In this document: positions 1-47,875 of the stretch, one piece after another
How the letters are laid out: each line of letters starts with the position of its first letter
Numbering within the stretch: position 1 is the stretch's first letter
Assembly: GCA_035512495.1 (NCBI GenBank)
Contig: DATKDW010000013.1
Span: forward strand, 1-47,875
Direction: 5' to 3'
From: Acidimicrobiales bacterium
Lineage (GTDB): Bacteria > Actinomycetota > Acidimicrobiia > Acidimicrobiales > CADCSY01
DNA: 47,875 nucleotides
The notes under the pieces: generated by a model
Databases searched by the model: none
What the model was told of the DNA's origin: nothing
Seen by the model: the letters and a program-made list of their open reading frames with translations, nothing else
Translations under genes and position numbers: made by a program

Positions 1-2201
1 CGGAGGCGGAGGCTGTTGGCCACCACGCTGACCGACGAGAACGCCATGGCGGCGCCGGCGAGGACCGGGCTCAGGAAGCCCAGGGCGGCGAGGGGGATCG
101 CCGCGGTGTTGTAGCCGAACGCCCAGAACAGGTTCTGGATGATCGTGCGGTGCGTGCGTCGGGCCAGGGTGATGGCCGTGGCGATGCCCTCGAGGTCGCC
201 GCGCATCAAGGTGAGGTCGCTCGACTCGATGGCCACGTCGGTGCCGGTGCCGATGGCGATGCCGAGGTCGGCCTGCACCAGGGCGGGGGCATCGTTGACG
301 CCGTCGCCGACCATGGCCACCACCGTCCCCTCGGCCTGGAGGCGGGCGACCTCCGACTGCTTGTCCTCGGGGAGCACCTCGGCCAGCACCCGGTCGATCC
401 CGACAGCGGCAGCGATGGCCTCAGCGGTGCGGGCGTTGTCGCCGGTGATCATGGCAACCGTCAGGCCGAGGCCGTGCAGGCGGGCCACGGCGTCGGCGGC
501 GCCGTCCTTGAGGGTGTCGGCCACCGCCACCATCCCCCGCACCTCACCGTCCCAGCCGGCGAAGACCGCCGTGCGCCCCTGGCCCTCGAGGGCGACCGCG
601 ACGTCGTCCAGCGTGCCGGGGAGCACGAGGCCGTGGTCGGCCATGAGGCTGCGTCGGCCCACCCACGTGGTCGACCCCTCGACCTCGGCGCGGATGCCGT
701 GGCCGGCGAGCGCCTCCACGCCGGTGGCCGGCGGCAGGTCGTGGCCGGCGGCCCGGGCCCCGGCCACCACGGCCTGGCCGATGGGGTGCTCGCTGTCGGC
801 CTCGACCGCGCCGACCCGGCGCAACAGGTCGTCGCCGTCGACGCCCGGGGCGGGGACCACGTCGGTCAGGGACATCTCGCCGCGAGTGAGGGTGCCGGTC
901 TTGTCGAGCAGCACGGTGTCGATCCCGCGGGTGCGCTCGAGGACCTCGACCGACTTGATGAGGATCCCGAGCTGGGCCCCCCTGCCGGTGCCGACCATGA
1001 TCGCCATGGGGGTGGCGAGGCCGAGGGCGCACGGGCAGGCGATGATCAGGACGGCGACGGCGGCGAGGACCCCGGCGGTCACGTCGCCGCCAACCACGCC
1101 CCAACCGAGGAACGTGACCAGGGCGATGACCATCACCGCCGGGACGAAGACCGACGAGACCCGGTCGGCCAGGCGCTGGGCGCCCGACTTGCCGGTCTGG
1201 GCCTCCTCGACCATCCGCACGATCTGGGCCAGGGCGGTCTCGGCGCCCACCGCGGTGGCGGAGACGGTGAGGACGCCCGAGGTGTTGACGGTGGCACCGG
1301 TGACCCGGTCGCCCGCCGCCTTCTCCACCGGCAGCGACTCGCCGGTCAGCATCGACTCGTCGACCGCCGACGCCCCCTCGACCACCGTGGCGTCCACCGG
1401 GACCTTCTCCCCCGGGCGCACGCGCACCACATCGCCGACCACGACCTGGTCGACGGGCACCATGACCTCGGTCCCGTCACGGATCACCCGGGCCTCCTTG
1501 GCACCGAGCTCGAGCAGCGAGCGGATGGCCCGCCCGGCCCGGCCTTTGGCCCGCGCCTCGAGGTACCGGCCGAGCACGATGAAGGCGATGATGAGGACGG
1601 CGGCCTCGTAGTAGAGCTCGTGGCCGTCGATGGCCAGCTGGTAGGTGCTGTAGCCGTAGGCCGACGACGTCCCCATGGCGATGAGGGTGTCCATGTTGGC
1701 GGTGAGGTGGCGGGCCCGGCGGGCGGCCTCGGCGAGGAACGGCAGCCCGATCCAGAGCTGCACCGGTGTGGCCACCAGGAACATGGCCCAGCGCAGCGTG
1801 GTGCTGTGCATGGCGGTGTCGTGGTACGCCATCGTCGAGAGCATGAACAGCGCCGCCGGGGCCACCGCCACGAGGCGCCAGCGCCACATCCGCTGGGCAG
1901 CCTCCTCGGCGTCGTCGGCCGCCTGCGCCCGCCCCGCGGCGTCGCCGCCGGCGCGCCCGGCCGTCCCCTCGGTGGCCGGGACCTCCAGGCGATAGCCGAT
2001 CTTGTCCACCGCCGCCTGGAGGGCAGCCACGTCGACGGTGCCGTCGGTGGCGATGTGGGCCTTGCCCGTCCCGTAGTTGACCGCCGCCTCCACAACCCCG
2101 GGCTGGCGGCCGAGTACCCGCTGCACCCGGGCCGCGCACGACCCGCACGTCATCCCCTCCACGGGGAGGTCGAGGGTGCGCTCCTCGGTCGGGACGGTCA
2201 C
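1..2201 (-). CDS. copA: Copper-exporting P1B-type ATPase CopA (C-terminal end cut by window edge)
   Basis: Pumps Cu(I) out across the cytoplasmic membrane using ATP. The reading frame shows one N-terminal heavy-metal domain with GMTCGSC (Cys19 and Cys22), membrane helices, the TGES actuator motif, the ion-binding CPC motif in [11 protein letters not shown], the phosphorylated Asp in DKTGTLT, the SEHP nucleotide-binding motif and the GDGVNDAP hinge, then the last helices running off the window edge. About 733 residues are present, so only a short tail should be missing. The GTG start at 2201 overlaps the csoR stop by four bases (GTGA), so the two are translationally coupled. Regulation by CsoR from the 2489-2505 operator is inferred. 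Cu(I) is preferred over Zn or Cd because of CPC and the CsoR neighbour. Confidence 0.93.
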
Positions 2202-2479
2202 GACCGCACCAGCCGCTCGATCGCCCGGCTGGCCTCGGCCACCTTCTCGGTCGCCTCCGGCCCGCCGGCGGCCACGGCCTCGCTGACGCAGTGCTGGAGG
2301 TGCTCGTCGAGCAAGCCGATGGCCACGCTCTGGAGGGCACGGGTGGCGGCCGACACCTGGGTGAGGACGTCGATGCAGTAGGTGTCCTCGTCGATCATGC
2401 GCTGCAGGCCGCGCACCTGCCCTTCGATGCGCCGGAGGCGCTTGAGGTGCTCGTCCTTGGTGCCGGAGTAGCCAGCCAT
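2198..2479 (-). CDS. csoR: Copper-sensing transcriptional repressor CsoR
   Basis: A 93-residue all-helical repressor of the CsoR/RcnR family, which releases DNA when it binds Cu(I). The family Cu ligands are visible as Cys35, His60 and Cys64, and the N-terminal [13 protein letters not shown] helix is the family signature. I chose the ATG at 2479 because it sits directly before the conserved start of the family; the longer upstream frame runs through copZ and is not credible. The ATG is only six bases from a TATGAT -10 box, so the mRNA is probably leaderless. The gene is coupled to copA by a GTGA overlap and faces copZ. The Cys-His-Cys set separates it from nickel RcnR and formaldehyde FrmR. 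Confidence 0.93.
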
Positions 2480-2485
2480 GTGACG

Positions 2486-2491
2486 ATCATA
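2486..2491 (-). promoter_or_regulatory. csoR-copA promoter -10 box
   Basis: On the minus strand 2491-2486 reads TATGAT. It is followed by six bases and then the csoR ATG, so transcription should begin at or next to the start codon. A weak -35 candidate, GTGGCG (2514-2509), lies 17 bases upstream. The box overlaps the left arm of the CsoR operator. Confidence 0.7.
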
Positions 2492-2505
2492 CCCCGAGGG
2501 GGTAT
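2489..2505. promoter_or_regulatory. CsoR operator
   Basis: A perfect inverted repeat, ATACCCC-GAG-GGGGTAT, has 7-base arms and a 3-base spacer. It matches the known CsoR operator style of two G/C tracts flanked by TA-rich ends. It is the only such site here and lies between csoR and copZ, overlapping the -10 boxes of both genes, so one bound repressor could shut both promoters. Confidence 0.88.
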
Positions 2506-2516
2506 AATCGCCACCC

Positions 2517-2729
2517 ATGGAGACCACCACCATCAACGCACCGGAGATCCACTGCGGGCACTGCAAGAGCTCGATCGAAGGGGCGGTCGGCCCCCTCGAC
2601 GGCGTGACGTCGGCCGAGGTCGACATCGACGCCCGCTCCGTCACCGTCACCTTCGACCCCGCGGTGGTGACCAGGGACGCCATCGTGGCCACCATCGAGG
2701 AGCAGGGCTTCGAGGTCGCACCCGGCTGA
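2517..2729 (+). CDS. copZ: CopZ-type copper chaperone (heavy-metal-associated domain)
   Basis: A 70-residue single heavy-metal-associated domain that should carry Cu(I) in the cytoplasm and pass it to the N-terminal domain of CopA. The metal loop is IHCGHCKS with Cys13 and Cys16; His12 takes the place of the usual Met-x position. The rest follows the ferredoxin-like fold of these proteins: GVTSAEVDIDARSVTVTFD, then a helix and EEQGFEV. It is the only gene of the copper module on the plus strand. No ribosome binding site is visible because the ATG lies almost at the predicted transcription start. It ends 11 bases from the convergent NUDIX gene. Confidence 0.92.
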   Translation: METTTINAPEIHCGHCKSSIEGAVGPLDGVTSAEVDIDARSVTVTFDPAVVTRDAIVATIEEQGFEVAPG

Positions 2730-2740
2730 CCGCCAAACGC

Positions 2741-3454
2741 TCAGATCGGCATCCGGTCGTCGCGGGGTAGGCCCAGCGCGCGCACCAGAAAGCTGCGGAG
2801 CATCGCCGCGGTGGCGCCCCACACCGTGTCGCCGTGCAGCTCGAAGAAGTGGATCGGGCGCTCGTGCTCGTCTCCCCACCGCCACAGCTCCTCCCGATAG
2901 ACGCCGTCGAGGAGCAGCTCGGCAAAGGGCACGACCAGGACCCGGTCGACCTCGGCCGGGTCGGGCTCGAGGCGGGCGGGGGGCGCCGGCAGGGCACCCA
3001 CGAACGGCACGATGAACGCCCGACTGGTGACGGTGGACAGGTGGTCGAGCTCGCCCACCGGCTCCACGGCCCTGGGGTCGAGCGACACCTCCTCCCACGC
3101 CTCGCGCAGCGCCGTCGCCCACAGCGACTCGTCGCCCTCCCGGCCGCCCCCGGGGAACGCCACCTCGCCGCGGTGCGACCGCAGGTGCCGGGCCCGGCGG
3201 GTCAGCACGACCGACGCCCCGTCGCCCTCGTCGAAGCAGGCGGCGAGCACCGCCGAGGCACGCGCCCCGGCCGCCTCCGCCGGTGATCGCACCGGGGGCG
3301 GGCCGGTGGCGAAGGCCTCCCGGATCCGCTCGACGTCGATAGACCGCTCGGCCGGCGACAGCCCGGCCCACGGGGCGGGACGGCCCGGTCGGGCGCCCGG
3401 GGGCGTGGGGATGATCTGGTCGCCGCCCCGGGCGGTCACCGCCTGCGCGCTCAC
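2741..3454 (-). CDS. NUDIX hydrolase, CoA-pyrophosphatase-like (NudL/YeaB group)
   Basis: Predicted to hydrolyse CoA or a related dinucleotide pyrophosphate. The NUDIX box is complete: G-x5-E within GGREGDE, then seven residues and REAWEEV. Just before it, RRARHLRSHRGEVAFPGG matches the signature of the CoA-pyrophosphatase group. I chose GTG at 3454 (237 residues) because it overlaps the stop of the small upstream gene as GTGA, a coupling used repeatedly in this window; the reading frame stays open further upstream but would overlap that gene entirely. The substrate cannot be fixed from sequence alone. Confidence 0.83.
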   Translation of the reverse strand: MSAQAVTARGGDQIIPTPPGARPGRPAPWAGLSPAERSIDVERIREAFATGPPPVRSPAEAAGARASAVLAACFDEGDGASVVLTRRARHLRSHRGEVAFPGGGREGDESLWATALREAWEEVSLDPRAVEPVGELDHLSTVTSRAFIVPFVGALPAPPARLEPDPAEVDRVLVVPFAELLLDGVYREELWRWGDEHERPIHFFELHGDTVWGATAAMLRSFLVRALGLPRDDRMPI

Positions 3455-3633
3455 GCCTCGGCCGGGCCCTCGGCCGCCGCTGCCTCCTGCGCCTGGGCGA
3501 GGGAGGACAGCAGCTCCTTCATGCCCCCGGTCTTGAGGTTGGCCATCACCCGGCCCGGCGTCTCGTCGCCCTTCTCCCACTCCATCCACTGGTCGAGCAG
3601 CTTGACGGGGTCGGGGAGGGGCCGAGGATCCAT
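3451..3633 (-). CDS. Small protein of unknown function, coupled to the NUDIX gene
   Basis: A 60-residue protein that I do not recognise. It is charged and mostly helical in character: a segment with LLDQWMEWEKGD, then a helix with GGMKELLSSLAQAQ and an Ala/Glu-rich tail. It has no cysteines, signal peptide or membrane segment. It begins with ATG and ends in a GTGA overlap with the NUDIX hydrolase, which argues that it is really translated and co-expressed. The groEL terminator-like hairpin lies just upstream. A lineage-specific conserved protein is the most likely explanation. Confidence 0.65.
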   Translation of the reverse strand: MDPRPLPDPVKLLDQWMEWEKGDETPGRVMANLKTGGMKELLSSLAQAQEAAAAEGPAEA

Positions 3634-3658
3634 GCTCCGAGGCTACCGGCACACGCGG

Positions 3659-3687
3659 GCGAGCCCGCCCCGGAGGGACGGGCTCGC
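3659..3687 (-). terminator. Hairpin after groEL
   Basis: Perfect 9-base arms GCGAGCCCG (3659-3667) and CGGGCTCGC (3679-3687) with an 11-base loop, 30 bases beyond the groEL stop. No T-run follows on the minus strand, so it is either a U-less intrinsic terminator, as often proposed for GC-rich actinobacteria, or an mRNA-stabilising stem. Confidence 0.6.
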
Positions 3688-3717
3688 AGCACTCGTACAG
3701 GGTGGTGACGGGTCCCG

Positions 3718-5376
<1,659 letters not shown>

Positions 5377-5670
5377 CTACTTGGTGACGATGGCGAGGAC
5401 GTCGCGGCTGGTGAGGATCAGGAGGTCCTCACCGTCGACGGTGATCTCGGTGCCGCCGTACTTGGAGTAGACGACGGTGTCGCCGACGCTGACGCCGAGG
5501 GGGATGATCTCGCCCGTCTGCTCCGAGTGGCGGCCGGGGCCGGCAGCGAGGACCTCGCCCTGCTGCGGCTTCTCCTTGGCGGTGTCGGGGATGACCAGGC
5601 CGGAGGCGGTGGTGGCCTCCGACTCGTTGGCACGCACGACGATGCGGTCCTCGAGGGGCTGGAGCTTCAT
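5377..5670 (-). CDS. groES: Co-chaperonin GroES
   Basis: A 97-residue lid protein for GroEL. The start is the ATG at 5670, giving the canonical [13 protein letters not shown]-terminus, with GGAGG nine bases upstream. The mobile loop is visible as [20 protein letters not shown], and the conserved GEVLAAGPG and [13 protein letters not shown] follow. The gene lies 59 bases downstream of a perfect CIRCE element and directly before groEL, so heat-shock control by an HrcA repressor, encoded elsewhere, is expected. Confidence 0.98.
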
Positions 5671-5729
5671 GTTGTGGCGCCTCCATGGCGTGTGCTTGGT
5701 TCTCTGCGGTCGGGTCCACCACGAGGGCG

Positions 5730-5756
5730 TTAGCACTCGAAGGTGGCGAGTGCTAA
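5730..5756. promoter_or_regulatory. CIRCE element (HrcA operator)
   Basis: TTAGCACTC (5730-5738), nine bases, then GAGTGCTAA (5748-5756): a perfect match to the CIRCE consensus. The arms extend by one more base pair at 5729 and 5757. It overlaps the -10 end and predicted transcription start of the groES promoter, the expected position for repression. Confidence 0.97.
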
Positions 5757-5784
5757 CGGTACGGCCCGGCGACCCGATTCGCAA
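5756..5784 (-). promoter_or_regulatory. groES-groEL promoter
   Basis: On the minus strand TTGCGA (5784-5779) and TACCGT (5761-5756) are separated by exactly 17 bases, a plausible vegetative promoter of the actinobacterial TAnnnT type. Transcription would start inside the CIRCE element. Confidence 0.68.
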
Positions 5785-5802
5785 GCCGGCTCACGGGTCC
5801 TG

Positions 5803-6828
5803 TCAATCGAGGGTGGTGGTGAGGCGGAGGTTGGGGTTGGCGCCGGCGTCGAGACCGGTGGGCCCGTCGGAGCGGAGCCGGTACCAGCCGGCCGCCGCGA
5901 CCATGGCGGCGTTGTCGGTGCACATCTCCCGGCTGGGCAGGAAGGCCTGCAGGCCGTCCTCCTCGCAGACGTCGAGGATGCGCTCGCGCAGCGCGGAGTT
6001 GGCCGCCACCCCGCCGGCCAGGCTCAGCCCCTTGGCGCCCACCTGGCGCGCCGCCAGGCGGGCCTTGTGGACCAGCACGTCGACCACGGCGGCCTGGAAG
6101 CTGGCGGCCACGTCGGGGGTCGACACCTCGGGGTGCTTGCGCACGTGGTTCACCACCGCCGTCTTCAGCCCCGAGAACGAGACATCGAAGCCGCGGTCGA
6201 GCATGGGGCGCGGGAAGGCGATGGCCTCGGGGTCACCGTCCATCGCCACTCGGTCGATGGCGGGCCCGCCCGGGTAGCCGAGGCCGAGGTAGCGGGCGAC
6301 CTTGTCGAACGCCTCGCCGGCGGCGTCGTCGATGGTCGATCCGAGGACGCGATAGGCCCCGTGGCCCTGGAACTCCACGAAGAGGGTGTGGCCGCCCGAC
6401 ACCAGCAGCACCAGCAGCGGCGGCTCGAGCGCGGGCTCCTCGAGGAACGAGGCGTAGAAGTGGGCCTCTAGGTGGTTGACCCCCACGAACGGCACGTCCC
6501 ACACCAGGGCCAGCGCCTTGGCTGCGGCCACCCCAACCAGGAGCGACCCCACCAGGCCCGGCCCCACGGTGCACGCCACGGCGTCGACGTTGCCGTCGTC
6601 GAGGCCGGCCTCCACCAGCGCCTCCGCCAGCACAGGGGTCAGCAGCTCCACATGCGCCCGACTGGCGATCTCGGGCACCACGCCGCCGAAGCGGGCGTGC
6701 AGGTCGATCTGGCTGGACACGACCGACGAGAGCACGTCGCGGCCGCCCCGCACCACCGCTGCCGCCGTCTCGTCGCAGCTGGTCTCGATGCCGAGCACCA
6801 GGGCGTCGGGGCTGAGATCGACCGTCAC
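5803..6828 (-). CDS. tsaD: tRNA t6A threonylcarbamoyltransferase subunit TsaD
   Basis: Transfers the threonylcarbamoyl group to A37 of ANN-decoding tRNAs together with TsaB and TsaE. The 341-residue protein opens with GIETSCDETA, has the metal-ligand histidines in SRAHVELL and NHLEAH, the glycine-rich LLVSGGHT, the phosphate loop around AGGVAANSALR and the late metal Asp in CTDNAAM. The GTG start at 6828 overlaps the rimI stop as GTGA. The upstream neighbours are rimI, tsaB and tsaE, the standard actinobacterial cluster, and the groES promoter begins 19 bases beyond the stop. Confidence 0.96.
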   Translation of the reverse strand: MTVDLSPDALVLGIETSCDETAAAVVRGGRDVLSSVVSSQIDLHARFGGVVPEIASRAHVELLTPVLAEALVEAGLDDGNVDAVACTVGPGLVGSLLVGVAAAKALALVWDVPFVGVNHLEAHFYASFLEEPALEPPLLVLLVSGGHTLFVEFQGHGAYRVLGSTIDDAAGEAFDKVARYLGLGYPGGPAIDRVAMDGDPEAIAFPRPMLDRGFDVSFSGLKTAVVNHVRKHPEVSTPDVAASFQAAVVDVLVHKARLAARQVGAKGLSLAGGVAANSALRERILDVCEEDGLQAFLPSREMCTDNAAMVAAAGWYRLRSDGPTGLDAGANPNLRLTTTLD

Positions 6829-7406
6829 GCCTCCCCCTCCTCGACCGTGGTGCCCGGGATCGCCGCCTCGATGCCGGCGAGCCGCTCGACGTAGGCGGGC
6901 AGGTCGACGTCGTGGGCCCACATGATCAGCGCGTCCTCATTGGTCTCGGCGTAGTAGTTCTTGCGGACGCCGGCCGGGGCGAAGCCGAACCGGCGGTAGA
7001 GCTCCTGGGCCTCGTCGTTGGCCACCCGGACCTCGAGTGTGAGGCTCGAGCAGCCGGCGGCGACACCGGCGCGGGAGATGGCGAGCATCAGCCGGGTGGC
7101 GATCCCGCGCCGGCGCCACTCGGGGTCGACGGCGACGGTGGTGATGTGGCCGTCGGAACCGGTGAGCATGAGCCCGGCGTAGCCGACGACCGCCCCGTTG
7201 ACGCGGGCCACCCGATACACGCGGCTGTCACGCAGTGAGAGCTCGGACATGAACAGCCCGAGCGACCAGGGCCGGGCGTACACCTGCGTCTCGATGCGCA
7301 TCACGCCGCGGAGGAAGCGACGACGCAACGGGGCCACGCGGACCTCGAGACCGGGGCGTCCCGGGCCGTCGAACACGGCGCTGTCGGCGCCGGCCCGGCG
7401 GTTCAC
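6825..7406 (-). CDS. rimI: RimI-type ribosomal protein S18 N-alanine acetyltransferase
   Basis: A GNAT-fold N-acetyltransferase, 193 residues with the GTG at 7406. The acetyl-CoA-binding motif A is visible as DPEWRRRGIATRL, and the RimI-like C-terminal motif as NYYAETNEDALIM, containing the Glu and Tyr used by the family. An N-terminal stretch of about 30 residues precedes the GNAT core, which begins near VRVAPLRRRFLRGV. It overlaps tsaB upstream and tsaD downstream by four bases each. In actinobacteria rimI sits between tsaB and tsaD, which supports the name; the true protein substrate is inferred. Confidence 0.85.
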   Translation of the reverse strand: MNRRAGADSAVFDGPGRPGLEVRVAPLRRRFLRGVMRIETQVYARPWSLGLFMSELSLRDSRVYRVARVNGAVVGYAGLMLTGSDGHITTVAVDPEWRRRGIATRLMLAISRAGVAAGCSSLTLEVRVANDEAQELYRRFGFAPAGVRKNYYAETNEDALIMWAHDVDLPAYVERLAGIEAAIPGTTVEEGEA

Positions 7407-8101
7407 GGCCGCTCCCGGGTCGACCAGTTGATCTCGGCATCGGCCTTCCGCAGGTAGATCGGCTCGAGGTCCCACGGGTTGACGAACTGCTCCCGCAGGG
7501 CCTGGGCGTGGGCCAGCTGCACCAGGGAGCCGGCGTTCGGGAAGGCCAGGCCAAGCTCGCCGAGCTCCACGTTGACCACGCTGCGCAGCGCCGACGCGTA
7601 GCGCAGGGCGCCGTCGCCGACGGCGAGGCAGTCCTCGCCCCGGGCGACGATCTCCGAGGTGACCTCCTCGATCGAGCCGACCCGGTGCGGCGTCAGCCGC
7701 TGTACGCCACCGGGGACCTGGCGGTAGAAGCCGTAGAAGACCTCACCCCGGCGGGCGTCGATGACCGAGGCGATGAGGCGGTTCGAGAAGCGGACGGGGA
7801 AGGCCAGCAGGTCGAGGCTCGTCACCCCGATGACGGGGACCCGCAGCGCCGAGGCGAGCGCCTTGGCCGTCGCCACGCCGACCCGCAGCCCGGTGAAGAG
7901 CCCCGGGCCGACATCGGCGGCCACCGCGCCGATCTCGCCGAGCTCGATGCGGGCCTGGGCGCAGATGAACTCGATGCCCGGGGTCAGGGTCTCGGCGTGG
8001 CGCCGGCCCTTGGCGCAGTGGAACGACGCCAGCACCCCCTCGTGGCCCCCGATCGCGCACCCGATCTGCGGCGTTGCCGTCTCGACACCGAGGATCAGCA
8101 C
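7403..8101 (-). CDS. tsaB: tRNA t6A biosynthesis protein TsaB
   Basis: Non-catalytic partner and scaffold of TsaD in t6A synthesis. The 232-residue protein starts MLILGVETATPQIGCAI and contains the family's GPGLFTGLRVGVATAKALA and DARRGEVFYGFY. The GTG start at 8101 overlaps the tsaE end by seven bases; the next start candidates would remove the conserved LGVET strand. The stop overlaps rimI as GTGA. The C-terminal half is the shorter and more variable part, as in other TsaB proteins. Confidence 0.93.
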   Translation of the reverse strand: MLILGVETATPQIGCAIGGHEGVLASFHCAKGRRHAETLTPGIEFICAQARIELGEIGAVAADVGPGLFTGLRVGVATAKALASALRVPVIGVTSLDLLAFPVRFSNRLIASVIDARRGEVFYGFYRQVPGGVQRLTPHRVGSIEEVTSEIVARGEDCLAVGDGALRYASALRSVVNVELGELGLAFPNAGSLVQLAHAQALREQFVNPWDLEPIYLRKADAEINWSTRERP

Positions 8102-8592
8102 CCGCCTCCACCTCCCGGCACCCAGGGGACGAGCGACTCGGTCAGCGCCCGGGTGCGGGCGGTCCACCGGGAACCGACCGTCACGAGCTCGAGGGTGCGG
8201 TCGTCGTCGCCGTCGCCGTAGGCGATGCGGACCTCGAGGTAGTCGGCCGGCAGCGCGGGGATGACCACGTCCCCCCACTCGATCAAGGTGACGCCGCCGT
8301 CGTCGACGATCTCGGGCAGGCCGAGGTCGACTGCCTCCTGGAGGTGGTCGAGTCGGTAGACGTCGAGGTGGTGCAGGCGCAGCCGCCCCTCGTAGCTGCG
8401 GGCCAGGGTGAAGGTGGGGCTGGTGACCTGCTCGTCGACACCGAGGGCCCGGGCGAAGCCCTGGGCGAAGGCGGTCTTGCCCGCGCCGAGGTCGCCGGTG
8501 AGGAGGATCACGTCGGCGGCGTGCACCAGGCCGGCGACGGCGGCGGCGAGGTCGCGGGTGGCCTCGACGCTGCTCGTGGCGGCGGCGATCAC
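8095..8592 (-). CDS. tsaE: tRNA t6A biosynthesis ATPase TsaE
   Basis: P-loop ATPase that resets the TsaBD complex. The Walker A motif GDLGAGKT is at residues 33-40, followed by SPTFTLARSY, HHLDVYRL and the LIEWGD motif typical of the family. At 165 residues it is slightly longer than usual, with an added C-terminal tail ending in PGGGGGC. The GTG at 8592 makes a GTGA overlap with the uracil-DNA glycosylase gene; another GTG three bases upstream is possible. It is the first t6A gene of the cluster and overlaps tsaB by seven bases. Confidence 0.93.
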   Translation of the reverse strand: MIAAATSSVEATRDLAAAVAGLVHAADVILLTGDLGAGKTAFAQGFARALGVDEQVTSPTFTLARSYEGRLRLHHLDVYRLDHLQEAVDLGLPEIVDDGGVTLIEWGDVVIPALPADYLEVRIAYGDGDDDRTLELVTVGSRWTARTRALTESLVPWVPGGGGGC

Positions 8593-9161
8593 CACGCCTC
8601 CGGGGTGGCCGCCACGGCGAGCTTGGCCCGCACCAGGTCGGCGCGGACCTTGGCCATGGGGTCGGCGCCGCCCCGCAGCACGGCGGCCGGGTGGAACGTC
8701 GGCACCAGGGTCGACCCCCGCCACGGGTAGCTCCTCCCGCGGAGCTTGGTGATCCCCTCGGTGGTGCCGAGCAGCGCCCGGGTGGCGAAGTTGCCGAGCG
8801 TGACCACCACGCGGGGCTCGATGAGGTCGAGCTGGGTGTCGAGCCAGCCGGCGCAGGCAGCCACCTCGGCCGGCTTGGGGTCGCGGTTGCCGGGCGGACG
8901 GCACTTCACGGTGTTGGAGATGTAGACGTCGTCGCGCGCCAGGCCCATCTCCTCCGCCAGCAGCCGCTCGAGGAGCTTGCCGGAGCGACCGACGAACGGG
9001 AGGCCGCGCGCGTCCTCCTCGGCTCCCGGCGCCTCCCCCACGATCATCACGTCGGCCGCCGGGTCGCCGGACCCGAAGACGACCTGGGTGCGCTCCGCCG
9101 CCAGAGGGCAGCGGGTGCAGCCGCTCGCGTCGGCGGCGACGGTGTCGAGGGCGACCGGCAC
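8589..9161 (-). CDS. Type-4 (iron-sulfur) uracil-DNA glycosylase
   Basis: Removes uracil from DNA, the first step of base-excision repair. The 190-residue protein has the four cysteines of the family's 4Fe-4S cluster at Cys15, Cys18, Cys87 and Cys103, the active-site motif GEAPGAEED, and the late motif HPAAVLRG. The first domain residues follow directly after the GTG start at 9161. This enzyme is common in high-GC and thermophilic bacteria. Its place between the S58 peptidase and tsaE is unusual to me; it shares a GTGA overlap with tsaE, so it is probably co-transcribed with the t6A genes. Confidence 0.92.
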   Translation of the reverse strand: MPVALDTVAADASGCTRCPLAAERTQVVFGSGDPAADVMIVGEAPGAEEDARGLPFVGRSGKLLERLLAEEMGLARDDVYISNTVKCRPPGNRDPKPAEVAACAGWLDTQLDLIEPRVVVTLGNFATRALLGTTEGITKLRGRSYPWRGSTLVPTFHPAAVLRGGADPMAKVRADLVRAKLAVAATPEAW

Positions 9162-9194
9162 GGGTCTGATGCTACGGCCTCGCCCACCACGGCT

Positions 9195-10067
9195 CTACAG
9201 AACGGCCTGGCGGACGGCGGCGGCGAAGGCGACCACGGCCAGGGCGCGCACCGCGTCGACGCCCGCCTCGACCTCGCCGGTGGCGGCCGCCACCACGGCG
9301 TCGCCGTCGGCCGAGGTGTGCGGTGGGTGGACGGCGCGGGCCATCCCGTCGTGGCCGCCCTGGGCCACGGCGTGGCAGCCGGCCTTGTCGAGACGGGCGT
9401 TGGTGACGACCACGCCGACGGTCGTGTTCTGGAACGCCCATCCGCCCGAGTCGCCCCGCGGGCCGGGGACGCTTCCGATGGTGGGCTCGCCTCCTGACGG
9501 GACGACGTCGCCGAAGGCGTTCACCACCGCCAGGGCGGCCACCACCAGCTCGCCGTCGGCGATGGAGGCCACGCCGAGCCCGCCCGGGCGACGGTGCTCG
9601 GGGCCCCGCCACTTGCTTGTCGTGGCCCCGGTGCCGGCGCCCACCGCCCCGGTGGCGGTCGGCCCTCCGCCAGCAGCCACGCAGGCTCGCTCGCCCTCGG
9701 CCGGACCCGGTCGCACCGAGCCGTCGCCCACCAGGAGGTCGAAGATCGCCAGGCCGGCCACGATCGGCACCGGGCCGGCGCCGGTCGGGAAGCCCCGGCC
9801 CGCCCGCTCGCACCAGGCCATCACCCCGTCGGCGGCACCCAGCCCGAACGCCGAGCCGCCAGTGAGGAGGACGGCGTCGAGGCGGGTCACCAGGCGGCCG
9901 GGCGCCAGGGCGTCGAGCTCCCGGCTGGCGGGGGCGCCGCCCCGGACCTCGGCCGAGCCCACGGTCCCCTCGGGGAGGAGGACCACGGTGCAACCGGTGC
10001 GGGCCTCGGCGTCGGTCCAGTGGCCGACCGCCACCCCCGGTACCCCGAGGTCGACGGTGCCGCTCAC
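9195..10067 (-). CDS. P1/S58-family peptidase (DmpA/NylC-like Ntn hydrolase)
   Basis: Predicted self-processing N-terminal-nucleophile hydrolase of the DmpA/NylC group, which acts on N-terminal amino acids, beta-peptides or nylon oligomers depending on the member. The 290-residue protein shows GVAVGHWTD at the start, LTGGSAFGLGAADGV, GTGATTSKW and NAFGDV. The probable autocleavage site is the Asn-Thr in FQNTTVGVVVTNA, with Thr as nucleophile by analogy to NylC. The GTG at 10067 overlaps the alr stop as GTGA. No signal peptide is seen, so it should act in the cytoplasm. Its natural substrate is unknown. Confidence 0.87.
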   Translation of the reverse strand: MSGTVDLGVPGVAVGHWTDAEARTGCTVVLLPEGTVGSAEVRGGAPASRELDALAPGRLVTRLDAVLLTGGSAFGLGAADGVMAWCERAGRGFPTGAGPVPIVAGLAIFDLLVGDGSVRPGPAEGERACVAAGGGPTATGAVGAGTGATTSKWRGPEHRRPGGLGVASIADGELVVAALAVVNAFGDVVPSGGEPTIGSVPGPRGDSGGWAFQNTTVGVVVTNARLDKAGCHAVAQGGHDGMARAVHPPHTSADGDAVVAAATGEVEAGVDAVRALAVVAFAAAVRQAVL

Positions 10068-11287
10068 CGCTGGCCCCGGTGTCGGCGGGGGACGCGGGCC
10101 GAGATGCCGCAGGTCACCTCGTAGGCGATGGTGTCGAGGCGCTCGGCCCACTCCCAGGCGTCGATCTGCTCTTCGCCCTGGGCACCCAGGAGCACCGCCT
10201 CGTCGCCGGCGGCCACCGCCGGGGCGAGGGGGTCGTCGACCGGGCCGCAGTCGACCATGAGCTGGTCCATGGTCACCGTGCCGGCCAGGGGGCACCGGCG
10301 GCCGCCGACGAGGACCTCGCCCCCGACGTCGCCGAGCCGGCGGGGCACGCCGTCGGCGTAGCCGAGGGGCAGCGTGGCGACCACCGTGTCGACGACGACG
10401 GCGCGCCGCAGTCCGTACGACACGGCGTCGCCGGCCGGCACCACCTGCACGTGGGAGACCTCGGCCCGCAGCGAGAGGGCGGGCCGCAGGGGGAGCCGGT
10501 CGGCGAGCGCGGGGCTGGGCGCCAGGCCGTAGACGGCGATGCCGCAACGGACCAGGTCGTACCGGAGGGCGGGATGGTCGATGGTGGCGGCTGAGTTGGC
10601 CGCGTGGACCAGGGGCGGGTCGATCCCGGCGGCCCGCAGGTCGGCCAGGACCGCCTCGAAGCGCAGCAGCTGGCGGTCGGTCGCCGGGTGGCCCGGCTCG
10701 TCGGCCACCGCGCAGTGGGTCCACACGCCCTCCAGCGCCAAGGTGTCACGGGCAAGGAGGGACCGGGCCCGGTCGAGGGCGGCGCCGGGCGCCACGCCGA
10801 TGCGGTGCATCCCGGTGTCGACCTTGAGGTGGACGGGCAATGGCTCGGACCGGCCGGCCGCCGTGACGGCGGCGGACGCCGCCTCGATCCCCGCCTCGGT
10901 GTGCACCGTGGCCCGCAGCCCGAGGGCGACCAGGTCGGCCCACTCGGGGGCCGAGGGCTCGGACAGCACGAGGATGGGGGCGTCGATGCCGGTGTCCCGC
11001 AGCACGGCGCCCTCCGACGCCAGCGCCACCCCGAGCCAGGAGGCGCCGGCCTCGAGGGCGGCCCGGGCCACGGGCACCGCGCCGTGGCCGTAGCCGTCGG
11101 CCTTGACCACCGCGCAGAGGGCGGCGCCGTCGGCCACGTCGACCAAGGCAGCCACGTTGTGGCGCACGGCATCGAGGTCGACCTCGGCCCATGCCGGCCG
11201 ACCAGAGCGTTCTGGCACCAGAAACGCGCCGACGGCCGGCGCGATCCTGGTGCCAGAACCGGGTTGGGCCGGTTCGCGCTCGGTCAC
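10064..11287 (-). CDS. alr: Alanine racemase
   Basis: PLP enzyme that makes D-alanine for peptidoglycan. The family core begins at RPAWAEVDLDAVRHNV; the PLP lysine is in AVVKADGYGHG, the second catalytic base Tyr is in AVSYGLRR, and the DTGMHRIG and LPLGYADG motifs follow. I give the GTG at 11287 (407 residues), which overlaps the CBS gene as GTGA. It adds about 27 residues before the conserved start, and that stretch is encoded by a strong nested hairpin (11210-11258). A GTG at 11218 is the alternative start and would put most of the hairpin upstream of the coding region. Confidence 0.94.
   Translation of the reverse strand: MTEREPAQPGSGTRIAPAVGAFLVPERSGRPAWAEVDLDAVRHNVAALVDVADGAALCAVVKADGYGHGAVPVARAALEAGASWLGVALASEGAVLRDTGIDAPILVLSEPSAPEWADLVALGLRATVHTEAGIEAASAAVTAAGRSEPLPVHLKVDTGMHRIGVAPGAALDRARSLLARDTLALEGVWTHCAVADEPGHPATDRQLLRFEAVLADLRAAGIDPPLVHAANSAATIDHPALRYDLVRCGIAVYGLAPSPALADRLPLRPALSLRAEVSHVQVVPAGDAVSYGLRRAVVVDTVVATLPLGYADGVPRRLGDVGGEVLVGGRRCPLAGTVTMDQLMVDCGPVDDPLAPAVAAGDEAVLLGAQGEEQIDAWEWAERLDTIAYEVTCGISARVPRRHRGQR
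11210..11258. repeat. Nested hairpin over the alr start region
   Basis: Outer arms TTCTGGCACCAG (11210-11221) and CTGGTGCCAGAA (11247-11258) are a perfect 12-base inverted repeat. Inside them CGCGCCG (11225-11231) and CGGCGCG (11237-11243) form a second 7-base stem with a 5-base loop, separated by a 3/3 internal loop. The alternative alr GTG at 11218 lies within the outer arm, so folding in the mRNA would hide it. Confidence 0.8.
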
Positions 11288-11760
11288 CCGGTGGTGCGCC
11301 GGCCCGACATCGCCCGCAGGATGTCGCCCCTGGCGATGATGCCGACCAGGCGCCCCTCGGTGGTCACCGGCAGCCGGCTGACGTCGTGGTCGTGCATGAG
11401 GGTGGCGGCCTGGGCCAGGTCGTCGTCGGGCGCGCAGGTGACGGGCTCGTCGTTCATGACCTCGGCCACGGTGGCAGCGACGGCCCGGCGCAGGTCCTCC
11501 TCGAACTGGCGGTGCGAGGACGGCAGCTCGAGGTAGGCGCCGAAGAGGGAGATCACCGTGGGGTAGTGGAGCTTGGTCTCCTGGACGAGCAGGTCGCCGG
11601 TGCTGAGCATGCCCACCACCGCCCCCGACTCGTCGACCACCGGGCCGCCGTCGACCCCACTGGCCATGAGTCGCTCGGTGGCGTCCTGGATGCCCTCGTC
11701 GGGCCGGAACGAAACGACGTCGGTGGTCATCACCTCTCGGACGAGGGTGGCACTCGGCAT
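11284..11760 (-). CDS. CBS-domain-pair protein
   Basis: A 158-residue cytoplasmic protein made of two CBS domains and nothing else. The first spans about residues 5-60 (VREVMTTDVVSFRPDEGI to GMLSTGDLL), the second about 95-150 (VAEVMNDEPVTCAPDDDL to GIIARGDIL). A linker with LHYPTVISLFGAYLELP joins them. CBS pairs bind adenine nucleotides and usually sense energy state; the target here is unknown. It lies between nnr and alr and overlaps alr as GTGA. Alanine racemase or the NAD(P)H-repair enzyme are candidate partners only by neighbourhood. Confidence 0.88.
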   Translation of the reverse strand: MPSATLVREVMTTDVVSFRPDEGIQDATERLMASGVDGGPVVDESGAVVGMLSTGDLLVQETKLHYPTVISLFGAYLELPSSHRQFEEDLRRAVAATVAEVMNDEPVTCAPDDDLAQAATLMHDHDVSRLPVTTEGRLVGIIARGDILRAMSGRRTTG

Positions 11761-11772
11761 GTGGTCTCCGTG

Positions 11773-13161
11773 TCAGCGGGGGGACCCGCCGGCGGGTGCC
11801 GGTGGGTCGAGGCGGTCGAGGCGGTCGATGGCGGCGGGGAGGAGGTCGACCAGGTCGCCGGCGACCAACCCGCGGCGCCAGCCTAGGGTCCCGGCTCGAC
11901 CGTGCAGGTGGGCCGCGGCGGCAGCCGCCCGCAACGGGTCCAGGCCGGACGCGAGCAGGGCGGCGATGGCGCCCGCGAGCACGTCGCCGGTGCCGGCGGT
12001 GGCCAGGCGGGCGTCGCCCGTCGTCGTCACCAGCACCCGACCGTCGGGGGCGGCGACGACGGTGGTGGAACCCTTCAACAGGACCGTGCACCCAGCCGCT
12101 GCCGCCAGGGAGCGCGCCTCGCCCAGCCTGTCGGCCGAGGGGGCGGCGCCGGTGAGGCGGACCAGCTCCCCGTCGTGGGGGGTGAGCACGGTCCGGGCGG
12201 TGACGTAGCGGGCGACGTCGGTCCCGAGGGCGGTGAGGGCGTCGCCGTCGGCGACGACCGGCACCGTCGAGCCCGCCAGCAGGCGGCGCACCTCGGTTGC
12301 CGTGGCGTCGGCCGTGCCGAGCCCGGGCCCGGCCACGAGGGCGCCGAAGCGGTCCTGGTCGGCCAGCGCCTCGGCGGCCCACCCCTCGGCCGGGAGCTCC
12401 GTGCCCACCGCCTCGGTGGGGATCCCCTCCCCCGGCAGGCCGCCCGGCGACGACACCCGCACGTAGCCGGCCCCGGTCCGCTGGGCGCCGCCGGCGGCCA
12501 GGGCGGCGGCGCCCGCCATGCCGGGACTGCCGGCCACCACCCACACCGCGCTGCGCCACTTGTGCGACGACGGCGGCCGCTCGGGCAGCCAGGCCGCCAC
12601 GTCGGCGTCGGTCACCAGGTGGGCGGTGGCCCCCGAGACGTCGAGGCCGATGTCGGCCACCGTCACCTCTCCGGCCAGCTCGGCCCCCCGGTCGAGCAGC
12701 AGACCCGGCTTCAGGGCGGCGAAGGTCACAGTCCGCCACGCCTGCAGGGGTTCGGTGCCCTCCCCCACCACCCCCGTGAGGCCGTCGACCCCGCTCGGGA
12801 TGTCGACGGCCAGGACCGGTGCGCCGTCGGCATCGGGAGCCCGCCAGGCCCCCCGGAAGCCGGTGCCGTAGGCGGCGTCGACCACGAGGTCGCAGGCGGG
12901 CAGCACCGCGGGGAGGTCGCCGGCCTCCAGCACCTCCACCCGCACCCCCCGCCGACTGAGCCCGTCGGCCGCCACCCGTCCGTCGGCCCCGTTGTTGCCC
13001 GGCCCGGCGATGACCACCACCCGCCGTCCGTACGCACCGCCCAGGAGGTCGAGCGCCGCCCGCGCCACCGCCGCCCCCGCCCGGCCGACCAGCACCTCGA
13101 GCGGTTCCGGCGCAGCAGCGTCCACGGAGCCCATCTCGGCGGGCGTGAGGATCGGGATCAT
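11773..13161 (-). CDS. nnr: Bifunctional NAD(P)H-hydrate epimerase / ADP-dependent dehydratase
   Basis: Repairs hydrated NADH and NADPH. The 462-residue protein has both parts of the fusion: the N-terminal epimerase (YjeF_N type) with GPGNNGADGRVAADGL, VVDAAYGTGF and DIPSGVDG, then the ribokinase-like dehydratase from about residue 200 with PGLLLD, AGPGLGTADA, LTPHDGELVRL, LLKGSTTVV and the ATAGTGDVLAG catalytic loop. The ATG at 13161 precedes a short MIPILTPAEMGSVD start. It lies between acpS and the CBS gene, as expected for actinobacteria. Confidence 0.96.
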   Translation of the reverse strand: MIPILTPAEMGSVDAAAPEPLEVLVGRAGAAVARAALDLLGGAYGRRVVVIAGPGNNGADGRVAADGLSRRGVRVEVLEAGDLPAVLPACDLVVDAAYGTGFRGAWRAPDADGAPVLAVDIPSGVDGLTGVVGEGTEPLQAWRTVTFAALKPGLLLDRGAELAGEVTVADIGLDVSGATAHLVTDADVAAWLPERPPSSHKWRSAVWVVAGSPGMAGAAALAAGGAQRTGAGYVRVSSPGGLPGEGIPTEAVGTELPAEGWAAEALADQDRFGALVAGPGLGTADATATEVRRLLAGSTVPVVADGDALTALGTDVARYVTARTVLTPHDGELVRLTGAAPSADRLGEARSLAAAAGCTVLLKGSTTVVAAPDGRVLVTTTGDARLATAGTGDVLAGAIAALLASGLDPLRAAAAAAHLHGRAGTLGWRRGLVAGDLVDLLPAAIDRLDRLDPPAPAGGSPR

Positions 13162-13225
13162 CGTGTCTGTGCGGTGGTTGTGGTCGCCGGAGCGACCAGG
13201 GGCACCGCCCAGACGCACCCGGGGA

Positions 13226-13591
13226 TCACAGGGCGACCACGGTGGCGGTGGCGACGGCGGTGGTGTGCGAGAGGGTCACCAGCCAGGCGCTCACCCCGCG
13301 CTCCTCGGCGAGGGCGGCGGCCGGGCCCGACAGGCGCACGCCGGGCTGCCCGCTCTCGGCCCGCACCACCTCCACGTCTCGCAGGGCGAAGGCGCCGAGG
13401 CCCACCCCGAGCGCCTTCATGACCGCCTCCTTGGCGGCGAAGCGCGCTGCCAGTCGCTCGGCGGGGTCGGGGGCGGTCGCCGCGTAGGCCCGCTCCTCGT
13501 CGCTGAAGAGCCGGTCCGCCAGGGTGGGGGTGCGGTCGAGGGCGAGGCGGAAGCGCTCGACGTCGACCAGGTCGGTGCCGATCCCCTTCAC
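13226..13591 (-). CDS. acpS: Holo-[acyl-carrier-protein] synthase
   Basis: Transfers the 4'-phosphopantetheine arm of CoA to acyl carrier protein. The 121-residue protein has the two Mg-binding motifs of the family: GTDLVDVERF (Asp7) near the start and RFAAKEAVMKALG (Glu55) in the middle. The GTG start at 13591 has a strong GAGGAGG site six bases upstream. It follows the GlmS-like gene by ten bases and precedes nnr. Confidence 0.96.
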   Translation of the reverse strand: MKGIGTDLVDVERFRLALDRTPTLADRLFSDEERAYAATAPDPAERLAARFAAKEAVMKALGVGLGAFALRDVEVVRAESGQPGVRLSGPAAALAEERGVSAWLVTLSHTTAVATATVVAL

Positions 13592-13601
13592 GATGGCCTC
13601 C

Positions 13602-16600
13602 TCAGGTCCTGTTGCGACGCCAGCGGCCGGCCAGGACGTGGACCGGCTCCACCAGCAGGTCGATGATGTCGATCTCGCCCAGCAGCGAGTCGTCGAAGGT
13701 CGGCTCGGTCTCGGTGACGGCGTCGACCAGCGCCGAGTAGCGGCCCCGGTAGCCGGTGAGCACCTGGCGGGCGACGTCGGGCTCGAGGCGGTCGTGGAAG
13801 CGGACGTGCAGCAGCGTGATCCCGGTGACCTCGTTGTCCTTCACCTCCGGTGCCATGACGATCGTGCGGCCGTCGCGGGCCCCGCGGGCAACGGTGACCT
13901 GGCGCTCGCTCGCCACCCGGTGCTTGGTACCGCGGAGCTGGTCCTCGACGTCGGCCCGCGAGGCGAGGGACGCCGCGCTGCCACCCTTGTCGATCACGCT
14001 GATCGTGGCTCGGCGCTGGGCCACGTCGCCGGCGACCCGGTAGCGGGTGTACCCGGTGACCTCGGCCACCGCCGGGTCGACCGCCGCCAGCGTGCGCACC
14101 GAGCGGTAGCCCACCCGGTCGCGGGGGACGCCGACGCCGAGCAGCTCGCGCACGAGGGGGACGTCGAGGAAGGTGTCCTCGGCACGCGAGATGCCCACGG
14201 TGACCGTCTTGGCCTGGTGCTTGATGGCGTCGATGGGCCGGGTCAGCTCCTCGACGCCGCGGGTGAGGCCGGCCACCAGCTCCTCGACCAGCACGGCGGG
14301 CGAGCTGACGAGACCGTGCTCGAGCTCGTAGGCGTCGAGGGGCACCAGGCCGGTCGCGACGCGCAGCAAGGAGGTCACGCGCACCGCGGTGCTGGCTTCG
14401 AGGTGACCGTCATAGGCGCCCTCGCGCAGCCCGGCGAAGAACCGCCCGGCCGGATCGACCAGGGAGGGGGCGAGTCGCTCGAGGGGGTGGTCGCCCAGCC
14501 CGCCGCCGGCGAGCGCCTCCTCCACCGCCGCCCGTGCCTCTCGCAGCGGCAGGGCCTGGGCGTCGATGGCCAGGGCCGCCTCGTAGCCGAAGAGGTGGCC
14601 CACCATCGCCGACAGCACGAACGACAGCGCCGGGTGCACCGACGGGACCTCGATGACCTGCAGGGCGGCGGAGAACACACCTTCGCCCTCGGTGGCGATC
14701 ACGACCGGCGCCGCCTTGTGGGCCCGGTAGATCGCCACCTCCTTGGCCACGTCGTCGGCGTTGGCCCCCCGGAGGCCGGCGGCGCACACCAGGATGAACG
14801 GCTCGGCCGAGAGGTCGATGTGCTTCTTGTCCTCGGTGGCATCGCAGGAGATCGACTTGTAGCAGAGCTCGCTGAGCTTGATCCTCACCTCCTCGGCGGC
14901 GATGCGGTCGAGGCCGTTGCCCACGATGGCCCAGTAGCGGCGCGACGGCGTGTAGCGCTGGGCCGCCTCGGCGATCTCCGGCCGCAGCGCCAGCGTGGCC
15001 TCCATGGCGTCGGGCAGGCCGCGCAGGGCGTCGAGGAGGCTGGCGTCCCGGCGTCGGTCGCCGAGGCCGGCCGCGCCGGCGATGCCGACGGCGAGGAGCA
15101 CGCCGGCCGCGATCTGGGCATAGAACGCCTTGGTCGACGGGACGGCCATCTCCACGTCGCGGCCGTCGGAGGTGTAGAGGACGCCGTCGGCCCGCTCCAC
15201 CAGGTCGCTGTTGCGCCGGTTGACGATGGCCAGCACGGCCGCGCCGCGGGCGCGCACGAGGTCGACGGTCCGGTTGGTGTCGGTGGTGGTCCCCGACTGG
15301 CTGATCGCGACCACGAGCGTGTCGGCCATGTCGTCGCGCAGGGCGAAGCCCGAGAGCTCGGTGGCAGGCATGGCCACGACCCGCAGGTCGGCACCGTCGA
15401 GCATCCCGGCCAGGACGGCGGCCATGCCCTGGCCGGCCACCGCAGCGGTCCCCTGCCCGGTGACGACGATCCGGCGGATGCCACCGGCCGCCAGGCGGTC
15501 CCTGATCTGCGTGGGGAGGACGTCGTCGCCGAGAGCGAGGGTGGCCGTGCCCGAGTCGTCGGTGATGCGGCCCCGCAGGGTCTTGCGGATCGACCTCGGT
15601 GCCTCGCCGATCTCCTTCAGCAGGAAGTGCGGGGCGCCGCCGCGGTCGATGTCGCGGGTGGTGATGCCGGCGGTGTGGACGTCGTCGTCGGCGAGCGGCA
15701 GCGTCGTGCCGTCGTAGGCGAGGCGTCGGATGCCGTCGAGGTCGCCGGCGAGGCTGCCGTCGAGCACGAGGATCTGACCGCGGCTCCCGTCGACTCCGCT
15801 CGGCGTCTCGCCGTCCATGCGGACGTACCGCGAGGTCTCCTCCACCAGGCCGTACGGCTCGCTCGCCACCACGTAGGCGTCCTCGGCCAGGCCGACGTAG
15901 AGGGCCTGGCCGCTGCCCCGCAGGGCCAGGTGGAGGGTGCCCGGCGCCTCGGCGGCACTGACGCCGATGGCGACCGACCCGTCGAACGAGGCGACGGTGT
16001 GGCGCACCGCCTCGTCGATGCCGTCGCCGCCCTGGCGGGCCCGGGCCACGAGGGCGGGGATCACTTTGGCATCGGTGGTGACCTCCTCGGAGATCGCCAG
16101 GCCCTCGCGCTGGCGCAGCTCGACGTGGTTGTCGACGTCACCGTTGAGCGCGGCGGTGACGTAGCTGGCGGCACCGGCGCCGGCTCCGCCCTCCTCCTCG
16201 GAGTTCAGCGGGTGGGCGTTGGCCTCGGAGATGATCCCGACGCTGGCCCACCGGGTGTGGCCGAGGAGGGTCAGTCGGGCGTCGTCGCCGGCGAGGGCCC
16301 GGCGGAGGAGCTCGTCATCGCGGATCTGGGCTCGGAGGGCGGCGGTGTTGTCGCCGAGCTCACCGATCTCGGCAGCCGCCTTGTACACGATGCTCAGGTG
16401 GCCGAGCGGCGTGCGCACCGCTGTTGAGCGGAAGAGCGGATCGTCGCGCTCGGTGAGGCGCGCCTTGACCTCGCCGTCCTCGAGGTCGAGGCCGTGGCCG
16501 TCGACGAGGACGTGGATCCCGGCAGAGTCGCGCCCGCGCACCTCGAGGCGGTCGATCGCCGAGAGGGCGAGCTGCATCGAGGTGTACCCCTCGATCGCCG

Positions 16601-17042
16601 CCGGCCCGGCACCGGGGCCGGCGAGGTCGGCCACCGCCGCGGCGGTGCGGAGCCGGTCGTGGCGAAGCGCCCACGCCGCGTCCTTGGCGCGCAGCAGGCC
16701 GGCGTTGACGTGCTCGAGGCGCTGGCCCTCGATGGCGTGGTCACCGGCGTCGAGGGTGACGTCGAGCTCGGCGACCGCCCGGTCGACCTGGGCCGCCAGC
16801 TCGGCGATCCGCTCGGCCCCACTGGCGTCACCGAGCAGCGCCACCACGCCCGCCGCGCCCCGCATGCTGCAGTCGACCGCCTCGAGCTCGTCGGCGGCGG
16901 CAGCCAGGGTGGTGCCGGGGTCGTCGGCGGTGAGGGCGGATTCGAGGTGCTCGAGGGCGGTGCCCAGGGTCTCGCAGAGCGACGGCAGGCCCGGGGGCTG
17001 GCGGCGGCTGGGGCGCCGGATCACCGCAACGATTCCGCACAT
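13602..17042 (-). CDS. Giant GlmS-like protein: split glutaminase domain, two SIS domains, novel C-terminal domain
   Basis: The protein has 1146 residues; GlmS is normally about 610. MCGIVAV gives the class II glutaminase nucleophile Cys2, but the next glutaminase block (AIDRLEVRGRDSAGI) comes only at residues 162-176, after an Ala/Leu-rich insertion of about 140 residues. HTRWA (262-266), Asn300-Gly301 and Asp324 complete the ammonia-producing site. The first SIS domain has LKEIGEAPRS (475-484), GQGTA (529-533), SQSGTTTDT (581-589) and PSTKAF (635-640). The second has IKLSELCY, placing Lys722, Glu725 and His741 where GlmS has its isomerase Lys, Glu and His. The usual SVTVE-type tail is absent, replaced from about residue 880 by a domain I do not recognise (HQAKTVTVG, TGYTRYRV). 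Its place after glmM suggests that it makes glucosamine-6-phosphate; that is inference. Confidence 0.88.
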   Translation of the reverse strand: MCGIVAVIRRPSRRQPPGLPSLCETLGTALEHLESALTADDPGTTLAAAADELEAVDCSMRGAAGVVALLGDASGAERIAELAAQVDRAVAELDVTLDAGDHAIEGQRLEHVNAGLLRAKDAAWALRHDRLRTAAAVADLAGPGAGPAAIEGYTSMQLALSAIDRLEVRGRDSAGIHVLVDGHGLDLEDGEVKARLTERDDPLFRSTAVRTPLGHLSIVYKAAAEIGELGDNTAALRAQIRDDELLRRALAGDDARLTLLGHTRWASVGIISEANAHPLNSEEEGGAGAGAASYVTAALNGDVDNHVELRQREGLAISEEVTTDAKVIPALVARARQGGDGIDEAVRHTVASFDGSVAIGVSAAEAPGTLHLALRGSGQALYVGLAEDAYVVASEPYGLVEETSRYVRMDGETPSGVDGSRGQILVLDGSLAGDLDGIRRLAYDGTTLPLADDDVHTAGITTRDIDRGGAPHFLLKEIGEAPRSIRKTLRGRITDDSGTATLALGDDVLPTQIRDRLAAGGIRRIVVTGQGTAAVAGQGMAAVLAGMLDGADLRVVAMPATELSGFALRDDMADTLVVAISQSGTTTDTNRTVDLVRARGAAVLAIVNRRNSDLVERADGVLYTSDGRDVEMAVPSTKAFYAQIAAGVLLAVGIAGAAGLGDRRRDASLLDALRGLPDAMEATLALRPEIAEAAQRYTPSRRYWAIVGNGLDRIAAEEVRIKLSELCYKSISCDATEDKKHIDLSAEPFILVCAAGLRGANADDVAKEVAIYRAHKAAPVVIATEGEGVFSAALQVIEVPSVHPALSFVLSAMVGHLFGYEAALAIDAQALPLREARAAVEEALAGGGLGDHPLERLAPSLVDPAGRFFAGLREGAYDGHLEASTAVRVTSLLRVATGLVPLDAYELEHGLVSSPAVLVEELVAGLTRGVEELTRPIDAIKHQAKTVTVGISRAEDTFLDVPLVRELLGVGVPRDRVGYRSVRTLAAVDPAVAEVTGYTRYRVAGDVAQRRATISVIDKGGSAASLASRADVEDQLRGTKHRVASERQVTVARGARDGRTIVMAPEVKDNEVTGITLLHVRFHDRLEPDVARQVLTGYRGRYSALVDAVTETEPTFDDSLLGEIDIIDLLVEPVHVLAGRWRRNRT

Positions 17043-17102
17043 TCGCCAGCTCCACTCTCGGTCTCGCAGGGGCCGTCCGAGTGTACGGGGGCCACGTGGC
17101 GG

Positions 17103-18455
17103 TCAGTGCTCGCAGGCCGCCTCCACGGCGGTGGCCAGGCGTCGGGCGCCGTCCTCGGCGGCGGCCGCGGTGGGTGCCTCCACCATCACCCGCACCACCG
17201 GCTCGGTGCCGCTCGGGCGAATGAGCACCCGGCCGGGCTCGCCGAGCGCGGCCTCCACCGCTGCGATCTCACCGGCCACCGCCTCGGCCACGTCGGGCCG
17301 CCGGCGCGCGACGGCCACGTTCACGAGCACCTGGGGCAGGCGGGTCATGGCCCCGGCGGCGAGGTCGGCGAGCGTGCGCCCCGACCGCCGGACCAGGTCG
17401 AGGATCTGGAGGCCGGTGAGGGTCCCGTCGCCGGTGGTGGCGAGGTCCCGGAAGATGACGTGGCCCGACTGCTCGCCGCCGAGCGACCAGCCGCCCTCCT
17501 CGAGCGCCTCGAGCACGTGGCGGTCGCCCACCGCCGTCTCCACCACCTCGATGCCGGCGCGGGCCATGGCGAGGCGGAACCCCAGGTTGGTCATGACGGT
17601 GACGACGACCGTGCGACCGGCGAGCCGATCGCGCGCCGCGAGGTCGACGGCGCACATGGCGATCAGGTGGTCGCCGTCGACGAGGGCGCCGGTGTGGTCG
17701 ACGGCGACCACGCGGTCGGCGTCTCCATCGAAGGCGAGGCCGAGGTCGGCGCCGGCCGCCACCACGGCGGCCTGGAGCGCCTCGGGGTGGTTCGAGCCAC
17801 ACCCCTCGTTGATGTTGACGCCGTCGGGCTCGGCGGCGATCACCTCGACGCGCGCGCCGAGTTGGCCCACGGCCCGGGGCGCCACCGACGACGCCGCCCC
17901 GTTGGCGCAGTCGAGCACCACGTGGAGGCCGGCGAGGTCGCGCCCCTCGAGGCTGGCCACCAGCGACTCGAGGTAGCGGGCGGCCGCCGCCTCGCCCCCG
18001 TCGGTGACGGCGCCCACCTCCGCTCCCCGCCGCTCGCCGGTCGGGCCGGTCGGGCCGCCCTGGTCGAGGAAGCGGTCGAGCGCGGCCTCGAGCGCGGTCT
18101 GGGTGGCATCGTCGACCTTGCGGCCCCCGGGGACGAAGAGCTTCACGCCGTTGTCGGCGAAGGGGTTGTGCGACGCCGAGATCATCGCGCCCGCCACGCC
18201 CTCGGTGGCGGCCATCCAGGCCACGCCGGGGGTGGGCAGGACCCCGAGGCGCTCAACGTCGCAGCCCTCGGCGGTGAGCCCCGCCACCAGCGCGGCCTCG
18301 AGAAGCGGCCCCGAGCGGCGGGTGTCGCGCGCCACGAGGACGCGTCCTCCGCCCAGCACCGTGGCAGTGGCGCGGCCGAGCGCCAGGACGAGCTCAGGGG
18401 TGAGCTCGACGTTGGCGACGCCACGGATGCCGTCGGTGCCGAAGCGCAGCGTCAT
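17103..18455 (-). CDS. glmM: Phosphoglucosamine mutase
   Basis: Converts glucosamine-6-phosphate to glucosamine-1-phosphate for UDP-GlcNAc and peptidoglycan. The 450-residue protein starts MTLRFGTDGIRGVAN and has the phosphoserine loop ISASHNPFADNG, the Mg loop DGDADR and the phosphate-binding RPSGTEPVVRVMVEA. The ATG at 18455 matches the family start; the longer frame upstream enters rpsI. It sits 22 bases after rpsI and 60 bases before the giant GlmS-like gene, so the next-step and previous-step enzymes are adjacent. Confidence 0.97.
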   Translation of the reverse strand: MTLRFGTDGIRGVANVELTPELVLALGRATATVLGGGRVLVARDTRRSGPLLEAALVAGLTAEGCDVERLGVLPTPGVAWMAATEGVAGAMISASHNPFADNGVKLFVPGGRKVDDATQTALEAALDRFLDQGGPTGPTGERRGAEVGAVTDGGEAAAARYLESLVASLEGRDLAGLHVVLDCANGAASSVAPRAVGQLGARVEVIAAEPDGVNINEGCGSNHPEALQAAVVAAGADLGLAFDGDADRVVAVDHTGALVDGDHLIAMCAVDLAARDRLAGRTVVVTVMTNLGFRLAMARAGIEVVETAVGDRHVLEALEEGGWSLGGEQSGHVIFRDLATTGDGTLTGLQILDLVRRSGRTLADLAAGAMTRLPQVLVNVAVARRRPDVAEAVAGEIAAVEAALGEPGRVLIRPSGTEPVVRVMVEAPTAAAAEDGARRLATAVEAACEH

Positions 18456-18477
18456 GCCGGTGGCACCGGGGAGCGGA

Positions 18478-18867
18478 CTAGCGCTTGGAGTACTGCGGTG
18501 CCTTGCGGGCCTTCTTGAGCCCGTACTTCTTGGACTCCTTCTCACGGGAGTCGCGCGTGAGGAAGCCGGCTCGCTTGAGGGTGGTCCGCAGCTCGGGGTC
18601 GAGCTCGATCAGCGCTCGGGCGATGCCGAGGCGCAGGGCGCCTGCCTGGCCGGAGATGCCGCCACCGATGATCTTGCAGTCGACGTTGTACATCTCGTCG
18701 GTGGTGGTGAGGCGCAGCGGCTCGGTGATGATCATCTGGTGCGTCTCGGACGGGAAGTACTCCGCCAGCGACCGCTTGTTCACGGTGATGGTGCCCTCGC
18801 CGCCGTGGAGGCGGACTCGGGCGATGGCCTGCTTGCGGCGGCCGGTGGTCTGGGTGAGCGGCTTCAA
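18478..18867 (-). CDS. rpsI: Small-subunit ribosomal protein uS9
   Basis: Full-length at 129 residues, ending in the canonical [12 protein letters not shown] tail whose C-terminal residues contact the P-site t[15 protein letters not shown] near the start and [19 protein letters not shown] in the middle are the family motifs. It follows rplM by seven bases, the usual two-gene operon, and is itself followed by glmM. Confidence 0.98.
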
Positions 18868-18874
18868 CGCTTCC

Positions 18875-19333
18875 TCACTTCTCCGAGAGCTGGCGACGGG
18901 CGCCGGGCAGGTCGAGGGCGACGGGGCCCTGGGCCGCGTGCGGGTGGTCGGGGCCGGCGTAGACCTTGAGCTTGCTGATCATGGCCCGGCCGAGGCGGTT
19001 CTTCGGCAGCATGCCCTTGACGGCCTTGTGCACGGCGACCTGGGGCTTCTCGGCCATCATCCGGGTGTAGCTGGTCCGGCGGAGCCCGCCCGGGTAGCCG
19101 GAGTGGTGGTAAGCGAACTTCTTCGACGCCTTGTCGGAGGAGAGCACGACCTTGTCGGCGTTGACGATGATCACGTGGTCGCCGGTGTCGACGTGGGGGG
19201 CGAAGATCGGCTTGTGCTTGCCCCGGAGGATGCGGGCGACCTCGGTGGCCAGCCGGCCGAGGACCATGCCGTCGGCATCGACGACGTGCCACGCACGGGT
19301 GATGTCGGCTGGGGTGGGGGTGAACGTGCTCAC
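18875..19333 (-). CDS. rplM: Large-subunit ribosomal protein uL13
   Basis: 152 residues starting at the GTG at 19333, which has GAGGAAGG upstream at good spacing. [34 protein letters not shown] and [10 protein letters not shown] are the uL13 signatures. It is the first gene of rplM-rpsI and has a recognisable promoter (19429-19401). The reading frame stays open far upstream but there runs antisense to the dehydratase gene, so the longer start is rejected. Confidence 0.97.
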
Positions 19334-19400
19334 GAGACCTTCCTCACTGCACCGGTGCTGCGGCCCGACGGGGCGCGCCCGGCTGACGGGACGGTCGGTC

Positions 19401-19429
19401 ATCCTACGGGCCGGGTCCCCGCCCCACAA
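19401..19429 (-). promoter_or_regulatory. rplM-rpsI promoter
   Basis: On the minus strand TTGTGG (19429-19424) and TAGGAT (19406-19401) are separated by 17 bases. The predicted start near 19394 gives a leader of about 60 bases before rplM. Confidence 0.65.
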
Positions 19430-19476
19430 ACCGGGCGCGACGGGCCCTCCCGCCGACCCGGCGGAGGAGCCGCCGG

Positions 19477-19482
19477 TAGCCT
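19477..19482 (+). promoter_or_regulatory. -10 box of the threonine dehydratase gene
   Basis: TAGCCT fits the actinobacterial TAnnnT -10 box and ends ten bases before the GTG start at 19493, so the mRNA is probably leaderless. No convincing -35 box is seen. Confidence 0.5.
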
Positions 19483-19492
19483 CGCACACGAC

Positions 19493-20695
19493 GTGATCAC
19501 CTTCGAGGACCTTCGCGACGCCCACCAGCGGGTGCGGTCGGTGATCCGGCCGACACCCGTGGTGCGCGCCCACTCGCTGTCCAGGGTGGCCGGGCGCGAG
19601 CTCCTGCTCAAGCCCGAGCACCTGCAGCGAACCGGGTCCTACAAGGTGCGCGGCGCTCACAACCTGGTGTCGCGCCTCGACCCGGCCACCGTGCCCGGGG
19701 TGGTCGCTGCGTCCGCCGGCAACCACGGCCAGGGCGTGGCGCTCGCCGCGTCCGTGAGCGGGATCCCGGCCACGATCTTCATGCCCACCGGGGCCGCCCT
19801 GCCGAAGGTCGACGCCGTCCGCGGCTACGGCGCCGAGGTGCGATTCGCCGGGCACACCGTCGACGACGCCCTCGAGGCGGCGCTCGCCCACGCCTCCGAG
19901 ACCGGCGCCACCCTCGTGCCCCCCTTCGACCACCCCCTGGTGATCGCCGGCCAGGGCACCGTCGGCATGGAGGTCGCCGAAGAAGCCCCCAACGCCGAGG
20001 TGGTGGTGGTCCCCGTCGGCGGGGGCGGGCTGATCTCGGGGATGGCGGTCGCCCTCGCCCACCTCCGACCGGGGGTGCGGGTGATCGGCGTGGAGGCCGT
20101 CGGCGCGGCGTCGATGCGCGCCTCGCTCGACGCCGGCCGCTGCGTCACCCTGCCCGCGGTGCGCACCATGGCCGACGGCATCGCCCTCCGTTGCCCGAGC
20201 CCGCTGACGTTTGCCCACGTGCGTGCCTACGTCGACGACGTGGTCACGGTCACCGAGGAGCAGATCAGCCAGGCGCTGGTCCTGCTGCTCGAGCGGGCCA
20301 AGGCCGTGGTGGAGCCGGCCGGCGCCGTCTCCCTCGCCGCCGTCCTCGCCGGGCTCGTTCCCGGCACCGGTCCGGTCGTGGCCGTCCTCTCGGGTGGCAA
20401 CGTCGACCCGCTGCTCCTCGTGAAGCTCATCGACCACGGGCTCTCGTCGGCCGGGCGCTACCTCATGTTGCGCATCGTCCTCGGCGACCGCCCGGGCTCC
20501 CTCGCCGCCCTCACACAGCGGGTGGCCGACCTCGAGCTCAACGTGCTCTCGGTGGAGCACCACCGCACCGGGGCAGACCTCGGTGTCGACGAGGTGGAGG
20601 TCCTCCTGACCCTCGAGACCCGTGGGCCGGTCCACCGCGACGACGTGGTGGCCGCCCTCGTCGCCGACGGCCTCCGGGTCGACGTGGTCGGCTGA
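19493..20695 (+). CDS. ilvA: Threonine ammonia-lyase (dehydratase) with C-terminal ACT domain
   Basis: PLP enzyme that deaminates threonine to 2-oxobutanoate, feeding isoleucine synthesis or threonine breakdown. The 400-residue protein has the PLP lysine at Lys51 in GSYKVRGAHN, the SAGNHGQGVA motif and the phosphate-binding VGGGGLISG. From about residue 325 a single ACT domain follows (YLMLRIVLGDRPGSLAALT), so allosteric control by an amino acid is likely. This short form with one ACT domain is shared by catabolic and biosynthetic enzymes, so the symbol is a convenience. It starts with GTG, runs divergently from rplM, and its stop codon lies in a tandem repeat. Confidence 0.9.
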   Translation: MITFEDLRDAHQRVRSVIRPTPVVRAHSLSRVAGRELLLKPEHLQRTGSYKVRGAHNLVSRLDPATVPGVVAASAGNHGQGVALAASVSGIPATIFMPTGAALPKVDAVRGYGAEVRFAGHTVDDALEAALAHASETGATLVPPFDHPLVIAGQGTVGMEVAEEAPNAEVVVVPVGGGGLISGMAVALAHLRPGVRVIGVEAVGAASMRASLDAGRCVTLPAVRTMADGIALRCPSPLTFAHVRAYVDDVVTVTEEQISQALVLLLERAKAVVEPAGAVSLAAVLAGLVPGTGPVVAVLSGGNVDPLLLVKLIDHGLSSAGRYLMLRIVLGDRPGSLAALTQRVADLELNVLSVEHHRTGADLGVDEVEVLLTLETRGPVHRDDVVAALVADGLRVDVVG

Positions 20696-20729
20696 GCGAG
20701 GCGAGGCGGAGCGAGGCGAGGCGGAGCGG
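20694..20729. repeat. 15-base tandem repeat at the ilvA stop
   Basis: The unit GAGCGAGGCGAGGCG occurs twice and then starts a third time. It begins inside the stop codon of the dehydratase gene. It has no hairpin symmetry and is purine-rich on the plus strand; a role in termination is not evident. Confidence 0.8.
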
Positions 20730-20809
20730 CATCCTCAACCGCTACTGACCCCCTCGCGGTCGCGCCGCTCCCTCGCCCACACCGGCCTCGACGGGAATCT
20801 GTTCGCCCC

Positions 20810-20827
20810 GTTCCACGTTGCACCGAA
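20810..20827 (+). repeat. 18-base repeat, copy 1
   Basis: GTTCCACGTTGCACCGAA, here flanked as CCGTTC...GAACGG (20808-20830), so this copy is itself an interrupted palindrome with 6-base arms. It lies between the dehydratase gene and the SnoaL-like gene, 52 bases before copy 2. Confidence 0.9.
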
Positions 20828-20861
20828 CGGCCTGAGCGAGACAGGGCAGTGGATCCGCCAT

Positions 20862-20879
20862 GTTCCACGTTGCACCGAA
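20862..20879 (+). repeat. 18-base repeat, copy 2
   Basis: Identical 18-base core to copy 1 in the same orientation. It shares the following AGG with copy 3 rather than the palindromic flank of copy 1. It is 41 bases before the -35 box of the SnoaL-like gene. Confidence 0.9.
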
Positions 20880-20919
20880 AGGGCTCGACCGGGCACCACG
20901 CCAGACGGCAGGTTCCCCC

Positions 20920-20948
20920 TTGTGCGACGATGACGAGCGGCGCACAAT
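20920..20948 (+). promoter_or_regulatory. Promoter of the SnoaL-like gene, within an inverted repeat
   Basis: TTGTGC (20920-20925), 17 bases, then CACAAT (20943-20948) resemble a vegetative promoter. The same bases form an inverted repeat, TTGTGCG (20920-20926) and CGCACAA (20941-20947), with a 14-base spacer, which could be a regulator site covering both boxes. The predicted start falls at the beginning of the 20952-20977 palindrome. Confidence 0.55.
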
Positions 20949-20951
20949 CCC

Positions 20952-20977
20952 CTGACGGGCCCGCGCGGGCCCGTCAG
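20952..20977 (+). promoter_or_regulatory. 26-base perfect palindrome in the leader of the SnoaL-like gene
   Basis: CTGACGGGCCCGC (20952-20964) is followed directly by its exact reverse complement (20965-20977). Flanking C and G tracts extend the stem with one bulge. The ribosome binding site AGGGGGG (20978-20984) begins at the 3' foot of the stem, six bases before the GTG. It may be a leader hairpin, an attenuator or an operator. Confidence 0.75.
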
Positions 20978-20990
20978 AGGGGGGTTTCAC

Positions 20991-21341
20991 GTGTCCAACA
21001 TCGACACCGTCCAAGCCGGCTTCAAGGAGATCGCCGACCGCGGCATGGGAGCCATGCTCGACATGCCGCACACCGACGACTTCGCTGTCCACGTGCCGAC
21101 GCTCGCCATCGATGCGCAGGGCGAGGACGAGGTCCGCACCAAGTTCATCGACCTCGTCGAACAGGTCCACATGCGCTCCGAGCTGATCGACGCGCTCGCC
21201 GAGGGACCCTTCGTGACCTGCACGCTCCGGGTGGAGTCCGACCTTCGACCCGAGCCCACCACGGCCGTCCAGGTGATCCGCTTCGACGAGGAGGGCCGGG
21301 CGGCCGAGCTCTGGGCCATCAGCCCCCCGCTCCCCGCCTGA
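20991..21341 (+). CDS. SnoaL-like / NTF2-fold protein
   Basis: A 116-residue cytoplasmic protein with the layout of small SnoaL-like (NTF2-fold) proteins: an N-terminal helix (TVQAGFKEIADRG), a HVP strand after a charged loop, a second helix (VRTKFIDLVEQVHM), and the family ending VIRFDEEGRAAELWAI. No catalytic residues can be assigned, so it may be an enzyme, a polyketide-cyclase-like protein or a binding protein. The GTG start has AGGGGGG six bases upstream. It stands alone on the plus strand, with two copies of an 18-base repeat before it and one inverted copy after it, which suggests an accessory unit. Confidence 0.75.
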   Translation: MSNIDTVQAGFKEIADRGMGAMLDMPHTDDFAVHVPTLAIDAQGEDEVRTKFIDLVEQVHMRSELIDALAEGPFVTCTLRVESDLRPEPTTAVQVIRFDEEGRAAELWAISPPLPA

Positions 21342-21393
21342 GGCCGCCCAGGACCCGTCGGCGACAACAGCGCGGTCCGCTCCGGCACCACCT

Positions 21394-21411
21394 TTCGGTG
21401 CAACGTGGAAC
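21394..21411 (-). repeat. 18-base repeat, copy 3 (inverted)
   Basis: TTCGGTGCAACGTGGAAC is the exact reverse complement of copies 1 and 2. It lies 52 bases after the SnoaL-like stop, so the gene is bracketed by the repeat in opposite orientations. It shares 21 bases with each of the other two copies, extended on different sides. Confidence 0.9.
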
Positions 21412-21480
21412 GGGATGGACCCAACGCCTGATCAGCGCATCGCGGTGGACGCCACGGCTACGACCCGGGACGCCCGCGGG

Positions 21481-22257
21481 TCAGGTCACGGGAGGCCCCT
21501 GGGCGTCGCCCTGCAACCGGCGGGCGCCCCAGGCGGTCGCCGCCACCGCCACGACGAGGGCGGCGAGGTCGTAGACGACGGCCGCGGCCCGGGTCCCCAC
21601 GCCGCCGCCGGCGGCGATGAAGAGCTCCTCGCCGACGAGGTTGGCCACCAGCCGCAGTGCCACGAGGAAGGCGAAGGCGGCGGCGATCACCGTGGCCACC
21701 GTGATCACCATCCTCGGGAGGCCATCGTCGGTGGGGTCACGCCCGGGGTCGCCGGGCGTGCACGCGAGGTGGATGGCCAGCGGCACCAGCAGCAGCAGCG
21801 GAACGGACAGGCCCCTCGTGCCGAGCTGGACACGCTCGAAGAAGCCGAACTCGAAGGGGAACCCGCCCCCGCGGACCCCGAGGACGCCACCGGCGTTGCT
21901 GGCCATGGCGAGGAGCACCGCCACCAGGGCGAGGCCCCCGGCGACCACGAGGGCGGCCGAGACCAGGTGAGCCGGCGGCGTCGCCGCCAGCCTCGAGAAG
22001 CCGCGTGGCGATGAGGCTCCTCCAGTCGGCGCGGCCGGCGCGCCCGGCGGGGGCCAGGCCCCGTGCCCGGCGACGGCGGATCCCCCGGCCGGGGAGGGAG
22101 GCCAGCCGGCGTCGGGAGGCCGACCAACACCTGGAGGCGGGCCAGCTGGGGGAGGCGACCCGGCGCCGGGAGGCGAGCCGGCGCCGGGAGGCGGGACCTG
22201 CCCGTAGCCCGGGTACTCGGACGGGTCACCCGGTGACGCGGGAGGCTGGTCGCTCAT
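21481..22257 (-). CDS. Proline-rich membrane protein of unknown function
   Basis: 258 residues starting at the ATG at 22257 (MSDQPPASPGDPSEYPGY). Residues 1-95 are a disordered Pro/Gly tail with repeats such as PPPGAG-SPPGAG-SPPPAG. Four hydrophobic helices follow at about 98-119, 140-156, 173-195 and 212-233. I recognise no enzyme family. Pro-rich cytosolic tails of this kind are common on small actinobacterial membrane proteins. It follows truA by 44 bases and may be read from the same transcript. Its stop is convergent with the SnoaL-like unit; a weak stem, GACCCG (21462-21467) with CGGGTC (21477-21482), lies at the end. Confidence 0.78.
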   Translation of the reverse strand: MSDQPPASPGDPSEYPGYGQVPPPGAGSPPGAGSPPPAGPPPGVGRPPDAGWPPSPAGGSAVAGHGAWPPPGAPAAPTGGASSPRGFSRLAATPPAHLVSAALVVAGGLALVAVLLAMASNAGGVLGVRGGGFPFEFGFFERVQLGTRGLSVPLLLLVPLAIHLACTPGDPGRDPTDDGLPRMVITVATVIAAAFAFLVALRLVANLVGEELFIAAGGGVGTRAAAVVYDLAALVVAVAATAWGARRLQGDAQGPPVT

Positions 22258-22301
22258 GACGAACAGCCTCGCACGCCGCTCCCGCCAGGGGAACGAACGC
22301 C

Positions 22302-23126
22302 TCAGATCGCCGGCCCGTCCGGGTAGGAGACGTGCCAGAGGCACAGGCCGTGCGGCGGCGCCAGCTCGCCGGCCCGACTGCGGTCCCGAGCATCGAGGAT
22401 GCCGCGCACGTCGCCCGCCCGCTTCCGACCGAAACCGACCTCCACGAGGGTGCCGACCACGGCGCGGACCATCTGCTGGCAGAACGACGAGGCCGAGATC
22501 TCGAAGCGGAGGACCCCCTCGCCGAGGTCCAGCCAGCGGGCGTCGGTGACCCGGCGCACCAGCGACGGCGGCTCGACCTCGGCCCCTACCCTCGGACGCC
22601 GGCAGAACGAAGCGAAGTCGTGCTCACCGATGAGGGGATCGCAACCGAGCCGCATCGAGGCGAGGTCGAGCGGGGCGGCGACGTGCCAGGCGGTGCCGAC
22701 CAGGAAGGGATCGGGCACCGGTCGGTTCACGACGGTGTACCGGTAGTGGCGCGCCGTGGCCGAGTGGCGGGCGTCGAAGCCGGCTGGAGCCACGTCCGCT
22801 TCGCGCACCACGATCCGGGGGGCGCACAGCTTGTTCACGGACCGCTGGAGGGCGACGAGGTCGAGGCCCTCGGCGGAGGCGTCGAAGGTGACGACCTGGC
22901 CCCACCCGTGGACACCGGCATCGGTGCGACCGGCGCAGGTGATGGTGACGGGGTGGCGCAGCACCCGCTCGATGGCCGCCACCAGCGTGCCGCCGACGGT
23001 GGTGACCCCGGGGTTGACGGCAAAGCCGGAGAAGCCCCGCCCGTCGTAGGCCACCAGCAGCCGGACGCGGACCGACGGGCCCGTGGGGCCCGTCGGTGCG
23101 GTTCCTTCGTCCTCGAAGAGGGTCAA
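22302..23126 (-). CDS. truA: tRNA pseudouridine(38-40) synthase TruA
   Basis: Makes pseudouridine in the tRNA anticodon arm. The 274-residue protein has VRLLVAYDGRGFSGF, the catalytic Asp69 in AGRTDAGVHG, RHYRYTVVNRP and the C-terminal SFCQQMVRAVVGTLVEVG. The start is uncertain: the only non-CTG start in frame before the first conserved strand is the TTG at 23126, giving an extra 20-residue N-terminus that is partly encoded by a 12-base-pair hairpin (23071-23097). It follows rplQ by 50 bases at the end of the alpha operon, the normal actinobacterial position. Confidence 0.93.
   Translation of the reverse strand: MTLFEDEGTAPTGPTGPSVRVRLLVAYDGRGFSGFAVNPGVTTVGGTLVAAIERVLRHPVTITCAGRTDAGVHGWGQVVTFDASAEGLDLVALQRSVNKLCAPRIVVREADVAPAGFDARHSATARHYRYTVVNRPVPDPFLVGTAWHVAAPLDLASMRLGCDPLIGEHDFASFCRRPRVGAEVEPPSLVRRVTDARWLDLGEGVLRFEISASSFCQQMVRAVVGTLVEVGFGRKRAGDVRGILDARDRSRAGELAPPHGLCLWHVSYPDGPAI
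23071..23097. repeat. 12-bp hairpin in the truA start region
   Basis: ACCGACGGGCCC (23071-23082), loop GTG, then the exact complement GGGCCCGTCGGT (23086-23097). It lies 80 bases after the rplQ stop and inside the first codons of truA. It could be a partial terminator of the alpha operon. Its stem shares GACGGGCCC/GGGCCCGTC with the palindrome at 20952-20977. Confidence 0.7.
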
Positions 23127-23176
23127 CGGTCGTCCGTCGGCGGGCCTCGGCCGAAGCCGGGCCGCGGCCGGGTCGA

Positions 23177-23539
23177 TCAGACGAACTCGATGCGAGCCAT
23201 CGGCGCGTTGTCGCCGTGGCGCGGGCCGAGCTTGAGGATGCGGGTGTAGCCGCCGTTGCGGTGCTCGTAGCGCGGCGCGATCTCCTCGAAGAGCTTGGTG
23301 GTCATCTCCTTGTCACCCAGGAACGAGACGACCTGGCGGTGCTGGTGCAACCCGCCCTTCTTGGCCTTGGTCACCAGCTTCTCGGCCACCGGGCGCAGCG
23401 CCTTGGCCTTGGCCTCCGTGGTGACGATGCCCTCGGCCGCGATCAACGACGCGGTGAGGTTGGCGAACATCGACCTCTGGTGGGCAGCGGAGCCGCCGAA
23501 GCGGCGGCCCTTGGTCGGGGTACCGGGCTTGCCAGCCAT
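23177..23539 (-). CDS. rplQ: Large-subunit ribosomal protein bL17
   Basis: 120 residues, within the family range. The N-terminal [22 protein letters not shown] is the bL17 signature, and the C-terminus [12 protein letters not shown] is typical. The ATG at 23539 follows the rpoA stop with two bases between. It is the last ribosomal gene of the alpha operon. The protein lies on the 50S surface near the exit tunnel. Confidence 0.98.
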
Positions 23540-23541
23540 TG

Positions 23542-24480
23542 CTACTCCTTGGTGCGCAGCGACAGGCCGCGCTCGTCGAGCTTCTGGACGACCTCGTCCA
23601 GCGACTTCTGGCCGAAGTTGGTGATGGCGAGCAGGTCGTCCTCGGTCTTGTCGAGCAGCTCGCCAACGGTGTTGACCTGGGCCCGCTTGAGGCAGTTGCG
23701 GGGACGCTCCGACAGGTCGAGGTCCTCGATCGGGAGCTCGAGGTCGGGCGAGCCCGAGACGGCGGTGCCGACCTCGCCGAGCTCGAGGCCCTGGGGGTCA
23801 TCGCTCATGTTGGCGACCAGCTCCACCAGCGAGGTGAGGGTGGCGCCGGCAGAGGCGAGAGCCTCGCGGGGCGTGATGGAGCCATCGGTCTCGATGTCGA
23901 GCTTGAGGCGGTCGAAGTTGGTGGCCTGCTCGACGCGGGTGGGCTCCACGTCGAAGGTGACCCGGCGGACCGGGGAGAAGATCGAGTCGATTGGGATGAC
24001 GCCGATCGTCTCGCTCTTCTTGTTCCGCTCGGCCGAGGTGTAGCCCCGGCCGCGCTCGACGGTGATGTCGACCGCCAGGCGGGCCTTGTCGTTGAGCGAC
24101 GCCAGGTGGAGGTCGCCGTTGAGGATCTCGACGTCGGCGGTCGTGGCGATGTCGGCGGCGGTGACCTCGGCAGGTCCCTTCACGTCGAGGCGCAGGGTCA
24201 CGGGCTCGTCGCTCTCACACGTGATGACGAGGTCCTTGAGGTTCAAGATGATGTCGGTGACATCCTCGGTGACGCCGGCGATGGTGGCGAACTCGTGGAG
24301 CGAATCGTCGAAGCGGACCTGGGTCACGGCGGCGCCGGGGATCGAGGACAGCAGCGTGCGGCGGAGCGAGTTGCCCAGCGTGTGGCCGAAGCCGGGCTCG
24401 AGCGGGCTGATGGCGAACCGCTGGCGGTTCCCCTCGGCCTCGCTCAGCGGCTCGACGGTCGGGCGCTGGATGACGAGCAT
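23542..24480 (-). CDS. rpoA: RNA polymerase alpha subunit
   Basis: 312 residues. The N-terminal assembly domain shows [29 protein letters not shown] and later [10 protein letters not shown] linker near residue 230 leads to the C-terminal DNA-binding domain with [21 protein letters not shown] and [14 protein letters not shown], the helices that bind UP elements and activators. It is encoded with rpsD, rpsK and rpsM as in most bacteria. No truncation or unusual residue was noted. Confidence 0.98.
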
Positions 24481-24533
24481 GTGCGGCTTCCTTCGCGGTT
24501 CTCGGCGGGTGCTGCGGTCGGGAGGGCCGAGCG

Positions 24534-25163
24534 CTACTTGGAGTAGAGCTCGACGATGAGCTGTTCACGCACGGGCACGTCGATGTGCTCGCGCATCGGG
24601 AGGTCACGCACCGTCACCTGGGCACCTTCGCCACCGGTCTCGAGCCACGGCGGGGTGGACCGGTCGATGGTCTCGATGTTGTGACGGATCACGATCATGG
24701 CCTTTGCCTTGTCGGCGAGCTCGATGACCTCGCCCTTGCGGACCTGGTAGCTCGGGATGGTGACCCGACGACCGTTGACCTTGATGTGACCGTGGCGGAC
24801 GAGCTGACGGGCCTGCGAGCGGCTGGAGCCCCAGCCGGCGCGGTAGGCGACGTTGTCGAGGCGGAGCTCGAGCATGCGCAGCAGGTTCTCGCCGGTGACG
24901 CCCTTCTGGCGGTTCGCCTCCTGGTACAGGTTGCGGAACTGCTTCTCCATGAGGCCGTAGATGCGACGGGCCTTCTGCTTCTCACGGAGCTGGACGAGGT
25001 ACTCGGAGTCCTTGCGGCGGAGCTGCGTCCGGCCGTGGTCGCCGGGCGGGTACGGGCGCCGCTCGATCGGGCACTTCATGGTGTCGCACTTGGCGCCCTT
25101 GAGGAACAGCTTCATCTTCTCCCGCCGGCAGAGACGGCAGACGGGACCGGTGTATCGCGCCAT
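24534..25163 (-). CDS. rpsD: Small-subunit ribosomal protein uS4 (zinc-binding form)
   Basis: 209 residues. Unlike many actinobacterial copies it keeps a complete zinc site near the N-terminus: Cys9, Cys12, Cys26 and Cys31 (CRLC and CDTMKC). The S4 RNA-binding domain follows, with [11 protein letters not shown] and [18 protein letters not shown]. uS4 is a primary 16S rRNA binder and the alpha-operon autoregulator in Escherichia coli; no such site was identified here. It starts one base after the rpsK stop. Confidence 0.98.
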
Positions 25164-25164
25164 G

Positions 25165-25563
25165 TCAGACCCTCCGACGCTTCGGCGGGCGGCAACCGTT
25201 GTGCGGCACGGGCGTGACGTCCTTGATCCCCGAGACCTCGATGCCGGCGTTCATGATGGACCGGATGGCCGTCTCACGGCCGGAGCCGGGGCCCTTGACC
25301 AGGACGTCGACCTTGCGGACACCGTGCTCCATGGCCCGGCGGGCACACTGCTCGGCGGCCATCTGGGCAGCGAAGGGCGTCGACTTGCGCGAGCCCTTGA
25401 AGCCCACGTTGCCGGCAGAGGCCCACGCCACCACGTTGCCCTCCTGGTCGGAGATCGAGATGATCGTGTTGTTGAACGAGCTCTTGATGTGCGCCACCCC
25501 GTAGGTGACGTTCTTTCGCTCGCGACGGCGGGGGCGTCGGCCCCCGGGCTTGGGCTTCGCCAT
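25165..25563 (-). CDS. rpsK: Small-subunit ribosomal protein uS11
   Basis: 132 residues with a basic N-terminal tail ([13 protein letters not shown]) and the family blocks [41 protein letters not shown] and [18 protein letters not shown] at the end. It forms part of the 30S platform. Its ATG overlaps the rpsM stop by one base (TAATG), so the genes are translationally coupled. Confidence 0.98.
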
Positions 25564-25940
25564 TACTTGCGGACCTTCTTCTTGCCGGCGACGGTCTTCT
25601 TGGGACCCTTGCGCGTGCGGGCGTTGGTGTGGGTGCGCTGGCCGCGCACCGGGAGGCCGCGACGGTGGCGCAGGCCCTGGTAGCAGGAGATCTCCATCTT
25701 CCGCTTGATGTCGGTGGACACCTCGCGGCGCAGGTCACCCTCGACCTTGAGGTTCTGGTCGACCCACTGGCGGATCTTGTTGACCTCCTCGTCGGTGAGG
25801 TCGCGAACGCGCGTGCCGGGGTCGATGCCGACCGCCTCGCAGATCTGGGTCGCGGTCGTCGGGCCGATGCCGAAGACATAGGTGAGCGAGACGGTGACGC
25901 GCTTCTCGCGCGGGATGTCGACGCCTGAGATTCGTGCCAT
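25563..25940 (-). CDS. rpsM: Small-subunit ribosomal protein uS13
   Basis: 125 residues. [15 protein letters not shown], the helix-two-turn-helix with [10 protein letters not shown], and the basic tail [22 protein letters not shown], which reaches toward the P-site tRNA, are all present. It lies three bases after rpmJ and overlaps rpsK by one base. The gene order infA-rpmJ-rpsM-rpsK-rpsD-rpoA-rplQ is the standard alpha-operon arrangement. Confidence 0.98.
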
Positions 25941-25943
25941 TGG

Positions 25944-26057
25944 CTACCCCTGCCGCTGCTTGTGCCGCGGGTTGGTGCAGATGACCCGGACGCTGCCATG
26001 GCGGCGGATCACCTTGCACTTCTCGCAGATCTTCTTGACGCTGGGACGAACTTTCAT
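25944..26057 (-). CDS. rpmJ: Large-subunit ribosomal protein bL36 (zinc-binding form)
   Basis: A 37-residue protein in the zinc-ribbon form: [17 protein letters not shown], then [11 protein letters not shown]. The Zn ligands are Cys11, Cys14, Cys27 and His32. It begins at the ATG at 26057, 17 bases after infA, and precedes rpsM by three bases. Together with the zinc forms of uS4 and uS14 in this window, it marks a zinc-replete ribosome; zinc-free paralogues, if any, would lie elsewhere. Confidence 0.97.
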
Positions 26058-26074
26058 GGTTCCTCGGAACGGTT

Positions 26075-26299
26075 CTACTTGTACCGGTAGGTGATGCGCC
26101 CACGGGTGAGGTCGTACGGCGTGAGCTCCACCTGGACGCGGTCTCCGGGCAGGATCCGGATGTAGTGCATCCGCATCTTCCCCGAGATGTGAGCGAGCAC
26201 TTCGTGACCGTTGTCGAGCTCGACTCGGAACATCGCGTTGGGGAGCGGCTCGGTGACCTTGCCCTCCAGCACGATCGCGTCTTCCTTGGGCTTTGCCAG
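26075..26299 (-). CDS. infA: Translation initiation factor IF-1, apparent CTG start
   Basis: IF-1 occupies the A site of the 30S subunit during initiation. The body is highly conserved: [32 protein letters not shown] and [13 protein letters not shown]. The first GTG in frame (26272) gives a protein lacking the family's N-terminal block. Reading upstream, the codons spell [14 protein letters not shown], which matches the usual [13 protein letters not shown] start, and the codon before them is CTG (26299-26297). A TGA lies two codons further up, so no ATG, GTG or TTG is available. GAGGAAGG sits eight bases before the CTG. The product would be 74 residues. A base-call error in the first codon is the alternative. 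Confidence 0.9.
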
Positions 26300-26376
26300 T
26301 GTTCAGACCTTCCTCGAGGAACGAAGGCGCACGGCGGACCTGCGCACACGCGCTGGAGCCCCCGGGCCGAAGAGCA

Positions 26377-26405
26377 ATGCTAGCGGCCCATCCCCCCACC
26401 ACCAA
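26377..26405 (-). promoter_or_regulatory. infA / alpha-operon promoter
   Basis: On the minus strand TTGGTG (26405-26400) and TAGCAT (26382-26377) are 17 bases apart, in the 130-base gap between adk and infA. The predicted start near 26370 gives a leader of about 70 bases. The position suits a promoter for infA through rplQ. Confidence 0.68.
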
Positions 26406-26429
26406 AATGCCTGTGCTAGAGGGCCCCGC

Positions 26430-27098
26430 TCACCGCCGCTGCTCGCGGTGGCGGTCGATGGAGCGGATCAGGCGGGCGGTGACCTCGTCAGGGTCGCCCA
26501 TCCCATCGACCTCGTTGAGCAGGTCACGCTCCTCGAACCACGCCACCAGGGGGGCGGTCTCTCGCTCGTAGAGGTCGAGGCGGCGGCGGATGGCGTCCTC
26601 GGTGTCGTCGCCCCGCTGCACCACGTCGCCTCCGCAGATGTCGCAGGTCCAGGGGTACTTGGGCGGCTGGTCGACGGAGTAGTTGGCGCCGCAGTCGGTG
26701 CACACCCGCCGGGCGGCGAGGCGGGCCAGCACGACATCGGTGGGGACCTCGAGGTTCACCGCCAGGTCGATGCCTCGCGGCTGGGTGATCGACAGGAGCG
26801 ACTCTGCCTGGCTCACGGTGCGGGGGAAGCCGTCGAGGATGAAGCCTCGGGTGCGGGTGTCGTCCTTTTCGAGGCGCTCGTCGATGATCCCCACGATGAC
26901 GTCGTCGGGGAGCAGGTCGCCGGCGTCCATGAACTCCGTGGCCCGGCGGCCGAGCTCGGTGTCCTCCCGGACGGCGGAGCGGAGCATGTCGCCCGTGGAG
27001 ATGTGGGGCACCACGTAGTGGCGGGACAGCCGCACGCACTGCGTCCCCTTGCCGGCCCCCTGGCGTCCGAGGACGATCAGGCGGGCGCCGGGGATCAT
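26430..27098 (-). CDS. adk: Adenylate kinase, long-LID zinc form
   Basis: Interconverts ATP, AMP and ADP. The 222-residue protein has the P-loop GRQGAGKGT (residues 11-19), the AMP-binding STGDMLR and LDGFPRT motifs, and a long LID with four cysteines, Cys133, Cys136, Cys152 and Cys155, arranged as two CxxC pairs that bind zinc. It follows secY by 46 bases, as usual, but the gene that normally comes next, map, is absent: the next gene is infA. Confidence 0.97.
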   Translation of the reverse strand: MIPGARLIVLGRQGAGKGTQCVRLSRHYVVPHISTGDMLRSAVREDTELGRRATEFMDAGDLLPDDVIVGIIDERLEKDDTRTRGFILDGFPRTVSQAESLLSITQPRGIDLAVNLEVPTDVVLARLAARRVCTDCGANYSVDQPPKYPWTCDICGGDVVQRGDDTEDAIRRRLDLYERETAPLVAWFEERDLLNEVDGMGDPDEVTARLIRSIDRHREQRR

Positions 27099-27144
27099 GG
27101 CCGGGCCGCCGCGCGCTCGAGCGGGGGCATCAGGAACGTCCGCA

Positions 27145-28458
27145 CTACTTCAGGAAGCTCTCGTAGTTCCGCATCATCAGCTGGCTGTCGATCTGCTTCA
27201 TCGTCTCGAGGGCCACACCCACCGCGATGAGGAGCGAGATGCCACCGAAGCCGTTGAACGCCTCGATGCCGAACACCGCCAGGGCGATGGACGGGATGAG
27301 GGCGATCGAGGCGATGAAGAGGGCACCCGGCAGGGTGATGCGGGACAGGATCTTGGCCAGGTGCCGCTCGGTCTGGGGCCCGGGGCGGATGCCGGGGATG
27401 AACCCGCCTTGCTTGCGGATGGTGTCGGCCTGCTTGACGGGGTCGAAGGTGATGGCGGTGTAGAAGTAGGCGAAGAAGATGATCATCAGGCCGAAGATCA
27501 CGATGTAGGCGATGGCGTCCTGGCGGAGCAGGTTGTTCTCGATCCAGGCGCGCACGCCGTCCCAGCCGCTGCCCGCCGGGAGGATGTTGGTCATCAGCAC
27601 CGGCAGGTACAGCACCGAGCTGGCGAAGATGATGGGGATCACGCCCGACTGGTTGACCTTGAGCGGGATGTAGCTGCTCTGGCCCCCGTACTGGCGACGG
27701 CCCACCACCCGCTTGGCGAACTGGACGGGGATGCGCCGCTGGCCCTCGTTGACGAAGACGATGGAGGCGAGGATGGCGAGCACGACGGCCATGCAGATCG
27801 ACAGCACGATGGCGCCGTTGACCTGGAAGATCCGGGTGGCCTCGCTGGGCAGGATCGACACCACCGAGGCGAAGATCAGCAGCGACATGCCGTTGCCGAT
27901 GCCCCGCTGGGTGATGAGCTCGCCCATCCACATGAGCAGGGCGGTGCCGGCGGTCAGCGAGAGGATCACCAGGCTGAGGGTCCCGATGTCGCGGTCGGGG
28001 ATGAGCACGATCGGGCTGTCTCCGAGGAGGCCGCCGGCGCCGGGGGTGGAGAAGAGGAAGGCGAGGCCGGTGGACTGGAGGATCGCCAGCGCCACGGTGA
28101 GGTAGCGGGTCCACTGGGTGATCTTCTTCTGGCCCACCGCGCCCTGCTCGCGCCACTGCTCGAGCTTGGGGATCACCACGGCGAGCACCTGCATGATGAT
28201 CGACGCCGTGATGTACGGCATGATCCCGAGCCCGAACACGGCGAACCGGGTGAGCGCTCCGCCGGAGAACAGCTGCAGGAATCCCAGCGCGCCGCCCTGG
28301 GCCGCCGCTGCCTCGAGGTCCTGCACCGCCTGGAAGTCGATCCCCGGCGTCGGGACGAAGGCCCCGAAGCGATAGAGGCCGATGATGAGCAGGACGAAGA
28401 GGATCTTGTTCCGCAGGTCCGGGACCTTGAACATGTTCCGCAGGCTGGAAAGCACCAC
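27145..28458 (-). CDS. secY: Protein translocase subunit SecY
   Basis: The pore subunit of the Sec translocon in the cytoplasmic membrane. It has 437 residues and the expected ten hydrophobic helices. Recognisable parts are the N-terminal FKVPDLRNKILFVLLIIGLYR, GIMPYITASIIMQ, the cytoplasmic loop with QRRIPVQFAKR, GVIPIIFASSVLYLP and the late GGFIPGIRPG. The start is GTG at 28458, with a second GTG one codon later. It lies between rplO and adk at the end of the spc operon. Confidence 0.97.
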   Translation of the reverse strand: MVLSSLRNMFKVPDLRNKILFVLLIIGLYRFGAFVPTPGIDFQAVQDLEAAAAQGGALGFLQLFSGGALTRFAVFGLGIMPYITASIIMQVLAVVIPKLEQWREQGAVGQKKITQWTRYLTVALAILQSTGLAFLFSTPGAGGLLGDSPIVLIPDRDIGTLSLVILSLTAGTALLMWMGELITQRGIGNGMSLLIFASVVSILPSEATRIFQVNGAIVLSICMAVVLAILASIVFVNEGQRRIPVQFAKRVVGRRQYGGQSSYIPLKVNQSGVIPIIFASSVLYLPVLMTNILPAGSGWDGVRAWIENNLLRQDAIAYIVIFGLMIIFFAYFYTAITFDPVKQADTIRKQGGFIPGIRPGPQTERHLAKILSRITLPGALFIASIALIPSIALAVFGIEAFNGFGGISLLIAVGVALETMKQIDSQLMMRNYESFLK

Positions 28459-28513
28459 GCCTCCTGGGCTGTGACTCGGTCGGTGCGGGTCGTGCGACCC
28501 CGCGGGGCGTGCG

Positions 28514-29002
28514 CTACCGGTTGGTGAGGGCGTTGCCCTTCGCCGGCGGCCGACCGTTCCCGAACGGGGGCGGCAGGACCTCTACCGTACCGCCTGCGGC
28601 GGTGATGGCTGCCTCGGCCGACGCCGAGAAGGCGTGGGCCTTCACGTTGACGGCACGGGTCAGCTCCCCACGCCCGAGGACCTTGACCATGCCGCGCTTG
28701 GGGACGACGCCCTTGGCGCGGAGGGTCTCGGGGGTGATGTCGCTGCCCTCGAACGTCTCGAGGCCGTCGAGGTTCACCACGACGTACTCGACGCGGAACG
28801 GGTTGTTGAAGCCCTTGAGCTTCGGGACCCGGCGCTGCAGCGGCATCTGACCGCCCTCGAAGCCCGGGCGGACGGTGTTGCGGGCGCGCTGGCCCTTGGT
28901 GCCACGGCCGGCGGTCTTGCCGCCCCTGCCGGCGATGCCGCGCGCCATGCGCTTGCGGCGGGTCTTGGCGCCCTCGGCGGGCTGGAGATCATGGACCTTC
29001 AC
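28514..29002 (-). CDS. rplO: Large-subunit ribosomal protein uL15
   Basis: 162 residues starting at the GTG at 29002, which overlaps the rpmD stop as GTGA. The start MKVHDLQPAEGAKTRRKR and the glycine-rich RGIAGRGGKTAGRGTKGQ are the standard N-terminus, and GFEGGQMPLQRRVPKLKGF follows. It is a late-assembling 50S protein. The C-terminal end, PPPFGNGRPPAKGNALTNR, is slightly extended. Confidence 0.96.
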   Translation of the reverse strand: MKVHDLQPAEGAKTRRKRMARGIAGRGGKTAGRGTKGQRARNTVRPGFEGGQMPLQRRVPKLKGFNNPFRVEYVVVNLDGLETFEGSDITPETLRAKGVVPKRGMVKVLGRGELTRAVNVKAHAFSASAEAAITAAGGTVEVLPPPFGNGRPPAKGNALTNR

Positions 29003-29181
29003 GACTGGTCCTCCTCGACGTTGATCAGGTGGGGGACGCGGGCGATCATGCCGCGGATCTCGGGACGGTCGGGCAGGACGTTGCTCTTGCCGATCCGACC
29101 GAGACCGAGAGCACGCAGCGTGCCGCGGTGCTTCGGCTTCGTGCCGATGGCGGAGCGGACCTGGGTCACCTTGATGGCCAT
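28999..29181 (-). CDS. rpmD: Large-subunit ribosomal protein uL30
   Basis: 60 residues, the normal size. IKVTQVRSAIGTKPKHRGTLRALGLGRIG is the family signature. The ATG overlaps the rpsE stop by one base (TGATG), and the stop overlaps rplO as GTGA, so this short gene is coupled on both sides within the spc operon. Confidence 0.97.
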   Translation of the reverse strand: MAIKVTQVRSAIGTKPKHRGTLRALGLGRIGKSNVLPDRPEIRGMIARVPHLINVEEDQS

Positions 29182-29744
29182 CAGGCCACCTCGGTGGGCA
29201 CGTGGGCACCCCGGTTGGTCTCGTTGTAGGCGTCGAGCAAGCCCTTCGGGGTGACCTCCTCGGGCGTCTTGCCGCGCATGCGGGCGATCACGTCGGGGCG
29301 CTTGAGCGACTGCAGGCCCTGGATGGTGGCCCGCGCCACGTTGATGTGGTTGGACGAGCCGAGCGACTTGCAGAGCACGTCGTGGATCCCGGCCTCCTCG
29401 AGGATGACACGGGCGGCACCGCCGGCGATCACCCCGGTGCCGGGGGCGGCGGGCTTCATGAGCACGCGGGCGGCACCGAACTCGCCGAGCACGGGGTGGA
29501 TGATCGTGGAGCCGGCGAGCGCCACCTCGAAGAGGTTCTTCTTGGCGTCCTCGGTGCCCTTCTGGATGGCGAGCGGCACCTCACGGGCCTTGCCGTAGCC
29601 GAGGCCGACCCGGCCGGCACCGTCGCCGATCACCACGAGGGCGGCGAACTGGAAGCGGCGTCCGCCCTTGACCACCTTGGCCACGCGCCGGGGGCGGGTG
29701 ATCAGGCGGCTGTCGCGCAGCTGCGCTTCGTTGAAGGGGGCCAT
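29181..29744 (-). CDS. rpsE: Small-subunit ribosomal protein uS5
   Basis: 187 residues. The double-stranded-RNA-binding part has [22 protein letters not shown] and [17 protein letters not shown]; the second domain has [19 protein letters not shown] and [18 protein letters not shown]. It helps keep decoding accurate and has helicase-like activity at the mRNA entry site. It starts three bases after the rplR stop and overlaps rpmD. Confidence 0.98.
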
Positions 29745-29747
29745 GGC

Positions 29748-30110
29748 TCAGAACTCCAGTCCGGCGTCGCGGGCGGCGTCTGCCACCGCTGCGATACGTC
29801 CGTGATAGATGTAACCACCGCGGTCGAAGACGACCTTGGTGATGCCGGCGTCCTTGGCCCGCTGGGCCACGAGGGCACCGACCTTGGTTGCGGCTTCGAT
29901 GCCGCCGGTGGCGTCACCCTTGAGGTCGGCCTCGAGGGTGGAGGCGGCGGCGAGGGTGCGGCCGGCGCGGTCGTCGATGACCTGCACGGCGATGTGGCGG
30001 TTCGAACGGAACACCGCCAGGCGCGGCCGTTCGGCAGTGCCTTGGACCTTCTTGCGCACCCGCCGGTGACGGCGGAGGCGACCGATGTGCCTGCTCTTGT
30101 TGGCGCTCAT
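29748..30110 (-). CDS. rplR: Large-subunit ribosomal protein uL18
   Basis: 120 residues. A basic N-terminus ([17 protein letters not shown]) leads into the uL18 core: [20 protein letters not shown] and [22 protein letters not shown]. It binds 5S rRNA together with uL5, which is encoded upstream in the same operon. It starts three bases after rplF. Confidence 0.98.
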
Positions 30111-30113
30111 GCT

Positions 30114-30653
30114 CTACTTCGCTGCCTTCCCGGCCTTGCGCAGCACGCGCTCGCCGGCGTAGCGGACGCCCTTGCCCTTGTAGGGCTCGGGCTTGCGGAT
30201 CTTGCGGATGTTGGCGGCGACCTGGCCGACGGCCTCCTTGTCGATGCCGGCGACCACGATGCGGGTCGGCTGCGGCACCTCGAAGGTGATGCCCTCGGGG
30301 GCATCGACCGACACGGGGTGGCTGAAGCCGAGGGCGAGGTTGATCTTGGAGGGGCCGGCGGGGGTGGCGCGGTAGCCCACGCCCACGATCTCGAGCTCCT
30401 TGGAGTAGCCCTCGGTCACCCCGGTGACCATGTTGGCGACGAGGGAGCGGACCAGGCCGTGGAGGGCCCGGCTGGCGCGCTCGTCGTTGGGGCGCTCGAT
30501 GAGGACCTCATCACCCTCCTGGCGGAGGGTGATGGGCTCGGGCACGTCGCGCTCGAGCATCCCCTTGGGGCCCTTCACCGTGATGTGGCGTCCCGCGATG
30601 GTGATGTCGACGCCCGACGGGATGGTGATCGGCGCCTTTCCGACTCTGCTCAC
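30114..30653 (-). CDS. rplF: Large-subunit ribosomal protein uL6
   Basis: 179 residues, starting at the GTG at 30653 ([19 protein letters not shown]). Two related halves are visible, and the signature [25 protein letters not shown] closes the protein. It sits near the sarcin-ricin loop and GTPase centre. It follows rpsH by 36 bases, one of the larger gaps in the spc operon. Confidence 0.98.
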
Positions 30654-30689
30654 TGGCTTGCCTCCGGCAAGGTACTCATGACAGCTCCC

Positions 30690-31094
30690 TCACCACACGT
30701 AGCAGAGGACTTCGCCGCCCATGTGGCGCTTGCGCGCCTCACGGTCGGTCATGAGCCCCTGACTGGTCGAGAGCACCGCGACACCGAGACCTCCGAGGAC
30801 GCGGGGCATGTCGTCGGCCTTGCGGTAGACCCGCAGGCCGGGCTTCGACACCCGCTTCATCCCGGAGATGGTGCGCACGCGCTCGGGCGTGTACTTCATG
30901 TGGACGATGAGCTCCTGACCCGGACGGGTCGGGTGGTCAGCGACGTCGTAGCCCTCGATGTAGCCCTCACGCTGGAGGATCTCGGCGAGGGCTTGCTTGA
31001 GCTTGGACGAGGGCATGCGCACGTCGTCGTGGAACGCCACGTTGCCGTTGCGGATCCGCGTGAGCATGTCGGCGATGGGATCGGTCATGGACAT
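30690..31094 (-). CDS. rpsH: Small-subunit ribosomal protein uS8
   Basis: 134 residues starting at the ATG at 31094 ([18 protein letters not shown]). The C-terminal rRNA-binding part has [27 protein letters not shown]. In Escherichia coli uS8 represses the spc operon at the rplE message; no equivalent structure was identified here. The upstream extension of the frame enters rpsZ and is rejected. Confidence 0.97.
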
Positions 31095-31105
31095 GTCGGC
31101 CTCCC

Positions 31106-31291
31106 CTACCAGCTCGCCTTGGTGACGCCGGGAACCTCGCCGGCGTGGACCATCTCGCGCAGGCAGATGCGGCACAGCCCGAACTTCCGGAACACGGCGC
31201 GCGGACGGCCGCAACGCCGGCAGCGCGTGTAGCCGCGCACCTTGTACTTCGGTGTGCGCTTCTGCTTCTCGATGAGTGCCTTCTTGGCCAT
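31106..31291 (-). CDS. rpsZ: Small-subunit ribosomal protein uS14, type Z (zinc)
   Basis: The short 61-residue zinc form of uS14. The site is CRRC (Cys24 and Cys27) with a second CRIC pair (Cys40 and Cys43), followed by [18 protein letters not shown]. This is the type usually found in the spc operon of Gram-positives. It is separated from rplE by 14 bases and from rpsH by 11. Confidence 0.97.
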
Positions 31292-31305
31292 ATGAGCCTG
31301 GTCTC

Positions 31306-31893
31306 CTACTGCTGCTGGCCGTCGCGACGGAATGGGAAGCCGAAGGCATCGAGCAGAGCCCGCCCCTCGGCGTCGGTCTTGGCGGTGGTCACGATCGTGA
31401 TGTCCATGCCCTGGGTCGAGGTGACCTTGTCGTAGTCGATCTCAGGGAAGATGAGCTGCTCGGTGACGCCGAACGTGTAGTTGCCGTTCCCGTCGAAGCT
31501 GTTCGGGGGCAGGCCCCGGAAGTCGCGGATGCGGGGGATGGCGAGGGCGACGAGCCGGTCGAAGAACTCCCACATGCGGTCGCCCCGCAGGGTGACCTTG
31601 GTGCCGATGGCGTTGCCCTCGCGGAGCTTGAAGCCGGCGAGCGACTTGCGGGCCCGGGTGACGACGGCCCGCTGGCCGGCGATCCGGGTCAGGTCCTCGA
31701 CAGCTCCCTCGAGCAGCGAGGGCTGGCCGACGGCGTCGCCGACGCCCATGTTGACGACGATCTTCGACAAGCGGGGCACCTGCATGACGTTGCCCAGGCC
31801 GAGCTGCTCCTGCAGCTGGGCCCGGATCTCGTCGTTGTAGCGGCGAAGCAGGCGGGGACGCTGGGCGGCGGGGGCGGTGGTGATGTCGGCCAT
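31306..31893 (-). CDS. rplE: Large-subunit ribosomal protein uL5
   Basis: 195 residues. [38 protein letters not shown] and [22 protein letters not shown] mark uL5, which carries 5S rRNA into the large subunit and touches the P-site tRNA. The short N-terminal extension [11 protein letters not shown] is typical of actinobacteria. Its ATG overlaps the rplX stop by one base. Confidence 0.98.
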
Positions 31894-32216
31894 CAGAGCT
31901 CGGCTCCCGTGCGCTTGCAGATGCGGACCTTGTTGCCGTTGTCGTCGAAGCGGTAGCCCACGCGGGTGGGCTTCCCGTCCTTCGGGCTGATGACGGCGAC
32001 GTTCGACACGTCGATCGGCATGTCCTTGTCGATGATCCCGCCCTGCATGGTCATGCGGGTGGGCCGCTGGTGCTTCTTGGCGGTGTTGACGCCCTCGACG
32101 ATGACCTTGCCGTCGGCCGGCAGGGCGCGCATGACCACGCCCTCCTTGCCGCGGTCCTTGCCCGACAGGACGCGGACGCGGTCACCCTTGACGATCTTGA
32201 GCTTGTTGGTCGACAT
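31893..32216 (-). CDS. rplX: Large-subunit ribosomal protein uL24
   Basis: 107 residues. The KOW motif is visible near the start ([26 protein letters not shown]), followed by [13 protein letters not shown] and the C-terminal [11 protein letters not shown]. uL24 starts 50S assembly at the 5' end of 23S rRNA. It overlaps rplN and rplE by one base each. Confidence 0.98.
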
Positions 32217-32584
32217 CAGAGGACCTCAGGGGCGAGTGAGACGATGCGCATGAACTTCTTGTCGCGCAGCTCGCGACCGACGGGGCCGAAGATGCGCGTG
32301 CCGCGCGGCTGCTGCTGGTCGTTGATGAGCACGGCGGCGTTCTCGTCGAAGCGGATGTAGGAGCCGTCGGGACGACGCTTCTCCTTCTTCACGCGCACGA
32401 CCACGCACTTCACGACATCGCCCTTCTTCACGGCGGCACCGGGGATGGCGTCCTTGACGGTCGCCACGATGGTGTCACCGATCGAGGCGTACCGGCGCCT
32501 GGATCCGCCCAGCACCTTGATGCAGAGGATCTCCTTGGCGCCGGAGTTGTCGGCCACGCGAAGACGCGACTCCTGCTGAATCAT
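32216..32584 (-). CDS. rplN: Large-subunit ribosomal protein uL14
   Basis: 122 residues, the exact family length. [28 protein letters not shown] is the signature start, with [19 protein letters not shown] and [29 protein letters not shown]. It forms intersubunit contacts and binds the silencing factor RsfS. It overlaps the rpsQ stop by four bases (ATGA). Confidence 0.98.
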
Positions 32585-32868
32585 CGTGCACGCTCCAGGA
32601 CCTCGAGGAGGCGCCAGCGCTTCAGCTTGGACAGCGGGCGCGTCTCCTGGACGCGGACGCGGTCGCCGGGGCGGGCGTCGTTGGCCTCGTCGTGGACGTA
32701 GAGCGCCTTGGTGCGCTGGACCGTCTTGGCGTAGCGCCGGTGGCGCACGCGGTCGACGACCTTGACCACGACGGTCTTGTCCATCTTGACGGAGTCGACG
32801 ATCCCCTCGCGCACCTTGCGTGCGTTGGGGCGGGACTCCGCGTCGTTCTCGGTGGTGGCGTCAGCCAT
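32581..32868 (-). CDS. rpsQ: Small-subunit ribosomal protein uS17
   Basis: 95 residues. After a short acidic N-terminal extension ([12 protein letters not shown]) come the family blocks [35 protein letters not shown] and [25 protein letters not shown]. It is an early 30S assembly protein. Its start lies inside the last codons of rpmC (8-base overlap), and it overlaps rplN by four bases. Confidence 0.97.
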
Positions 32869-33088
32869 TCGTGGCCTCCAGGGCCTCCGCGGCAGCGATC
32901 TCTCGCTGGCGCAGCACGGTGTTGATGCGGGCGATGTCCTTGCGGACCGAGCCGAGACGGGTGCTGTTGTCGAGCTGGCCGGTCACGTGCTGGAACCGGA
33001 GGTTGAACAGCTCCTGCTTGGAGTCGGCCAGGCGGGTGATCAGCTCGTCGTCGCCCAGGTCACGCAGCTCGTCGGCGGGGGATGCCAT
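32861..33088 (-). CDS. rpmC: Large-subunit ribosomal protein uL29
   Basis: 75 residues, two long helices. [20 protein letters not shown] and [27 protein letters not shown] contain the uL29 signature. The protein is at the tunnel exit near the docking sites for SRP and trigger factor. It overlaps rplP upstream by one base and rpsQ downstream by eight. Confidence 0.97.
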
Positions 33089-33509
33089 CAGACCTCCTCA
33101 GCCATGGCTCGGGTGACGAAACGGGCACGGATCGGGAGCTTCTGGATGGCGCGCTCCATGGCGCCCCGTGCCAGCTCCTCGTTGACGCCGGCCAGCTCGA
33201 ACATGATGCGGCCGGGCTTGACCACGGCCACCCAGCGCTCCGGGTTGCCCTTGCCCGAGCCCATGCGGGTCTCGGCGGGCTTCTCGGTGACGGGCTTGTC
33301 GGGGAAGACGTTGATCCAGACCTTGCCGCCGCGCTTGACGTGGCGGGTCATGGCGATGCGGGCGGCCTCGATCTGGCGGGCGGTGATCCACCCGGGCTCG
33401 AGGGCCTGGATCCCGTACTCGCCGAACGTGACGGTCGTGGCTCCCTTGGCGGCACCGGTCATGCGCCCGCGGTGGTGCTTGCGGTGCTTGACCTTCTTGG
33501 GCATCAGCA

Positions 33510-33510
<1 letters not shown>
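33088..33510 (-). CDS. rplP: Large-subunit ribosomal protein uL16
   Basis: 140 residues starting [17 protein letters not shown], the conserved form. [45 protein letters not shown] and [23 protein letters not shown] make the identification certain (only parts cited). uL16 lies next to the peptidyl-transferase centre and the A-site tRNA. It overlaps the rpsC stop by one base. Confidence 0.98.
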
Positions 33511-34453
<943 letters not shown>

Positions 34454-34454
<1 letters not shown>

Positions 34455-35197
34455 TACTTGTCCTCTTCCTTGCTGGCGTCCTCTTCCGTGCTGACGTCTT
34501 CCGTACTGGTGTCCTCGGCGTCCTCGACGTCGACGTCGGCGACGGCGACGTCGGCGACGTCGGCGTCGGTGGGCTCGGCGTCGGTGGGCTCGGCGTCCGT
34601 GGGCTCGGTGGTGGCGGCGTCATCGGCCTGGGCGACGGCGGGCGCCTGCTGGTCGACGATGCCCTCGGCGTCCTCGACGTCGGCGACGTCGGAGGCGGTG
34701 GGCTCCTCGGTGGCCTCACCACGGCTTCTTCCGGTCCGGCGACGGCGCTCCTCGGCGGCGTCCTGGCCGGCGCGACGAGCGGCACGGCTGCCGGGGCGGG
34801 AAGCGTCCCGGGTGCGCCGGCGCTCAAGCTCGTCTTCGGAGAGGCGGGCCACGATCACGGTGATGTGGCAGGAGCGCTTGCGGATGCGGGTGGCACGGCC
34901 GCGGGCCCGGGGACGGAAGCGGCGCATGGTCCGGCCCTCGTCGGCGAAGCAGGAGGCCACGAAGAGGTCGTCGCCGATCTGCTCGTCGTTGTGCTCGGCG
35001 TTGGCGATGGCCGAGGCCAGCACCTTGCGGACCGCGATGGCGGCGTCGCGCTCGGAGAACTGGAGGATCTCATCCGCGGTGCGGACGTCCTTGCCCCGGA
35101 TGAGGTCGAGGACGGCCCGGGCCTTGCTGGCCGACATGCGGACGTGGCGGGCCTGGGCGCGGGTGCCCGGGCGCTCGTTGGTCTTGGTGGCGGTCAT
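34454..35197 (-). CDS. rplV: Large-subunit ribosomal protein uL22 with long acidic C-terminal extension
   Basis: 247 residues, about twice the core length. The core (to ~130) has [30 protein letters not shown] and the hook region [22 protein letters not shown], which lines the exit tunnel. After an arginine-rich bridge comes an Asp/Glu/Ala/Thr tail with a 5-residue repeat, EPTDA three times (about 34565-34610 in the DNA), and the end [10 protein letters not shown]. The tail should project from the 50S near the tunnel exit. Its start ATG lies in a 20-base sequence duplicated at the end of rpsS. Confidence 0.97.
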
Positions 35198-35288
35198 CGG
35201 CGACCACCTCGCTCTGCATCACTGGGTCGCTCGGAGGTCGCCGACCGCAGGCTCACGTCGGACCGCATCATCGGCGACCACCTCGCTC
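35195..35288. repeat. 20-base direct repeat at the rpsS/rplV junction
   Basis: On the minus strand GAGCGAGGTGGTCGCCGATG occurs at 35288-35269, where it encodes the last residues of uS19, and again at 35214-35195, where it is the ribosome binding region and start codon of rplV. The 54 bases between the copies contain no gene. The repeat looks like the trace of a 74-base duplication or insertion. Confidence 0.88.
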
Positions 35289-35546
35289 CTGGCCGGCGTG
35301 GAACCGGAAGGTGCGCGTCGGAGCGAACTCGCCCAGCTTGTGGCCGACCATCGACTCGGTGATGTAGACGGGCACGTGCTTGCGGCCGTCGTGGACGGCC
35401 ACCGTGTGACCGACCATCTCCGGGATGATGGTGGAGCGGCGGGACCAGGTCTTGATGACCTTCTTCTCGTTGGCCTCGTTGAGGGCGTCCACCTTCTTGA
35501 GGAGGTGGTCGTCGACGAACGGGCCCTTCTTCAGGCTGCGCGGCAT
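35268..35546 (-). CDS. rpsS: Small-subunit ribosomal protein uS19
   Basis: 92 residues. [41 protein letters not shown] and [17 protein letters not shown] are the family motifs (parts cited). The tail QERGGRR and its stop are encoded by the 20-base sequence that is repeated in front of rplV. It starts 15 bases after rplB. The uS19 tail contacts the A- and P-site tRNAs. Confidence 0.97.
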
Positions 35547-35561
35547 GGCTGTCTCCTGCCC

Positions 35562-36398
35562 CTACCGCCGCGAGCCGCGTGTGCGGCGACGGCGGACGAT
35601 GAGCTTGTCGGACTCCTTGTTCTTCGACCGGGTACGACCCTCGGGCTTGCCCCAGGGGGACACGGGGTGGCGACCACCGGAGGTCTTGCCCTCGCCACCA
35701 CCGAGCGGGTGGTCGACGGGGTTCATGGCCACACCGCGGGTCTGCGGGCGCTTGCCCTTCCAGCGGTTCCGGCCGGCCTTGCCGATCTTGATCAGGTCGG
35801 CCTCGGCGTTGCCGACCTCGCCGACGGTGGCGCGGCAGTCGATGGGCACACGGCGCATCTCGGTGCTCGGGAGGCGCAGGGTGGCGTAGTCGCCCTCCTT
35901 GGCCACGAGCTGGACGCTCGAGCCGGCGCTGCGGGCCATCTTGCCCCCGCCGCCGGGCTTGAGCTCCACGTTGTGGACCGTGGTGCCGACCGGGATGTAG
36001 CGCATCGGCAGGCAGTTGCCGGGGCGGATCTCGGAGCCCTGGCCGTTCTGCAGGACGTCGCCGACCTTCACCCGGTTGGGGGCGAGGACGTAGCGCTTCT
36101 CGCCGTCGTAGTAGTTCAGCAGGAGGATCCGGCAGTTCCGGTTGGGGTCGTACTCCACGGCGGCGACCTTGGCCGGCACGCCGTCCTTGACCCGCTTGAA
36201 GTCGATGATGCGGTAGGCGCGCTTGTGGCCGCCTCCACGGTGGCGCGAGGTCTTGCGCCCGTAGCTGTTGCGCCCGCCGGTGTTCGACTTGGGCGCGAGG
36301 AGGGCCTTCTCGGGGCGGTCCTTGGTGATCTCGGAGAAGTCCGAGACGGTCTGGAACCGGCGTCCGGGGCTGGTGGGCTTGCGGCTGCGGATGGGCAT
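35562..36398 (-). CDS. rplB: Large-subunit ribosomal protein uL2
   Basis: 278 residues, the family length. The N-terminal [15 protein letters not shown], the central [16 protein letters not shown] and the C-terminal [29 protein letters not shown] motif, which contains the conserved His needed for peptidyl transfer, are present. It lies seven bases after rplW. Confidence 0.98.
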
Positions 36399-36405
36399 GG
36401 CTGGC

Positions 36406-36693
36406 CTAGCTCTCGAAGAGGTCGATGACGTCGCCCTCGACCAGGGTCACGATGGCGCGCTTGGTGTCCGGGCGCTTGCCGAACGTGGACGTCCGGCGGT
36501 TGCGCTTGCGCTTGCCCTTGCGGTTGATGGTGTTCACCTTGGACACGGTGACGTCGAAGATCGACTCGACGGCCTGCCGGATCTCGACCTTGTTGGCGTC
36601 GGGGTGGACCCGGAAGGTGTAGGCGCCGGTGTCGAGGAGCGCGTAGGACTTCTCGCTCACGATCGGCTCGATGATGACGTCGCGGGGGTCCAT
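36406..36693 (-). CDS. rplW: Large-subunit ribosomal protein uL23
   Basis: 95 residues starting at the ATG at 36693, which overlaps the rplD stop by one base (TGATG). [32 protein letters not shown] and [10 protein letters not shown]-like [24 protein letters not shown] are the uL23 pattern. The protein is the main tunnel-exit docking site for SRP and trigger factor. Confidence 0.97.
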
Positions 36694-37379
36694 CAGGCCT
36701 CCTCCCCTTCGGTGGCGGCAGCCACGGTCACCGGAGTGCCCTCGGCGGCAGCCTCGGCCTCGACCGCGGTGCCGCCCATGGGCAGGGTCTCGCGGGTGAA
36801 GACGACCACGTCGCTGCAGAGCACGTCGTAGGCGTTCAGCTCGCTCTCGAGGAGGCAGTGGACCTCGGGGAGGTTGCGGAAGCTCTTGTAGGCGACCTCG
36901 TCGCCGCGGTCGAGGACCACCAGGACCCGTCCGGTGGCGCCGATGGCGGCCAGGGAGGCCTTGGCCTCCCTGGTGCTCGGGGTGGCGAAGTCCCAGGACG
37001 AGACCACGGCGACCTTGCCGTCGGCGGCCCGGTCGGACAGCGCCGACCACAGGGCGGCACGCACCATCTTCTTGGGCGTGCGCTGCTTGTAGGAGCGGGG
37101 CTTGGGACCGAGGGCCACACCACCGCCGCGCCACTGCGGCGAGCGGATGGAGCCCTGGCGGGCACGGCCGGTGCCCTTCTGGCGCCACGGCTTGGCGCCA
37201 CCACCCCGGGCCTCGGCCCGGGTGAGGGTCGACTGGGTGCCCGAGCGGGCCGCAGCCAGCTGGGCCACCACGACCTGGTGCATGAGGGGGATGTTCGGCG
37301 TGCGACCGAAGGCCGACTCGTCGAGCTCGACGGTGCCGGCGTCGGCCCCGGTGCGGTCCCTGACGGTGACGGATGCCAT
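36693..37379 (-). CDS. rplD: Large-subunit ribosomal protein uL4
   Basis: 228 residues from the ATG at 37379; a GTG one codon earlier would make a GTGA overlap with rplC and is equally possible. The tunnel loop is visible as [35 protein letters not shown] (cited in part), followed by [23 protein letters not shown]-terminal Ala/Glu-rich tail of about 25 residues, ending ATEGEEA, is longer than usual. uL4 represses the S10 operon in Escherichia coli; here a structured leader precedes rplC. Confidence 0.96.
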
Positions 37380-38020
37380 CACTTCCCGCCCTTCACGGCG
37401 TCGCGGATGAGGACGAGGCCGCCGCGGGGGCCGGGCACGGAGCCCCGGACCAGCACGACGTTGCGCTCGGCGTCGGCCGAGACCACCTCGAGGTTGAGGG
37501 TGGTGACCTTCTCGGCGCCCATGCGCCCGGCCATCCGGGTGCCCTTGAAGACACGACCCGGGGTGGAGGCACCACCGATGGAGCCCGGAGCGCGGTGCAC
37601 GCGGTGGGCACCGTGGGAGGCTCGCTGGCCGGAGAAGTTGTGGCGCTTCATCGCACCGGCGAAGCCCTTGCCCTTGCTGACGGCGGTGACGTCGACGAGG
37701 TCGCCGGCGCTGAGGATGTCGGCGGCGAGCTCCTGGCCGACCTCGTAGTCACTCGTGTCGTCGAGGCGGAGCTCGACGAGGCGGACGCCGGGCTCGACGC
37801 CGCCCTTGTCGAAGTGACCGGCCTCGGGCTTGGTGAGCGACTTGACCTTCTTGGTCCCATAGGTGACCTGCAGGGCGCTGTACCCGTCGGTGTCGGGGCG
37901 CTTGATCTGCACCACGCGAGCCGGGGTGACCTGCAACATGGTGACAGGCACGATGCGGTTCTGGTCGTCCCAGACCTGCGTCATGCCCACCTTGGTGCCC
38001 ACGATCGCTTTGTTCGCCAT
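37379..38020 (-). CDS. rplC: Large-subunit ribosomal protein uL3
   Basis: 213 residues from the ATG at 38020 ([19 protein letters not shown]). The long central loop reaching the peptidyl-transferase centre is visible as [29 protein letters not shown] (part), with the family motif [16 protein letters not shown]. It is the first gene after a 205-base leader with its own promoter and two strong hairpins, so the S10 cluster effectively begins here rather than at rpsJ. Confidence 0.98.
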
Positions 38021-38047
38021 GAGGCTCGTGTCTTTCTCGTTCACGCG

Positions 38048-38080
38048 AGCGCTCCGCTCGGGCGAGCCCGGCGGAGCGCT
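38048..38080 (-). promoter_or_regulatory. rplC leader hairpin, proximal
   Basis: Arms AGCGCTCCGC (38048-38057) and GCGGAGCGCT (38071-38080) are perfect complements; inside, CGGG and CCCG extend the stem around a CGAG loop with one bulged T. The foot of the stem is 28 bases before the rplC start codon, a position suited to control of translation or transcription by a ribosomal protein. Confidence 0.6.
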
Positions 38081-38138
38081 GGTCAGGTTGTGCCGTGCGG
38101 TATCCCGGAGGACCGGCCCGGACGTCAGTTCGTGCGGC

Positions 38139-38162
38139 GTGCCCGGGGTCCACCCCGGGCAC
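38139..38162 (-). promoter_or_regulatory. rplC leader hairpin, distal (or str-operon terminator)
   Basis: GTGCCCGGGG (38139-38148), loop TCCA, CCCCGGGCAC (38153-38162): a perfect 10-base-pair stem. It lies 64 bases after the rpsJ stop and begins about where transcription from the 38200-38171 promoter should start. It has no T-run, so a terminator for the upstream operon and a 5' leader stem are both possible. Confidence 0.6.
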
Positions 38163-38170
38163 GGGTTGCG

Positions 38171-38200
38171 ATGATAGAGGGGCAAGAGCCCGCCCACCAA
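38171..38200 (-). promoter_or_regulatory. Promoter of the rplC ribosomal cluster
   Basis: On the minus strand TTGGTG (38200-38195) and TATCAT (38176-38171) are 18 bases apart in the gap between rpsJ and rplC. The same TTGGTG -35 box occurs at the infA promoter. Transcription would begin near 38164. Confidence 0.65.
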
Positions 38201-38225
38201 GTCCGGCGACGGGCCCCGGAAGCCC

Positions 38226-38539
38226 CTAGGCCTGGAGGATCTTGATCTCGATGTCGACGCCCGCCGGAAGCTCGAGGCGCTGGAGGGAGTCGACCGTCTT
38301 CGGCGTCGACTCGACGATGTCGAGCAGGCGCTTGTGGATCCGCATCTCGAAGTGCTCGCGGGAGTCCTTGTCCTTGTGGGGCGAGCGGATCACCGTGTAG
38401 CGGTGCTTCTCGGTGGGCAGCGGCACCGGACCCCGGACCGTGGCCTGCGTGCGGACCACCGTCTCGACGATCTTCTTCGTCGACTGGTCGATGATCTCGT
38501 GGTCGTAGGCCTTGAGCCGGATGCGGATCTTCTGGGCCA

Positions 38540-38540
<1 letters not shown>
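38226..38540 (-). CDS. rpsJ: Small-subunit ribosomal protein uS10
   Basis: 104 residues from the ATG at 38540. [53 protein letters not shown] and [16 protein letters not shown] are diagnostic (parts cited). uS10 is also the NusG/NusB partner in antitermination. The start overlaps the tuf stop by one base (TAATG), so the gene is coupled to the str operon, while 205 bases separate it from rplC. Confidence 0.98.
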
Positions 38541-39727
<1,187 letters not shown>

Positions 39728-39782
39728 GGTGGCTCCTACATTCCTTTTCTGAGAGGGTGGATCGGTCGTGCGACCGGGAGGG

Positions 39783-41885
39783 TCACTCGCCCCGGACGCG
39801 GGCGACGATCTCTTCTGCGATCGCCTTGGGCACTTGCTGGTACGAGTGGAACTGCATGGTGTACGTAGCGCGGCCCTGCGTGCGCGAACGCAGGTCGGTA
39901 GCGTATCCGAACATGTCGGAGAGGGGGACCTGCGCCCTGATCACCATGGAGTTCCCGCGCTGCTCGCTCGCCTCGACCTTGCCGCGGCGGGCGTTGAGGT
40001 CGCCGAACACCTCGCCCATGTAGTCCTCGGGCGTGACGACCTCGACGGCCATGATCGGCTCGAGGAGGGCGGGCGCCGCCTTGCGGGCCGCCTCCTTGAA
40101 CACCATCGAGCCGGCGATCTTGAACGCCATCTCCGAGGAGTCGACGTCGTGGGCGGAGCCGTCGGTGAGGATGGCCCGGACGTCGACGACCGGGTAGCCG
40201 GCGAGCACACCGGCGGCCAGCGACTGCTGGATGCCCTGGTCGACCGAGGGGATGAACTCCTTCGGGATGCGACCACCGGTGATCTGGTCGACGAACTCGT
40301 AGCCGCCGCCGGGACCGGTGGGCTCCAGGGTGATCACCACGTGGGCGAACTGGCCCGAGCCACCGGTCTGCTTGACGTGGCGGTACACGACCTTCACGGC
40401 CGGCGCGGTGATCGTCTCGCGGTAGGCGACCTGGGGCTTGCCCACCGTGGCGTCGACCTTGAACTCGCGGAACATGCGGTCGACCAGCACCTCGAGGTGC
40501 AGCTCGCCCTGGCCGGAGATCACGGTCTGGCCGGTCTCGTCGTCGGTGCGGACCTGGAAGGTGGGGTCCTCCTCCGCCAGCGCCATGAGCGCCTTGGACA
40601 GCTTGTCCTGGTCGGACTTGGTCTTGGGCTCCACGGCCACGTGGATGACCGGCTCGGGGAAGTCGATGGCCTCGAGGACGATCGGGTTGTCGGGGTCGCA
40701 GAGCGTGTCGCCGGTGGAGGTGCGCTTGAGGCCGATGCCGGCGACGATGTCGCCGGAGAAGATGGCGTCGACGTCCTCCCGGGCGTTGGCGTGCATCCGC
40801 AGGATGCGGCCCACCCGCTCCTTGTTGTCCTTGGTCGAGTTGTAGAGGTACGAGCCGGTCTCGAGCGTGCCCGAGTAGACCCGGAAGTACGTCAGCTTGC
40901 CCACGTGGGGGTCGCTCATGACCTTGAAGGCGAGGGCGGCGAAGGGGGCGTCGTCGTCGGCGGGACGCTCCAGCTCCTCGAGACCCTTCGGGTCCATCCC
41001 CTTGATGGCCTCGAGGTCGGTCGGGGCGGGGAGGAAGTCGACGACGGCGTCGAGCATGGGCTGGACGCCCTTGTTCTTGAACGCCGAGCCGCAGAGGACG
41101 GGCACGCACTCGCTGGCGATGGTGCCGCGGCGGAGAGCGGAGCGGAGGTCATCGGTGGTGATCTCCTCTTCGCCGACGTACTTCTCCATGATGTTCTCAT
41201 CGAACTCGGAGAGGACGTCGAGGAGCTTGCCCCGCCACTCATCGGCCTGGGCCCGGAGCTCGTCGGGGATGTCGGTGACCTCCCACTCCTCGCCCTTGGC
41301 GCCCTCCTCGTCGTGAGGCCACACGAGGGCCTTCATCCCGAGGAGGTCGACCATGCCGGTGAAGTGGCCCTCCGACCCGATGGGGATCTGGACGACGGCG
41401 ACCTTGGCCTGGAGGCGGTCGATGATGGAGTCGACGGCGGCGAAGAAGTCGGCACCGATCCGGTCCATCTTGTTGATGAAGCAGATGCGGGGCACGCCGT
41501 ACTTGTTGGCCTGGCGCCAGACGGTCTCCGACTGCGGCTCGACGCCGGACACGGCGTCGAAGACGGCGACGGCGCCGTCGAGCACGCGCAACGAGCGCTC
41601 CACCTCCACGGTGAAGTCGACGTGACCGGGGGTGTCGATGATGTTGATGGTGTGGTCGTTCCAGGCGCACGTGGTGGCGGCGGAGGTGATGGTGATCCCC
41701 CGCTCCTGCTCCTGGACCATCCAGTCCATGATGGCGGCACCCTCGTGGACCTCGCCGAGCTTGTAGCTCTTGCCGGTGTAGTAGAGGATCCGCTCGGTGG
41801 TGGTGGTCTTGCCGGCGTCGATGTGGGCCATGATCCCGATGTTGCGGGTCCGGCTCAGGGGGATCGCTCGCTTCATGTCAGCCAT
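39783..41885 (-). CDS. fusA: Elongation factor G
   Basis: Moves the tRNAs and mRNA after peptide transfer. 700 residues, the usual length. GTPase motifs are [19 protein letters not shown], the switch region [22 protein letters not shown] and [11 protein letters not shown], so the G4 motif is normal here. Domain IV shows [15 protein letters not shown] and the domain V region ends in SFHSYQQVP-like [17 protein letters not shown]. It follows rpsG with a 110-base gap containing a hairpin. Confidence 0.98.
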
Positions 41886-41935
41886 TGGTGGCCCTCTTGG
41901 TCGCGTGTGGTCATCGGTGGTGCGGGGATCATGCG

Positions 41936-41971
41936 ACGACCGGGCGCCCCGTGGCTGGGGGACCCGGTCGT
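41936..41971 (-). promoter_or_regulatory. Hairpin in the rpsG-fusA gap
   Basis: ACGACCGGG (41936-41944) and CCCGGTCGT (41963-41971) pair perfectly, with further C/G pairing inside the loop. The stem lies 51 bases before the fusA start. It may tune fusA relative to rpsL-rpsG by partial termination or mRNA processing; no clear promoter was found beside it. Confidence 0.5.
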
Positions 41972-41995
41972 TGGGGATGCGAGGCGGGGTCCCGG

Positions 41996-42466
41996 CTACC
42001 AGCGGTAGTGGGCGAAGGCCTTGTTCGACTCCGCCATCTTCTGCAGGTCGTCCTTGCGCTTGATGCTGGCGCCGATGCCGTTGGAGGCATCGAGCAGCTC
42101 GTTGGCCAAGCGCTCGGCCATGGACTTCTCGCGGCGCTGGCGGGCATAGCCCACCACCCAGCGGATCGAGAGCGTGTTGGCCCGGCGGGGGCGCACCTCG
42201 ACCGGCACCTGGTAGGTGGCGCCACCGACGCGACGGCTGCGCACCTCGAGGGCGGGCTTGATGTTCTCGATGGCCCGCTTGAGGGTGGCGATCGGCTCGG
42301 CGCCGGTCTTCTCCTCGATGGAGGAGAGGGCGTCGTAGACGATCTTCTCGGCCGTGGAGCGCTTGCCGCGCTGCATGACCTTGTTGACGACCTGGGTGAC
42401 CAGCACCGACCGGTAGATCGGGTCGGGCATGAGGTCTCGGCGGGGGGCGGGGCCCTTGCGCGGCAT
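41996..42466 (-). CDS. rpsG: Small-subunit ribosomal protein uS7
   Basis: 156 residues from the ATG at 42466. [50 protein letters not shown] and [25 protein letters not shown] are the family blocks (parts cited). It organises the 3' domain of 16S rRNA and, in Escherichia coli, represses the str operon. It lies four bases after rpsL. Confidence 0.98.
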
Positions 42467-42470
42467 GGTC

Positions 42471-42842
42471 CTAGCCCTCCTTCTTGGCGCCGTAGCGGCT
42501 ACGGGCCTGCTTGCGGTCGCGCACCCCGGCGGCGTCGAGCGCCCCGCGGATGATCTTGTAGCGGACACCGGGGAGGTCCTTCACCCGGCCGCCACGCACG
42601 AGCACGATCGAGTGCTCCTGGAGGTTGTGGCCCTCACCGGGGATGTAGGCGGTGATCTCCATGCCGCTGGTGAGGCGCACACGGGCGACCTTGCGCAGGG
42701 CGGAGTTCGGCTTCTTGGGGGTGTTGGTGTAGACGCGGGTGCACACCCCGCGGCGCTGGGGGGCGCCCTTCAGGGCGGCGGTCTTGGCCTTGGCGGGCCT
42801 CGACTCTCGGCCCTTGCGGACCAGCTGTTGGATGGTGGGCAC
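42471..42842 (-). CDS. rpsL: Small-subunit ribosomal protein uS12
   Basis: 123 residues from the GTG at 42842, with GAGGA five bases upstream. [37 protein letters not shown] and the loop [27 protein letters not shown] are all present (parts cited). The lysine in TPKKPNS and the region around RVKDLPGV, where streptomycin-resistance changes occur, look wild type. It is the first gene of the str operon. Confidence 0.98.
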
Positions 42843-42953
42843 AGGCGTCCTCTACTCGGTGCTGCTACGGGGTGTGGCTGGCTCGGCGCACGGCGGCGCA
42901 TCGGAGTGCGTCACCGGCGCGGGCGCAAGCATCACGCCCCAGGCCGACTTGCC

Positions 42954-42982
42954 ATGCTACGGGTGCCACCCCCGCACGGCAA
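42954..42982 (-). promoter_or_regulatory. str-operon promoter
   Basis: On the minus strand TTGCCG (42982-42977) and TAGCAT (42959-42954) are 17 bases apart, between the EamA gene and rpsL. The predicted start near 42947 gives a leader of about 105 bases before rpsL. Confidence 0.68.
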
Positions 42983-43037
42983 ACCGCGGAAGGGCGGGGC
43001 CGGGGCCGCCCCGAGCGGGTAGGCCCGGGGGTCGATG

Positions 43038-43919
43038 CTAGGCGGCGGCGATGAGGACCACACCGAGGAGGCCCAGGCAGATCCCGCCCAGCTGGCGGCC
43101 GGTGAGCAGCTCGGCCAGCACCACTCGCGCCAGGAGCATCGTGGGCAGCGGGGACAGGGCGGCGAGCACCGCCACCAGCGAGAGGAGCCCCTCCCGCATG
43201 GCGAGCACCACCGCCAGGCCTCCCACCACCTGGAGCACGCCCGCGGCCACCACCGGTCGGAGGTGTCCTCGCACCAGCCGGAGGTCGGCGCCGCGCACCA
43301 GCGCGACCACGCCGACCACCACCGTGGTGGCAGTGGCGGCGGCGAGGAGCGGCCAGGTGGCACTCGCCGTACCGGTCCGTTCGATGAAGACGAAGAACCC
43401 GCCGAAGCCGATCCCGGCGAGCACCCCCTCGACGAGCCCGGGCTGACCGAGCGCGGGGACGGTCCCGCCCGCACCGATCCCCGGCGGCGCCGGCCCCGGG
43501 GCCGCCTCCCCCGAGGAGAGGAGGGTGATGGCCACGATCGCCACCCCGATGCCCGCCACGGCGACCCCCGCCGGCCGCTCCCCGCCGAGCGTCAGACCCA
43601 CGACGACCGGGACCACCGCCGACCACACCGCCGCCATGGTCGAGACCAGGCCCATGCGGCCGACCGCGAGGCCCCGGTAGTAGGCCAGGAAGGCCAGCCC
43701 GGCGGCGGCCCCGGCGGCGGTCCCCCAGCCCAGCGCGGCTGCCGTCCAGGTCCCCGGCACCAGCACCACGCTCACCGCCAGCAGCACCACGGCCACGATC
43801 TGCGAGACCAGCACCACGGGGAGCACGGGCACGCGGCGGGAGGCCAGCCCTCCGAGGAAGTCGGCCGCACCGAAGGCCAGCGCCGTCAGCAGCGCCCACG
43901 CGATCGCCAGTCCCGTCAC
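43038..43919 (-). CDS. EamA/DMT-family transporter
   Basis: 293 residues, nearly all hydrophobic, with about ten membrane helices arranged as two EamA repeats separated by a Pro/Gly/Ala loop around residues 136-155 (GEAAPGPAPPGIGAGG). The first repeat begins IAWALLTALAFGAADFLGG; the second ends LTGRQLGGICLGLLGVVLIA, the family pattern. It should export or import a small metabolite; the substrate is unknown. It starts with GTG, 109 bases after rpoC and beyond a strong hairpin, and ends before the rpsL promoter. It therefore sits as an unrelated insert between two universally linked transcription and translation operons. Confidence 0.87.
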   Translation of the reverse strand: MTGLAIAWALLTALAFGAADFLGGLASRRVPVLPVVLVSQIVAVVLLAVSVVLVPGTWTAAALGWGTAAGAAAGLAFLAYYRGLAVGRMGLVSTMAAVWSAVVPVVVGLTLGGERPAGVAVAGIGVAIVAITLLSSGEAAPGPAPPGIGAGGTVPALGQPGLVEGVLAGIGFGGFFVFIERTGTASATWPLLAAATATTVVVGVVALVRGADLRLVRGHLRPVVAAGVLQVVGGLAVVLAMREGLLSLVAVLAALSPLPTMLLARVVLAELLTGRQLGGICLGLLGVVLIAAA

Positions 43920-43982
43920 GACCGCAGCCTGCCAGGGCCCGGGGCCGCCACCCGACTCAGGATCGGGACCGGCGCGCGACGA

Positions 43983-44004
43983 GGGGCGCCCCGGAGGGCG
44001 CCCC
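43983..44004 (-). terminator. Hairpin after rpoC
   Basis: GGGGCGCCC (43983-43991), loop CGGA, GGGCGCCCC (43996-44004): a perfect 9-base-pair stem with a tetraloop, 24 bases beyond the rpoC stop, plus further CGAC/GTCG pairing after a two-base bulge. No T-run follows. Most likely the rpoBC terminator. Confidence 0.68.
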
Positions 44005-44028
44005 GTCGGGGGTTCGGTGGTGACGGGG

Positions 44029-47875
<3,847 letters not shown>

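Follow-up and report, generated by a model that had tools for sequence, protein, structure and literature searches.

Is a protein almost twice the usual length, encoded where glmS is expected, still a GlmS, and what do its additional parts do? Peptidoglycan amino-sugar synthesis begins with GlmS, which is also a drug target. In the window, a stretch of 47,875 nucleotides from an Acidimicrobiales bacterium, the gene following glmM encodes 1146 residues, whereas canonical GlmS has about 610. The long form is almost certainly the only glucosamine-6-phosphate synthase of the organism, judging from the comparisons below. Moreover, alignments and a predicted structure make it very probable that this protein is a GlmS in role whose catalytic tail is now internal.

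A conserved family at the glmS locus

The ORF of 1146 residues is genuine, and it is one member of a conserved family. We found 587 loci encoding relatives, the best 80 of which span essentially the whole length, and this excludes a chance origin for the ORF. Full length (about 1,110-1,185 residues) is reached by 75 of the aligned relatives. Conservation counts out of 80 refer to the best 80 of the 587 loci, and the canonical comparison set comprises 35 GlmS sequences.

The start codon lies only 60 bp from glmM, and the order glmM-[glmS]-acpS-nnr (Table 1) is identical around long-form and short-form genes (the latter at loci L097, L098 and L101). The earlier note had placed a giant gene at the syntenic glmS position, and the match with canonical loci bears this out. 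GlmM, MurA and a GlmU-like gene are all encoded in the source genome. No glmS ribozyme or other Rfam family reached its gathering score anywhere in the window.

Table 1. Features of the long-form glmS locus and of its protein product, in window coordinates.
Feature	Residues	Position	Strand	Basis or remark
nnr-type NAD(P)H-hydrate dehydratase/epimerase		11773..13218	-	downstream neighbour
acpS, holo-ACP synthase		13226..13591	-	downstream neighbour
Long-form GlmS (glutamine-fructose-6-phosphate aminotransferase type)	1146 aa	13602..17042	-	ATG ORF
C-terminal alpha/beta domain, ~190 residues	955-1146	13605..14180	-	predicted fold, weakly PAS/GAF-like
Internalised GlmS C-tail	935-953	14184..14240	-	RPIDAIKHQAKTVTVGISR; predicted flexible
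Helical domain inserted ahead of C-tail	828-934	14241..14561	-	
Linker and double-SIS isomerase domain	411-827	14562..15812	-	Ser581, Gln582, Ser583, Thr586, Lys722, Glu725, His741
Remaining glutaminase domain	258-410	15813..16271	-	Q-loop HTRWASVG, Asn300-Gly301, Asp324
Insertion 2	185-257	16272..16490	-	exceeds canonical by about 48 aa; conserved KAAAEIGELGDN
R-loop block	159-184	16491..16568	-	EVRGRDSAG (canonical EYRGYDSAG)
Insertion 1	14-158	16569..17003	-	helical bundle
Nucleophile Cys2 and first strand of glutaminase domain	1-13	17004..17042	-	
GGAG, likely ribosome-binding site 5' of ATG		17050..17053	-	sequence inspection
glmM, phosphoglucosamine mutase		17103..18545	-	upstream neighbour, next pathway step; TIGR01455, 501.8 bits

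An ordinary glmS elsewhere, which had been proposed as the thing to look for, was not found in the source genome (96% complete). The long-form gene is its best GlmS match (E 7.9e-62), and two further TIGR01135 matches are incomplete, one spanning 1-230 (E 2e-25) and the other 64-166 (E 3.5e-9). The closest relatives of the source actinobacterium are Acidimicrobiia. Among 149 genomes of the class, 80 carry canonical GlmS, 60 the long form and none both, with 9 having neither or fragmented genes. The two kinds are thus mutually exclusive across the 140 classifiable genomes, and no taxonomic family in the sample has both. No plasmid record covered 80% of the query. The earlier suggestion of a lineage-specific GlmS is strongly supported by the shared gene order, the lack of another GlmS in the genome, this mutual exclusion and the full conservation of the active site.

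An intact catalytic core

Like canonical GlmS (TIGR01135; E. coli, PDB 1JXA and 2J6H), the long form combines a class II N-terminal-Cys glutaminase with a double-SIS isomerase, has the full active site, and shares the C-tail AK[ST]VTV and the gene position after glmM. It differs in carrying three long inserted segments plus an extension at the C-terminus, and identity is ~30%. The glutaminase domain had been described as split, and indeed Cys2 is separated from the RGRDSAG block by ~143 residues, and ~48 inserted residues precede HTRWA. Insertion 1 is predicted to form helices at 19-36, 42-60, 62-71, 73-98, 106-141 and 147-166; it varies from 131 to 179 aa in length and is little conserved (mean column identity 46%).

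The active-site residues already reported as present (Cys2, Arg264, Trp265, Asn300, Gly301, Asp324, Lys722, Glu725 and His741) are each invariant in the best 80 of the 587 relatives. The same holds for every glutaminase (E. coli C1, R73, W74, N98, G99, D123) and isomerase (S347, Q348, S349, T352, K485, E488, H504) equivalent that we compared. The earlier readings of SQSGTT and GQGTA also stand, but the alanine of GQGTA is no oddity, since 11 of the 35 canonical GlmS sequences have Ala there. SIS-domain GlcN6P deaminases and isomerases (NagB-II and FrlB/FraB types) have the same isomerase-domain fold but are without a glutaminase domain, whereas the long form has a complete glutaminase site.

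The long form scores below the cut-offs of both curated models, TIGR01135 (218.4 bits versus 418.05) and PRK00331 (241.5 versus 381), and therefore is not filed as a TIGR01135 member. This score, the ~30% identity on a long branch, and the substitutions Thr76 to Ser, His77 to Val and Glu351 to Thr (E. coli numbering), which are fixed or nearly fixed in the long form, would all suit an aminotransferase that acts on another sugar phosphate to make a different amino sugar. We nevertheless regard such a function as highly improbable. The long form replaces canonical GlmS one for one in 60 genomes, with zero overlap and at the same locus beside glmM, and those side chains contacting phosphate and sugar that were checked fall inside the canonical range. 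The earlier note's alternative of a related enzyme for another amino sugar is thus unsupported.

A C-tail probably moved to the interior

Canonical GlmS ends in a free C-tail, which closes on the sugar site and forms the lining of the ammonia channel. The earlier note held that about 265 residues had replaced this tail. Alignment and superposition indicate instead that it is displaced to residues 935-950, and that the actual additions on this side are about 105 residues before the tail and about 193-196 after it. In a local-pair alignment, residues 935-950 (RPIDAIKHQAKTVTVG) match the canonical DxPRNLAK[ST]VTV(E) in all 35 canonical sequences, with HQAKTVTVG at 942-950 as the essentially invariant core. 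The equivalents of E. coli A602, K603 and T606 (A944, K945 and T948) are kept in 80/80 of the best 80 of 587 relatives and that of V605 in 79/80; the V607 equivalent is also kept, whereas the terminal Glu608 is changed.

The predicted structure has a pLDDT of 88.8, and on superposition its residues 2-951 match E. coli GlmS 1-608 (Z 41.5, 5.1 Å, 592 residues). The position of the tail in this model is suggestive only, because pLDDT is below 50 at 937-956.

A global profile-profile alignment (hhalign) instead put the canonical tail at 829-842, on PLREAR (832-837), and the score of the tail motif alone, reached by 8 of 3000 shuffles, is only moderately significant. Segment 942-950 might then not be the catalytic tail, which would be PLREAR or would have been lost in favor of a different lid. 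We find this unlikely. PLREAR sits within an unbroken predicted helix (807-845), whereas the local-pair alignment pairs every canonical tail with AKTVTV, including the invariant A944 and K945, and the superposition reaches residue 951, facing E. coli 608.

The tail at 935-950 also has altered surroundings. In the tail-facing loops, Tyr25 is replaced by Val (79/80) and Tyr28 by Arg (80/80) among the best 80 of 587 relatives. Two C-loop residues of GFAT-1, Lys676 and Thr679, take part in catalysis, and Tyr32, Arg33, Tyr35 and Trp96 keep the loop in place (PMC7000685); the C-tail has been described as the chief mobile element between the GFAT domains (PMC8041777). A rebuilt tail interface is consistent with the retention of K945 and T948 while both loop-holding tyrosines changed. 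Judged from alignment and model together, the glutaminase, the double-SIS isomerase and the putative catalytic C-tail are all retained.

Eukaryotic GFAT-1 (PDB 6R4E and others) shares the core fold (Z 41.7 over 606 residues) and the catalytic residues, but has a free terminal C-tail and insertions at other sites. Human GFAT-1 structures top the Foldseek ranking, as might be expected if the long form were subject to GFAT-type regulation by UDP-GlcNAc at the isomerase-domain site. However, the UDP-GlcNAc contacts of GFAT-1 (PMC7000685) are absent: among the best 80 of 587 relatives, Thr447 and Gly461 are each replaced by Val in 80/80 and His463 by Tyr or Phe in 78/80, and Thr458 is mostly Ala or Ser. 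Control of this type is accordingly very doubtful, although UDP-GlcNAc feedback elsewhere, for example through a new domain, is possible.

The added domains and a possible model for regulation

The C-terminal domain is well conserved (mean column identity 62%), with many invariant Gly, Arg, Asp, Lys and Glu residues. Across 296 genomes of the phylum it is confined to long GlmS, save for one partial match (E 6e-5). Pfam gave nothing for this domain in the window protein and chance-level matches only in other members, and a PDB sequence search found no match. Its resemblance to PAS/GAF folds is weak (Foldseek best E 2.6e-3; VIA Z 9.4 to 7JSR, others at most 7.5). A central antiparallel sheet is common to this domain and to PAS/GAF/Cache-type sensor domains, which account for many VIA matches (Z 6 to 7.5 over 80-100 residues), and these may reflect a common arrangement only.

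The top structural match is the N-terminal segment of mycobacterial L-GDH180 (PDB 7JSR 175-361; Z 9.4, 4.7 Å, 163 residues), which is weak support because the crystal structure is at 6.27 Å and this segment was modelled ab initio. L-GDH180 is a large actinobacterial enzyme of nitrogen metabolism whose ACT-like and PAS-type modules are proposed metabolic sensors (PMC8175468), and its catalytic core differs from that of long-form GlmS. Sequence kinship between the two domains was not supported: hhalign compared the C-terminal domain with 20 L-GDH sequences and gave E 0.54 across 23 columns.

By analogy with known GlmS and GFAT chemistry, Cys2 would hydrolyse glutamine, the ammonia would travel past Trp265 and the C-tail, and fructose-6-phosphate would be converted to GlcN6P using Lys722, Glu725, His741 and Lys945. 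The tail appears to be anchored at both ends, by the helical domain before it and the PAS/GAF-like domain after it. These domains might pull on or release the tail, coupling a metabolite or the oligomeric state to cell-wall precursor synthesis. That the added domains sense a metabolite and/or set the oligomeric state, and act on synthesis through the tail, is a serious possibility that we stop short of favoring outright. The "differently regulated" GlmS of the earlier note is likewise plausible.

The added domains might instead be purely structural, serving oligomer assembly or stability without metabolite sensing, and we give this somewhat less weight. The low conservation of the insertion 1 bundle is typical of structural elements, and domains gained by a protein need not regulate it. 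However, the C-terminal domain is well conserved and has a predicted fold with some likeness to sensors, and the loops contacting the tail were altered in concert.

We propose, still tentatively, that an internalised tail that gates the ammonia channel and is tethered to a sensory domain could provide direct allosteric control, at the protein level, of the first cell-wall amino-sugar step. With similar caution, we suggest that this tail-tethered design, described for no GlmS or GFAT in the literature found, may replace the canonical enzyme in many families of one actinobacterial class. The full long-form architecture is described by no curated family or paper found, and the open-access literature, to which the search was confined, yielded no relevant paper, either on a long GlmS or on the enzyme in Acidimicrobiia.

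About 40% of the class sample (60/149 genomes) has the long form as its only GlmS. The long form falls below the standard GlmS model, and therefore metabolic reconstructions may label such organisms as lacking glmS. The best known controls of GlmS in other bacteria act at the mRNA level. If the tail is indeed tethered as proposed, regulation would be built into the bacterial GlmS protein itself, and the family would serve as a natural experiment on the gating of sugar binding and ammonia transfer by the C-tail.

Canonical GlmS is replaced by a long form

The window gene follows glmM after 60 bp and is followed by acpS after about 10 bp. The identities of glmM, acpS and an nnr-type neighbor were confirmed with NCBIfam. 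Only GATase_6 and SIS exceed the Pfam cut-offs in the encoded protein, and NCBIfam GlmS models match it with E values of 1e-64 to 1e-71, far under the curated cut-offs (for TIGR01135, 218 versus 418 bits). A glmS ribozyme is absent from the window. At the window's edge, a 490-codon ORF (139-1611, plus strand) lacks an NCBIfam match and may be a chance reading frame in DNA of high GC content.

Features of the long GlmS gene in the window
Feature	Position	Strand	Detail
Long GlmS ORF	13602-17042	-	ATG start, 1146 codons
GGAG	few bases upstream of the long GlmS start codon	-	sequence

The long form has replaced canonical GlmS as the sole copy and at the same locus. The search for a second, normal glmS that the earlier note proposed returned none over cut-off in the organism's own genome (2.8 Mb, 96% complete). 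Among 149 genomes of the class, each at least 90% complete, 80 carry canonical GlmS over cut-off, 60 carry the long form, 9 carry neither or fragments, and none carries both. By family label, no taxonomic family in this sample contains both kinds; the window's own order does. The gene order glmM-glmS-acpS-nnr is common to long and short forms (short-form loci L097, L098 and L101). In five genomes of the sample (G473, G493, G501, G425 and G488), GlmS of either kind is split or missing, probably because of assembly gaps.

A GlmU-like gene of the window's genome (G000:C93:31244-32302) has a 372-codon frame that matches the GlmU model over positions 2-344 of 452, with 363.2 bits, just below the cut-off of 366.85. 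It is possibly truncated or without part of the acetyltransferase domain.

Distribution of the long form

A single scan of 84,980 species genomes found relatives of the window protein at 587 loci. Among the best 80 of these, all but two span nearly the whole query, identity is mostly 55-65%, and record names are mostly of the Acidimicrobiia type. Two loci at contig ends (L052 and L078) lack the N-terminus. In a full-length alignment of 75 representatives, including the window protein, lengths range from 1114 to 1183 residues. Some records are named Bifidobacterium breve (MAGs with loci L038 and L043), Acidobacteria ATN2 (L055) or Thermoanaerobacterales ZC4RG19 (L052). These names look wrong because the long GlmS and its glmM, acpS or nnr neighbors match those of the window group strongly, and the genomes are probably mislabelled Acidimicrobiia.

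A few families outside Acidimicrobiia also carry the long form. In family f51 (genomes G103, G124, G167, G253 and G264) it is the only GlmS; at the two loci examined (L096 and L100, in G103 and G167) it lies away from glmM, and in the tree the f51 sequences are nested within the clade holding the window gene (support 0.99). For these reasons, its presence there looks like horizontal transfer of an essential enzyme. G042 alone among the sampled genomes has both forms (C155:14039-15844 and C313:20894-24319); its contamination is 5%, and it may therefore be a mixed bin.

Active sites and an internal C-tail

Both active sites and the tail are fully conserved. We compared 80 long forms with 35 canonical sequences, using E. 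coli GlmS numbering. The equivalents of C1, R26, G27, D29, S30, H71, R73, W74, N83, H86, N98, G99, D123, S347, Q348, S349, T352, V399, S401, K485, E488, H504, A602 and K603, are invariant in 80/80 long forms. Fixed or near-fixed changes are Tyr25 to Val, Tyr28 to Arg, Thr76 to Ser, His77 to Val or Ile, Cys300 to Gln and Glu351 to Thr. The Ala noted earlier in the CGTS loop is present but is not peculiar to the long form, since 11 of 35 canonical sequences share it. As judged by residue comparison, long forms do not retain the UDP-GlcNAc site of the eukaryotic enzyme.

The earlier note also held that the normal C-tail had been lost, which is wrong: the canonical DxPRNLAK[ST]VTVE has its counterpart in residues 935-950 (RPIDAIKHQAKTVTVG). 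Local-pair alignment placed all 35 canonical tails there, and a 16-residue tail profile found its best site within 828-1146 at the same residues; of 3000 shuffles, 8 scored at least as high. The structure was predicted with pLDDT 88.8, and in it residues 2-951 can be overlaid on E. coli GlmS 1-608 (Z 41.5) and residues 465-951 on the isomerase domain, 243-608 (Z 39.6). One global profile alignment instead placed the canonical tail at 829-842, although a continuous helix is predicted across that stretch. Residues 937-956 have pLDDT below 50, yet are among the most conserved. Alignment and modeling thus indicate that the catalytic C-tail is kept as an internal segment.

Added domains

Insertion 1 (residues 14-158) is a predicted helical bundle of varying length (131-179 aa), and the segment ahead of the tail (828-934) is a helical domain. 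Modeled alone, the C-terminal domain (955-1146) reaches pLDDT 95.6; it has no match among Pfam families or PDB sequences. In 296 genomes of the phylum it is confined to long GlmS, save one partial, weak match. In fold it is similar to PAS/GAF/Cache sheets, with Z 6 to 7.5 across 80-100 residues. The best and widest fold match is to the large glutamate dehydrogenase (L-GDH) of M. smegmatis, over its residues 175-361 (Z 9.4, 4.7 A, 163 residues). The authors of the L-GDH structure proposed its ACT-like and PAS-type modules as metabolic sensors (PMC8175468). Profile comparison with 20 same-class L-GDH sequences gave no sequence support, so this likeness is one of fold only. By profile, insertion 1 (window 16569-17003) is weakly similar (P 0.06) to columns 686-781 of the L-GDH profile, a helical region. 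That both parts resemble L-GDH is a curious coincidence, not evidence.

Possible control of the tail

Judged by its sequence, the long form is predicted to carry out GlmS chemistry in an architecture outside every curated family of Pfam and NCBIfam, and we found no description of this architecture in the openly accessible literature. By the GlmS/GFAT mechanism (PMC7000685), sugar binding, tail ordering, glutamine hydrolysis and passage of ammonia past Trp265 would proceed as in known enzymes. In GFAT-1 the tail is held by Tyr32 and Tyr35 (PMC7000685). In the long forms the equivalent positions are, with at most rare exceptions, Val and Arg, and the tail contact surface would therefore be rebuilt. 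Since the tail is anchored on either side, we tentatively suggest, at somewhat less than even chances, that it can be restrained or released by the helical and the PAS-like domain, and that enzyme activity could be tuned by a ligand bound to the C-terminal domain.

Follow-up and report, generated by a model that had tools for sequence, protein, structure and literature searches.

Three exact copies of the 18-base core GTTCCACGTTGCACCGAA surround a single SnoaL-like gene in the draft genome of an uncultured actinobacterium, all of them in non-coding DNA, two before the gene and one inverted behind it (Table 1). The feature is confirmed and local, and it resembles a set of protein-binding sites peculiar to this locus more than it does a mobile element. 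We favour, tentatively and with somewhat less than even confidence, the reading that the copies are locus-specific binding sites of one DNA-binding protein controlling the SnoaL-like gene. Neutral local duplication competes closely with it and is nearly as likely. The window, i.e. the whole stretch of DNA that was analysed, is one complete contig (C13) of 47,875 bases from a 2.8-Mb draft of 97 contigs that is 96% complete.

Table 1. Features of the repeat locus, with positions in the window.
Feature	Coordinates	Strand	Remarks
Stretch from ilvA stop to stop of convergent gene 21481-22344	20696..21480		785 bases
Repeat unit 1	20793..20830	+	core 20810-20827; 6-bp dyad CCGTTC-N11-GAACGG around core
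Repeat unit 2	20845..20882	+	core 20862-20879
Weak candidate promoter TTGTGC-N17-CACAAT	20920..20948	+	7/12 consensus letters
Strong GC-rich palindrome	20949..20980	+	just 5' of start codon; single copy in genome
SnoaL-like gene	20991..21341	+	116 aa, GTG start; family assigned via homologues
Repeat unit 3, inverted	21391..21428	-	core 21394-21411, ~50 bp beyond the gene's stop codon

Repeat copies, gene and neighbourhood

In 100 shuffles of the window the core was matched 0.02 times on average, and three matches were reached in none. The coordinates and strands of the three copies are correct in the initial annotation, as are the two differing 21-base extensions, of which CCCGTTCCACGTTGCACCGAA is common to copies 1 and 3 and GTTCCACGTTGCACCGAAAGG to copies 2 and 3; the interrupted palindrome that it described at copy 1 was also recovered. 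The core itself is without a full dyad, and the 6-bp arms occur in copy 1 only. Overlooked at that time was a likeness among the copies that continues for about 17 bases 5' of the core. Copies 2 and 3 align over 38 nt with 82% identity, copies 1 and 3 over 24 nt with 96%, and 3' of the core the alignment reads [A/C]GG.

The 17-base 5' flanks share 28 matches over the three pairings, compared to 15.5 (intergenic pool) and 15.1 (window) in random triples; the corresponding P values of 0.0027 and 0.00135 are optimistic, the length having been picked after the alignment had suggested 17. For 5' flanks of 6, 9 and 30 bases P was about 0.03, 0.01 and 0.04-0.05, respectively, and on the far side of the core it was ~0.02 for 3 bases, 0.07-0.08 for 6 bases, 0.26-0.28 for 9 bases and 0.04-0.05 for 17 bases. 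From this similarity, which concerns one triple only with a length set post hoc, the copies look like eroded units of ~38 bp in which the core is unchanged.

The window protein is without a Pfam or NCBIfam match and its single-sequence fold is poor (pLDDT 52.6); the putative SnoaL-like assignment stands on homologues, not on the score of this protein itself. The homologue in genome G470 matches SnoaL_2 at 4.7e-11, that in genome G007 at 0.002, which is below the cut-off, and a profile of the three proteins matches the polyketide cyclase IdmH at 0.0072. The alignment with G007 is confined to the C-terminal half, and the G007 copy may be truncated; a PIN-domain remnant suspected by eye before it has no Pfam match. 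Over 64 aligned codons the two genes differ 9, 6 and 23 times at codon positions 1, 2 and 3, with 19 synonymous and 12 nonsynonymous codons, and because the differences are mainly at the third position the reading frame is coding and selected over the aligned part.

Few close homologues of the gene turned up in the searches performed. Searches with the single protein delivered one of 58 relatives (G007, residues 52-116, 78%) and one of 394 other genomes in a sample of the class (G328, weak, E 7.9e-4). A profile of the C-terminal part found two of 396 others in a sample of the order (G007 and G470), and the full three-protein profile 18 of 396, 16 of these weak. Exact 8-residue peptide patterns delivered no relative from species genomes or from the viral contigs of IMG/VR; the patterns are absent from the G007 and G470 proteins too and would miss such relatives.

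Along the contig, rpsI and rplM (minus) precede ilvA (plus, stop at 20695), which is followed by the SnoaL-like gene (plus), an open reading frame at 21481-22344 (minus), truA, rplQ and rpoA. In 10 of 11 stretches from 10 genomes of the family (G011 supplying two) rplM, rpsI or glmM is found near truA, the remaining stretch (L048) ending too early past truA; since the relatives show the same neighbours, a misjoined contig is unlikely. Directly past the ilvA stop (20694-20728) lies a 15-bp tandem, GAGCGAGGCGAGGCG, which is part of a fold with a z of -1.95; no terminator was called there.

Only one relative, G007, has ilvA at this position and in this orientation, and there the SnoaL-like gene and the repeats are absent. 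In its stretch L041 ilvA ends at 5415, a convergent frame ends at 5435 and truA follows; the best core match has 5 mismatches, and the SnoaL-like homologue of this genome is located on a different contig. The convergent frame shows no similarity to the window gene at 21481-22344, and because the following genes are dissimilar the comparison establishes no matching empty site, only that gene and repeats are absent next to ilvA. Among the other family stretches ilvA lies between truA and rplM in G001 only, in opposite orientation; the 11 further genomes of the family that were searched all belong to genera other than that of the window. Gain or loss of the gene together with the repeats at ilvA thus appears possible from these comparisons.

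Distribution of the core

The statement of the initial annotation that the window holds no further copy is valid at up to 3 mismatches and extends to the whole genome, where the three sites are the only matches (reversed control: 1 match). None of the 58 relatives contains the core at up to 1 mismatch. At 2 mismatches one match each occurs in G044 and G055 (2 of 58), which is the level of the reversed control with one match each in G033, G041, G043, G044 and G052 (5 of 58). No exact match was found in IMG/VR. Five single matches among 84,980 species genomes belong to records of Phycisphaerae, Desulfomonilaceae, Bradyrhizobium, Alistipes and Ruminococcus; these are unrelated bacteria and the number is about the chance level, estimated as about 7.5 for 257 billion bases when both strands are counted and equal base use is assumed, so the core is no dispersed repeat family. 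A search of the literature delivered nothing on these repeats.

Counting the core across the genome and its relatives, as proposed earlier, thus returns only this locus and argues against the extragenic, genome-wide repeat family that had been considered; a REP-like family is rejected for the same two reasons, the small number of copies and the absence from relatives. This negative result, no spread and no element, spares others from treating the repeats as a family, and the locus is a local curiosity rather than a general surprise.

A dispersed family of a different kind does occur in the genome. It consists of 49-bp inverted repeats, GTTCTCGGCACG-N25-CGTGCCGAGAAC, of fixed length with a variable middle, on contigs C17, C52, C54, C62, C65 and C91 (L103-L119). 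A search with the left arm yields 17 sites in the genome and none for the reversed control, and across nine aligned units the right arm is invariant in 10 of its 12 columns. Five loci scanned gave no Rfam match, and neither arm had a match in the literature. Kinship of the core with this hairpin family was rejected (P 0.40 to 0.74). Separately, the 13-base GGTGACGGGCCCC recurs in the sample of other stretches described below and in the window, with 17 matches against 3 in the reversed control (1 mismatch).

Proposed binding sites and competing explanations

Of the three readings given in the initial annotation, sites of a putative regulator fit best. The binder would most likely be a transcriptional regulator encoded elsewhere that recognizes the 18-base core; an identical core with a drifted remainder of the unit is expected if only the core is under constraint. 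For a unit of 24 bp instead, with 3 differences that are all outside the core, random substitution would leave an unchanged run of at least 18 with P = 0.05. Cores 1 and 2 start 52 bp apart, equal to 4.95 turns at 10.5 bp per turn, and the two upstream sites would be on one face of the helix and occupied together, while the inverted downstream site may join the pair through looping. The candidate promoter starts 40 bp past core 2 and is the only sequence with at least 7 of 12 promoter consensus letters starting within 20691-20985; a stricter scan accepted none, the candidate at 20920 included. A further layer of control, at translation, may come from the GC-rich palindrome of the leader, which could mask the ribosome site. 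An 86-nt stretch containing this palindrome folds with a z of -3.8, and none of 200 shuffles was equally stable.

Against operators it can be said that the core has no full dyad, that the candidate promoter is weak, that perfect identity over 18 bases in three of them is unusual, that a regulator with a single target is odd, and that the SnoaL-like homologues sit elsewhere without the sites. If the copies are operators, the core offers a ready bait for the regulator of an uncharacterised SnoaL-like gene from an uncultured actinobacterium.

Neutral local duplication would have copied a stretch of 24-38 bp twice at short range, once in inverted orientation, by template switching or slippage and with no function. 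We consider this somewhat unlikely in itself, yet close to binding sites in standing. A sample of 20 further stretches of the genome (297,680 bases) holds comparable local repeats at five places (exact, non-simple repeats of at least 18 bases lying no more than 1.5 kb apart, with spacings other than multiples of three), namely in L086, L090, L093, L097 and L098, counted irrespective of the coding context of each, and they occur in addition at 35194 and 35268 of the window, where the two copies of a 21-base exact direct repeat, TCATCGGCGACCACCTCGCTC, lie 74 bp apart. The repeat in L098 belongs to a dispersed family, while those in L086 and L093 are nearly local within the sample; L093 (11402 and 11538, i.e. 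C62:41401 and 41537) carries a 43-bp direct repeat with the hairpin-like GGTGACGGGCCCCGCCGTCACC. Local short repeats are therefore not rare here, and no regulator or enzyme is tied to the sites; a set of three exact copies around a single gene, in both orientations, is still unusual. Duplication does not account readily for the uneven erosion that left the core intact while the remainder differs, and it would have to have happened twice to give three copies in two orientations.

A mobile or recombining unit, as suggested initially, is weak at best and in our estimate rather improbable. The copies would be the ends of a small non-autonomous element, with the gene between inverted repeats and the enzyme encoded elsewhere. 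In favour of it, copies 1 and 3 form inverted repeats of 24 nt with 96% complementarity and copies 2 and 3 inverted repeats of 38 nt with 82%, G007 lacks both the gene and the repeats at its ilvA, and the gene has few close homologues. The GC content of the locus (0.67-0.71) is lower than that of ilvA (0.72-0.77) and of the gene after the SnoaL-like gene (0.73-0.81), though it is equally low in the nearby rpsI. The transposases of some elements bind several sites per end, and a doubled left end would resemble those.

Against mobility stand the single copy in the genome and the presence of three repeats instead of two. Neither end of the 785-base stretch coincides with the repeats, and the stretch missing in G007 is not demonstrably bounded by them; the dissimilar gene after ilvA in G007 lowers the case further, and the relatives are too distant to define ends. 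Flanks of 40 bases contain no direct repeat of at least 5 bases immediately next to the cores on their outer sides; the two direct repeats in these flanks both belong to copy 2 and lie 8 to 33 bases off at unequal distances. The DNA of 20696-21483 has no match in plasmid or phage collections and the window protein none in plasmids. Related repeats are likewise missing from the homologues: around G007, G470 and 16 weaker homologues (flanks up to 1.5 kb) the core is absent at up to 4 mismatches, one flank (L075) containing two matches with 5 mismatches. The longest exact repeats around these 18 homologues measure 10-17 bases, except for a 33-base tandem repeat in L067, compared to 18 (direct) and 21 (inverted) at the window locus.

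The two nearest homologues are located within ~350 bp of DUF222-HNH genes (L025:6484-8620 in G007, L057:223-2022 in G470), which also speaks for mobility. In G007 SnoaL homology begins at 8414, past the end of the DUF222 frame at 8154; in G470 the SnoaL-like gene ends at 573 and the DUF222 frame of the opposite strand at 919. Such adjacency twice by chance is unlikely because there are only about 8 DUF222 loci in G007 and 6 in G470 (search rows merged by hand), though it was noticed afterwards and in two cases only. Neither of these homologues has the repeats, searches with two DUF222 proteins found no such neighbour within the flanks of the 16 weaker homologues, and the window contains no convincing DUF222 match (best E 0.29). 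A transposon-discovery study names REP13E12/HNH endonuclease/DUF222 among repetitive elements (PMC10589994). The G007 contig stretch carries a c-di-GMP-II-GAG riboswitch (L025:3064-3153). On contig C85 of the genome of the window (L097:890-1744) a perfect 20-bp palindrome, GAGTGCCCCGCGGGGCACTC, is present in three copies within and next to a DUF222 gene.

It is very unlikely that the copies act at the RNA level, where copy 1 or 2 in the leader would pair with copy 3 in the trailer and loop the mRNA, affecting its stability or translation. Copies 1 and 3 are complementary over 24 nt and copies 2 and 3 over 38 nt at 82%, but transcription would have to start before copy 1, and the sole promoter candidate comes after both copy 1 and copy 2. 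About as improbable is that ~20793-21428 forms a minimal cassette of one gene, with two sites at its left end and one inverted site at its right, that is moved in trans by a core-recognising enzyme, perhaps of the DUF222-HNH kind encoded beside the nearest homologues.

Further identities were rejected. No known RNA family was detected in the window. An ECF-type promoter on the minus strand of copy 1 (GGAAC-N16-CGTC) is the only minus-strand match, is not found in the other copies and would read antisense into ilvA. The core site of integron attC is GTTRRRY, and by eye the repeat reads GTTCCAC.

Comparison with known systems

parS is a palindrome bound by ParB and lies near the other parS sites of a genome. 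The core begins with GTTCCACGT like a parS half-site, and the starts of copies 1 and 2 are 52 bp apart, compared to 41-49 bp between the parS-like sites of this genome; its right half, however, does not match, and with 2 mismatches in 14 and no palindrome it was rejected as a parS site. The parS-like cluster of the genome is on another contig (C71:51833-51983) and comprises four sites, GTTTCACGTGGAAC and near matches, with starts 41-49 bp apart; it may mark the origin region.

MITEs and mobile gene units bounded by terminal inverted repeats are similar in having near-identical inverted ends around one gene. The locus differs from them by its single copy, an extra third repeat, the lack of a target-site duplication of at least 5 bases and the lack of a related element among those searched.

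Operator clusters of the lac, gal and deo type, in which two sites are paired upstream and a third is remote, are the class to which the favoured binding sites compare. Those systems have dyad sites and a known repressor, whereas the core described here is asymmetric and its binder putative; as in those systems, several nearly identical sites surround a single transcription unit, with two in helical phase and one beyond or inside the gene.
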